Shown piece by piece: positions 1 to 64,000 of a stretch of 64,000 bases of DNA; position 1 is the stretch's first letter; each line of letters begins with the position of its first letter. Under the pieces are notes generated by a model. It was not told the DNA's origin. It saw only the letters and a program-made list of their open reading frames with translations, and ran no database searches. The position numbers were made by a program, and so were the translations under genes. The stretch is from Umbilicaria muhlenbergii (taxonomy: Eukaryota; Ascomycota; Lecanoromycetes; Umbilicariales; Umbilicariaceae): positions 10,071,183 to 10,135,182 of the forward strand of contig KK106981.1 in NCBI GenBank assembly GCA_000611775.1, read 5' to 3'.

Positions 1-928
1 ACAAGCCTCATGCCACACCATAGCCGTTGTATGAAGTTCGGGTCTGCAACAGTACCGGATGCAAGGGTCAGATTCCGGAGAAGTGGATCTCGTACAGCAA
101 AATCGAAGTCCTCTTTCGTAGGACGAACAGGATATTTCGACCATGTCTGCAAAGCCCAAAAGCAGCGGGAGTGGTCCGGATCAAACAGAAAGACAGTGGC
201 TGCAGGTACGTATGACGTTACTTGGAGTCTTTTATTGCTTCGGACCATCTTAAAAGGCTCGTCGAGGTGTTGCCGTACAAGATCGTAACTGGTAAGAAAG
301 GCCTCACAGCTCAAAGCTTCGAAGATAGAGAGCAGTGCGGCAGTTTCCAATACTTCTTTGCCTCTTTTCTCGGGAGCAGTGTTCCTCAGTGTCCGGGTTG
401 CATTCTCCAATCCCCGCTTTATCCGGTCGACGTCCCGATCATCGAAGATTTTAAAGAATGCCGCAACTTCTTGATCATCATAGTCGCTGGTAATGTCAGC
501 ATTTCTTTGCTCGGACGCGTACCGCGACCGTGGTCCCACGAAGCCGACTCACTCCTGTAGCTTCTCCATTGCCCGCCGCTTCGCCTTGTAATAGTTTATG
601 ATGCAGATATCACACTTGCCCAACTGTTCGTCTATATGCCGCTTAAGATACTCTTGATGAGGCACCACATCGTCGCCATCATAGGCGAAGATCTGTAGGC
701 ATTCGAAAACGAGGTCACGACGTTGTGCTGTGTCCTCCGGTGTTAATATCTCCCGTCTGACACGCTGCCCTTCCTCTATAGTAGAAGGGACATCGTTCAG
801 TTCACAGAACCAATGTAAATCTGGAGGCAGGCGCTGCAATATTCTGCGGTGACATCCAATGTTAGCGGAAATAGAAAGCCCCGACAAGACCGATCTCCTT
901 ACTGAAGTTTAGCTAGAATTTCCGCCAT
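1..928 (-). CDS. SEN1: Sen1-type helicase, N-terminal part (runs off left edge)
   Basis: 5' part of a Sen1 superfamily 1 helicase. The family unwinds RNA:DNA hybrids and ends transcription of non-coding RNAs in the nucleus. Exons on the minus strand are 928-903, 843-553 and 486-1, and the last stays open to the edge. Introns of 59 and 66 nt have GTAAGG..CAG and GTGAGT..CAG ends; the first has a GCTAAC branch site. The first exon is only 26 nt and codes MAEILAKL, and the codon split across the junction is restored. The 267 visible residues match the SEN1 N-terminal helical domain: QRLPPDLHWFCE near the start, then GKCDICIINYYKAKRR, and later LFDPDHSRCFWALQTW. The helicase motifs lie outside the window. 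Recognised from memory of the family, not by a search. Confidence 0.85.
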
Positions 929-2448
929 AGCTGCTTTCAGACGTTATCTGAGGGGCTTTCCCCCATATACAGATGGCCCCTCAATGATAGTCTACTTGGT
1001 TCCTCGGTGGCTTTTAATCTGACCGCTGGCATTCTCACAGGATTCAGCGGTGTCTACAATGTAACCAACAGATCTACGAACGAGAGATCTTGGGTTTGGT
1101 ATCCGAGAAGCGTGCCAGCTGTAGACCCAGAGAGAGCAGGGCTACTTGTCCTTCAGAAGAGGTGAGGGAGGTGTGAGCCTAGCCGAAGTCATTGGGGGAC
1201 CGGTCGATGTTGGGGAGAAGATGGACTGAAGGCACTGATGTTACTCAGGAGGTAGGTGACGCGAGCGCGAGGCGCACGGACAGAAATTAAGTGGATCGAA
1301 CGTGCCGAGCGGTGTTCGTCTCTACTCAAAGAACCATCTCACCATCTCCTCGTCAAGCTCACGTGGCTTCCAAGTGATACTGCATGTTAGCTGTCTGAAG
1401 TCAATGTTGAGCAGGTCGAATTGTCATTCTAGTCACAGCCTTGCTTTGATCATGACATGTGACCCGGGCGAAGTTACAGACGGACCTGATTCTTAATCCT
1501 TATCAATGAATTCTCGAACCATTTACCTACCACCAGCATGTCCCTCATGTGTCTACCCATGACTGGGACTTATCCAACCAATTCACACGGAAACAATAGC
1601 TGCATTAGCCATGACGACCCCAAGGTGCCGTATCTTTCAAATCAATATTTCATCTGGATGCCGAAAACTGTACACAATCAGAGATGATTTCATGTTTTGC
1701 ATTGTTGAATTACAAGGATAATTAAGGCTTGTCCACGTTGACGGTAAGCGGAGGACAAAAGAAGTACCAGTCTCGAACAGAGGACCCTACAGTAGCTTAA
1801 CAACAAAAGCCATATTCCCGATATCTAGGATTGGAAATTGTAGAGACGGGTAGCTTTTACACTTACAGCTTGAGTGGTCCTTCCTGTCCCTCTTGGGTTT
1901 ATGAGCAGCTGCCGGCCCCCAGCTAAGGACTTCCCCTTAATTGTGTCCTTGCGCCTGATGGAGACCTGTAAGCCTTACCATTTGCCTAACATATCCTAGC
2001 AAAGGGACCTACTGCTACGGACAGGCCACGATCTTGATAGCAAAGAGTTCAACTAAGGACTTAGGGCGAATGGTTTGAAACACCCTTCTAAATCTAAATG
2101 ACACCGCTCTCCATCCTACTCTGCTCCCGTAAACGTCGCACGAGAGGAATTTTGCTTTCGCAGACATAGACACCTGTATCCGAGTAGAAGAAAAAGACAA
2201 TCGCTAGGTTTTTTGCGAACTCTGTGACATAAAACACCCAAAACATTCGCCTTGTGCTCCGCGCCACCCTCGCCATTTCCTCGCCCAAACGCCACATGCC
2301 CACAATGCTGAACAGAGCACAAACGTAAGTCGCTCATACACGTATCGAAGAGAGATAGATCTCAGCCCGCTGACAGTGAGGATTATGTACAATTTGCAAA
2401 GCGCCAGAATAGCAAACAAGGCCGATAAACGGGGATAGAGGGAAAGTG
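929..2448. other. Intergenic, SEN1 promoter and flippase 3' flank
   Basis: About 1.5 kb without a supportable gene. The open frames here are under 75 codons, overlap each other on both strands and show no recognisable motif. The left part should hold the SEN1 promoter and the right part the 3' UTR of the flippase gene. Confidence 0.6.
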
Positions 2449-5400
2449 CTATCGAAGTGACGAGCTGCCGATTCTGGCATGGTGAATCGGATTACCGGAG
2501 TGGCTTGACTCAACCCTCGTCAAGAGGGCGGCAGAAGTGAAATCGTTACTCTGTTCATAGCTCGGTCTGACGCGATCCATCGAGTTGCGCATCCTGTCAA
2601 AGGAAGGGCGCGGGCGATCAAAGGAGGGTCGCACGGGTGGTTCCAGCGACAGTCTGGAATTGGTGTAGTCAGTGCCATCGCTGCCGTTCTGACTTCGAGG
2701 ATTGTGGGTGGATGTCGGCGCCATGGATGGAGGGTAGATCGGTCTCTCGTCATCGGGAGTTGGTCTACGAGGTCTTGTCGGCGATGGAGTGTCCAAAATG
2801 TCCGAAGAAGAAGAAGAGCCCTCTGAAGGGGTCGGTTTCCCACCCACGCTATCAAGGTGCTTAAATCTGCCTTGCCGGATCTGTTCACGGACGATGTCGA
2901 CATCGTACGGAAAGTAGATCTTCTGGATTGCTTTCGACGCAAATCGCGGCAGTAGGCAGATTATTACCGTCAGGAGAGAGAGGGTCCAGAATGTAAGGGT
3001 GCCGTAAGCCTCGCTCGCAGCCTTGTAGAACATTGTTCCTGCTGAGGTGAACGAAGTGTAAACACCCGTCCAGAACCAGATCAGGAGGATGCTGATGGCC
3101 ACGAGCAGTAGCATGAGCCAGTCCCATCTATATGTATTAAGTAAGACATATAGGTTGACCACGACAACGGTTGCGCAGGCGATATAGACACCCAGGACCT
3201 CTCGGTTAACACTGTGGCCGTTTTCCGTGACGAACGTGGCTGGTGCAAATAGCAAGTAAGCCATGAAGAAGCATATCAGCGATTGGTATATTCCATCAAA
3301 CATGTATATCCTGTTCAGAGTCAATAGAGATCGCAGATAACTGAAGCAAGCTTACATACCAGAACTTCCTTTGAGTCCATTCCTTGCGTTCGATACCCCG
3401 GCGATAAAGCTGGGGAACAGCTAATGATACCTTATCATCTACATCCTGGTCGAGGATCCCCATGAATATGATAGGTAGTGATGTGAATGCCAAATTGTAG
3501 AGGAGAATGTATGTGTAGTCGAAGAGGTATGTGCAATCAAAGTTGCTGTAGATTTGGTACCAGAAGAGAGCGAATGTCCACACGATGTTCTGCGATAGGT
3601 CAGTGTGCGAGTCTCACATCAAAATAATGGCACTGACCTTGTAGAAAAAGTTGGCGATAGTCTCTCCAAGCCGGCGGTACGACCAACGGCCATGTACAAG
3701 CACTAATCGCTGCAGGAATCTGAACTGCCCAATGGCATAATCAGCCGACATGACCGCTTGCCTGCCTTCCACTCCTGCAATGCCGACCCCGACATTGGCC
3801 TCCTGAATCATGGCGACATCGTTGGCGCCATCCCCCACAGACAGCGTCATGACATCCAGGCCATTTTTGACCATCTGCACGACAGCCGCTTTTTGACTCG
3901 GGCTGACCCTACAGCATAAAACGGATTTGCATTGCTTGCAGAGCAAGAGGAACTTCTGGCGTAGCTCCTCATCCAGCACGAGCTTCAAGGAATCGCCGTC
4001 AATAACAATGGCGTGTGTGGGCTCCGGGGGCTCGTGGTTCCGGCGAGCAGCCTTCAACTCCTCGTCCGACCCTGTGATGTTGAAAGTCTTTAGATGTTTG
4101 TCGAGTTCGGCCCTGGCGGTCTCCACGTTCTCGTCCTCAATTTTGAGAAGGATCAGTTCCATGTCATTATTGAGGAGGTTGCAAGAAAACCCGATATTGA
4201 TAGCCGTCTCTACCTTGTCGCCAGTCAAAACCCAGAGCTTGATTCCCGCTTCACCGAGCAACGCTATTGTGTCGGGGACCCCATCCTGCAATCGATCCTC
4301 GATCGCGGTTCCGCCAAGCAACGTGAGATCTCGCTCAATAGCATCTGATAGTATCTCGAGCTTATTCTCGCGGTCTTGGATGGCAGCTGCTGCTATGTCA
4401 TGCTGCTGGTTCCAGAGCTGGTATTCCTCCTCGTTCAGTTCTTTTTGTGCAATACACAACGTTCTTAGACCCTCACGAGCAAACATCTCAAGATGTTCTG
4501 CGGTTTTCCTTCTCAGTTCTTGTTGCTCACCGCGCTTCAGACGCGAGTATATGACACTGTCTGCACCCTTGCAGAACAGAATGAGCTTTCCATCAGGCAT
4601 GCGGACTACCGCACTCATGCGCTTTCTAGTCGAGTTGAACTCAAGTGTGTTCAGTACTTGATACTCAATATCTTCGCCCATGACATTCAGAATTAGACCC
4701 TCATTGGTTCTACCAAGTAAAGTGAAACCACAGTCGCGCGCTGTTGCGACAAGGGCCGCTTCATCCGGTGACTGTGCTTTGAACTCGATCCTTGGTGGAT
4801 CGCCCGGTGTCCGCTCAGTGATGACCGTATGGCAAAGAGCCAGCGCAAGCATGAAGTGCTCGTTTGCTTTCTTTTGCTCCTCCCCAGACTCCCCAGCCAT
4901 ATCGGAGACGAAATCCGGAGCCACGAAAGTGAGCTCATCATCGTGGAGATATGGATTGTCGTGCATTTTGCGAAGATCGTGTAGCATTTTCACACGGAAT
5001 TCGGCGATTTGCTTGTGGGCTCTGGCTCCTTCTTCCTCGACATTGATACCTTGTCGTCTCTGCATACCGGCCTGCGCTTCTGTGTACGCTTCGCCGTAGG
5101 GGACGCCGTTGATTGAGGCTTTCTTAAACTCCATGACGTTCTGGGTCAATGTGCCCGTCTTATCTGAGAATATGTACTCAATCTGACCGAGATCGTCGGA
5201 TATGTTCCATGACTTGGGCGTGCAAGGATAGTCAATTTTGTCGTAGTACATGAAGGTGTCGCTATAGATAAAGAACGCTTGCGCGGTCCTAATGATTTCG
5301 AGGGATATGTAGAGTGAGATAGGTACCAGATTCTGGAACAAAATAACAGCCGACCAGAAGGTTATGAAACCATCCAGGGGTGGCGAGCCTCCAATTGAGC

Positions 5401-7132
5401 CGAACTCGAAGTAGTCCAGCGAGTTGTTGCCTTGAGCCCAAGTCACGCCTTGGACGATTCCCGAAATAAGGCACATGAAAAGAAGGATGATGAAATTGTA
5501 AATGACGTTCCAGTTGAGTTCCCTGCTGATACGAGACCGTTTACTCGGGGTGATACCAGAGTTAAGCATGATCTTTGTGTCTTGTCCAGTGAAAATGATC
5601 ACGCCAAGGACCCATTCGGTATTGCGCAAACTGCATCCTCGTAACAGGAGGTTGCCGATTGAGATGGGCTCGGCCATCTGAGTCCCGGGAGCTTCGGGGT
5701 TCTTAGGATCTCGTTGCGTCCATCTGGCAGCACCATTGTACTGGTATAGATTTGGATGCGGCGGTTCGCTCTCGACGTAGAATTCAGTGCGTTCACAGTC
5801 TTGCGCATGCTTGACCTTCTGCCCGCAATGCAGAGCTTGGCGAACCTTAAGATTCGTCTCGCCATCAAGGTTCTTCGTTTCAATATAGCAAGCGCCATCC
5901 GGGTCTGCTGTGGACAGGACGACGATGTCTGCAGGAATTTGATCTCCATTGTAAAGACGCACAAAATCTCCAACTTTGGCGTTCTTCCAAAAATCCTTCT
6001 TGAACCTGGCCTTCCCCGACACCTGCTTGAATGGGTCTATTACACTGCCATAGAACCTCGCCGTAGCGGGGACAGCCTCTGCTATGGTGCCGTTCGGGGC
6101 TACAATGGTCTCGTTGTCTGCTTCGAACGGTGAGGTCGGGTCAGGGCGCCCACCCACATCCTGACCGTTTTGTACGGTTTGATGGTCGTCCATACGGTGT
6201 GGAGAAGGTACAGGGGTCATCTGAATACCTTCTTCCTCGGTTTGACTTTTAGTAGAATGGAACGACGCGCGTGAAGAAGCCATGGACCTGCGAACTGACC
6301 GCCTTGTATCAATAGATGGGCGTTCTCGATCCATCGCTGCCTCGGCGTAAGCTTTCCCAGGTTTCGACCTCCCTGTTCTTTTTTGCCATTGATTGAAAAC
6401 ACCCTGGATTGCGTGTGTTGTAGCTTTCTTGAACCTCCGCCACACTGAAATGTCGTCTTCGGACACATTGACATTGTGCCAATCGACCAAGCGATGCATT
6501 GGCGAATTATTGAGTTCATTGTCCAGAACAGTTCTTCGCCAATCCTCGATGGCGTCTTTCACAGCCGTGACGAATAGAATAACCAGCAGGGGTACTGCGT
6601 TCAGCCCAGGGTTTGAGGCTCCAAAGGTTGGGAAAATCTGCAGAGTCCAAGATTAATAAAGGCTGAGCCATCGATTTGAGGAGCAATTCAAACTTACAGC
6701 AAGTATGATAAGGAACGCAAAATATATGTTGGCGATATTATGGAATTGGTACCATAAATCCTTGGGAATGAAACTCAGCGGTGTATATCTGGCGGTCCTT
6801 ATCTTGTTCCTCCCAAAATCTGTAACGGGATGGCCCTGCTCGTCCTTTGCGTCTTCCGGTAACGGTATGTTGAAGAAGATTCGCCTTCGCGGGCCATCCT
6901 CTTCAGCGCCGTCTTCCAAGCCGATCACCCCGTCCTGCCCACCGTCCGTCGCGGACCCTGACCCTCCCGACTCTCTTTTCTTCTCACCGGACCCCGCTCT
7001 TTTGTGGAAACGGTCCATAATGCTGTGGCGTTTCCGCCGTGCGCCGTGTCCTGTAACCCTTTGCGTAGCCCATCGTAGCCGCTTGACGGGTACCGAAACA
7101 TCGCCGTCGGGTTGATATGGTTGGATCGCCAT
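2449..7132 (-). CDS. DNF1: Dnf1-type P4-ATPase (phospholipid flippase)
   Basis: Aminophospholipid flippase of the Dnf1/Dnf2 (P4-ATPase) family. Such pumps move phospholipids to the cytosolic leaflet of the plasma membrane and endosomes. Exons are 7132-6698, 6637-3638, 3589-3360 and 3310-2449, with introns of 60, 48 and 49 nt; all phases agree and give 1508 residues, the usual family length. The N-terminus has the basic stretch and the NKIRTARYTPLSFIPKDLW block. DGET of the actuator domain is at about residue 403, phosphorylation motif DKTGTLTQN at about 637, and hinge GDGANDVAM at about 1080. The block YPCTPKSWNISDDLGQ before the catalytic Asp is the reason for choosing Dnf1 over Drs2. Hydrophobic exons 3 and 4 supply the last membrane spans, followed by a Ser/Pro/Arg-rich tail. 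Cdc50-type partners would be encoded elsewhere. Confidence 0.95.
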
Positions 7133-8804
7133 GGCCAGACTGGATTGAGGCCAATATCGTGTGCATCAAGGCCCCTTTGATCTCACGACTCCTCCCGCCC
7201 CATAGACCGCAAAGCTCCGATCGGTGCGAATAAAGGGTCTACCGCCTTCGCGCTTTCTGGTGACTCGGGAGTAGTCAAGACAATCTCTGCTGATTTCCGC
7301 CGGAAACAGGATGAGGTCCCAGTGACGATTGCGGCAGTGATAATGAGGATAGGATTATTTCGGAGATTGCGGATGAGGATGCGGCCACCTTACCCAGTCG
7401 TCAAACTGTCAACGCGCAAACAGGTCCGCTCGATGGCAATGGGAAGTGCTGGATGGATGACAAACGAAGGGACGGGTGCACCGGAATACCTGGGTAGTTT
7501 GGAGAGTTGGGAAACGAGTGCGGCTGGGTTGGAGGCAAAGGTGGCAGACTTGTTGGTGGTGGATCAGCGAGCGAAGCGCGATGGGGACCCCTCGGAAGAT
7601 TACCAAGGTTGTGTGGACGGGGATGAGGAGGAAGTCCAGGTCAGCAAGAATACTGGCGGTCGAGACGGGCGCAATTGTCGAGAAGGAGGAAGCCGGACTG
7701 GCGGGGGATGGATGTTATTCCTGGACTTTCGCCGACTGATCTGGTCAGCAACAAAGTCTTCAGTCTTCGACGACATCAGCCGGCCGGGCGAGGCTGGCTG
7801 CTGGAGCGATTACTGTATTCTTGCCCACAGGGCTGAGGTGCTGACTACGCCGCTTGCCTCCTTGCGGAATGCCAGCGGCGGCTTCACCACCAGAATTCAT
7901 GCAAATTACATGTACACACCACGGCCGAGACGGCGGGCACGCTTCTTCGCTTGTGCCGGCTTACAACTGATACGAGCTGCCAAGCCTCAGCGGCTGTCCC
8001 GATTCCAGATTCCAGATTCACTACGCTCCTTCCCGCCGTCGCATAGTCGTGTAGCGTGGTCATCAATGGTTTCATTGCGGTCGTGACATGAGACGAGCAG
8101 AGAACATGGTAGGGCAAGAGCACAAGAAGAGCTCCAATGCCGGATCACATCAAGCAAGATGTCCTTCAGAACGGTCCTGTCCAACCGGCCACGGCATGAC
8201 TTGAGCGACGCGATGACGCGATGACGCCCGGTATCAAACTGTGTTCGCTGCGCACAACACTCACGGCATTCTCGGACTTCGCTTCGGCCTTAAGCCTGTT
8301 CCGTGACCCGACCACGGCAAACAGGCGCCGAGCGCATCAAATCATCGCAGCCCTGGACCGTCGCCCTGACTATGCCCGTGCCCTAAGGGCCTGCTCGCTA
8401 GAGCCACTGCGATGCTGTGGATACAGAGTGTGTCGAGAGACAGCGAAAGGTGGGAAGGGGCCCGTCGGAACTCGCTCCAACGGTGGCTATTCACAGCCGT
8501 GGTACATCTGGAGCCTCAGCCATGGGAGCAGGTCACCCCTCGAGATGATGGAACCCCGCAGAGAGCATTTGCTCTCCCTGTAGTCCGCCGCATTCGTATG
8601 GTGTGACTCTTCAACCGATCTTCCGTTGCTTCGGCTGTGCAACCTGTTCACGCAATGTCGGCGCAATAGTATCAGTAGTGTAGGAGAGGAGATCGATTAG
8701 AATGTTTCGATCCTCAATGCATGTGATCTGGCGTTGTTCCGACGCGCCTTGGGTCGCGTACCACGAAACCTACAACATCTTCAAAGAGACAATCTCCAGT
8801 GATC
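7133..8804. other. Divergent intergenic region
   Basis: 1.67 kb between two divergently transcribed genes, presumably holding both promoters. A plus-strand open frame of 254 codons at 7322-8086 is Arg/Gly-rich, has no recognisable motif and begins with many basic residues; I do not call it a gene. Confidence 0.55.
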
Positions 8805-11326
8805 ATGTATAAGAGCCGAAACATCACCGACTTCTTTAAACCTTTCGCACAGCCGCGGAATAAAAGGCCTCTCTCAAAGGATGGCACCGACGAAACGATA
8901 GTTATCGCGCAACCGCGTCTTGCGCCTGCAAGGATAAAGAGCAAGCCCAGGGAGCCCGTTAAGGCCAGCAACTTTCCCGAAGATCTCCTCAGACCGTCAA
9001 GCCAGCTCTCACTGGACGACAGGAGTGACTCGCCTCTGTCATCTGCATTATCATCTGCGTTATCATCTGCGTTATCATCTGCTCCCCCAACCGACGTCAG
9101 TAACGCTCATGGATCAGACGGAGAAGATATCAGCACGCCGACTCGGACGCAATTTGATCCTATGTCGTCGCAAACGCCGGTGCTTGCAAGCAGCCAACGA
9201 GTCGTGAAGAATGGCGAAGTGGTGATCAGAAACTCAGATGATGAATCTGACTCCGACACATCACTGGACGATATCGATGATATTCTCACAGCACACAAGC
9301 CCCCTGCGCGCTCGTCCCCGTCAACCGAAAATGACATTGTCTACGTCCATACGAATGGACGGACAAATGGAGGCAGTTCAAGTGGGAAAAAGCGGAAGAC
9401 AAGAGCCAGCGAACTCAACGATGATCCTTTCTCCTCTACTTTGCCGGTTGCGCCAAAATACAAGTTCTCTCTGGAGACACTAGTCGCGCAGGCACGGAAG
9501 GATAACGCCGCCGAAGCTACGTTTGCTCAAGCACAGTCTTTGTTAAACACGCCTAGTCAATACGATGCACAGGGTAGTGGAGACGGGGACAATCGAGGAT
9601 TGAAGAGCGCGGCCTTTGGGGGGAAGCTTGACGCTGGACTGATGGCAACGGTGATGAACGAACAGGGGGAAGAGAACGATATTGAAAAACTCATGAGCGC
9701 AATGCAGAGAACGGAGGCCTTAAGTCAGGCTAAAGTTTGGTCATTCTTCAATGCAGCATCTTCGAGGACAGTTTACGAGCTACCTGCGATGCCGGTTCCT
9801 GCAGACCAGGAGAGCTGGCAGAAAGTCCTCAAAGGTCGTTCATCTCAATTTTGGGGGTGGTCTACTGGCGCTGACTTTTTTCAGACCCCAAAACATGCCA
9901 GCAAGCCTTCCTGAGCGGATACGTCGCAGAAATTGTAGCACAACAAACGCTCCCAGACGAACTCTTACTATGGATCATGGACTCAGGTAAGCCGCAATTC
10001 CTAGAGTTTAGAACGACAGCCGTTAATAAGCAGCAACAGTTGCCCATGAACCTAGGGATGACCTGAGATATGCCTACAATGTGGTGCTTAAAGTACGTGG
10101 AGCAACCCGGGCTATGGACTTCGGAAAGTATCCGTTGCTAAATATCCCCAACAGGATGCAGCAAAGCAAGTCCGGCCTTTGCTGACGCCTGCTCGTATCA
10201 ATATGCTGTTCGAAAGACTTGGTGCCTCCCATGACGGATTGAATTTGGAACTGCCTGTTGTGCCTGTGACGCCTGTGTCCAAGCCCAAACCTAGAGGTGA
10301 GTGGACTAGTCAAGCCTTCCGTGTGGTAGCGCTGACTATGTCAAGATACACCCGAAAACGATTGGAGGAGGTTGACATCGGTCTTGGAATTGATTGCTGG
10401 CACTGCAGAAAGGTGAGTCTGCTGCTTCAAGTGTCTAACTCTGCTAACTGTTCCGAAGCATGAACACACCACCGAGGACACATGCAGTCTGTCTCCTATG
10501 TCGCCTGCTCCTCGATCATTCTATAATCGACAACTGTAACATCATCTTCACAGCAGAGGACGCAATCGCCAATCTCTTGAATTCTATACCAGAAATGGAG
10601 CTTGATCAAGAAGTACTATGCATCTAGCCATATGCCCATCTTCCCGGCTGACCGTTCAAACAGCTTCCAAATATCCTCACCAAAATCCACTCCTCAACAG
10701 CAGAACCCCAGCTCCGCCTCCAACTACTTCGCAACCTCCCCGCATCATCGCCCCGCCTCAATCTCTTCCGCCGGCGTCTAGCAATGGCATTCTTCTTCGA
10801 AGACCCCTCTTATCTCGCACCAACCACTTCATCCCTCTGCTCCCTGCCATCCATAACCCGCCACCTCCGTACGTCTCAATTCGACATTCACCAAACCACT
10901 GATTACGCCACTCTGAGTGCCAACATATCAATCTTGAATATCGGCCTCGACGACGGTGACCCACCACCACTCCCGGCAACGTCTCCGTTCTCATCGGATA
11001 CCGCCACCGACAGCAACGACAAAGATCCTAAGACCCGCGAAGCCGTCTTCAACAAGGCCGTCGACCGCCTCGCGCATAGAGTACATACGATGTTCACCTC
11101 CATCGTCGACACGGGGGCCTCGCACATGACGCGCACGGAGGCGAAGGATGTGCTCGAGGCTTTCCATGCCAGACTCGTGTATGCGGTGCGGACGAAGCAG
11201 AAGCCGAAGGTGATGTTGTTTGGCGATGCGAGTGTGGAGTTGCAGGCTGGTGGGAACTTGATGAAGCAGTTCTTGGCGAGGACGAAAGTGAAGGAGGCTG
11301 TGACGGATGGAGATGGGGCTGTATGA
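8805..11326 (+). CDS. Seven-exon nuclear-looking protein, possible Nse5/Nse6-type Smc5/6 factor
   Basis: Not firmly recognised. Exons 8805-9834, 9885-9986, 10040-10092, 10155-10296, 10346-10412, 10459-10612 and 10664-11326 join in phase into 736 residues; the introns are 46-62 nt. The protein starts MYKSRNITDFFKPFAQPRNK. INITDFF-like spacing (I-x-x-F-F) resembles a PCNA-binding PIP box but lacks the leading Gln. Residues ~20-330 are Ser/Asp-rich and look disordered, with four LSSA repeats near residue 85. From about residue 345 on the sequence is helical and Leu-rich (for example LLRNLPASSPRLNLFRRRLA near residue 540), like a HEAT-type fold. A disordered PIP-like start plus a helical C-terminus suggests a DNA repair scaffold such as Nse6, but that is inference. 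The GNAT gene converges on it, 212 bp away. Confidence 0.8.
9039..9086 (+). repeat. 12-bp tandem repeat inside a coding region
   Basis: About four copies of a TCATCTGCRTTA unit in frame, giving LSSALSSALSSALSSA in the disordered part of the host protein. The copies are nearly identical at DNA level, so the tract is probably length-variable between strains. Confidence 0.8.
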
Positions 11327-11538
11327 GCTGCTGTTGAGGGAAGTGTAGAATGAGAATTGGACAGGAAGCATGCTGGAATACACGATTGGAGCCAGGAGCA
11401 TTCGATCGTGTATTCGATATCTGAACACCGATTCGCCCTTCCTGAATGAAGCTTTTAGAAACATGCGCGTTCGTATCCAACAACCGCCTCCACAAAACTC
11501 ACCGCTCATCCAAATCTAGCCCTATCCCCCACCCAACG

Positions 11539-12288
11539 TTATGACCCCTTCGCCGGCCTAACCATACACACAAACCTACACACCCCCTCCAGTCCCCACT
11601 CCTCCAACTCCCACTCCAACGTCTCCACATCCTCAAACCCGTGTTTCCGATACAACTGATACCCCGCCTCGGACCCCTCCAAATAACACGGCAACCCCTC
11701 CTGATCCGCAATCTTCGTCCCCCACTGCACAAGCATCGTGCCCGCCCCGCGGCGCTGATGATCCGGGTGCGTGTCCAGGATATTAAGCACTAGCTCCCGC
11801 GAACGGGGTCGTATTGTTAGCCCCCGCCCCCCCGGCGGGGAAACACATGGATGATGACAGGAGGGTAGAAACAGGACAAGGTCGGACTCACAACAATAGG
11901 CCCTTCGGCCCATAATCCTCCTCCTGGCCTCGAAGACCTTGCCCACAAACCGATCTCCAGCCTGCGCGTTCACCCCTTCCCCCCACTCCCTCTTCTCCTC
12001 GCCTTTCCAATCGTCTTTCGCTCGCTCCGAGCGCCAGATCTGCCATTTGGCGAAACTGATGATTTGGGCGCCGGGGGCGAGGGAGGGGTCGACGATTTTG
12101 AGGATGTGCACGGAGGGGTCGGTGTGCATGGAGGAGAGGAGGCGGGCGCAGGCGAGGGAGTGGGCGGAGGGGGTGGGCGGGTTGCAGTAGATGAGGGACA
12201 TGAATGGGTCGGTGCCGAAGGAGTGGTGTTGGAGGGAGACTAGGGAGGGGACGTCGGTGGGGAGGGCGCGGAGGAGTTGGAGGGGCAT
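11539..12288 (-). CDS. GNAT-family N-acetyltransferase
   Basis: Small acetyl-CoA-dependent acetyltransferase; substrate unknown. Exons 12288-11892 and 11789-11539 give 215 residues. The 102-nt intron starts GTGAGT, has a GCTAAC branch site and ends CTAG. Without splicing the frame stays open but inserts a Pro/Gly-rich stretch exactly before the acetyl-CoA loop, so splicing is preferred. Motif A is ILDTHPDHQRRGAGTMLVQW (the Q/R-x-x-G-x-G/A loop), followed by ADQEGLPCYLEGS and GYQLYRKHGFE, typical of fungal GNAT proteins. No signal peptide or membrane span is seen. It lies tail to tail with the plus-strand gene ending at 11326. Confidence 0.88.
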   Translation of the reverse strand: MPLQLLRALPTDVPSLVSLQHHSFGTDPFMSLIYCNPPTPSAHSLACARLLSSMHTDPSVHILKIVDPSLAPGAQIISFAKWQIWRSERAKDDWKGEEKREWGEGVNAQAGDRFVGKVFEARRRIMGRRAYCCESDLVLFLPSCHHPCVSPPGGRGLTIRPRSRELVLNILDTHPDHQRRGAGTMLVQWGTKIADQEGLPCYLEGSEAGYQLYRKHGFEDVETLEWELEEWGLEGVCRFVCMVRPAKGS

Positions 12289-12659
12289 TGTTGCCAGGGG
12301 TGGAGGGGTTTTGGCGGGGTGGGATGGATGGGGGCAGATGAAGTGGTGGTGGAGGGATTGGAGGGGAGATGATGGTGGCGGGAGTGAAGAGGAGGGGTGA
12401 GTATGTATTGTGAGAAAATTGAATCAGCAGTCAGCCGCATCGATACGTGACTGACTGACTGACTCATACCGCTGCACTAGATCCATTTGGAAGCTTCGTC
12501 ACGGGGACCCGCCCGATGTGTTGGATGATACGGCAGTTAGTCCCAATCATGCCCTGACGTGGGCTGCAGAGCGTCGAGTTGAGTATGGGTGTTGATAAGG
12601 TGGTATGCAATTCGACGTCATTGGCTCTCTGGCCCGCCATCGAGATCTCCTCGGCGGGG

Positions 12660-12960
12660 TTTGATGACAGAAATAATTTAACTTGTCACATACTCAAATA
12701 TTAAATGACTCAAGTGGTAAATGTTTGATTGAGGTTTTGTTAAAAACAACTGATAACACTGATTTCTGATAACAGAAGTGTTCAAATACAGGTTTGACAA
12801 CATAATAAAGAGCCTCAGAAAGAAACAAGGTGTGTCAGAGCAAGAAGTACACTATAAATCAAAGGCATTTCAGACACTTTTAGACAGCCTATGTCATAGA
12901 TATATATACATAAAATCCAGCCTAAAAGCACCTCTAGAGAGACCGAGGGTCAAATAACGA
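12660..12960. other. AT-rich tract
   Basis: About 300 bp that is visibly much richer in A and T than its surroundings, rich in short AAA/TTT runs and with a TATATATA stretch near 12900. It could be the decayed remains of a mobile element, or simply an AT-rich spacer. No terminal repeats were found. Confidence 0.4.
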
Positions 12961-13016
12961 ATTATGAAGTTTTGAGGGTTATTCTGGGAATTTCGAGGTT
13001 TGGGGGGGTCATTTCA

Positions 13017-13144
13017 CGGACTGCTTCCGGACCGGCAGATTCAGTTCAGCTTTGTGTAATGTGCTTCAGGCTTCCAAAGCCTACAACTGAATCTGCCGGC
13101 CCCGTGAATCTGCCGGTCGAATCTGCCGGTCCGGAAGCAGTCCG
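13017..13144. mobile_element. MITE with 26-bp terminal inverted repeats, 9-bp TSD (Mutator-like?)
   Basis: A 128-bp non-autonomous element. Bases 13017-13042 (beginning CGGACTGCTTCCGG) are a perfect reverse complement of 13119-13144 (ending CCGGAAGCAGTCCG). The 9 bp directly outside, GTCATTTCA, occur at 13008-13016 and again at 13145-13153, a perfect target-site duplication. The 3' end carries three direct copies of GAATCTGCCGG (13089, 13106, 13119), so the whole unit can fold into a long hairpin. A 9-bp duplication points to a Mutator-like transposase acting in trans; it is too short to code for anything. Perfect TIRs and TSD suggest recent insertion. Confidence 0.85.
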
Positions 13145-14070
13145 GTCATTTCAGGCATTTACCGGTGATCTTTTGACTACGTTTTTCACCGAACCCCCTT
13201 TCATCAGTCGCCAACGCTTTCCTAGCAATAAGCTCACATTCATACAGAGTCCTAAAATCGAAACTAATATAGACATCTCGCGGAGCCTGTTCATCGGGGG
13301 CGCTCAATAGACTGTGGACTGCAGTGGATGACTGCCGTTTTCGGAAATCGAGCCTCCTGGGCCTCAGAGCGGCAGCCGGCAGGCATGTGGACAACATAAG
13401 TGGCAGCCCTCAGCTGAGGGACCCCTCAACCACTCAACAATGAAGACAAATCTTGAGGACCGATCGATGCAGAGATGGTAGAAGACATGGATGCCTACAT
13501 TATTCACTTCAACGATTTCGATGTATCATTTTCGTTGTTGTAGTACCGAGAGGGGGCCCCAGCTGAAGACTGCCACTTGTTTTGGATATAAGCCTACCGG
13601 CGCGGCCAACAACGTCGTTCGCAACCTTGCGTGAATAGCAATAATGCGCAGTGCAACAGCATACAATGTTTTGAGCTAGATTGATCCTCACCGTCTGGGA
13701 AACAAAGAGAAACATCTTACTCGGGTCATGCCAGCTTTTCTTCATTGTCGCCTGATGCAGAGGTCTCGGCCGATCTGACACATGAAGAACAATGGCATTT
13801 CAATCTTCCGCGTGCATCTATGGATAGACTTTTCGAGCCATTTCGACAAAGCGAGAAGGCGAGAACACAAGCTATGTTGCCGTGACGAAAAGCTTCGGTT
13901 CAGAAGGGTAGAACTCGTACGAAAGTTTGCTTCTCACATTGTGGGAGTCAACCGCTCGTATTAAGAGCGTGAAACATGTCTCGCTCTTCTTTTGAGTGCT
14001 CGTCGTTCGTTTCGATTCCATGATCCACGAGACAGAGTATCGTAGAAGTGGAAGCTGACTTGGGGAAAAG

Positions 14071-14079
14071 TATATATAT
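14071..14079 (+). promoter_or_regulatory. TATA box
   Basis: TATATATAT, followed 20-40 bp downstream by a pyrimidine- and CAATCA-rich stretch typical of fungal transcription starts, and then by a leader of about 200 bp ending ACACACATCATG. It suits the small gene starting at 14310. Confidence 0.45.
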
Positions 14080-14309
14080 GGCGGCCATCGAGTGTACTTC
14101 CTTACATCAATCAGTCGAACAACCAGTCAGTTAATCGATCAATCATCCTCCTATTGCTCGAACGCCAGTCACACCTTAGCAACGAACGTCTCTATTTCCT
14201 CGAACGTCAATTTCAAAAGCAGTCTGGCCTCCACGCAACTTTCGAATACACCTCCTGCACAGGGATCGGAGTAATTATCTCGATTCAGATATCATTCACC
14301 ACACACATC

Positions 14310-14531
14310 ATGACCACGTGCCCGAACCACGACTGTAGGTTCAACAACCTCTCTCCAAGATGAGTGTGCTTCGTACTGCTAGACGGTACCGAGCTCGTGG
14401 TGACACTGCACCAGTTCTGTGAAAGATGCGGAAGGGAGTTACCATTGAAATACGGGCCCCCCATCCAGTGCATCTATCTGTACGCCCCTCAGCAGGCCGC
14501 TCAGCAGGCCCCTCCGCCCGCCCCTCAGTAA
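14310..14531 (+). CDS. Possible 57-residue zinc-ribbon protein
   Basis: Proposed from context, not from a known family. ATG sits in a good fungal context (ACACACATCATGACC) about 230 bp after a strong TATA box. Exons 14310-14334 and 14383-14531 with a 48-nt GTAGGT..CTAG intron give 57 residues. The product begins MTTCPNHD and contains FCERCGREL, a CxxC knuckle, and then a Pro/Gln/Ala-rich end (APQQAAQQAPPP). The first Cys plus the CxxC pair could form part of a zinc ribbon. Without splicing the frame ends after 17 codons. The intron has no obvious branch site, so the model could be wrong. Confidence 0.35.
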
Positions 14532-15287
14532 ACCCCTGAGTAAACCCTGCAGCAATCGCGCTGCTAGTTTGATGGGCGTGTGTGATGGACGAATAGGAAG
14601 TAAGGAAGCAGAGTGGGAGTCAACCGGGGGCTGGACAAGATTGCAAAGGCGGAGAGGGAAGTCTTTTCGGATGGGTTCATACACGGAGCAAGTTGCAGAG
14701 CTGGATCTCTATCAAGAAATGCCGGGTAGTGACGAGTCAAGCTGCGGATGAGCTCAGCTGTACAAACAAGTAGCACGTGCTGAGTAATAGAAATCCATTT
14801 TGCACTTTTGCATGGTCTATTGTAAGATCTTACTTCGGTTGAAATTAGGGTTAGCAGGCTTACATGACCCTTGCTTAGTAATGCATAGCACAGAAAATTG
14901 GATAAGAATACTTGAGGCTATCGCGGCCAGTGCGAGGACCGCTCGTATAAGAGACCGCTCGTATAATACCATGGAATAAGCACTGGTACAACAAGTACCT
15001 CTACTGGACCTGAGAGGCACCCTTGGTTTATACGCACAGTGAATCAACGACGTGATTCCGACAGATTCCCACACTCGTCTCACCTGCACTGAATCGACGA
15101 CTTTAAGCGCTGCTATAAGATCGAGTTGCGAAAAATAATCACTGTAGACATTTCCCTTGCACATGCAAAAATGTCCACTTCCCGCCCATGAGCATGAGAT
15201 ACACGGTGAAAGAGAGGGTAACGGATAAAATCGCAGCCGTTACGGTAACCATGTGACCTGATGAGCTCCAATGACTTCTTTCAGCTC
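14532..15287. other. Intergenic
   Basis: 756 bp with nothing recognisable. It starts with a Pro-codon-like CCCCTCAG/CCCCTGAG direct repeat just after the small gene; the open frames are short and unsupported. Confidence 0.5.
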
Positions 15288-16464
15288 CTACAATTCAGTC
15301 TTCTGGTTTGCTTTGCGCCACGCTTCCTGCATCAGTTTTTGCACCTCGCGCTGAGTAACTCGGTAAAACTCGGTATACCATGGTTGAAAGTCATAGCCGG
15401 ACTGAAATCCCAGGTCTTGCATTTCATAGTCCAACTGACACATATATTGAGCACACTGGTCCATGTCTTCTTTCATCTGCTCTTCAGTAAGGCTGAGGAC
15501 GTAAGCACCGTATAGAGAGATAGGGTATAGCGTAATCCAAAATTTCGGATAAAAGCTGGCCTGTTCCCAGTCGATTATCCCGGCAATGTGCACATGACTC
15601 TTGCCCTCCGTATGCGGTTCATCCGTGCCTGAAAGTATAACGTTGCCTGGGCCCATGTCGCCGTGGTAAAAGTGAAAGTCTGGACCAAATTCGGGCGGCT
15701 CGACGCCATCGGACACCCGACGCATGTGCTCGCGAAGTTCCTCGGCTGTGTAAGGGCCAGGCACAGCGTCACGGCGAAAGTTCGCGCAGCCGACAAGGCA
15801 AGGGTCATGTTGTGGAGATCCGTTGACACGCATAAAGCGGGGTGCCGTTATTTGTGCGATCGATTTCGTGTGAGCTGCGAGCTCCTTGGCCACCTGTATT
15901 TTATCCACGGGCTGGAGCTGGAACCAGGCTCTGTCGAGTAATACGCCGTGTACTCGGCGTGTGATCAAGAAGTATCGATTCCACTCTTTATCAAGCCAAT
16001 AATGGATGGCCTCTGGCACAGGCACTGATGGAGCCCGTTCTCGGACGAGTCTCATGGATTCGCCTTCGAGTTCTTCAAAGGGACTGGTCTTGTGGGTAAC
16101 TTTAATAAAGACGTCGTGGCCAATCTCGAAGATCGCCGTGCGATAATTCCAAGCAATATGAGGGCCATTGGCGGGATCGTACTCTGTTACGGGAAGCCGA
16201 GTGGTCTGAGGGCGGAGACAGTAGTCTACGCCCTTACCATCTTTCCATGTTGTTATGGCGTCACCGGGAGCACTGGCACCATCTGCAATCCGCTCGCAGC
16301 GCATTAAGTTGCCCAGAGCCCATTGACCGTCTCCTGTTGGCCAGATTGACGCCTCGATCCGTGGCTCAACCTTATGTATCCTTGGCACGAATTGCCTGCT
16401 CAACGGGTCAGAATGCTGACTCCTTAAGCGATATAAGTCCAACCTACGGTCCTATTGAGGTCAT
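15288..16464 (-). CDS. Aminoglycoside-phosphotransferase/choline-kinase-like protein
   Basis: Kinase-like fold of the APH family, a group expanded in filamentous ascomycetes, mostly with unknown small-molecule substrates. Exons 16464-16448 (17 nt, MTSIGP) and 16395-15288 give 374 residues; the 52-nt intron is GTAGGT..GAGCAG with a TTCTGAC branch site. This start was chosen because the long frame has no upstream ATG of its own. The catalytic loop FYHGDMGPGNVIL (H-G-D-x4-N) and the metal-binding GIIDWEQASFYPKFW (D-W-E) are intact, as is the upstream VFIKVTHKTSPFEELE. No signal peptide is seen. It probably acts in the cytosol; the substrate cannot be read from sequence. Confidence 0.88.
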
Positions 16465-16757
16465 AGTTGTTGCATAGTAAATCAAGCTGTCGAAGTTGTA
16501 CTGAAGAATACCGACACTTGTTGCAGACCCGCCAGGGCCGCGGGACTTTGTAGGGCCCCGCCAAAGATATCCCTACATTCCACAAACGGGCATATGAACG
16601 CAAGCGTTCCAAGGCTTGTGCTTTCTTTCAAGCATTGATATCACCTATCCAATCGACAGGCTGGTAATATTGGCAGACAAAGGCGGGTTCCGAGCCCGTC
16701 CTTTACCAGCATGCTTTCGACTGCAAACGACTGTTCTCTCATTGTCTCGATATCTAT

Positions 16758-17141
16758 CAGGCCTCGAGAGGAAGCTTTAGGGTGGTGCTCATAAATCCTG
16801 ATGTTCTTGTCTGAATGCATCTGTTTTCAGTGACTCGTAAATATCTGTTCTCTCAAGCGGTCAATGCAACGCCTGAACACCGCTTCCGGGGACTACTCAG
16901 TCGTTGAGCAGGAGTCAGCAGAATAGAGGGTCATGATCTCGGTTTTTTTCAGGCCTCAAGACAAAGGAACACCATATCAGTTTAGTGGGACGCTCAAAAG
17001 TTGTAATGTTTTTGTCCGAATGCTTCCGTTTTTAGCGACTCGTAAATCTCTGTACTCTCAAGCGGTCAATGCAACGCCTGAATACCGTTTTTGGGAACTA
17101 CTCAGTCCTTGAGCAGGAGCCAGCAGAATGAAGGCTCATGT
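16758..17141. repeat. Tandem duplication of a ~200-bp unit
   Basis: Two adjacent copies, each beginning CAGGCCTC (16758 and 16950). They share, among others, TCTCAAGCGGTCAATGCAAC and GACTACTCAGT/GAACTACTCAGT blocks. Copy 2 has about 13 extra bases. Where the copies differ, the changes are mostly C/T or G/A, for example CCGCTTCCGGGG against CCGTTTTTGGGA. No coding frame is shared. Confidence 0.75.
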
Positions 17142-17195
17142 GGTACAAGGACACATCGTTACCGTGTATGTGAAGAATAGAGCATTGAGTATCTG

Positions 17196-17302
17196 CTGGA
17201 TGGATGAGCTGGATGGATGGGCTGGATGGATGGGCTGGATGGATGGGCTGGATGGATGGGCTGGATGGATGGGCTGGATGGATGGGCTGGATGGATGGAT
17301 GT
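17196..17302. repeat. 13-bp minisatellite
   Basis: Seven full copies of CTGGATGGATGGG (the first reads CTGGATGGATGAG) and a partial eighth that ends in extra GGAT units. The six middle copies are identical. Confidence 0.95.
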
Positions 17303-17439
17303 GGTCTTCCCTGGGACACGCAGCTTTAGCGGCGGCTAACCTCCGGCGACTTTTCGCCACTACTATTTACTAACCAAAGTAGGTATTATCTCAAGCCTTG
17401 CGAGGACCCTGTCACGCCCAACAATTCAGTCTTGTGAGA

Positions 17440-17720
17440 AAGAAGATAGCCATGACGGAAGAGTGACAGTAGTGAAATCTGTTAATTAAATCATTACATA
17501 TGAAATTGAGAGGCTCAGATCAACAACATTTAAAAGAGTCAAACATTCGACTGAAAACCAGACAATTTGTTGCAGCGTGACAGTCTTCTCAACTCAATTT
17601 CCGCTCAACATAACACTCAACGAAAGCTTGACAGTCGAACAACTTCACCATCATAACATACTATGTATATCAATAAAATCATGATTGAAATTGTAAAACT
17701 CAACTAAGGCTGAGTTGTGA
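17440..17720. other. AT-rich tract
   Basis: About 280 bp clearly richer in A and T than its flanks, lying between the minisatellite and the 3' end of the rvt gene. GAAATTGAG near 17501 and CTCAATTTC near 17593 form a short inverted pair, which may be chance. Confidence 0.4.
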
Positions 17721-17869
17721 TATTCACCGAGTGCTGTCGGCAGGCTCACCCTGGACTGGCATGGGCAAGCCGCTTTAGCGGACGAGCCGGGTGAGGGGAC
17801 ACTGAGCGAGCATCCAGGCGCGGATATTTAACCACCCCCAAACCCCCAAATCACCAACCCAACCACCAC

Positions 17870-20566
17870 TCACAGCACAATCTGCCACGTAACCTTCTTC
17901 GCCTTCAACAAGCCTATCACCCCCAACGACAACAACCCCTTATCCACAACCCTCAACCCGCCAAAAAGTCTAAACATCTCCTCCGAATACAGCTGCACCA
18001 CCCACCTCCTCTCCGAATCCAGCCTGCCCAACTCCAACTCCAACTCCGGCTGCGCCTTCCCCAGCTGCTTTAAAGCGTCCCCGACAGTCCGCGAGATGGC
18101 CACGTCGTCCTTGCTGTCCGGCAAGGCCATCAGGTCCGCATAGGCGCGTGCGAGTAATCGGCTCGTCTCCTCCCGGTTACGGGTGAAGTCTTCCATGCTC
18201 CAGAAATTGTCCGCGTCGAACGGAGGTGTCTCGCGCCAGCCGTAGATCTCCTGCCAGCGACGTTGTCTGCTGGATGCACTCAGGGCTTCGAAGCGGGATT
18301 TGGCGTCGCGGTATGCTTCTCGTTCGTCTTCGAAGAACCTTTGCATGCGCGTTTCTGGCTTCTGGTATATTTTATTGCGGACGACGAGGAATGGGATGAA
18401 AGGGTTCTGGAGGCCGAGGCCGCCAAGCTGCTCGTGTAGGAAGAGGAAGCCGTCTGGAATGTCCTTGACATGGAAGCGCTCGGCGATGAGGTTCTTCAGA
18501 TACTCGGTCACGCTGCTGCTGCTGCTGTTGGTGTCTGTACTGAACAGCTCTTGCTGCATGTGTTGGTGCGTTTGCAGGATACTGTCGACGTGTGTTTGGC
18601 CGAAGCAATTGGCTGGCTGCCCAAACGTTGAATTGAAGAATCGACCGATACAGCTGTTCCATGTCTGTACCCAGGCAAAGATACTGGTGCAAGCCGACAG
18701 TTGCTTCTTAAGCTGTTTGGTATGTGCACCAACCTGACTTTGGTCAATGATCCATGTTCCGGAGTTAGGGTCCAGCCTCAAGAGGCCAATCACAACATCA
18801 ACGTCAGGCAATGACTTGGGAAGATACTCAGCCTCTTCGGGTTCGTCGGTCAAGCATACCGAACCCGTCTTTTTCTTGTCAAACTCCAAACCTGTAACCC
18901 TAGCGAATCCTTGCATTGTTTGCCATGCTCGTGCACAATCCTGGGGATTCCCTGACAGCCAAAGATCGTCGTGAAGCCGGTACAGGAACATCCCCGTCTC
19001 CTGGTTGACAGCAAAGTCCATGGCAGACAGGACCATCTCTCCGAAAATGTTCTCCAACGCATGTGCCACAGGCATGCCCCGCTTCCGTATGCGAACTTCT
19101 CCATCCCCTCCACCTGACTCCCCAGCCAATCGCAATGGTGTTTCGAGGAACTTCCTGAAGAACGATATCCAAGTCTCCGACACGCCGTACAACCGAAGGA
19201 CGGCCAGCAGCGTTGAATGTGAAAGGCTAGTGCCGAACCACTGCAGGTCGGACTGCACCACCGCAACCTTTCCATGCAATGATCGCCGAACCAAGACTTC
19301 AGTGGCAAGTTGCCGTAGAAGCTGCTGTCTGATCTGCAGCGGTGTCTTGAGGTTGCCTGGAACGTCCGCCTCGTCATCATCATAACTAAGCTGAGGTCGT
19401 CGATCGTTGACGCTAGCCCAGACGAAAAGAAACCAACCACATACGTCTCGTATCGCTCAGACGCAAATCCCTTTCCCGGTTCTCTACCCATGAAATACCT
19501 GTGCTTCTCAAGGTCTTTGTGGGATAAAGCTTGCGCTCCTTTCCATACCTTATCGTTGCCGACGAAGTCTCGGAAAATCTGCTTGGCTTGGATAGCCCAT
19601 GTTATGCCAATGTAGTGGAGGAAAATGGCCTGGAGGACGTCTTCGTCCATTATAACCCGGTACTTTCCATTCAGCTGCCGGCGAGGCTCGACTGGAATAC
19701 CGCGCATCCCAAGCCTAATTCTAAAGATCAGCGAAGCGCATGTTGAGGACATCAGCAATTTCGTCGAGCACAACGTTGTTATTCGAAAATTCCGTCAGAA
19801 GGCCTCTTTTGGTTCCGCTCAGTAGATCGTTGTGCTGTAGACCAGCGATGCACCATTTCAATACATGTCGGCTGAACGGAGCTAAATCGGTCTCCTCGCT
19901 GAAGCGTCGCATACCGCCCCGCAATCGTTGAAGGGCTTTCTTTGAATGCTCATCGGCGAAGAAAGAACTTAAGTAATTGTCGATCTCAATCTCATCGGTC
20001 TCGAGTGCGGTAAATACAGTGGACTCGAACTTATCCTGCAGCTGCTTGAGGCGGTCTCGATCAATTAGCTCATAAGTATCGTTGTCGCCCAAAGAGTCGT
20101 TCTGTGTCGTGGCTGCTTCTCCGATGCTGGTCGGTGGGGGGCTCAGCCATTCATTCAGAAGGCGTGAGTAAAGATTCGCATAGTCGAGCTTGCGGCTCTC
20201 CTGATCGAGCTTCAGACGTAACTGTTGCTCATAGCTTTCCAACATACCGGATGAAATGGACGGATCATGCTTCGCCTGCGCGAGCCAGCTACCAATGTTG
20301 TTCAAAGATGTATAATCGTGGCGGTCACAGTTCCAACTCGCATTGCTAGCTGAGCCATAATATAACGAAGATTTCTGCCCGGGAAGCTGTGCTACATCGG
20401 AGAGCAGCTGAAGGACTCTTGTCCTTTGATCATCAGTGCTTCTGGCCGATGTAGAGATCCTATCCTTCTCAGCCTCAAACGACCTGCGTTGCTTGGCTAA
20501 CTCTTGAACCTTGGTGGACGAGATAGAATACAATGTATTTGAAAGGAGGTCGCTTGGTGATGCCAT
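17870..20566 (-). pseudogene. rvt: Cellular reverse-transcriptase-related gene (rvt), frame locally broken
   Basis: Matches the rvt family: single-copy host genes of reverse-transcriptase ancestry, not part of a mobile element, with nucleotide-polymerising activity shown for fungal members. Start at 20566 (ACCACAATGGCATC), a strong context, begins an N-terminal helical region (STKVQELAKQRRSFEAEKDR). A 59-nt intron (19444-19386, GTATGT..TTAG) restores YETYDDDEADVP. Catalytic Asp of motif A is in VVQSDLQWFG (~19248); motif C is LYRLHDDLWL (~18968); the C-terminus KKVTWQIVL is complete. Total about 880 residues. Between about 19723 and 19690, just after EIADVLNMRFADL, the frame shows two TAG codons and a one-base shift, and no intron with compatible phase removes them while keeping the conserved block. 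Either a young pseudogene or a sequence error. Everything downstream of this patch is open. Confidence 0.8.
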
Positions 20567-22376
20567 TGTGGTAGCCGGTTTCAAAGTTGGTATAGAAGTA
20601 GACAAAGAGTTGAGACTTCTGTCCGGTACAAGCTCGCACTTTCTTGGAGAAACATGGCTTGGCCTTATACGGCAGATGTTGCATTGAGTCATAGCAATAG
20701 TAAACTGCAGCTAGTCATAGCCTTGATAAAAAGCTGTAGCTTATACCACTCATGTTGACAGTTCTTCCCCCAGAAGAATTAAATTGAATCTCAGAGTGCT
20801 GTCCAGAGTGCTGCCTAAAATCCTTCGAACGATCAGAGCTGCCAACGAGAACCCGTCGCATAGTCATGTTGAGTCACTGGCATCTCGGACCTCAAATCGA
20901 AGAGGGCGATAGAAGGCAAGAGACGTCCATCGTCCACCTGCGTAGCACAATGCCGCCAGCATTGATGTGTAACCAATCGACTTTATGGCTTCCGGCATCG
21001 ATCGCGGCCTGTTGTAACCGAACCGACTTCAAGATGCTAGTGTGAGTAATGGCTTGTCATACATGACATATGGCACTGCTAGACCTAGAGCTGTTGATCA
21101 AGCTAGAGCAGCAATGAAACGTAGGCTGAAAAGGTACATGGTAACAACTTAGAAGTCTGATCTGGAACAAGAAATCAATCATTGGATCTAAAAAACAACA
21201 GTAGAAACAGTATCACGTTCCCAGCAGATTAGCATCCCATCCCATATGCAAGTGGGAATCTTGCCGGGTAGTAACTTTTGCTCATACCTCGTGGGCGGAG
21301 CAAACACCAGCACAACCCATTCTTCATCGCCAAATCGCATACTGATGGCAAGCATCTTACACCCATGGCACTGAGCAGTGGGATGCGTAAGAAGGCTAAT
21401 GTAGGATGATCGTAATCAAACGCTACTCCCGAGCGCTGAGGCTATTTTCAGTTTTGCTCGTGATGCCAATATCATACCCCTCAGGCAAGCCCCAAGGTGA
21501 GCTGCGAAGCTATGTCCGTCCACATGGAAAACAGCAGACCCGGTCGGGATTAGTATCAGTGATGGTACCGTTATCCCTGTGCCTCCCTGTCCCACTTTCC
21601 CCACACCTAGCCAGAGGGTATTCGGAAGTGGTGAGGAAGAAAGGAATTTAGGCAGGAATATAGGCTTGGTTGTGGTACGGCTGGGAGGATTACGATGGTG
21701 CTTAGATAACCACAAAACCTGTTCAGTGTATTTGCACACCACTCGGGCTTGTCGTATAGATAAAGAGTCATCCACCATATTAAACGATTAGAACTCTTGA
21801 TGTGCCTAGCAATAATCCAGCTACAGAGGCCTTGCGGCCAGATCTCAGGTACGTCGAGGCGTAGGACTTGGTCAACCAAAACATTATGCAAGCACCCTTG
21901 CATGCTCAAACTACTTCAACGCATGCGAGGATGTTGACCGATTAGCATCGGGATTATATACTCTGTCTAACAGGTACCTTGCACCCCCCCACCCCATAAG
22001 CACAGTAGGCCTCCCCCTGAGCCTTTCACATAAATGTGTCTTGGGGCCAAACGCCAGTGCAATGACATTAACGAAACAAGAGTAACCCCCGTACGCAGAA
22101 AGACACCGGTCTATGATGAGGGTTGGAGGATAGGTGAGAGAATGCCTTCGCAGGAAGGATGCAGGACTGTTAAATTACCTAGCGAGAAAAAGAAAGGGTA
22201 GCGGCCGATGCCTAAGCATGAGTGAGGAAGAAAACGCAGGTAAGACTCCATCACGATGACCTCAGTGGCCCTCAGTTTCCCTCCCTTCGCATATGAACAA
22301 TTACAGTACTGTCGTATCATCATAGAGAACTGTTGTCCCTCAAGTGCGTTGACACAAAGTTCTGACGCCGCTGCTC
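20567..22376. other. Intergenic, rvt promoter side
   Basis: 1.8 kb with no gene or repeat that I can support. The longest open frames (about 100-120 codons around 21400-21900) overlap on opposite strands and lack motifs. Confidence 0.55.
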
Positions 22377-25172
22377 TCACGGCTGCCTTTCATCCACAAC
22401 GGGCCCCTTGCCTTTGACATCTCTCGTTTTCCGCACATCCAAAGGTGTCCCACTCCGGCTTGGTACTCGTGACCTTTGCATTGTCTCTGGCAAGGTTTCA
22501 TTACTCATCATACCGTTCTGCCTCATCATGTCCTGGCGTCGCTGATCTGCTTCATGCCAGGCTTGCACATCCCTGCTACTCCAGCTGGCTCGATGAATAC
22601 GCGCCCCGAAGGGAACGTTTGTGTACGACGCCTGCGACCGCAGACTATGTGCACGGCTACCATGTCCTGCACCTGATTTGACTGAGACACGTGACATGGT
22701 TGGGTCGTTCTCGTCCGCGACGAATTTTTCGTCCTCGTCTTCGATCTTGGGGCAACGGCGTACGGCGGACACGTTGAAATATGGTTCTTTTGGCTCTTCC
22801 GGAACAGGTGGAGGTGGTGCTGGAATGTCAGGAGCCGCTTTAGCCAGGTGTGCAAAGTACTTCTTCCGGAGGGGTGCCCACTTCCGGGGCTTGAAGTCCT
22901 CCCGGTTACGGGTTACCGACATGTAACTTGAGATAGCACCAACGGCGATCGCAATCAAAAGGACGACCGTGAGTATTCCTTGAATGACGATAATGACTAT
23001 TCCTATAACCGTTGTCGTGATCCGGGCGAGATTGAATCGAGGGTCAAAAGCCGCAGATAAAGCGACGGTAGCAACCTTGCTGAACCCCAGAAAGTAAACC
23101 ATAATAGCGTTTAGGCGAGCACCTTCGAATGGCCTCATGGCTACAATGGTAACCAAAGCGATGAACTCAACGATTAGAAGACCGAATACCTGGGTCAGAG
23201 GGTGCCCCGCAGCACCACCGAAGAAACAGGCTCGGATAAATTCATAGAACAACCAGACAGCGAAGAACCACCATCTCGTCCGCCGGAAACGCGCAGATAG
23301 CCAACCAAATTTGTGGATGTAATCCTCGTCCTCGTGGACCGGTATTGGTTGAAAGTCACCTGCAACGTAATGGAGCCTCCACCAAGGTAAGGAACCTGAG
23401 GAGATCTTTGGCGATGACTTCTCAGACCTTTGACTTTCCCGCTGGAACCCATACCACGGGATGAAGCCAACAGCTTTGGTCTTCTCGAAGTGCAGTCGGT
23501 CGGGACTCGAAGCATATCGACCAAAACGCAGTCGATAGAAACAAGCATAGCCTGCAACAGCAAATAGCCCAAACAGGAAGATGATGAAGACAATTGCGGC
23601 AATGGCCGTGACTCCAACCGAGCCCTTGAACGTGAATTGAAAGAGCGTGAGGAAGACCATCATGAAGAATCCGATAAACATGGTCCGGAGAACTGCCGAA
23701 CCAGTGAACCCGAGCCAGTGGTTTCTAAAGTGTAATAGCCTATCTTTTTTTAACACCTTGATCATACTCAGGCCTTCCAACAACCATTTGAACACGATCA
23801 TCAAGCCTATAACGATAGCAACCAGGATTAGAAACCATAGGAAACCAGTTAGGAATGCATTGGAAGCGGGAATGCCCTGTTCTGCAAGCGTGCCGGCGAA
23901 GCCAGAGAAGTTGCCAGGTAGGGGTAGACCTGGCTTGACAGGTGCTCCGTACCACGAGTAGCCATCTGTTGAATTGACCAGGGTTCGGCGCAAAAGTGCA
24001 CGCTTCAACACATTCGACTTTACCAGTGCATCTACATCGTCGGCCGCCATCAGATCACGATGGTAGATGTGTGTCGCCAGCTCACTGGAGACAGCCTTTT
24101 TGTATATCGAAGCGATGGAATAGCCTCCACCTAGGTCGTTAGAATTCGTTCCTGAGCTAGCTGCTCCCACCATGCTTAGGTTGCCTCTGTTGCTTCCAAT
24201 CAGTTGGTTGATGCTATTCTGCATCTTGTCGCTGTAGATCATTCCGGCGCTCCAAGCGAAGTTACTCCAGAACGCTGGCAACACACTGGGCCAGTTCATC
24301 GAAAGAGCGCCTGTGAAGAAGACGTGTTGAAAGACCGAGAATACCACGAAGACAGAAAGCGAGTGAGCGTAGTGCGTGCGCATTGTAGGAATGTGGTTTC
24401 CGTAGACGGCTGTAGCGAATGAGGCCAATAGCGCTATGAAGGCGAACACACCCAGGACCGAACCCACCGCTGCGGGATGGGAGAATGTGTTTCCGTTTGT
24501 AACGACTGCGGAATAGCACCCTACTTCCGACTCAGTGGAGTTGGCGAATATCCGTAGAATAGCTTGTCCTTCGAAATCCGGAATGGTCAGGGCGATTGCA
24601 GGTATACCAGCAACGTCTGACTGAGCAACTGGGATTATGCCATTAGCTTCGATGGGCACGCTGCCATTCATCGGACATAGACTAGAGCTTGTCAGCCTTT
24701 GAGAACAACCGAGTGGAGAAGGGTATTACCTGGCAATGTTGGCATCACAAGGGTTGAAAGTGAGGTCAAAGCGACTCTCCCCGTAAGCAAAAACGCCAAT
24801 GTACACTGCAAGCCGTAAGCCATGGATATCATAGGATTGGGCCGGGGTCTTCATACTCATCAAGCTTTCGTTCTTAACCGCCGTGTTGCCCTCCAGATGA
24901 AAGAGTACCGTCATGTTGTCCTTGTAGTAGGCCGCATCAAACCGGGTTACATTAATGAGCGAGCTCCCTAGGCAATCACCAAAATTCGCCGTGTACAGTG
25001 ATGGTCTTCTGTCATCCAGTAGGTATATGGTGTCTCCCGTATTTGAAGTCGTCTCGACCACTTGGGTATCCTGCGCAGCAGAGGTGTATTGTAAGAGCGA
25101 CAGGAAAGAGAGGAAAAGAAAGAAAACGCCGGGCCATGATGCATCGCGAAAATCAAGTCGTGGAGAAGCCAT
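22377..25172 (-). CDS. TRP-like/FLC family membrane protein
   Basis: Fungal TRP-like (flavin carrier, FLC/Pkd2) protein. Relatives sit in the ER or plasma membrane and act in calcium homeostasis and cell-wall integrity; in yeast they were also linked to FAD import. Exons 25172-24730 and 24681-22377 with a 48-nt GTAATA..CTAG intron give 915 residues. A signal peptide (SWPGVFFLFLSFLSLLQYTSA) is followed by a Cys-containing lumenal ML-like domain to about residue 200. Then come about nine hydrophobic segments (for example VGSVLGVFAFIALLASFATA and ITTTVIGIVIIVIQGILTVV). The cytosolic tail after ~690 is Pro-, Ser- and Arg-rich. ATG 25172 is the only start preceding the signal sequence. Compared with yeast Flc2 (about 780 residues) the tail is longer. 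Confidence 0.93.
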
Positions 25173-27971
25173 TGCTGTAGAGGTGTTCGGAAGGCCCGCA
25201 GCGGCCAGGGTCCTTCAAGAGGATCTGGTGGCAGTTGGCAGTTGTATGGGGTTATATGCTTTGAGGTTTGTCGCGGCTACTCTAGTTCGTCCAGCCCCCG
25301 GAAATCGACGGCGACGCCAAGCGATAGACACCTCACAAATGTGTGCACTGAAGCTTCTGATCGCGAACAAGCCTTGACGAGTCGATGAGTTGATCGATTA
25401 TCCTGGGTGCAAATGCTCCAGCTCTTCCAAGTGTGACGACTCTTATTGACTGGATTCCAGACCGCGTGGTGGACGTGAGGATCAAGGATGGAAGAGTCGG
25501 GCCGACGTGGGTGGATCGGCGTTTGTCACAATTGTCTCGATCATCTTCCAGTGGCAGAGTGCTTTGAGCTGGCAGTAAATGATGAGGGAGAGACGACGGC
25601 CGTGGCCGAAAAGACTGTCGTTGTAGTGAATGACAACGAAAGGGTCCGGTAGTTGGCAGACAAAGAAGGTGAGACTGCGCAGTGAGACTGAGCAGTGAGC
25701 GACGGAGCGAAAGGTGAGCACTGAACAAGGTTCTTGCACGATTACTCCGTGCGAGTACTCTAGCGGCGACTCTAGAGGCCGACTAATGCCGTTTAGCGCG
25801 CACCTCTTCCCTGCTTGCTGACCGGAACAGTCGAGTCAATCACTTCCGTACTCCGATACGGTGGGCTGAAATGATGCAATTCTTGGTACCCGTCCATCGT
25901 TCTCAGATTGTGAGCATGAGATTATGAGCATGAGATTATGAGCATGCTTTAGAGAAGCATCTGATCTCCATCCCGGTCCGCTGAACAGGCCACCGGAACT
26001 ACCGCGACCACTCTGCCAAACTCGCCTGGGCGCTTTGCACACACACCTATCCACCATCTGGCCTGGCTCGGCTGAGCAGACATTGTTAATTTCGCACCCC
26101 GACCACGCGAGATAACTGTCAGGTACCGTGGTAGCCTACCTCGACCTGTCATCTGTGTTGGCGTACGGAATAAAAGATAAGCTTTTCACAGCCAATTGTG
26201 ACACCGGCATGCCTGCATATTGACTGCCCTCATCATTCCATTTGCCCCGTTCTCAAGAGCGTACAGCAGCTCATCCGGTCGGCCGCTCTTTCACTGGCTC
26301 TGCTGTAACCGGAACATTCAGGGTCGAGCAACGCAATCCCGCCTTGGACAATGTGGCTCACGATGCAGCTCCGCCGAGTCTGGACCAGCCTACCAAGACA
26401 GACTATTGCATTAGAGCTGAGGCTATCCCCAACTTCTGCAGGACATCGTAATTACGAGTACTGTGGCTGGCAGCCGCTTGGCGCCCAATTTTGACTCCTT
26501 CTGCATAGGCGACCCTCCCATTAATATCGGCCAGAAGGGCATCGCTCCTCTGCGTGACGCGGCCCATCCGTTACAGCCCGGGGCGATCCTCTCCGTGCTA
26601 CCTTCTGCGTCTGCGCACACTGCCCACTACCGGACCAAGGTTGATCAGCACCGATGAGCCTCCTCAGCCACTAGACAACAAAACGTGGACTCCGCAATCT
26701 CAGTCGTGCATGCTATACCCTTCAAACGTGCGGCCTTGACCTTATTGTTCAATCTCTTTGTTCGTCGTTGAGTTTTCCAGCGTGTCTTCTACGAAGATGG
26801 CCAATCATTCTGGCCATACTCGTGGCCTGGAATTGTTTCGAACATCGATTGGTTTCTGCATTTTCATGGCGGTCATCGATCGGAACGTCGAATATTTTTC
26901 ATTCATTATTGGACACGATAAGTCTACAGTGTTCGTCTTTGAGGTCTTGTCCTTGTTCAGCAATAGGTCTGGACACCGTTTTCTTCTGGCCTTCTCTATT
27001 CCAGTGAGGAACCCCACAGGCCTGAGCAGCCCCACCCTCCTGATCCCTCTACCACCGAAGGATAATCTTTGGATAACGTTTACTTTCGTTTTCGGACAAG
27101 TTTGTGACTATCATACGGCGCCGCCTTAGTGTCAATCTCAGGTACCTTTTCGGCGGGTTTCGCGTTTGCTTTTATGTGCGATGCGCTGGCTGCTCGCTCC
27201 TCACGTCGATCTACGAGAAGGTGAAATGCTTCCTGCCGCGCAACTCTTGTCTTTGCGAACGCGTCCTCTATGGTCTTGATGGTCCTCAACGGAATCTTTG
27301 GGAGCGATTGGCACAGAGTTCAACGAACTTGAGTGACACATGTTGCCTTAAATCTAGGTAGTTCCATGGCATCTATTGCAGTCGAGAAGCTCTGAATGTA
27401 AATGTTCCTCGTCAATGCTCCCTTTCTTGTCATCGCCATTTCTGTCGTGTACTTCCTCGCATCTTCACTGTCAGGCATTTTCCCAAGTCCTCTACTGTCT
27501 CTATTTCATCAGCGAGTGCCCTTTTCAACGTGCTGGTCACCTATATCGATGTGTAGATAAGCATCAGCCAAGTGTTAGTATCCTTATTAGCGGAATAAGA
27601 ACGTTGGTGTAGGTGTGCTCGACCTTGGCCTCAGCCGCGTACAGCGAAACCTAGAACTACAATTGGTGCGGCCTTGTAACCGGCGTGGAAAATGGGGGTA
27701 ATGTAGACAGGGCTGATCCGCAAAGCGGCGGGATACGCCAGGCATTTCAAACCATCACTTGGCTGGAACCGTTGGAAGTAGTCATGCCTAGAGACTCTGG
27801 GACTGAGATCCCGCAATGCTACAGATCATCTCGACTATTGTGACTGCACTGCGATTCCAGGTACGTGTCCAAGTACACAGGCGTCTTAGATGTAGATGGA
27901 CCGCACCGTTGAACGAATGCAACCAACCCATGAACGACTCATGTCATGGGATCTGCAAATTCTTTCCATTC
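25173..27971. other. Long intergenic region
   Basis: 2.8 kb holding the FLC-gene promoter and the 3' flank of the BTB gene. Only a small tandem repeat (25905-25946) stands out. Open frames up to 131 codons overlap on both strands without motifs. Confidence 0.55.
25905..25946. repeat. 3 x 14-bp tandem repeat
   Basis: Three copies of AGATTATGAGCATG, the first with one change (AGATTGTGAGCATG). Confidence 0.9.
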
Positions 27972-30074
27972 CTAAGCATCCAACTTCAGCCTATCCAGCA
28001 ATGCATCAATCTTTCCCAGCAATATCTGGTAATTCATTGCATCGGCCGCAAGCTCATCACCTGCAAGCTCACCATCTAATGTCCTCACGGCGCCACTTAG
28101 TAGCTGGGCCTCAATATCTGCCGAGGAATCCGGAGCCATGTTCGAAGAGTGACCACCGTCCGGAGACGCACTAACATCGATACCCTCATCTTCTGGTGCC
28201 TTTGCATCGGTGACTGGTGGGAGAGCCTCAGCAAAGGCTGGTGCAATGGGGTTTTCGGACTCGTCCATCATGTCTTCAATCCCCGAGTCTTCAAATCGTA
28301 GGCGGAAGCGCTCCGAGAGGTAATAGCGGATACTTCCACAGCTGTCAGGCTCATGTCGCTATATAGTTCAGTTCTCGAGGGATACTCACTCGTCGAGCAG
28401 CTCAATACTGTCCGTCTCTTGTCGGCCTTTGATTCTAGCGGCGCTTTCTCGGATCAAATCCGCAAAGTCGTCTTCATCGATGTAGCTCTCCAATCTATAG
28501 GCAAAGTACCTGGCGCCAAACTCCTCTAATCTGGGAACGCGTGTGAGCCAGCCAGCACGTATGACATCGTAGATATCGATTGTCTCCTGCTCTTGCGCAA
28601 CGGCGGCTGTATCCAAGTGTGCTGGTATCTGAGACATTGTTCCATTGCCAAGCGTACTTATAACCACAGCTGCTTTGACTTTCAATTTTTCAATCAGTAA
28701 GAGATCAGCAGCAAAAAGAACATCAATGGCGAGTTCTAGTGGGAAGTCTGCTTTCTCTGTATATAAAAAGGTAAGAACGACTTTTAACACTTCTGGCGAG
28801 CAGTCTATGGGAATGATTTGAAGATGATTGGTGTGCTGAGCTTCGCGGAAAGACGAAGAGAACATCGTAAGGAAGAACTCGGATCGCAGAAGCATAGCGC
28901 GATGGACAGGGAAAAGCGTCGACTGTCGCCGCTTGCGCGTACGTGAGGAAGACCGAGAGGCCAGCGAAAGAGGGCCGACGGGAATACCGTTCAAAGGGTG
29001 GGTATTGCGAGTCGGAGGAGTGGCAGCCCCATCCTTTGTTAGCTCCGTTTCTCCATCATCCTGCGCCTCATCCGCCCGTAGTAAGACGTCTGCGAAAATG
29101 CCATTATCACGATCCCATCTCACTTCGTCGGCTTTTTCGATATCGACCAAGACCTTGTGTTTTAGAACACTGTCCCTAAACCATGCCTCAAGTTGGTCTC
29201 GCCCCTTCTCTACCTCTTCTGTTCTCCGCTGACGTGCAAGTCTTCGATCGCCACCTTCGAGGATCCCTTCCCATAGACTCTGTACTTCCAAATGGCGGCT
29301 TATTCTGTCCACACCTTGAAGGACTTCATCTTCAGTGAAACCAGTACCGGGGCCCCCTCCGATGTCATTTGGTATTTCACCCAAGTACACATATCGAATA
29401 GTGGTCTCAAAGGCAGGGAGCGGTACCGTAGGCGGTAGCTTCCAGGACGCAGTTTCTGGCGCCTGACTCAGTTTCTTTCGGAAGTAGGGCGATCTGGCTG
29501 ACAGGATGAATTTATGGAGGTTGAATGTCTTTTCTGCAGTCGTGACAAGTATATCCGAAGTTTGGGGGTGATCTCGAGTCAAAAGTGAGGTAATGTGGGA
29601 TGCCAAAGGTTGTAGGGGATCTGTTGATTTAGAGTAATCGTAGGAAAGAAGTAGATTTCGTATTTTGTCATTCAACGCGTTGTAGAGACACCGCTCGCCT
29701 TGGAAGGTATCACGTTCACACAACGCGCCTGACTCTAGTAACAATTGGACAACTTCGAAATGGCCACACAAACTAGCCTTGTAGCATCCAGTGTCAGTTA
29801 CCGATGCCGCTTGCGATCGAGGGATACTCCATGGCGGAATGAAGGTGCTTACCAAAATCAAAGGGGTATAGTCAAATTGATCTCGGGCATTAATATTTGC
29901 GCCTTCAGTGATCATCTCCTGACAGACCTTTAGATCGCCCCTGCGACAAGCTTCGCATAGTCTGCGAAAGCTATCGCTGAGATCGAGAGGATTGTCCTCC
30001 TTGAGCCTGCCATCCTCTATCAGCTTCTTTTCTTCGTGAAGACTAGCTTCAAGCTGATCTTTTCGAAGGACCAT
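27972..30074 (-). CDS. Ankyrin repeat and double BTB/POZ protein (ABTB1/Btb3-like)
   Basis: Probable substrate adaptor for a cullin-3 ubiquitin ligase, by analogy with fission yeast Btb3 and animal ABTB1. Exons 30074-29853, 29777-28390 and 28341-27972 (introns 75 and 48 nt, GTAAGC..AAG and GTGAGT..ACAG) join in phase into 659 residues. Residues ~32-110 hold ankyrin repeats (LCEACRRGDLKVCQEMITEG, then LILASLCGHFEVVQLLLESG across the first junction). BTB1 (SDILVTTAEKTFNLHKFILS) starts near 155 and BTB2 (FPVHRAMLLRSEFFLTMFSS) near 370. A 123-residue Asp/Glu/Pro-rich tail ends the protein. The start shares a 382-bp divergent gap with nimA. Confidence 0.9.
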
Positions 30075-30456
30075 GTCGACCCCGAATGGAAAACCTCAAG
30101 CCGACCTGCAGCGAGGATATTAAATCTCTGTCAAAGTTGCACGAACAGACACCTCAGTGGCGGAAACATGACGCTGTTCTGCGTCTCGTCCGATCTTATC
30201 TTATCACCACGTGCAATCGGCGATGCATCGGCCGTTGTTGCAGCAACAACAAGCCGAAAATGGCCCAAACACAGGACTAGAGCATTTGTTGGAGAAGGTA
30301 GAAAGTACCAAGACCGCACGCCAACCCCAGCATCAACCAAACACTCCACGAAATAACACTCGAAGAACTCCTCATCTACTTCCAATGGCTTCTATTGCAC
30401 TCATCCAGGTCAACTAACATTGTTACCAGCCAAGAATATTTTCAAACTCTAACAAG
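30075..30456. promoter_or_regulatory. Divergent promoter region (BTB/ankyrin gene and nimA)
   Basis: 382 bp between two ATG codons pointing away from each other, so it must contain both 5' UTRs and core promoters. No TATA box was recognised. Confidence 0.6.
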
Positions 30457-32977
30457 ATGTCGAGTTCTACCGAAGGAGAGAAGTACGAGGTACTTGGTAA
30501 GATTGGTAAGTAGCGGCAACGATCTAAGAATCCGACAAGCTCACTAACTTGTATCCAGGTCAGGGTGCTTTCGGCGTCATTCAAAAAGTCAAGAGGAAAT
30601 CAGATGGCCATGTCCGGCCCCTCCCCCAACAACAAATATTGAACCCTAAACGGCTACTGACATGTTCCCATGTTAGATCCTCTGCCGGAAGGAAATCAAC
30701 TATGTCCGCATGTCACAAAAAGAGCGTGAACAGCTGCATGCAGAGTTCTCGATCCTCCATTCCCTACGACACCCTAACATCGTCGCCTACTACAACCGTG
30801 AACATCTGAAGTCGACGCAGGATCTACATCTGTACATGGAGTATTGTGGTGGTGGGGATCTCAGCAAAGTTATCGAAAAGCTCAAAATCAACAACCAATA
30901 CGCGGAGGAGGAGTTCGTCTGGACCATCTTTACGCAATTAGCCACTGCTCTCTTCCGATGTCATTACGGAGTCGACCCGCCTGAGGTGGGAAACAATGTC
31001 ATGGGCTCGGGCAATGTTGTCAAGCCATCTGGACTGAAGGCGAAGAACTCGGTGATGATCTTGCATCGCGATCTCAAGCCAGAGAATGGTATGTTGCTGC
31101 CAGCGTGTCTTGTTTGAGATATGAAGCTGATGGTCTTAGTATTCCTTGGAGCGGATAATTCGGTCAAGCTAGGAGACTTTGGTTTGTCAAAGATAATGGC
31201 ATCTCATGACTTCGCGTCGACATACGTCGGTACCCCATTCTACATGTCTCCCGAGATCTGCGCTGCTGAGCGGTACACGCTTCATTCGGACATTTGGTCG
31301 CTGGGCTGCATCATGTACGAACTGTGTGCAAGAGTACCACCGTTCAACGCGAAGACCCATTTCCACCTCATCCAGAAGATCAAAGAAGGACGAGTGGATC
31401 CGTTGCCAACCATTTACTCGCCCGAGTTGCAAAGCGTTATCAAGAGCTGCTTAAAGACCAATCCCCTGAATCGACCCGACACTGCCACGCTTCTGAATCT
31501 ACCGGTCGTTAGATTGATGAGGAAGGAGAAAGAAGTAGTAGCACTCGGGAAGCAATTGAAGAGCAAAGAGGAACAAGCTTTGCAGAGAGCCCACGAGGCC
31601 GAGGCAATGGTCTCGCGTCTCGAAGCCGAGAAAGAGAAGATGAAAATTGAGATTGAATCTACCGTACGCCGAGAATGGGAGGTAAAAGCACGATTGGAAA
31701 TCGATCGGCAAATTCAAAGTGAGATGGAGAAGCTCCATAAGAAATTCGACATCGAAGTCCAGGCCCGAGTGGAAGTGGAGGTCCAGAAGCACCTACGGTC
31801 TCGAAAGGCCAAGGACAACACGCCCGTCCCCGTCACAGACATCCCCTTCTCATCCGTCAGCACAAGCGGCGACACCGACTTCCCCTCGACCACAGACCTC
31901 AGCTCCCTCTCAATCGACTCTCCACTCTCCGAACGCTCCAACCGCGCCCAATCAAAAAAAGGCACTCGCACTCCCTTCAGCCGCGCCCGCACAACCTACG
32001 ACTCACCCATGGACGTGCAAATGACCGAACCCTCCCCCATGTCCATCGCCTCTCTCTCCCTCTCCCCCCGCCGAACCGCCGCCGCGGCAGCGTCAACCCT
32101 CCCCACCAGCAAAAACATCTTCACGGCCGCGGCCGCGCAAAAAGCGAAATGGGAACCCCACTTCCCATCCCCTTCCCCCTCCGAGGACGACGAAAACGCC
32201 GACGAAGAAGACGAAGACGAAGATTCCCTCCCCGCCCTCCCCTCGCCCACCCGCCCCTCATCCAGAGACCTCGCCCGCGACCCTTTCAAAGCGCCCCCTA
32301 CTCGCCCCGGTCTCCTCCGCCAAAAGACAGCGCCCATGCACCGCATAACCACCCAACCCCCTCTCTTCCCGTCCGCCGCCCTCCCCGCCAATACAAAACC
32401 ATTCGCCACCCAACCCGCCACCGCCGCCGCCGCAGCGGTTACAAAACCACTGGCCGTTCAACCCGCCAGCGTCCCGCCTCTGAAACCTTTCGCCACCACC
32501 CCGACCATAACAGCAACTACTACAACCACCACTCAAGCGCTCGCGCCCGCGCCTCGAATCACATCCCCCAACCGCCGCCTCTCGAAATTACCGTCTTCGA
32601 ATACCGCCCTCGACGCCGGCTCCCCCGTCCGTAAAGGTCCGCGCACCCCGCCCCGCCCCAAGGCCAAAGCCCCCACCAACGGCGGCGAAGGCATGTTCAA
32701 AGCGGTCATGCAGCGGAACCTGCTCGTCAATGGCGCGGGGGCGACGGGTGGGGGCCGGACGCTGGTGGAGTTGGCGCAGGCGAGAGCCGGGGGGGTGGGC
32801 GCCGTGGCGTACGGGAGTGGGAAAGGAGGGGAGGAGGAGGTTGTCGGGGAGGGGGGGGTGAGGATGGCGGTGAGGATGGCGGAGAGAGAGCAGCAGGCGG
32901 TGTTGTGGGATCCGGAGAGGGATGAGATGCCGAGTCCTTTTCTTGTTAGGGGGGGAGGGGGGCTGAGAAGGTTGTGA
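30457..32977 (+). CDS. nimA: NimA-family mitotic serine/threonine kinase
   Basis: NimA/Kin3/NEK-type kinase, needed for mitotic entry and chromosome condensation in Aspergillus. Exons 30457-30505, 30559-30611, 30677-31088 and 31140-32977 give 783 residues; introns are 53, 65 and 51 nt, the second with an unusual GTCCGG donor. Gly-rich loop GQGAFG is at 17-22, VAIK-type Lys in ILCRKEI at 39, catalytic HRDLKPEN at 164-171, DFG at 184-186, and GTPFYMSPE follows. The long loop between helix E and HRD (RCHYGVDPPEVGNN..) is typical of fungal NimA. Residues ~300-400 are a Lys/Glu-rich coiled coil, as NimA uses for oligomerising. The rest is a Ser/Pro/Ala-rich tail with TP and SP sites. Slightly longer than A. 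nidulans NimA (699). Confidence 0.95.
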
Positions 32978-33003
32978 GGGAGTGGGAGGGGAGGAGTAGA
33001 AAA
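32806..33003 (+). other. G-rich strand-asymmetric tract at the nimA 3' end
   Basis: Last ~55 codons of nimA and the first bases after the stop are almost free of C and full of G runs (GGGGAGGGGGGGG at about 32848; GGGGGGGAGGGGGG near 32949). The sequence could form G-quadruplexes in the transcript. Confidence 0.6.
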
Positions 33004-36000
33004 GGGGTAAGGGGGTAGGTGGTGGAAAAGGAGTAGAGAGGGAAAGGAGTAAGGCGTTTGGGGTGTTGGGGATTTTGCGGTCGGGTGTGATGGTTTGTCT
33101 TTCTGGTGGGCCTTTTTGATTGAAAGATTGGCTGAGGGTCCCGTTGTGGTGGAAGGTTTGGGGATTGTGCATTGGAGTGTTCGGTGTCGGTCGGTCCTGG
33201 GTGATGGCATTTTTGGACTTGGAGATTAGTTTGAGCAAATGCACGAACGAGGTCCCCTGAATAGTGAAAGGATGTGCTTGTGATTGATATTCGCATTGTT
33301 CTGTGCTATGCGAAATCGCTTGACTCTTGCCGCTGGGAGCAATTAATGTCGAGAGGTGGGGTTGCTTGCAGGCGTGCACGTGGTACCCTTCTTTAAATTA
33401 ACACCAATGCCGTTGGGGGCCCTTTGAGGCTTCTTGCGGAATTGCATGGCCTTGCATCGCATACGGGGAACTGAAATTCCGCCCCTCTCACAGTCCGATG
33501 GTAGGAGTGGACTACCTCGTAGGCTGGATGCGGGTTCGAACGATGCTTGGAACTTTAGGGTTTCGAAGCTCGGCGCCTTAGGGTCAAGGAACTCAGCTGA
33601 TGCCTTGCCATGTGGTCTTGGGCAGTGTCAGACCAAATGATAGGGAAAACGCAGTTCGGTTGGTTCGAGAAGATACCTCGTCCTTATTCAAAGGAATAAC
33701 ATTTCGTAGAGTAAGTAGTCCAAGACTCTAAGTCAAGGAGGCGTATCCTCGGGGTCCTGTGATGGAGTCCGGGAATGGAGAGCTCCATGGCTGCAAGATC
33801 AGGAGCAAGGTGCAGCCTCTTCAGATCAAGTTCGCAATTTAGCACATAGTCTTGAAGGACTGGATTCCCCGTAAAACCCGCAGCTAGGGCAGAGCCAGTA
33901 ATGGAGGTAGCGGCCAGATACGGGGTTGGCAAGACGATCCAGGATGTCTGGGAACTAATTCCACCGTTGCAGTAGCCAGCGCAGACACCCATGCAATAAT
34001 GATATGCACGGTGATATGAGTTTCTTTGGGAGCGGCGTTTCCCCCAAATCCCCAGTCTAGGACGTGGGTCTAGACTTGAAAGCACTGCTTAGGCGCAACG
34101 TTAATCAGATGCTCAGGTACGGGGTACTGGCTCGCTGTTAGTCCGGGTTGGCCTACTCCGAGTCGAGCGCCAAAGGTGGCATGTCTCCGGTATTTCGAAC
34201 GAGCGACTACCTTCCGAAGTGCTTACATGTAAGATCTTACCTTTCCAGAGAGGACACCGACTCCACATTGAGAGCGAGAGTTTTGTTACTCGTAGCCGCA
34301 GAGACTACCTCTAGCTGCCGTCCACCTCATCTCGCTCTTTGCAAGCGAAGATCCCTACCCTAGGGCTGCACTCCGTCCCGGCAATTGCACCGCACCAAGG
34401 CCGTATCTTTGAGAATCGACATCCCTTCCTCTGCTGATGGAGTCTGTAGATCATAGAGTTGCTCCATGTCTCCATCGCTGTCCGTCAGCAGTTTATTCAT
34501 AGATTGAGGCTTTGAGCGTGCTGATCCATCCCCAGACTTGGCGTGAGTCGCTTGACGATCTCGAAGATCTTTAAGGGTCGTGGCAAGCAGCAAGTGGCGG
34601 CCTGAGGACCATCGCCTGACGTGGCGAATGAAACGAGCTTCAGCCAGATCCCGGACCGAAGGCTGTACGCCGTGAGAACATGGTTACCCTCCTTGACAGA
34701 AAGCTTGAGCGCTGCGCGGGTGTTGCGATTGGACATCTGCTGCGCTGTGGCAGCGTCCAACTCACCAATAGTACGAAAGCCTTGCAGAGTCATGACAATG
34801 ATTGGACTTTCAGGTACCTGAATTTGGGACCAAGGTCATGCCTCGACGTCAAGGGTCCCAGGTTGATATTAGAGAAGAGTAATTCGAGTCTCTCGAAAAC
34901 GTCCGTCGCCATGTTGCCCGTAGTCACGGTTGAGTTTGCTGGGCAAGTTGGGTATGAAGCAGGCCATCGCATTCTCTCGCCTGCCCAGACTTTGATGTGC
35001 AACGCTGTGCACTGTCCATATCCACGAATAAAATCGACAACGGGTCGATGGCAGATCTTCAGTGACCTGCGCCCTCTCGCTTCTTCGGAAGCAGCCAGCG
35101 AGCCCCGAAAATAGATGGCTGCCAGGCATCATAGGGATGCCAGCCAGTACCGCTTCAGCGAACTCTGGCAGCTTGAACCGGCGAGACGCGGAAGCACAGA
35201 TAGGGCATCCGTGGCAATTGCGATGAACTGCCGAGACCCAACATTAGTGCACCGTTTGTCAAGTGCGGAAAGGCATTACTCCGGAGTCCGGTGCGGTGAA
35301 GTGGTGTGGTCTACTTCCGTACATTGTTGGGCAACGACATCTTGCTGCGCTGATGGTGTTTCAAGTAGCCCGTATGGCCTGAGGGTCTGCGTCGTGGCGG
35401 TGCTGTCATTCGAACGACGGCTTCCTCCACGCCCGTGGTGCAGCAAGTCGTGCTGGGGGCCTTCACAAGGATAGGGTTCACCGCACTACGGTCCTACCTC
35501 CGTCACGATTGCACGGGGGACTGCCGGACTGCTCCTCTACCTCCGTGGTAGTCAGTCCGTTCGAAAGCAATAGACGAAGGACCCACCTCACGAAGCCGCA
35601 TTCTACTTAGTGACCTTGGTTGCAACTTTCTTGTGGCGAGGTGCCTGGAGTACCCCTAATTCTGTGAAGGCTCTTCAGCCCACTACTGGAACCTTTTTCT
35701 TTTTTAATTTGACCTCCCACATTTGCCGCTAGTTGACTCGGCGCAAGGGTAATCTTGGATGTACTTGGGAGAGTCCGGCCATGTCGAAAATCTCGTAGCC
35801 TAGGAGGTACCTTGCCCACGGTGTCGGCGCAGCTTCGTCACTTTCATCACCTGCATTGGGCAAGCAGCGTTCCTTCCACCATAAGAAAGGTACGGAAGTC
35901 CGGAGTCCCTCTGTGCCATTCAACTCGGTCGACTGATAACAGGCGCTTGACTGTGCATGCGGAAATTTGAGACAGGCGGCGTCTCGATTGTCTTTGGCTC

Positions 36001-36943
36001 GACTAGTATTCCTTCTTCCGTTTTGCATCCTTCCCTTCCCACCCCCCCTGGATCCAGGCCTATGCGCGCTGCAGCTGTAGTCGGACAACTACGCACCCTT
36101 CCTACATCGACGACTCCATCACCATTCGCCAACCGCAACGTCACGCATCATCATTGGCCGAGAACCGCTCGACCAGAGCTTAAGAGCGGCGGACGCGTGC
36201 TCTGAGGTAACCGGCAGGTCGAATCTCGAGGGCAATCCTATCAACGAGCGATCCCCTCCATCTCCCTTCGTTCCCCTGCTTTGGAGCTAGTCGCCGGCGT
36301 CCTCCCAATCTTGCCAGGACCTGAAGGTACCCAACCTTTTCCACTCGGCCCAAACTCGGTCGCAGTTCCCAAACTCCCCTTCCGCTGTTCGGCCGCGTAC
36401 ACACGGCCTCTCCCGCACTTCAGCAGCACCAGCAGTGTGCGCCCACATCGTTCATCACACTTCCTTCGCTTCATTCTTCGTAATACCTTGTGCCTCACTG
36501 GCGTGTTTCTCTGGCGACACAAGTATTAGTTTCGGCCTTGGGCAACCCTGCTAACCGCGACTACCGAATCGAGGTTGGCGCCCTCCAACCCGACCGTTGA
36601 GATCCTCCACAAAGTTGTCAAACGAAACAATTTCGTGACGAAGCTCTCCCAGCTCTCAACGAGCAACGTTCAACGTCCAACGTCCACTCCTTCAAGTTCA
36701 GCCATCGCATTTCCGATCATCGCATCCTCACGCTCGTTACCCAGCCAGCATTGTCCCGCGAATCATCCATCTCACTGAGGCGTGTCGGGCGCAATCTCGA
36801 GAGGAGGTTGGCCTGCATCGCTATTTGAAAGCGCTGGATACAAGGGACAATTCACCACTCCTGCCAGCTCATTGGCACCTACCTTCGGTCGCCAGCCATT
36901 CACTCCATCATTTCGAGTACCTTGGACCTTGACACTACACACA
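32978..36943. other. 4-kb region without a supported gene
   Basis: Between the nimA stop and the reductase-like gene. Frames of 60-140 codons occur on both strands; the most protein-like pieces are on the minus strand at 34360-35127, but they need several guessed introns and match no family I know. Bases 35290-35300 and 35469-35478 form a 10-bp inverted pair (GTGCGGTGAA/TTCACCGCAC). The last ~600 bp, pyrimidine-rich, should hold the promoter and leader of the next gene. Confidence 0.5.
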
Positions 36944-39604
36944 ATGGCTCCTTCTCCTCCAAGACTACGCATCCTTTCCGGTATGTCACTCCGGCTAGCC
37001 GAATATTCCACTTTTCCATTCGCGGCAGAGCATTCAACTCCTATCCCACTCCATCCCCACTTTGCTGTCCCTTCATCGATGGCTCCGAGGCTAAACAAGT
37101 TTTGCATAGTTGGCGGTAACGCTGTGTCGGCCTTCCTCTCCTGGCGCCTCCAGGCAACGAACGCATGCGACGTCACACTGGTTTGGAAGTCTGGATATGA
37201 GTCGGTAGCACAGTATGGGATTACATTCCGGTATAGCATCTCACCCATTGGCTAGTTGGAAAAAGCGTGCTAATAGGTCTTGATAAAGATCGAAACTGTT
37301 CGGAACCGAGCGCTTCAAACCGCGGCATGGTAAGCAGTCTTATCGTCTCCATGGTTTACTGCGTCCGTTACCGATGTTGACATACAACTAGTCGTGAGGG
37401 TTCCCGAAGATGCAGCGAGCAGAAAGGGAGCCTTTGATTACGTTCTGCTTTGTGTGAAAGCATTGCCAGACGTTTACGACCTAGCAGCCGTCATTGAATC
37501 AGTCGTTACTCCTCAACATACCTGCATCCTCGTCAACACTACTCATACTCTCGGCGTCGAAGCACATCTAGAGCAAAGATTCCCCACAAATGTTGTCTTA
37601 TCGCTAGTTTCTGGTGCAGAAATCAACCAGCTCGGAGCGAGCGAGTTCGAGCATCTAGGAGCTACTGAAGTATGGGTTGGACCCGCGAACAAGAACACAA
37701 CTATACCGGCAGCCATACAAAACGACATGGCCGAAGCTTTGGCTATGACGCTTAGTACAGGGCAAGTTGATTGCAAGGTGTCACAAAACATACGGCAGCA
37801 ACAGTACGAACGCATGGTTGGGTAAGCACGCGCCCCATCCGATATGCCGAGTCGCTCAACTGACGCTCATAGTCCCATTGCTTTTCACCCTCCGAGTGTC
37901 CTCTTTGAAACCCCGTCACACGCGGAATTGCTGGAGAAGGTCGGAGTTCGTTCCATGATCTCAGATGTTATAGACGAGCTTCTTCAGATCGCTACTGCAC
38001 AAGGCTGCAACTTTTCCGAAGACTTCAAGGAGAAGACAATGGAGAAAATGGTTGTCCCATCTGAGACGCACAGCATCATGTATCAAGACTTTACTGCGAA
38101 GAGGCCAATGGAGGTGGAGACCTATCTTGGATCGCCCATCAAGTTAGCTCAAGAAACTGGTGTCAAGGTTCCACGACTAGAGACTCTTTACGCACTCCTC
38201 CACCACTGCAACATCGTCAATCAGACACGGCCTAGCGCTCCTGCGGCACCATTGTCGCCGACAGCATCCACACCTGCTCCACCTCCCCGAATATCTTCAG
38301 CGCCTCCACGACCACCCATGCATAACGGGCCAATGAATGGCAATGGTGGGCCGCCGATGTATGGACCACCAAATGGGAATGGTGTGCGCGGAGGCAGAGT
38401 AGCTTCTGGGGGACCTCCAGGGAGAAGGGGACCGCCGCCAATGAACGGGTATCCACCTCGAGCGTCGAATGGCTACAACCCTCGTGGGCCTCCACCACGC
38501 CAGCTTTCAAGGCGACCTTCTTTTGAGAACAACGACCTCGAAGAGTTTAGTCACGTTGTACTTTATGATGATATTCCGGAGGGAGGCGTCGCGCAAGGCT
38601 ACCAGGATATGGGCAATGGAAACGGATCTGCAGCTGCGGACCTGGCGTTGCGGGAAAGGGAACTCATGCTACGTCAGAAAGAGTTGCAGTTAAAGGAACA
38701 CGAGTACAACATGCGGAGAGGAGGTAGAAGGCCACCTCCGCAATCACATCGTGGAGGCTTCGATGATGATGACGATGACGACGACGATTTCTTCGATCCT
38801 ATGGCACCCCGTGGACCACCGCCGCCTGTCATTGATCCTGATAATTTCGATATGATGAGCGTCACATCCCGTCGTGCCAGGAAAGCGCCAAGCGCTAGTC
38901 AGCTCCGTAAAGACCCTGACATGGGAGCGCCTATAAGAGGCGGGGGCATGCGTCAAAGCCACACATTCGGCGGTGGTTTCAGGCCTCCGATGAGCAGAAA
39001 CAGAGCGTCTGCACGTATGGTAGCAGAAGTACCGGGACTCCATGACGATTTGATGGACAATCCAATGATGAGCTACTCGTCAGATCGCTATGGCTCTGTT
39101 GATCGCAAGAATATCGGAGACGAATCGAGAACGAATTCACTCACAGCAACACGCTTGAACGAACTGCAAGGAGCGGGAATGAACTCTGGCATGAACGGCG
39201 CCTATCCAAGTCCGCAACCTCGTCGGGCAAGTCAATCTCCAGGCAATCCGTTCAATCCAGGAGCTAGGCATATGGGAAGGCCGTCGCCGCCACACGACGG
39301 GTACATGCCGCGCAACGGTGCGCAGCCGAATGGCAGGCCATCACCCCCCGGTATGATGCGTCAACCGGTGCCGAGGTATCCGCCTGGACAAGGCAACGCG
39401 GTGGCTCCACATCAGGTCGAGCAGCATGCTGGGGTGAGCAACCAATACCCACTCAAAGGCCCTCCGCCCAAAAACGTACGCAGTCTGACGGGTAGTGCGA
39501 GCGCTAGCGCGGGGAGTGGTGAGAGCGCACAAGTAGATTCGGAGAATTCTGCACACAGCAGCCAAAGCAGTCTCGGCCCACGGGGCCCCATCAGCGTCAG
39601 ATGA
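36944..39604 (+). CDS. Ketopantoate-reductase-like protein with long disordered tail
   Basis: N-terminal ~310 residues resemble the ApbA/PanE family (NADPH-dependent 2-dehydropantoate reductases), but the fungal group has no assigned substrate. Exons 36944-36980, 37110-37230, 37289-37329, 37392-37821 and 37873-39604 join in phase into 786 residues; introns are 129, 58, 62 and 51 nt. The dinucleotide site reads LSVGGNAVSAFLSW, where GGNAVS departs from the usual GxGxxG. DYVLLCVKA, TCILVNTTHTLGVE and VETYLGSPIKLAQE are further family blocks. Residues ~330-786 are Pro/Gly/Asn/Arg-rich, with an Asp run and a charged RERELMLRQKELQLKEHE helix. A second ATG at 37079 inside intron 1 is in frame and would give MAPRLNKFCIVGGNAV instead. 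Confidence 0.9.
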
Positions 39605-40695
39605 TGAGTACGATGATACCCTTGCAGCAATGTCTACCGTTGATCATTTCGAAGGACGCATCCAACAGATGTCTGCATCGCTTTCTGCACCACATATCAG
39701 GCTGTGACTCAGTCCGGGTTAGCAAGTCGACAACTTCCGGCATGCAGGCAAGCAACACAGTCTTTCCATGCACATGGCATACACAACACACTTCGAACAG
39801 GCGCTTCACACCGGATGTTACACGGGAAATTAATAATGGGAGGTCAGGGCGGAGATGGGAGGCCGCCACGGACACAGCAAGATAACACTTTAATTGAAGA
39901 ATTAGACCTCTGGCGATGGGGATTTACCTGAGCATACTCGTTCCAGTACATACACACAGGCACACGATTGCAGTTTCGCTTCTTTCTCGTTGGTGCGTCT
40001 CACCCGATAATCTTGCATGGAAGTCAGCGTGGGGGAGTTTTGTTGAGTTTCCAAGTTGCGTCATGTCCGCGCATGCGCTTCTTCGATTATTGCATCTGCA
40101 CCGGGAGGCAGAAAAGAGGAATCAATAAAGGACTCGAGCATTTTTACTTCATAGTGTTGTGGCAGCTCTATGTGGTCGCCGTTCTGTATTAGCTATATTT
40201 GGCTCTGGAAAAGGATACGGTATTGTTTGTGTGCGTATATGGCTTTGGACTCGTGCTGAGGTGAACGGCATCATGCATGTACTGAGATCGTAGATCTGAC
40301 AATCTCTGCCTTAAGGTAGGTATCTCTTGCTTGATGCGGCAAGGATTGTCCTCGGAGAGTTCACACCTTGAGCAGGTACAGGAAGGGTGTGTAGAGACTA
40401 GCTCTTTCTAATCCAAGATGGAGAGTAGACCCTTTCGCAATACTGTGGTTTGCAACACGTCCTCAACTTCGATCACGTGCCATCGCTCGTCGCGTCACCC
40501 CACTATTGACATCTCACTTCTCCACCTTTTCCCCATCCCCACATCGATGATATAATCCTAATTCTAATCACAATTATCCGGCCATCATCCATTCGACACT
40601 TCGACTGCCTGCCCCTTCTACCATCTTCCATCTACCTTGCCATCACCATCACCGCTACCACCACCGCCACCAAATCACCACCACCAACAACAACA
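39605..40695. other. Intergenic, HSK3 promoter
   Basis: 1.1 kb. The last 100 bp before HSK3 are CCACCATCA-type repeats poor in G, usual for a fungal 5' leader. Nothing else was recognised. Confidence 0.55.
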
Positions 40696-41132
40696 ATGTC
40701 CACCCACCCCCACCCTGCCTCATCCTCCTCCCTCCCCCGCCCCTCCCTCCTTCCCCCCTCCAACACCGCCACCTCCTCGTCGTCGTCCTCGCAGCGCAAC
40801 AGACAATACGCGCACCTCTCCGCCCAACTGGCGCAATTGAACGCCCAACTAGCCGATATGGAAAATCTCGTCCGCATGACGGCCGTGCAGGCGGAATATG
40901 TGCGCGGCTTGGGGGGTTGGTGTGGTGGACTGTGAGTGTGAAGTCTTTCTTTTCTTCTGGGGGGGGGAGGGGAAGGGGGAGAGGATGGATGGCTAATTGA
41001 GGGTGTGATAGGTTCATGGCGAGTGCGAAAGTCTTGGGCGAGGAGACGGCGACGAGGACGGGGATGAGCGCGGGGACGGCGGGGGTGAGGGAGAGGGAGA
41101 GGGAGAGGGAGGCGGAGGGGCCGGGCAGATGA
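40696..41132 (+). CDS. HSK3: DASH/Dam1 complex subunit Hsk3
   Basis: Subunit of the fungal DASH/Dam1 ring, which couples kinetochores to spindle microtubules. Exons 40696-40931 and 41012-41132 (80-nt GTGAGT..ATAG intron) give 118 residues. The family core runs from about 37 to 95: QYAHLSAQLAQLNAQLADME, LVRMTAVQAEYVRGLGGWC, and GLFMASAKVLGEE across the exon junction. The N-terminus is a Ser/Pro/His-rich stretch and the C-terminus an Arg-Glu repeat. The core is essentially full length; yeast Hsk3 is smaller (69). Start context AACAACAACAATGTCC. The opposite strand has a long open frame that is only a shadow. Confidence 0.93.
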
Positions 41133-42741
41133 GGGTTGATAGGGTCTCGGGGGTGGAGAGGAGAGGAGGGTACGGGACTGGGTAGGGGGGCAGCTCGAAC
41201 GAACGAATGTGGTGCGGTTTGATACTCGGATGACTGGCTGGGTAGGCCGGGTTGTGTTGGAGTGAATTGCGCTGGGCTGGTCTGGTTCGATTGGTTGGGC
41301 AGGGCGGGGGCAGGGCAGGGCTGGATTGGACTGGACTGGCTTGAAATCTCCCCCCAACCCCCGGGCGGGGTCTGCGTCCGCCATATCGCGAACGGACGAA
41401 ATATGAACACAAACACAACACTGGAGAGTACGTCCACTGCTCTGTTCGATTCACCGCGCGTACGGTCTTCATCTTGGCACGAATTCGCACAGCACAGCAC
41501 CGCACCGCGCCATCGCTGCGAGCAAAACTTTTCCGCTCGGCATATCAGATCGGATCCGCTCGACTATAGCTATAGCAACGGCCGAATGCGTCTCTTTCCC
41601 CTGATTTGAGACCTGGAGCCAGCCCCTCAATCACGCACACAGTCAGTCTTTCGATTGGGATGGGATCAGAGATTTAGCGTGTGCTGTGCTGTGATCGCCG
41701 GGCCTTGGCTCTCCACGGTTCCGCAGGTGGGATAACGAGGGCACGAGGGAAAAGGCTACGAAGGAAGTAGATAGTTTACCGTCCACGGGTTCTATAGACG
41801 TGCTTTAGACAGCTAGTCATCAAATGTGAGGAATGACCTCCATGACCAACCGGGCATTAGCCACCTATCCCTCTTCCGTCCGTTATCTGCGTCTCGCTCA
41901 CTCAGGAGGAAAGACCCAATCTGCACCATCACGAACGAGTACGAAACTCAGAGACAGGAACCGGAAAAGGGCACATTCTTATCCGCAAAGGTTCAAAAGT
42001 CTCGGTCTATGTACGCTTCTATGCTTCCCCCAGCTGCTCACCCCATCGTCACCTCCTCACCCCACTCCATCTCCTCCCTATCCAGCATTAGACCCAGCCA
42101 GCCATCCAGATGACCAACGCACTGCTAGTTCCCCACCTCCGCCCGGCCAAAACTCCGTCTCTACTTCCCTCCGGACCTAGCACCCAGTCATCACACATCT
42201 AAAGAAAATTCCAGCCACACACTCATAACGCAAAGCCATAACCTTCACACTCGAACCACCAGCCGGACCGGAAAAACAAAAGAGACCCATTGCGCACTTC
42301 TGCACCCCTCGCGAGAAAAACATCAGGGTTCGCAGACGCGGTGATATCAGGAAACGACAGAAACCGACCGACATAAAAAATAGAAAATGAAATAAGGCGA
42401 ATAGGACCCGGAACGCTGTGGAAAATTCAAAACGGGGTGATGAGGCGAAAGAAGATGGTTGGGATGGATGCGATGGACGAAGCTGGATAAGATGTTTTGT
42501 CGAGGCAAGGAAGAAAAGGATGGGTTTCAGTCGTGTAAGAGTGTGGGCGTCTCGGCAAGTATGGATGTCGTGTCTTCGTTCGTAGTATGTGGTTGCCAGT
42601 ATCCAACCCAACCTGCGTCCTCCCACGCCGTAAATAGCTCCATCCACTTCGTGGGTATCTCTCATCTTCGCCTCCAAACCCCTCAACCCCCCATCTATCG
42701 AGAAGACTTCATACTCTGTTATTGCCCCCCCTACAGTCAAC
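41133..42741. other. Intergenic, convergent 3' flanks
   Basis: 1.6 kb between the convergent HSK3 and areA genes; should hold both 3' UTRs. Rich in GGCTGG/GGATTGG-type short repeats near 41270-41340. No gene seen. Confidence 0.55.
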
Positions 42742-45700
42742 TCAAAGACTCATAGTCAACCACTCCCACTCCTGCGGTCCACTTCCCCCGCCCGCCCCAC
42801 CAGCCATGATTTGCTGCCCGCCTCCCATCATGCCCACTCTCTGCATGCCGCCCATCCCAGGATTCGTCCCATTCGCAAGCGGCGTCGAGATCGCGTCTTT
42901 CCTCTTCGAAGACAACGAAGTCGACACGCTGGCTACTGCCGACGGGGCCTTCCCACTCGTATCGTCCGCATCGCCCATTTCCGTCTCCTGCGTGCCCCCA
43001 CTGCTGCTGCTCATGCCCGCTCTCGAATGTCGCCGTTGCCGCTTCGGCGCCACGTTGGCTATTGCGCGGGAGGTGGGCGCACTGCTTGTGTTAGGAACCG
43101 CGGTGGGTTTGGGTGGTGCAGCAGCGATGGCCACAACACCGCTCTTGGAGACCCCGGTAACAGAAGGCCCGTAGCTGGTAGGCGTGCTTCCGGCTGTGGA
43201 ACCGCCGTTTGCAGATCCTTGCAGCGATGGCGGAGACTCGGAGTCTACCAGACTTTGAGCTTTGCCCGACGTAGGCGTCGTGGCAGGGGTTTGCGCGATC
43301 GAGTTCTTGCGTGATGCCTTCTTCGATGAACGAGTGGAAGAGCCGGCGCCAACAGGAACGGAGTTACCGCTTCCGCGATTGCGTTTCTTGATGACGTCGG
43401 TCTTCAGAGAGAGCGGGCGGACGACTCCGTGGAGTTTCAGGAAAAGCCCGCAGGCGTTGCATAACGGGTGACCTTCTGGGTTGCGGCGCCAGAGTGGTGT
43501 GGTTTGCGTAAAACAGTTGGTGCAGGTCGTAGGGATGCCATTGTTGTCGCCATTCTTGGAGCCACCGGGACTCTGTGGTCGAGATGGAGCAACACTGCTG
43601 AAGCCAGATTCAGGTGGAGAATTGGGAGAGGATTGTGGTCGGATATGCATCGACTGTTGATGGCCTAGCTGCACGGCGTTGGGCGTGGAGCTTGTGCGAG
43701 GGATCTTCTGTCTTCTTGGATCGTTGCCACGATTACGGATATCACTCACTGATGTCGAAGACCCATGAGTGCGACCAAGACTGCCTCCTTGAACCCAATC
43801 CTGCGGCGAAGTCACCATTTCAGTTCCACCAATCGTAACCTGCTTCCTTGGAGGCCCACCGGGGTATCTTGCGGCTATCGTGTTGAGCTGACCTCCCAAG
43901 TTCGCATCCCATTGTAGGCTCGAAGACATTTCAAGCGATGGATCTTCCATGGATGGGTAATCTGTCTGCATCATCATAGTCCGGTCCGCGAAAGCCGCGC
44001 CGTCCTCTTCTTCGTTATCAGAGTCTGCCCCGAACGAGAACATGTGCTCGTTGCGAGTGCCGTTGGGATGCGATGACGAAAACTCCGGATGGAGCACCTG
44101 CGACGGGTTGACGTGTTGCTGCATGGAGAAAGCGGCAGCATTGAAGTTGGGAGTAGGTCCAGATGCTGTCACAGCGCTGAACATAGACTCGCTGTTGGGA
44201 TTGTATATGTACTGCGGTTGCATCGAGCTAGACAGGTTGGAGGGCCGACTGGGTCCGTAACTTTGCATCTGCCTTCGGGCTCGAATGTCCATGACATTAT
44301 GGTCGAAGTACATATGATCATTCTCGTGGGTGGGCTGAGGTGTGGAAGCAGTGGAAGGATAGGCAGAGCCCGGGGGCGAGTAGTAATCAGTCGAGTTCAG
44401 GGACGAGCCCATCGGTGTCTGGTTGTATATCGAAAAAGGTCCGGTTGTAACAAGTGGGGACCCAGTTGGGGAGAAGGTGAAATTCGGCTGAAATGGGCCG
44501 GCGGAGTGAAGGATGGGGTCGTCGTTGAGATTGAATGTATCAAGGTCAAAAGGCATCTGAGAGTGGCTGTGGGAATGGTGTGAGAACGATGGATGAGGTC
44601 CTGGCTGATCCAGAGAGTAGTCGGCTATTCCGACATCTGCATCTGGATCGTTGGGGATCATGATACTGTTTACGGCAGGTACTTGTGGGGAGAATTCTGC
44701 AGGCCGCTTGCGAGGCTTCGGAAAAACTTGTCAGTAAAGTCTCCTTCAAGACTACGTGTATGTGAACATGCAACCTACTCTGCGCTCATCTATGCTCGTT
44801 TTCCTTATTCTCCGCTGAACGTAATCAAATTCGTGGTTCCTCTGTCCAGCTTGCGGGGGTAATGGCGCAGAGGCAGGAGGAAAGTTTGGGTGTTGCTGGT
44901 CCTGCATCTCTTTCCTCGTCTTGATTGGAATCGCGCTTGCGATGCTGTTGGCAGATGTCGAAGGTTGCTCTTCGGGCAGTGGAGAAGATGAAGCGTCCGA
45001 GGGAGAAGCGATCGAGGAGGGGAATATGAAATCGTCGAGGTTCATAGAATCTGACAGAGGTGCATTGGACTGGTCCACGGACTGTCGGAGCTGTGCGATG
45101 CCGGAGGGTACGCTGGTATTCGCACTTTGGCGGGACAGCCTGGTGGGGGACCTTGTCAGTCAAGATCGTGATTCTCCTATGCGAAGCTTGGTAAAGCCAG
45201 CGCTGGGTAAATTCAGAATGACTAACAGCTTTGCCTGCTCCCGCTCCTTGCGCTTCAAGCTCATGGCCATCATCCGCCAAGTCAGATTCTCCATGCGCTC
45301 TTGGTTTGGTAGTTGTGTTTTCGTCTTGCTGTAGAGCTTCCATATTTGTGTCGCCAAGGGATCTTTCCTCTGCATCTCATCGGGATGTTCGAGGTCGGCA
45401 CTCGAGGCGTCGTCTTTCCAATTCGGAAAGAAGGCCTCGCGCAGTAGCTCTTTGCGAGCAAGCCTGTGTTCGGTTGGGAGATCCAGCTTGCCGCTACTGT
45501 GGGCTGGTGCGGTCGCGGTTGTGGTTGTGGTTGTGGTTGTGGTCGAGGTGCTGTGTGCTGGTGTTGTTGATGGTCGCGGTTTTATCGATGACGACCCTTG
45601 CGGTCGAAGTGATGCAGATGCTCGTGACGTTTGTGGGGAAGAGGAGGATGATGCATTGAAGGCGGCGTGGACGTCTGATGACTCTCCAATGATGGGTGGC

Positions 45701-45828
45701 TCCTCGAAGTCGGCGGAGTGGTTGGCTGCATCCATAGTGGGCCCCCCACGCGATCCTAAATTGAATTGCGCCTTGGACAAGTCCGACCGCGGTTTGGCAG
45801 CATCGCTCTCCCTCGTGCGACGAGGCAT
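42742..45828 (-). CDS. areA: AreA/NIT2 GATA transcription factor
   Basis: Global activator of nitrogen-catabolite genes. Exons 45828-45227, 45139-44779 and 44715-42742 (introns 87 and 63 nt) give 978 residues. The N-terminal AreA domain includes [17 protein letters not shown], the [20 protein letters not shown] block and [31 protein letters not shown] is formed across intron 2. The GATA finger has Cys at 719, 722, 740 and 743 (CTNC-x17-CNAC), followed by the basic arm [11 protein letters not shown]. The last residues EWEWLTMSL are the NmrA-binding signature of AreA, so nitrogen-dependent repression by an NmrA homologue is expected. ATG 45828 was chosen; Met32 ([14 protein letters not shown]) is an alternative start. 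Confidence 0.96.
45517..45540 (-). repeat. (GGTTGT)4 microsatellite coding for poly-Thr in AreA
   Basis: Four perfect 6-bp units on the plus strand; on the minus strand they encode part of a run of nine Thr residues near residue 100, in a disordered region. Confidence 0.85.
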
Positions 45829-48800
45829 CAGAGGTGGAGGAGAGGGGCCAGTCTGGCGACGGTTCGTCCCGGCACCGTTCTGCTCGCGGTCGAGGAGGAC
45901 AGCGGACGAGAATAATTACTGGCGGCAGGTGGCGGTATTGCAGAGAATGCAATGGCGCAGTAAGGTTCGTTCGGTCGGTGTCGAGTTAAGTTGCGAAAGG
46001 TTGGCATCGGCATCGGATGGTCTGCTGTGTGGATCCAGTCCCCCACCTAACCGCATTCTACCCTGCTAACGAATAGGTGCGCCGCGAGATGGTGTGGTGA
46101 AGGATTCTTCCATTCTGTTTGAGCGGGGCAGGCGGGCAGGGGCTCCAGCAGAGCAGGGAGAGGCCACTGGGTCGTCTAGGCCGGGGATCCAAGGGCGCGA
46201 GGGGAGGGGACAGGCAAAGGCAAAGGCAAAGGCAAAGGGGGTTTGGAGAGTGGCAGTGGCATCCCTGGCCATTCGTGCAGTCGTGCAGTCGTGCATCGTG
46301 CATTCGCCCATCTACGAGTACGAGTCTTCTGCGTGCCCTTCCCTGCCCAGCTGCTGCTGCTTCGGCGCTGCATGACATGAACATCACAGACCGGCTACTT
46401 TGCCTTACTCTCTCCACTGACGAGACTGCTACATTTCAGCGCGGAGGCGCCGCGTTGCTCAGGCTGCAACTGTATTGTTGTTCCGTGGCGTGAACTCCGG
46501 AGCAGAGCCCCCGCGTGAGAGGGCCTCCTGTCTGGCAGTGCGTCGACCATCCACAGCGCGGCATGTCAAGGCTCACGGGATGGTCAGGGCGTCTCAACCC
46601 TCAAGGGCGAGAGAAGAGTGGGGGAGCTGGCAGGGGACAGTCGTAATTAGGAACATGGAGTGCTTCCGTAGTGGCATTAGTATGGACAGGCGAAACAGGT
46701 AGGCGGCGTGGTAGGGATCTGGACGCTGGAGTATGGAGTTCCTGTCTTCTGGGTGGTCCTGCTTTGCCGAGCCTCGCCTCTCTGTCGTGATTGGCGAAGC
46801 TGCACATTCTCTTCGATTGCGATGTTGGAGTTTAGGGTACTTTGGACATGGCATAGGAACGGTAACGGCAGTGTCAACGATCATGGTCGATTCAGTAAGG
46901 TGGTGAAAAGCTGCCTAGACCATTCCCATTGGAGGAGCCAGGCCGCCCCTAGGCCAACGGAAAGGCACTATTCTCTCTAGCTGCCACGCCGGGCTTGTGA
47001 AGCTTGTAAAGTATCTAGAGAGCAGAGTCAGGTGAAAGGGAGGTCCAATCCCGGGTACTCTACCATGGCCACTGGCCGTGCTCCTGTCAGGGACATTGAT
47101 GGAACGAGTACTGCCAGCAATCTGGACAGCTCACCGATGTACTGCACCGGGTCTGGTTACGGTGGAGGGGGAACCAGCAATGGTTAAAGGACCTAAGGGT
47201 CCACTTGACAATGGACAAGCCATGCCCATGCCAGACACTTTGTTTCCCGCCTACGGTCATGCACCAAGCCGTCATGGATCTGCACGCACTCACATGAAGC
47301 CCAGATCTCTGAACCCGTCCACCACGTTCTTTGGCCAGCACCTAACCACAATGCCATGTCCCCGCCACAGTCTTCCTGCTGTGTGACCGAGGATGGCGAA
47401 AGAACATGGACGTCGCCACCAATCATCGCCGTCCGGGCCCGGTTGTCGCTTAGGCGGCACCCCGACGGACGGCGAGATGGCAAGCTGGCAAACGCATGAG
47501 GAATTGATTGACTTTCAACTCCATGCTCCGGAGCTTCTCCCTGACTCCCTCCGCCTATAATCCGGCCCAACCCGTCGTGTGGCCGGCCGGGTGTGAGTGA
47601 AAAGCCAGGAGACGAGTTTGGAATTGCTTCAGGTAAGATGGAAAAAGAAAAATTGTGCATACGGCCAAGCTTGTTTCGAAGCTTTGGTACATGTACCTAA
47701 GCACTGTAAGGTACATGTAGTCGTGCCCTGTGCTTACCAGGACCCGATTTCTACCGAGGCAACTCAGAGTTACAAAGCACAGAGTTCAGAGTTCGGAACT
47801 CAGATGGTCTGCTGCAGTGCCCTGCTGCCGCCGCATCCACCAATGCAGGGCATCTCGCTTTTCACTTCTTTAAAGTTCAATCACATGTTGGGGCCACGCG
47901 CCTGGTCAAGGCCTACCTCAACATCCTCGCGCACACTCCGTCCTCGCCATCCTGGGCAAGTTCAAGCCATGCAGTAACGAGCAACAATTTCAATCGTAAG
48001 CAACGATGCATTTGCTCGATTGAACACTACCCGAATCCTAAAACACTCCATGTATTCCGCCAAGTATAGGACCCGAGTGACAAAAACAGCGATCATTGGC
48101 TTAGTCCAACCGCTCCTATGCAGGATTGGAACACCAGACTAAGCGTCCTAAAGTATGAGGATCCACCGGCGATCGCGACAATGAATCAGTGGTCGTGAAA
48201 CTCGAGGGAAACAATGCCAGATGGGCTGTACCGAGTCACTCGACAGCCTCTGTAAGAACGTGAGAATTCCCACTGAAAACACTGGCTTGCCCCTCAATTT
48301 TGCATTCATCTGCTCGTCGAGGAGCGGTCATGGTCAAGCAACCGTCGAAACTGTATCAAGCTTGTTAGCTAAGAGTACAGACGCCTCGCACTTGCACAGC
48401 ATCGACGAGCATTGGACCATTCGGCTCCGATTTACTCGGAAGATCCGGATTAATTTGCATCCACGTATCAGAGACGGTAGGGCCCTGAGCGCACGTGGCA
48501 TTCGAAGAGAGCGACCCAAAGGCTTCCCGTCACCTGTGGGGGCGGGCTTTGGCTGTGGCAAATACGCCCACGCAGACGGGGATCATGTCGCCCCGGAAGA
48601 CCCTTTGCCAGACCCTGGGTTCACGGCTATAGCTGCATCAGAGCTTTTGAGCGGTGCATTTGCAGCTTCTTGTCCCTTCCGAACAATGTCCATATTCCCT
48701 CGCGACCCGCTATGGAATGTGAAGCTGGGTAATCGAGATTCCTTTGGCGACGGTATATGCCAGAGATGAAGATCCTGAGAAGATCCTAAGATGATCCATA

Positions 48801-51800
48801 GATGGCAACGTAAGGCTCCTTCCTGAACAGGTCTCGTGATTGAAGTTCCTGCGTCGCATGATAACAGTGGAAAGTCCTTCCCTGGAATCCCTGGTGAGTT
48901 CACCAGGTGGCGCGCAGTTCACACCGCGTCAGCCTGGAAGATGGGAAATGGAAAACCAATCGAAGTCGAAGGGAAGGGGGGGATTCAGGGCCCGCGATGG
49001 TGTGCGGGCGAGAAACACAAGCGAATGCGCTAAGTGGGCCTGCGGCACCGACTGATGAGACTGATGTTCTGCCGAATCAGTTTGGCGTGCGGCAATGAAG
49101 AAAATCGAGGACCTTGAGGGCTGATCTCTGCGATCCTCGATCGGGGATAACAGGAAAAGAAAAGCCCTTGACGTTAGCACAAGTTCGTCGACGCCTTAAA
49201 AGTTTCGGAGCCATCTCCCCTAAAACTTCGATGGAGGCTGGAAGTCTTAGATGCCAGGTTCGCCGGGGTCTGAAATGGTGGCGTACCCAAAACAGCGATG
49301 TGAACGAGGCCTAAGCGACAAAACCCCCACGCGGCATAATTGAGGCATGTCTCTCTGTGGGCCACGAGTCATGACTGGCTGGGACCGCCTGAGGAGTCCA
49401 GACCTTAGACCCTAATGCTTCCTGACCCCAACAATCCTCGAGTGGTCAGAGAGCACGCCTTCAGAAAAAGCCATACACGATTCGATAGTTTGCGTCGACA
49501 CAATCCGGCGGTAAAGACCGTAGTAGCCAGTAGGTGGGTTCGGGAAAGCGCAGTAACTGGAGAAAGTGGAACATGGAGGACATGGAAAATTCCATGGGCA
49601 AGAGGACGGGGAAACCGGTAGCGGCGGACAATATGGGTGCACGCGACAGAGGGTCGGCCGTTACCTAATATTGTCAGTCTCGGCGGGGCGGCTTGTTGAC
49701 TGATTCCATCTCGTAGGAGCGCCTCAGCTGAGAACGGTCAGTGGCCGATGATGTCCACTGTTGTGTAACCCTCGACTTGACGAATAGGAACTGGCCCGGC
49801 CAGGTGAAGAATGCATGAGTGATCGGAGCTTCATTCAGCCGATGGACCTTCTCTAGGGGCTATCACGACGCGGATGGCGTCCACGAAGGGCGTGACATAG
49901 ACTGTGTCCTTTAATAGAACAGTCATCTTGCGCGGCGCGTGATGTCGGTGGCATCGCAGTAGTTCCAGTTCGCGGAGTTGGCGTGGAGGTACTAAAGAAA
50001 GCGCACGCTTGGGGCGGTTCCCCCAACTCGATTTCGGACGGAGGCTAGGAGGGAAGGGCCTCTGGGGATGCGTGGGATGAGAACGCTAGGGCTCGTTGAC
50101 CAGTGGGGGACAACTTGGCGACGTTGTCACATTAGTGCGGTAGCGATAGGTAGATGGCTAGTAGTTTGATAGGAACCTCTTCGTTGTGTCATGGCCGGGA
50201 GCAAGTCGATGGTGGAGCTGAACAGCAAAATGCACGAAAGACGGTCGGACTGGTACCAGAGGAAATGCTTGGGAAGGCAAGATACTTATATATGTACCTA
50301 GCATGCGACAATCTAAGATAAGGCAAGCAGGAAGCAAGAATGCAAGCAAGAACTGGGGATGGCGCGATACTGTGTAACGAAGTTATCAGATTCCCGGGTG
50401 TGCGTGATAGGTAGGTCCCGGCTCGATGTTGGGGTAGAAAAGCCAAGTCACCTTTCCCGAATTCTCCACGTTTCTAGGAACGAGGAAGCAACTCTTGGGC
50501 CTATGAGGAAGAGCTGCCTATCACCATCGCGATAGCTGCTGCTCCCCATCAAATGAACGAGAAGGCAGAGGCATCTTTTTGAGGCGTCTTTTGGTCCCCA
50601 ACGGTCGGTAGCGACAGCAGATAAGATAGCGTTCCTGGCACGGGCGAAACTGGGTGGACGATAAGGTAAGAGCAACTTGGAAGGTGGAGAGCCCCTGAGC
50701 ATGGAAGAGATCCTTTGCCATCCTTTGCACGGATGCTGATCGTCAGAGGTTGGAGGGCCAAGACCTTATGAGCACATTACGTTATGCAAGGAGAAAACAT
50801 GCATTGTCACTGTGCTTGTGGATGCGAGTTGTCTCTCTTTTACTGCTTTGGTCACTCCGTCACCGCAATGGGTCATTGGAGGACTCGAATAGGGGATAGC
50901 ACGTGTTCTTCTTCTCTGGGTTGACACCATCTGTCAATATTGCAAGGGCTTCGCAGGCATACCTGATATCCTTTCGACTGCTTCTCGTTCAAGTGTCATC
51001 CGAAATCTCTGGACGTTGTCGCAGTCTCAGGGGCCAAAAATGCGCAAAGCAAGCATGTTTACGAGTCTGATCTCTTTGGAGCGTTCTTCCAAAGCTCTGG
51101 TGCTTTCTCTGCGAACGTTACCACGCTCTCAGTCTCAAATCGAGGCGTAGACTCGCTGCATAGGCAGAAACGCTGTCGACAAGAGCCGTCATCTCCCTGA
51201 TTTCAATACTCAGAGGTTCATACTGCAGCTGGTATAATTTCTATCCTTCGTCCTCTAGTATCTCCCGACTTATCGCACACTATGAATGACACATTCAGCC
51301 AGTGCTGACATCCAGCTCTTGAGTTCTGTGTGGTTGATAGTATTACTGGGACGCATCATGGCCATCATATCTTGCTTCTCGTCGGAGTACGACCCTTTAT
51401 TAAGCCCCTACCTTTACAACTGGTAGTCATCTCTCAAGTCCATCTGAACCTTGTCCGATGTCTAGCCGCCACCACACTCGCGGACGAGGCCGAGTGACGT
51501 CCGCCACGTGGACTATACAAATGTGGTCGGCCGAAAGTAGGTATGGGCAAGACCGACGATGAGGGTCAAGACTTTTGCATAGAGGGGATTGGAGCTTATG
51601 TTCGATTATCGTCCTTAGCCTGTTTCTGCTATACACAGCACCGCAGGCAGATGCTGCTTCCGCTCTTTTGCGTTTCTCGCCGTTCCTGTCCTCCCTCCCA
51701 ATATTTCTGCAAATTAATCCTTACGAGTGGATTCCTCGGGACACGCTCCCAGCCATACTCGAAGTCGACCGGCGTTGGTGCGAAACTCCCCTACGATTGT

Positions 51801-54147
51801 TGTCAGGTTCGGAACGTTGCAGGTGAGAGCGCGGCAGTACTACTTTATCTATGACTACAAATCTCATTCAGAGGTACCTTTGCCAGGTGCGGTTTAAAAT
51901 CCCCTCATCCCAAAGAATGCGCATCCTACTACACATCCCCATAGTACTCCAGTGCTCGACGCCTACCGCCCTTATACGAATACTTCTACATCCCATATTC
52001 TACCCTCAATCGTCATGACCACGCTGTTATGGCCAATTCATTCACCATGCCCTATTCCTCATCACCCACGTCCTCTTACTATTTCACGCCATCCCCTTCC
52101 AATTCTCGTACCAAAATGAAATATCTGATGCCTGGCGGAAGATCAGTTCACCGATATTAGAGTTGCAAGACGACGAACAGGAAAGGCGAGGTCAGCAAGA
52201 AGACGCTGCGAGTACTGGAATGACGTGAATCTAGACTCGTTTAGGCCCAGTACACTTCGTACGAGGGCCTAACAACGCGCAGTACTTGATCGCCGCAAGA
52301 ATCGCAATGGTGTGGATCCAGACTCATTGCGACTCTAGTACCACTCGGAAACCGCAATAAGATGCATCTTTGTCTCCATCCAAGGCATGCAACGTTCGCA
52401 GCCAAGGGCACTGCAATACCAACTCTCCCCACAATGTGACCGCCCAGCCTCCGTGGCTCGCTCCCACGCAGTCGAAACCAGAAAGACTCGCCGTTTTGAA
52501 GATTATCGCAAGGCGCTCTGCCACCTGATGCTCGAGCATTGCGTGCCTCAAAAACCAACTCGCCTCCAAGGTACCGAAGGCTAGGATTTGCGACAACTGT
52601 TATCACAAAATCAACATAGATCCAGAACATTGGGGGATATCGTACCAGACAAAGCACGGCCAGGTACCGCACTGGCAAGCTGAGGCGACGAACCGCAAAA
52701 ACACAGCCCATCACATTCAGAGCGAAGCCGAATACAGACCCAAACCACGCCTGTCAGAACACATTCAACCAGCCAACCCAATAACCCTCCCCTTCCTCAA
52801 AACGAGCTGCCCCATCCCGACCGCGACGCCACCACCGCGCTCTCCGTCCCCGCCTATCTCGACCGCTGCTTCAAACCGCTAAGCCCTTACTCAAGCCCGC
52901 CACCACATCACTTACACAACGCACTTTCATGCTCCACCCGAGATGAACACCGTATGGCGCCCAACCCTCCAGACTACGCAGAATATCGCCGTCTCTTCCC
53001 CCCACGACTGCGCTGCGTCAAGCGATATGGCGTGCCGCGGATGGCACCTGTGGGTATGACCACACCACCGGCGTTTGCGGTGTCCGCACAATGCGCTTGA
53101 TACCGCTATATGGTGAGTGACCCGGTCAAAATCAGCTCGACGTCAGTTTTTCTAAGGCCTGATTGATCCCGCGTGGGTGCTCCGGGAGATGGGTAGCAAG
53201 TGCTATCTAACCGCTACCATCGTCGTCTCTTATGACACTATTGACGAGCGCGAGGGGACAACTAGACTGAAAAGGACAACCCCGATGGTTTGGCTCAGCG
53301 TTGAGCGTGTTTCTTTCTGCATGATGGGATGGGGTGGGGAGTGGCGGGGAGTGGGATTTGGGATGGGATTTGGAGTTGGTGCCAGCGGAAAGAAGAGGGA
53401 AGGAAGGGAGTGGAGGGAGATGAGGGGCGAATCTCTGCGTTGTTCGAGAAATAGAGAAATCAGGGGGTAAGGGAGCTAGCTGTAGAGTTGTTGTAGATGA
53501 GTGATAAGGCCAGACCAGCTGTAATTTAGCAGCGGGCAATGAATAGCAGGGAAGCTGGCATTGGAGATGCGATCAGTACCAGCGTCAAACTTGTACAATA
53601 TATCGCGTTATCTTTAGCAGGCCAGATTGTAGAACTGTAGTATACATAGCATGACCTATCGAACCAGATCCCCCGTCGTCCCAGAACACCCAAAACACCC
53701 AAAAGCATGTGCAGGTTGTCCGCGACCCGCTGAGGAAAAGTGATTGCGCCAGCAAGGTCCGTAAGCAGAGCCACGAGTCGTCCAATTATGTCGGGACGTC
53801 CGTGTCTGAAGTATACGAGAAAGCAGAAAGAAGTAGAATACAGTACCATGCAACGCCGGTTCGCTGCCGTAACGCCGAGGACGACAAGGGAAAAGACCGG
53901 TCACTCGAGGGGTCGGCCAGCGACACGAGTGGTCTTTGGAGGGGCTCCAAAACATGCTCGATGCTTGGCATTGGCCTTTTTTGAAGCAAGAGCTAGCGTT
54001 CAGCTTCAAGACATATCGCTGTCTAGATTTCGTTGTGACCCAAAAGGGTAATGCTTGTCGTGTTGCGTTAGGTCGACGTGGGTGCTACATAAACGTGGAT
54101 TTGACGAAGCGTTGGTTTAAAGAGTTTCCGATTAATCCCGACCAAAG
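45829..54147. other. 8.3-kb gene-poor region upstream of areA
   Basis: No gene with a recognisable family, in contrast to the dense areas on the left. The first part should be the areA promoter and leader; a (CAAAGG)4 tract lies at 46213-46238. The longest ATG frame is 182 codons (48221-48769, plus strand), within what chance gives over such a length. Base composition looks ordinary, not AT-rich, so this is not a heavily mutated transposon graveyard by eye. Non-coding RNAs or small multi-exon genes cannot be excluded. Confidence 0.5.
46213..46238. repeat. (GGCAAA)4 microsatellite
   Basis: Four near-perfect GGCAAA units in the areA upstream region, followed by a G run. Confidence 0.85.
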
Positions 54148-55506
54148 CTAGCGCAGATGCATCCGAACAGCATCGGCAGGATGCACCGGTACGTTGTTAG
54201 AGTGCTGGGGACAATTCTCCGCGTGCGCGTCATTGCCACGGCGGCGAACATCGATCCATGGGACTTGACAGTCCCAGCAATACTGGTGCCGGCATTGTGT
54301 ACCTACGCGGAAGAAGGCGGTCAGCCAGAAATTCCAAAGCTTGATAGTACAATGAAGAAGAGGGCAATCAAGTGGAAAGTCAACTGCATATGTAGGTAAC
54401 ACTGGACATCTGAGTACGTACAAGTCATATGCTGGCATCCGCCGTTCTTCTCGGTAGGTCTTGAACACACAGGGTTGGGGCAAGGCTTCGTACTAGCGGC
54501 GAGATACTCCTCGTTTGCGGCCTGCTCTGCCCGCCTCGTTTGCTCGAGACGAGCTCTTTCATCCCACTCAGCGCATGTCATGCCCGCATGCCATTCCACT
54601 TCGTGTACGAAACAGGTCTTGTGACCACAACTATTGCAAGTCATGATCGGTTGAGCCTCCCCTTCCGAGTGGATCTGGCCCGAGTCGCAGCCGGGAGCAA
54701 GACAGGCCCTGAAACCAGGGATATTGGACATGGCTTCGCGGTTTACGAGGTCGTCGTATCTTTTGATGTATTAGTCAGGGGCAGAGTGACTTATCACTTT
54801 GACACAAGACTTACCGTTCGAACGTTGCAGCAGTTGCAAACGCTCTGACGTCTTCATACCCTAGTCTAGCGCCGCAGGAAGGACAGTCGATGTGGTTCCA
54901 CATCGAGTACCTACTTTGCGAGGCTATATCCTGTGCCAGGCAGCTGAAGCAGACGTCGGGCTCGTGGGAGCAAGCGGCGGTTGTCTTTCGAGTAGGAAAC
55001 GCTTCGAGCGTCAGAGATTCGAAGCACACTTCGCAGTTTTTATCGATGTCTACTCCCATTTCGATATCCGAGTCGAGGTCGTTTGCTTCCCGGTCATTCG
55101 CGGAGGAGGCTACTTCAGAGTACGCTTTCATTTCTTCTTCTGAGTTGCTGTCATCTGCTGACGTTGTACTATCATCTCTCACTCCGGAATATATGTGATT
55201 TTCGAGAGAGGGAAGAATGTTTGTAGAGGCTTGCGGTGCCGACAGTGTTTGGACAGCAGTTGTGACAGAGGCTCGTGGAAGTCTCGGTCCAGCCAAGATG
55301 ACTACACGGTCGTAAGTTGTCAAGTTTCGCTGCTGCACGAGTACATGAAGCTCCCGCAGCAACTCGAGCTTCGAGGCCCCTGGCACGTAGTTCACGCCAT
55401 AGTGGTCGAGGATCATGCGAGCTTTTTCCCTTGTCCAGGTTGTCCACTTGAGGCCAAGCTGGCGGATGGGGACACCGGCTTCTACATAAGTCGCGTCTAA
55501 AATCAT
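54148..55506 (-). CDS. RBR (RING-IBR-RING) E3 ubiquitin ligase
   Basis: Ariadne/parkin-type ligase that passes ubiquitin through its own cysteine. Exons 55506-54815, 54759-54422 and 54302-54148 (introns 55 and 119 nt; GTAAGT..AAAG with a CTGACTAATAC branch, and GTACGT..GTAG) give 394 residues. RING1 starts NCEVCFESL near 155, with CSHEPDVCFSC and HIDCPSCGARL. IBR has CLAPGCDSGQ, MTCNSCGHKTCF and HAGMTCAEW. RING2 is CPNPVCSRPTEKNGGCQHMT and then CTQCRHQYCWDCQVPW across the second junction. The catalytic Cys by homology is Cys339 in NGGCQHM. Residues ~30-70 (ARMILDHYGVNY, SKLELLREL) look SAP-like, which is a guess. Partner E2 and substrates unknown. Confidence 0.9.
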
Positions 55507-58500
55507 GGCACTATTTAGTTAGAATATTGCTTCTTTATACGTGCAGCGATGTGAAGTGCGGGAAGTTCAGATAAGAGGGGAGAGAGAGAGAGAGAGAAGG
55601 AAGAAGAGGCGGCCTTGCGTGTTAGCTGAAGAATAACAGACGAAGAATACAGAAGTCGAACGTTTCAGAAGAGAGACAGTTTGGTGAGACGAAGAACAAC
55701 GTTGTCAAAATTCCACAACTCTGATCGAAAAATCACGAGAATGAGAAGTGAGCTGGAGCGTAGAATCTCTGGTCGAGTGTAACTGTCGGTAAGTCAATAG
55801 AAGACAGAAGCTTATGGAACTAATAACGAGAGGCCCATTTCCAATCTCCAGATCCTCCGCGAAGCTGTTAAGCATGGAAGCTCTGCGAGGCGAAATTGGA
55901 TATATAGAACTATCAACACGGTAGGCGGTAAAGAACGTGCTAACCAGGGAACCGCTCTGTGCGAGTGCTTTCCAAGATGACTTTGGCATTTTGATGAGTT
56001 CACTATGTATTTGATGCTGTTCCAATGTTCAGGAAAAGAGCGATCCACTTTGGGCAGCTCTGGTTACTAAAGGTCATCCCCCTATTCGAAAATCGAACAC
56101 TGGCGGTAAAGAGAATGCGGTCCTGGTTTCCAGATTCGCTCAAGTAAATAGACCCATGAATATTTTACAAGCTGTATCCACGGTGCTTTTCCGCGTATCT
56201 TCTGCGACAGAGGACAGGCGCGCCACCGTCCAGGACATGGGTGACTGGCAGAAGTTCTCAGGGGAGACATCAGTACAGGTAAAGGCTTCTGCCTCGTTCC
56301 CGTAACACGGTTTCTGATTTCTTGCTGGCATCGGTTTCTGTCTCCATAATAGCATACTCGCCAGTGCGATACGAACGAAGGGAACGAAGCAATTCGTCAT
56401 TGCAGTGGCGCAGACAGAACACTGCAGCTCCTCCCAGGTACCAAGTAAAGTAGAGTTGCTCGATCGCAAGAAACACGAGTCTGAGAATCCATCATGGCGG
56501 TTGTTGAAGTTTAGGATGAATGGCTGTGAATCGATGGCTGGCATGGCCGAGACATACCTTGAAACTCAACCAGTACAGACTGTGAAGCAAAACATGGCAA
56601 TGGATTCTGCTCGCAGCAGAGTCCCTATCTCTGCCCCAGGCAACAATTAAAGTCGGTCTAGCATAGCAGCAGATCTTCAGGGGTGATCAGATGATTAAAA
56701 GGGGCTGAGACAGACAGCGTCGCTTCAGTGACAGCTACCAGGATAGCGATAACGAGGGTGAAATTAGGAAACGCAATGTCCGCAATTGGCATTTGCTTGT
56801 AGACATCGCAGCGCGGAAAGAAAGCACGGCAGTGCAGGCTCAAAGTGAGGGTGTAGACCTCTAGGACCCTCCCATACTGCGAATCATTCATCGAGAAGGT
56901 GAATATAGAGATCGAGGTTTCAGCTGCGTGACCACGGTCCCGATCGAAATTTGGATTATGTCGGTACTTATTGGCGATATGCGACGAAAAGGCCGAATGG
57001 GAAGGAGTAGAAGGGATCTGGGAAAGACGCAAGTACCTCCTAACGGTCAGAGGCTGAGACAGTCGGGAGACATCCGACCACGAAAATGCTGGAACATTCG
57101 CTGCAGAACTTTAGCTGTCGCCATGACCTGCTGCTTGCAAGGTTCTCCACACGCCATTGGTATCGAAATCTGCGATGTCGAAAAAAAGAGGGCCGTCCAT
57201 CGGTATCGTTGACGCAGTGGTCCCGAGCGGTGAAGAAGAGACAGGCGAGACAGGTAACAGTTACGGAGAAATGGTGGATTAGGTTAAGGCGATAAGGCTG
57301 GCGCTGGGCTGCAAGATCGTGTTCTCATTTGTGGAAATGCTCCAGCAAAGCCCTACCACCCTCGACGATATGTAATTCCACGAATAGAAAATCCGTGGAA
57401 CATTTATGGAACGCTGCATCCCGGTCAATGAGGTCATTTTCGCTATGGCGACCCTGATAGGATCATGGGACAGAGATCACCTGGTCGCAAAGAACGCCAG
57501 GAGACCAGGACTACCTAGGCCCTTGAGTTCTAGCCTTCGAGAGACCCAGCAGCATGGGCGTCGCTGTCATGGGTGTCCACATGGCAATTGGACGGTCGGA
57601 GAATTTGCAGCAACGCGATTCCACGTGGTGGAGCTTTGATATTCGAAATGGATGGACCCAAGTCGTCGCCTTGCTGCTCGTCCTGGTCGCAGAAGGGGCT
57701 CGCCATAGCAGATCGATATGCCGTTGTGCTAACCTTGGATCCAAATCCCGCCTTGAGAAGTTGTGCGAGTCATGTCGTCTGAACTCTGGTAAGTAAGGAT
57801 TTGTGCAGCCAATCACCTTCTTGAATGCATTTTCAACCACAATGACAGTAGTCCAACCATGCACGACCGCTAGAGCTCCTACTGTGTTGGATTCTCTTCG
57901 AACAATGGCTCCCCCGCTGACCTAACTCGATGGATTGGTGATTTTCGTCGAGTTTGGCATGAACCATTGCATGACCAGGCCCACAGATGCTTTGTTCCAT
58001 CTAGACGGGGGGCGGGAACGGGACTTGCTCCGGTCGGTTTCGTCCCCGGTTCTACTCCTTCCTACGGCGACAGGTTGAGACGAGAACGTTGGATCTGCAG
58101 GTACCCACTCTGGAGGTGCAAAAGTACGATGGGCCGTGTGTGGCGCCTGAAGGTCAACGAAGGCGTGAACCGGTCAGTCGTGCCACATGTATGTGCGATC
58201 GTTCAGGGCTAGATCATGCTGTTATCTTGCCGAGCACCGCAGTCGACTCGTCGAGACTCGAGCGCAACGACCAGTGATGCTTCAATCGACCATCACCCTG
58301 GGTACGCATGATCTACAGGATTAACGTGGCGGCCACACGGCTCTCAATGCAACCTCAGCAGTCGCACAGCCCCCCGAGTTCCAAACGAATTGGCCTTGAG
58401 GTCAAAGTCGGACAATATTCCGTAATTTAGCTTGTCGATCCGGAGTGGTCGAGTCGTGGGCGCCGGGATCGACCTGGGATCCCACATAACATGGATCAGA

Positions 58501-60885
58501 GATAGATAGTGATTTGCTATTTGATACACCTTGATCTCTAGTCGGTCCCAGTAAATGAGGCTTTAACGCAGATTGTGGAGATAAACTAGATAAAGCTCGT
58601 CTAAACAGAGAACGCGCACCAATGATAAGCTGCTACAAGCGTCGGACTGCAGCCTTTCAGCTAAATTTAAAGTCAGATGCAACACCACGTTACGGCCTAC
58701 CAGGGAGGGATCTCGACCGAAGAACGGTAAATGAAAAGATGGTGCAATACGGATGTCCTTGTGGGCCTGGCACACGATTGAACTGTCTGTATCGGATACG
58801 CCGATGGAGCTTTGGCCTGGCGACGGCGGTCGATGACTCGATGTGATCAACAATGACGGTGAGCTCGCGAAGATGAGGGGCCTCTTCTTTTCTTGGGTCG
58901 CTTGCCGGGCGATATCGTAAGCTTCAATCCTTCATAGCCGCCGGCCTCGTATTTTCTTTGTCCTCTCGCTTCACTAACGGTAACGATCTCCGAAGAGCGC
59001 AGAGACAATTTGGAGAAAAAGGATCGGGCCCATGAGTTTCCAGGGTGCTGGGATGGAAAGTTTAGGTCGAGTCAACAGGCCTATCGCGTGGACTCGAGGC
59101 TTGCGAGTCGGTGCTCTTTACCGTGCTCGGCAGCTACCATTCTGTGGTACTGGCACAGCCTCGACGAAGGTTGCCACTAAGGCGAGGTAGCCAGCAACAC
59201 CTCGTACAAGCTCCTTGGGGAGCTCCGCGCGATGGAGTGATGCCTGTCTGGCGGACCCCATCGAAAACAAGGCCCCAAGAGTTCAAATGGTCAAATTCCC
59301 CGAAGGACCAAGAAGACAAGACGACCAATGAGATGCCACCTCGCCTATGCTGGAGTGGCACGATCCTGAATCCCTCCCTGGTCATGCTTTAGAGCAGCTT
59401 TCTGGTAAGATTGACAAGGTGTTCGAGCGGCAGTGGCTTTGAGAATGACCGGTAGGGCGACCCCTCAAATCCTCACCATGCTGTAACACTGCTCGTTTCT
59501 ACTGGGTGAGCGGTCATGGGTCTGGGAGAATCTCAAATCATTCTAGGCCCACCGTCCTTCGACGTCCCCTGTCAGTTGACGTGACCGTGGTACTCCGAGT
59601 CCTCAAGACAAGGACCATTGGATGTATCCAGCGATGAGCAAGCGTAGCGTCGAGTCCTCAACCGTCTGTTTGGATAGACCGCCATGCGAGGGGGATTGGA
59701 AGATGCAGGGCCTCTAAAGTCTCCGCGCTGACAGGATACACAGACGACGTCCCTTTTCCCCAAATGAAGATAGTATACGCGCCTCGCAGACTCGCAGTAC
59801 AACCTACACCTCACTAGCCTCAAGCCCCGATGGACCGGGCCCTTGGTAAAGTAAGCGGTAAGGCGAGGGAGAGTCGAGCAGTCGAGCCATGGGCCCATAG
59901 TTGAAGCAGAGTCAGAGAAATGCAGAGACTAGGGAAACACAAGCCCCGGTGAAGAATCCAAGCTTGGTCAATGGATCATGGATGATGCTCAGGGGTGTGA
60001 AAGCGGTGGAAAGCACGCACCAATGTGTGGGCGGAAGATCGAAAGCCCCATCTCATTCGTTGGTTCTCTTCCATCATCCATATCCTCCTGCGGCCCTCGC
60101 CACATTAGATCATCCTTAGCCAAATAACTGCGCAGGCTGGTGTTATTTTTCCGCGCCTTGCGATTTCTCCTGTTGTCGACTCGTCAGCGTGGTCGAGCAG
60201 GTGCTGAGTCCGTATCGTCCTTGGCCAGTGCTTTTAGGGCGCAAAGCGGTCCCATTTCTATTTCTTCTCGCATGCTTCCATGAACCTTCGACGCATCCGA
60301 TGATTGGGCATCTCGTGCATTCCCCATATTCCCGTGCTCTAGGTATCCCCGTTAATCCCAGCCTCGTGCAGCATACAACTACCTTACCTGACCAGACCTG
60401 GCCGGACCTGACCGCCTCAACCTCGTGGGAGAAGAAGTAGTCGGCCCAGCGAATATTTTGCTTCCTGCGTTTTACGCGTGCCCCAGGCTCCGAAGGGTTT
60501 GCATGATCGCCTTTACACCCTCTTTGCACCATTCCTCCCCGCCGCTACCCTACGTCGATTAGTTCGGATCTGTCGCTTGCTCCAATCAGGGCCTTTCCTG
60601 CGGGGAGCTGATGTGAGCTATCCTACTTGTACATTTACCTTCACTTTCGCATTCACACCTGTGCCTCGGGAACTTGCGTTTGCATCCCTTCACTGTGATA
60701 CTTGCGCTGTTTCGTTTCGCAACCTCATTGTTTTGGTGCCTCTGCATCCGACAAACTCGATCGCCACGTTCAAGAGTGCCGTGCACGGATCTATTTGGAT
60801 TTCTGTTTCTATTTCTGTTTCTAGCCTGGTGTAGGGCAGCAGACCTGAAACGGATGGTGCAGATGGGTCGAGGCGCACGCTTCTG
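55507..60885. other. 5.4-kb gene-poor region
   Basis: Contains a (GA)n tract at 55580-55597 and otherwise only open frames below 135 codons. Minus-strand frames at 56140-56544 and 56658-57032 look faintly protein-like (hydrophobic stretch FTLVIAILVAVTEATLSV), but could not be joined into a convincing model. The right end should hold the promoter of the Zn2Cys6 gene. Confidence 0.5.
55580..55597. repeat. (GA)n microsatellite
   Basis: Nine GA units just upstream of the RBR gene, in its likely 5' leader. Confidence 0.85.
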
Positions 60886-62544
60886 ATGATCACCTCCATC
60901 TCTATGGCTGCGGGGAAGAGATTCAAGCTGAAACTGAAAAACGGCTCGCGAGTGCGACTTACTGAAGCAGCCACTGGGGCTGAAACGGGGACGGGCACGG
61001 GAATGGGCACGGGTACATCAGAGAGCGTCATCGCCATAGCATCGGCTTCAGCAACAGCATCGGCATCTGCATCTGCATCTAATCCCCCATTACGCTCACT
61101 GCACGCCAGCGCCAACGCCAATGCGCCGGAGATTTTACCTTCGCCTTTCCAACCTCCATCATTCGACCACAAGACCACTGGCCCATCGTCCTCGCAGCCC
61201 AACATGCCACCACTCACACCAGCTCTATCATCCAGGAGACGGAGATCATCTGTCAAAAGTGCTACGCCAACTACCATCAAGCGGTCTGCCTCGACGCCGA
61301 ACGTGCGCGGGCCGGTTGTGGCGGATGCCGGCATGTCCTTGGCGGAGAAGAGGCGGAACAAACTAGGATATCAGCGGATTTCTATCGCTTGTGGTAGGTC
61401 TTGGCTCAGATCTCGATCAGACACTCCATTTTACCTTTTCCTGCTGTCTAGAGCGAGGATGGGCTGATCAAATATTCTTGCAGTACACTGTAGACGGCGA
61501 AAGATAAGATGTCTTCGTGCCAGTGACGATCCGGAAGGCCGTTGCTCGAATTGTATACGCCTGAAGAAAGAGTGTAATTTCTACACTATAGACCAGCAAC
61601 CTCCAGCTGAGCGCCGACCTCGTAAGGAATCGAAAGCTGACCGCAGGTCCACCGAAGCGTCAACATCATCATCTTCTTCTCCCCCTTTGGCTGGCGGTCA
61701 TGTCATTGATCAGGTGGATCAGTTTAACCATTACACGCCAATAAGCCTTCCAGACCAAGAGTATCCAGGATCCACAGCCCCGCTGAGCGTGAGCACCATC
61801 TCGCCAGCGAGCAGAGGTTCGCCACCCTTGTTAGACGCTATAGCTCCAAGATCATCTGTAACTCACGTATATACAGCTCCGATTAACTTTGGAGGATATG
61901 AATTTCCACCGCATAACGACAGAGGGCAACATTTGGACTCTCCGTTCTTTGATCATTCACCCATGTCCGCGGGGACAGGGCATCCGCCACTGGAAGACCC
62001 GTCTTCGGGGTACTGGGAATCACCAATGACCCCAGCATTTTCACCCCGTTTCTCTGGCCCTCCGCAGTTACCTGTACAATATCATCGTGACATTGGTGGG
62101 GCCTTTACCCCTTTCGGTGGTCTTAGACAAGATCCCGGCTGGCCACAGCGCTCAGCGTCCTTTGGCCAAGTCGAAGATCTTCAACATAACTACCAGAACC
62201 TCTACCAGCACCCGTCCCAGGTCGATTACCGCCGCCGTACGACATATATGCCTCCACCATCTCTGCAGAATAGCGGCAACTCTTCGAATGCTTCCATGAC
62301 CGAAGCACCACCAGCCCCTGTTTCGGCATCGTTGGGGAATCAAGGTATCAATCAGCTTGGATTCCCCAACTGGACTGCTGTTTCCGGTCCAGCCGTTCTT
62401 GGCCACTCGCCAATGAACAAGACTCCCGAGTACGGTGGTTGGAATTCGGACACTGGTCAGTTGGCAAAAGTGCAAGAAGAGGAGGCAGGAGCCCACTTTG
62501 GCGGAGATCACACTGTAATGTACTCCCGTGCTGGACATCATTAA
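60886..62544 (+). CDS. Zn2Cys6 transcription factor
   Basis: Fungal binuclear-zinc DNA-binding regulator. Exons 60886-61393 and 61484-62544 with a 90-nt GTAGGT..TTGCAG intron give 522 residues. The zinc cluster is split by the intron: Cys169, 172, 179, 190, 193, 200 (ISIAC, then HCRRRKIRC, then RCSNCIRLKKEC), spacing C-x2-C-x6-C-x10-C-x2-C-x6-C. The preceding EKRRNKLGYQ block is shared with a conserved ascomycete subgroup. Upstream lie a Thr-Gly repeat and a Ser-Ala repeat; downstream is a Pro/Ser/Tyr-rich disordered region. The large fungal-specific middle homology domain is not seen. Met at 60904 (MAAGKRFKLKLK) is an alternative start. Target genes unknown. Confidence 0.9.
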
Positions 62545-63513
62545 CTTCTTCCGAGACCCTTGGCAACCGTTTCGTGTGCACGCCAGGACTTTCATTCATG
62601 CGGGGCCAGGAGGTTTGGCGGTCATTAGTCGGGTATTGTTGTGGACGTCAGAAATGCTAGCATCGTCCGATGGCAAACTCTAGACTGCGATCGGACGCGG
62701 GAGTTGGTGGAAGAACCGGAGATCAACGGGCTGTCGCCTCAGCCTGACGACGGCCGGAACGGATTTGCAGATGGCTTCATGGGATACCTTTGGTGGCCGG
62801 GGCGTTCAGAGCTGATTGATTTGTAGCACGAGCATGGGATGTGCAGTATCTTCCGACGCCCTCGAACTGTCCCTCTCATTATTTTTTCCCTTTCAATGCA
62901 TCCCAAAGCGGCTTGTACCACTTTCTTAGGAGAGACATAATTCTTCCGGCGGAGCAATTTCAAGGACACAGCATTGAATGGACACTTGTGTAATTATAGG
63001 GCATATGGACTTACTGCTAGATCTCCAGTCATATAGCGGTTTGTGTTCCAAGCAACCACTGATTTTCTACAACCCTGCATTGAGTTGGTCTTGTCACCAA
63101 TTGCAGGTCCTTAACTTCTTTGGCTGGTTTGCAATACAATGACTGCTTGACAGGATAACGAACTGGCACACCATCACTCAGGTGTCGAATTTCGATACCT
63201 CGAGCAGGCGAGGGTCACTGCGCCATACGCCGACCTGACTCTGATCAGACGGACCTTGCAAAGAAGTACTGTCGGCCATCACCAACGGCAAGCCAACAAA
63301 GTTCACGACGTGTCCAACGCATGCAGCCTGTTCAGCGATGGCATCGACCCGCTCAATAATCAAACTCCGACGCAGCCAACCACACCCCAGTAAGGAGGAG
63401 CATGGATCTCCGACAGCAATCCACTGCACATAGCAGATCGATCGACCGGACACCAAACTCTGACTCGAGATGGCCGACTCTCCCCAAGGAAATAAAGTCA
63501 AACAACTCTACCA
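62545..63513. other. Intergenic
   Basis: Just under 1 kb. It should carry the 3' UTR of the Zn2Cys6 gene. A minus-strand frame of 107 codons (63178-63501) has no motif and no proper ATG-led model; nothing else was seen. Confidence 0.5.
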
Positions 63514-64000
63514 ATGAAGCGCCAAAACTCCGGTGTCACCACTGCAGACGTCAAACTCATCAACACCATCCATCCAGCACCACACCCATTTCATTCCTGA
63601 CCCAGTGAACGTCACGCCTGCATCTGCAGCATCATCCACCCCCACGCGCCCCCCCAACTACGCCGCATCCGTACCTCCATCTCCTCCAGCGGACGCACCT
63701 CGCTCGAAAAGTCCATCATTCGTTCACACATGCATCCAAGGCTCCTGCACGACACCACACCCACATCTCCACACCCTCTCCCGGACAATCGGATGCCTCC
63801 CATCCCTATCGTCGGCCCCCCGCGTCTGCAGCCAAAAAAAGGCACCCCTGCGCAGCACCTGCTCTACACGCCCCAATCACAGCGCGCGCACCCGATTCGA
63901 GAGATCAAGCTCGGAGCTGCTGGCCTGCGGAGATGTCGGAAGGAAGATTTCTACACCTGCGTAAGGGGAGGATGATTGGGTGCGTTCGTGCGTTTGTGAA
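63514..64000 (+). CDS. Possible 5' part of a gene cut by the right edge
   Basis: Weak. Plus-strand frames between 63469 and 63960 read like protein: one is Ser/Thr/Pro-rich (PPNYAASVPPSPPAD), the other ends PIREIKLGAAGLRRCRKEDF before a good GTAAGG donor at about 63961. Starts at 63469 (MADSPQGNK) or 63514 (MKRQNSG) are both possible. The frames need at least one intron whose borders I could not fix. No family recognised. Confidence 0.25.

Follow-up and report, generated by a model that had tools for sequence, protein, structure and literature searches.

Does the reverse transcriptase (RT)-related gene on the minus strand at 17870-20566 encode a complete, working host protein, as its first-pass annotation held? 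Positions refer to the window, that is, the whole 64,000-nt stretch of Umbilicaria muhlenbergii DNA analysed here. Genes of the rvt type are widespread but patchy in their distribution, and their cellular role is unclear. The gene at this locus is presumably of the kind of domesticated RT-related gene studied in Neurospora crassa (rvt; Gladyshev and Arkhipova 2011). Excerpts of PMC3520738 describe N. crassa RVT as non-essential, strongly induced on inhibition of protein synthesis and active as a terminal transferase in vitro, and excerpts of PMC10680173 ascribe to rvts a template-free polymerisation and a stress relief that needs intact catalytic residues. According to PMC5718144, rvt is alone among RT groups in having members in both bacteria and eukaryotes, and a big loop separates its RT motifs 2 and 3. 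The same letters have other uses: in the excerpted parts of PMC8934634, PMC4920403 and PMC10799480, RVT denotes a Pfam domain or transposon genes.

Gene layout and family identity

The gene runs from an ATG at 20566 to a stop ending at 17870, as annotated, and all three protein motifs quoted for it are present. Its coding sequence consists of three open stretches on the minus strand, here called exons 1 to 3. Exon 1 (19724-20566; 281 codons from the ATG) corresponds to the N-terminal extension of the rvt protein, and its 281 residues align with positions 3-223 of the PADLOC profile RT_UG37 (E 8e-4). Exon 2 (19445-19707) begins at an internal ATG at 19707, reads GIPVEPRRQLNGKYRV...LQAIFLHYIG and covers the RT fingers region; its frame is open from 19794 down to 18850 and contains RRQLNGKYRV as well as LQAIFLHYIG. 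A frame-restoring intron of 59 nt (GTATGT...GCTTAG, 19386-19444) is predicted from the sequence and would join exon 2 to exon 3 (17870-19385; 504 codons plus stop), which encodes the palm, the thumb and the C-terminus with KKVTWQIVL (17899-17873). RT motif A, VVQSDLQWFG, lies at 19232-19261 and motif C, LYRLHDDLWL, at 18956-18985, with KRGMPVAHALEN between them at 19049-19084 as the likely motif B region (named by eye, from its position). The claim that the catalytic residues are kept holds, as both the Asp of motif A (QSDLQWFG) and the double Asp of motif C (HDD) were found. LQAIFLHYIG and the motif A Asp are 99 residues apart, a distance equivalent to the large RT2-RT3 loop when motif 2 is aligned by eye, against about 42 residues over a comparable interval in a bacterial group II RT (L018). 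The N-terminal region had been described as coiled, and rvt genes have a coiled-coil N-terminus; a crude and weak heptad test of the 281 N-terminal residues lends this no support, as 162 of 200 shuffles reached their score. An AlphaFold2 single-sequence model was unusable (mean pLDDT 34.9). We note that the RRQLNGKYRV segment of exon 2 (~19706-19583) repeatedly gave a weak match to a GajB helicase profile (10-14 bits), which was taken as chance.

A profile search had been proposed as a check on the family, and the closest profile is RT_UG37 rather than any LINE or LTR polymerase. RT_UG37 (PDLC03776) represents a bacterial RT group labelled DRT, and the profile spans the long N-terminal extension too. 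A read-through protein with X at both of the in-frame stops described below scored 187.7 bits against it (E 7e-56) in two aligned stretches; the next family was UG17 with 32.2 bits, a lead of ~155 bits for UG37. Exon 3 alone gave 149.5 bits (E 2.6e-44; scored on 17870-19411), and exons 1 and 3 together cover profile positions 3 to 657 of 778; neither exon 2 alone nor the tail of exon 1 alone had a UG37 match in the profile search. Other collections gave little: the best NCBIfam match was a group II RT profile at 23.1 bits (cut-off 300), the PHROGs profile search returned nothing convincing, and the PDB sequence search returned two non-RT matches only, at chance level. Other RTs provide a yardstick for these values. 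Against UG37, RTs from a single Verrucomicrobiota genome score no higher than 33.3 bits; a Verrucomicrobiota RT gives 59.3 bits to UG37 and 83.2 to UG19; a UG17 RT encoded on a Rhodococcus plasmid gives 29.8 bits to UG37, against 384 to UG17; and other RTs score up to 59.9 bits against UG37. Because these yardstick RTs score far lower on UG37, the gene is grouped with UG37, and this applies to its N-terminal extension too; we infer that UG37 contains the bacterial rvts. The function of the family may differ from what its defence label, DRT, implies. As a side observation, an anti-phage profile of PADLOC (PDLC03776) thus recognises a fungal host gene.

Closer relatives were sought in several collections. 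No relative was found among viral contigs; a pattern search of genome contigs yielded 41 stretches and a search with the DNA pattern for HDD.W yielded 7, with no relative among the former and, by tblastn and translation, no RT among the latter; the plasmid search gave one match, a UG17 RT. Genomes of three bacterial phyla were scanned with UG37 at E <= 1e-15, a threshold at which control genomes were also silent; 0 of 396, 0 of 398 and 2 of 387 had a match. Neither of the two matches extends beyond the RT core; L017 is closest to UG19, and L018 looks by eye like the RT of a group II intron. A literature search under the term UG37 returned no relevant paper.

Copy number and genomic surroundings

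The source genome itself (34.8 Mb in 7 contigs) was searched for copies of the gene. Exon 3, exon 1 and the UG37 profile each map to one genomic place, and the profile found no second place in the whole genome at E <= 10. The single-copy status claimed for the gene is therefore upheld, and the many copies that would have marked it as a mobile element were looked for and only the one was found. RVT_1, by comparison, has 877 candidates in the same genome, of which 150 were scored. The absence of LTRs was likewise confirmed: within 14500-24000 no repeat of at least 22 nt flanks the gene, no inverted repeat pair was found, and the three families of direct repeats (a 13-nt minisatellite, a 160-nt pair and a 28-nt pair) all lie below 17440. 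The minisatellite, just downstream of the gene at 17195-17311, is built of 13-nt units (GCTGGATGGATGG), ~8 of them in register, and the 160-nt direct repeats (16776-16935 and 16981-17140) are 83% identical and 205 nt apart. Among the proposed neighbours, a flippase, a TRP/FLC channel and a GATA factor were located.

On these results it is next to inconceivable that a LINE or LTR polymerase has degenerated into this gene. Such an origin could draw on the match to Pfam RVT_1, which is weak (19 bits, under the cut-off of 29.6). It is opposed by a UG37 match that spans the N-terminal extension as well as the RT core, by the single copy, by the silence of UG37 elsewhere in a genome in which 150 RVT_1 matches were scored, and by a CpG content that is not depleted (observed/expected 0.96 in the gene and 0.91 in the window, hence no CpG loss).

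A clustered break in the reading frame

The claim of a complete, working host gene was not borne out. At 19723-19699 the frame is interrupted by two TAG codons and also shifts, which the first-pass annotation overlooked. The first stop is an in-frame TAG at 19721-19723, which with the preceding codon reads CTT_T.AG_A, and the second is an in-frame TAG at 19715-19717. The heptamer CTT_T.AG_A resembles the site of bacterial release factor 2. Beyond both stops the first frame continues with codons for AWDA (19703-19714), and a change of frame by one base falls within 19699-19709, placed there by the frames and by the apparent coding past of both sides. The first frame thus reads DEIADVLNMRFADL, TAG, N, TAG and AWDA, after which the protein resumes one frame off with GIPVEPRRQLNGKYRV.

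Residues within the break carry family signal. A 180-residue segment across it, with X at the stops and the two frames joined, scored 33.2 bits against UG37 (profile positions 148-275), and removal of the eight bridge residues lowered this to 15.4 bits. With all eight bridge residues masked as X the score was 24.3 bits; sparing only the bridge Asn gave 25.4 bits, restoring the Trp of AWDA alone gave 31.4 bits (+7) and swapping Trp and Asp gave 25.3 bits. The Trp therefore stands past both stops at a position conserved in UG37, from which it follows that the bridge was once translated in the first frame and that the stops and the shift came later. On this sequence signal, the stretch across the break is formerly protein-coding.

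The lesions are also tightly grouped. The chance that three lesions fall within 25 of 2,550 nt is 0.00026; with the remainder of the gene open, the cluster therefore fits a single event or a single local error better than slow, ordinary decay. A template-switch source was sought within 1.5 kb of the break, and no 12-16 nt match turned up when up to one mismatch was allowed.

Repeat-induced point mutation (RIP) was considered as a gene-wide cause and rejected: the composite index is -0.72 in the gene against a window mean of -0.60, and it exceeds 0 in 2 of 254 half-kb windows. By eye, 149 of the 150 scored RVT_1 matches (of 877 candidates) have an in-frame stop; stops in the retroelement copies are mostly TGA, and those of the lesion are TAG. 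Two retroelement copies (L019 and L021) have many TGA stops and CpG observed/expected values of 0.16 and 0.15, a CpG-directed pattern resembling RIP or deamination, and the one scored RVT_1 copy without a stop (L020) is not CpG-poor (0.88).

Origin and consequences of the break

The gene is probably an rvt allele or pseudogene that lost its function recently, through the lesion cluster within 25 nt. We infer both that the break truly exists and that it disables the gene; the tight clustering of the lesions and the lack of a RIP or CpG-loss signature count against this account. In it, the lesions at 19723-19699 (two TAG stops in frame plus a shift of one base) would have broken the frame, probably recently, in an ancestor that, by analogy with characterised rvts, was most likely non-essential and stress-induced and added nucleotides without a template by means of its preserved catalytic Asp residues. 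From the assembled sequence, translation would end after 281 residues with no RT domain; an alternative start at the internal ATG at 19707 could yield an RT of 592 residues lacking the N-terminal extension. Judged from its sequence, the gene is an rvt by descent, single copy, with catalytic residues kept and frame broken, and it is filed as an rvt by descent rather than as a working rvt because its reading frame is not open. A near-whole copy with a single clustered break would illustrate one step towards the patchiness of rvts, the fresh loss of a gene still intact in its other parts, and a broken allele would serve as a natural knockout against intact strains.

Three readings that spare the protein were weighed against a disabled gene. 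The first is an intact gene whose break is a local error of sequencing or assembly, a reading suggested by three lesions in 25 nt in a gene that is otherwise open, with normal motifs and CpG. However, the other long frames near the gene (flippase, TRP/FLC channel, BTB, GATA factor and others) are open and the introns inspected by eye look ordinary, and any error must have introduced two stops plus a shift at once. The open neighbouring frames argue against a generally poor assembly and leave room for a local fault, so that a local error is unlikely but deserves to be kept in mind.

Splicing is a second way to spare the protein, in that an intron with unusual splice sites could take out the stops and restore the frame. 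Clustered stops and shifts are typical of introns, and GCTGATCTTTAG, before the first TAG, looks by eye like the 3' end of one. Pairs were drawn with a donor anywhere between codon 100 of the first frame and the first TAG, a length of 38-259 nt and a resulting frame of >700 residues; 98 such pairs restore the frame (34 GT-AG and 64 GC-AG). Of these, 17 were scored (the shortest first, plus better-looking longer ones); none of the 17 spliced products keeps the UG37 match, which the read-through protein does keep. The GT donors near the break (GTCCTC, GTTGTG and GTGCTC) are weak by eye. An odd intron is accordingly improbable.

The third possibility is a +1 ribosomal frameshift at CTT_T.AG_A that makes full-length RVT. 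Where the last sense codon meets the stop the sequence is CTT TAG A, and a +1 slip at this point enters the next open frame. CUU is the P-site codon at yeast Ty1, ABP140 and EST3, and yeast antizyme shifts at a stop, according to excerpts of PMC12661321 and PMC5009743. The slipped product, however, scores 21.4 bits against UG37, below the 24.3 bits of neutral X residues, and loses the conserved Trp; a slip further upstream leaves no match. Programmed frameshifting is thus very doubtful. Equally far-fetched is its extension, in which full-length RVT would arise only via the +1 frameshift and slow termination or translation stress, the reported inducer of N. crassa RVT, would switch the enzyme on, making it a translation-sensing domesticated reverse transcriptase. 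Were the break bypassed in translation, RVT would be tied directly to translation stress.

Comparison with known systems

The gene can be set beside four kinds of known system. With the rvt genes, as described in excerpts of PMC3520738, PMC5718144 and PMC10680173, it shares a single-copy host-type gene, RT motifs, long N- and C-terminal parts, a long RT2-RT3 stretch and the catalytic Asp residues; it differs in a frame broken by two TAG codons and a frame change. With PADLOC RT_UG37 it shares the 187.7-bit match across two stretches, but here the gene is fungal, has a predicted intron and has a broken frame. Other DRT families and group II intron RTs have the RT core motifs in common with it, but their scores are at most 33.9 bits and concern the RT core only. 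Among genes read by +1 frameshifting, yeast EST3 and ABP140 have a CUU codon that ends the first frame and yeast antizyme has a stop codon at the shift point, and in all three the next frame is +1, as here; unlike in those genes, the slipped product at this locus fits its family worse than neutral residues do.
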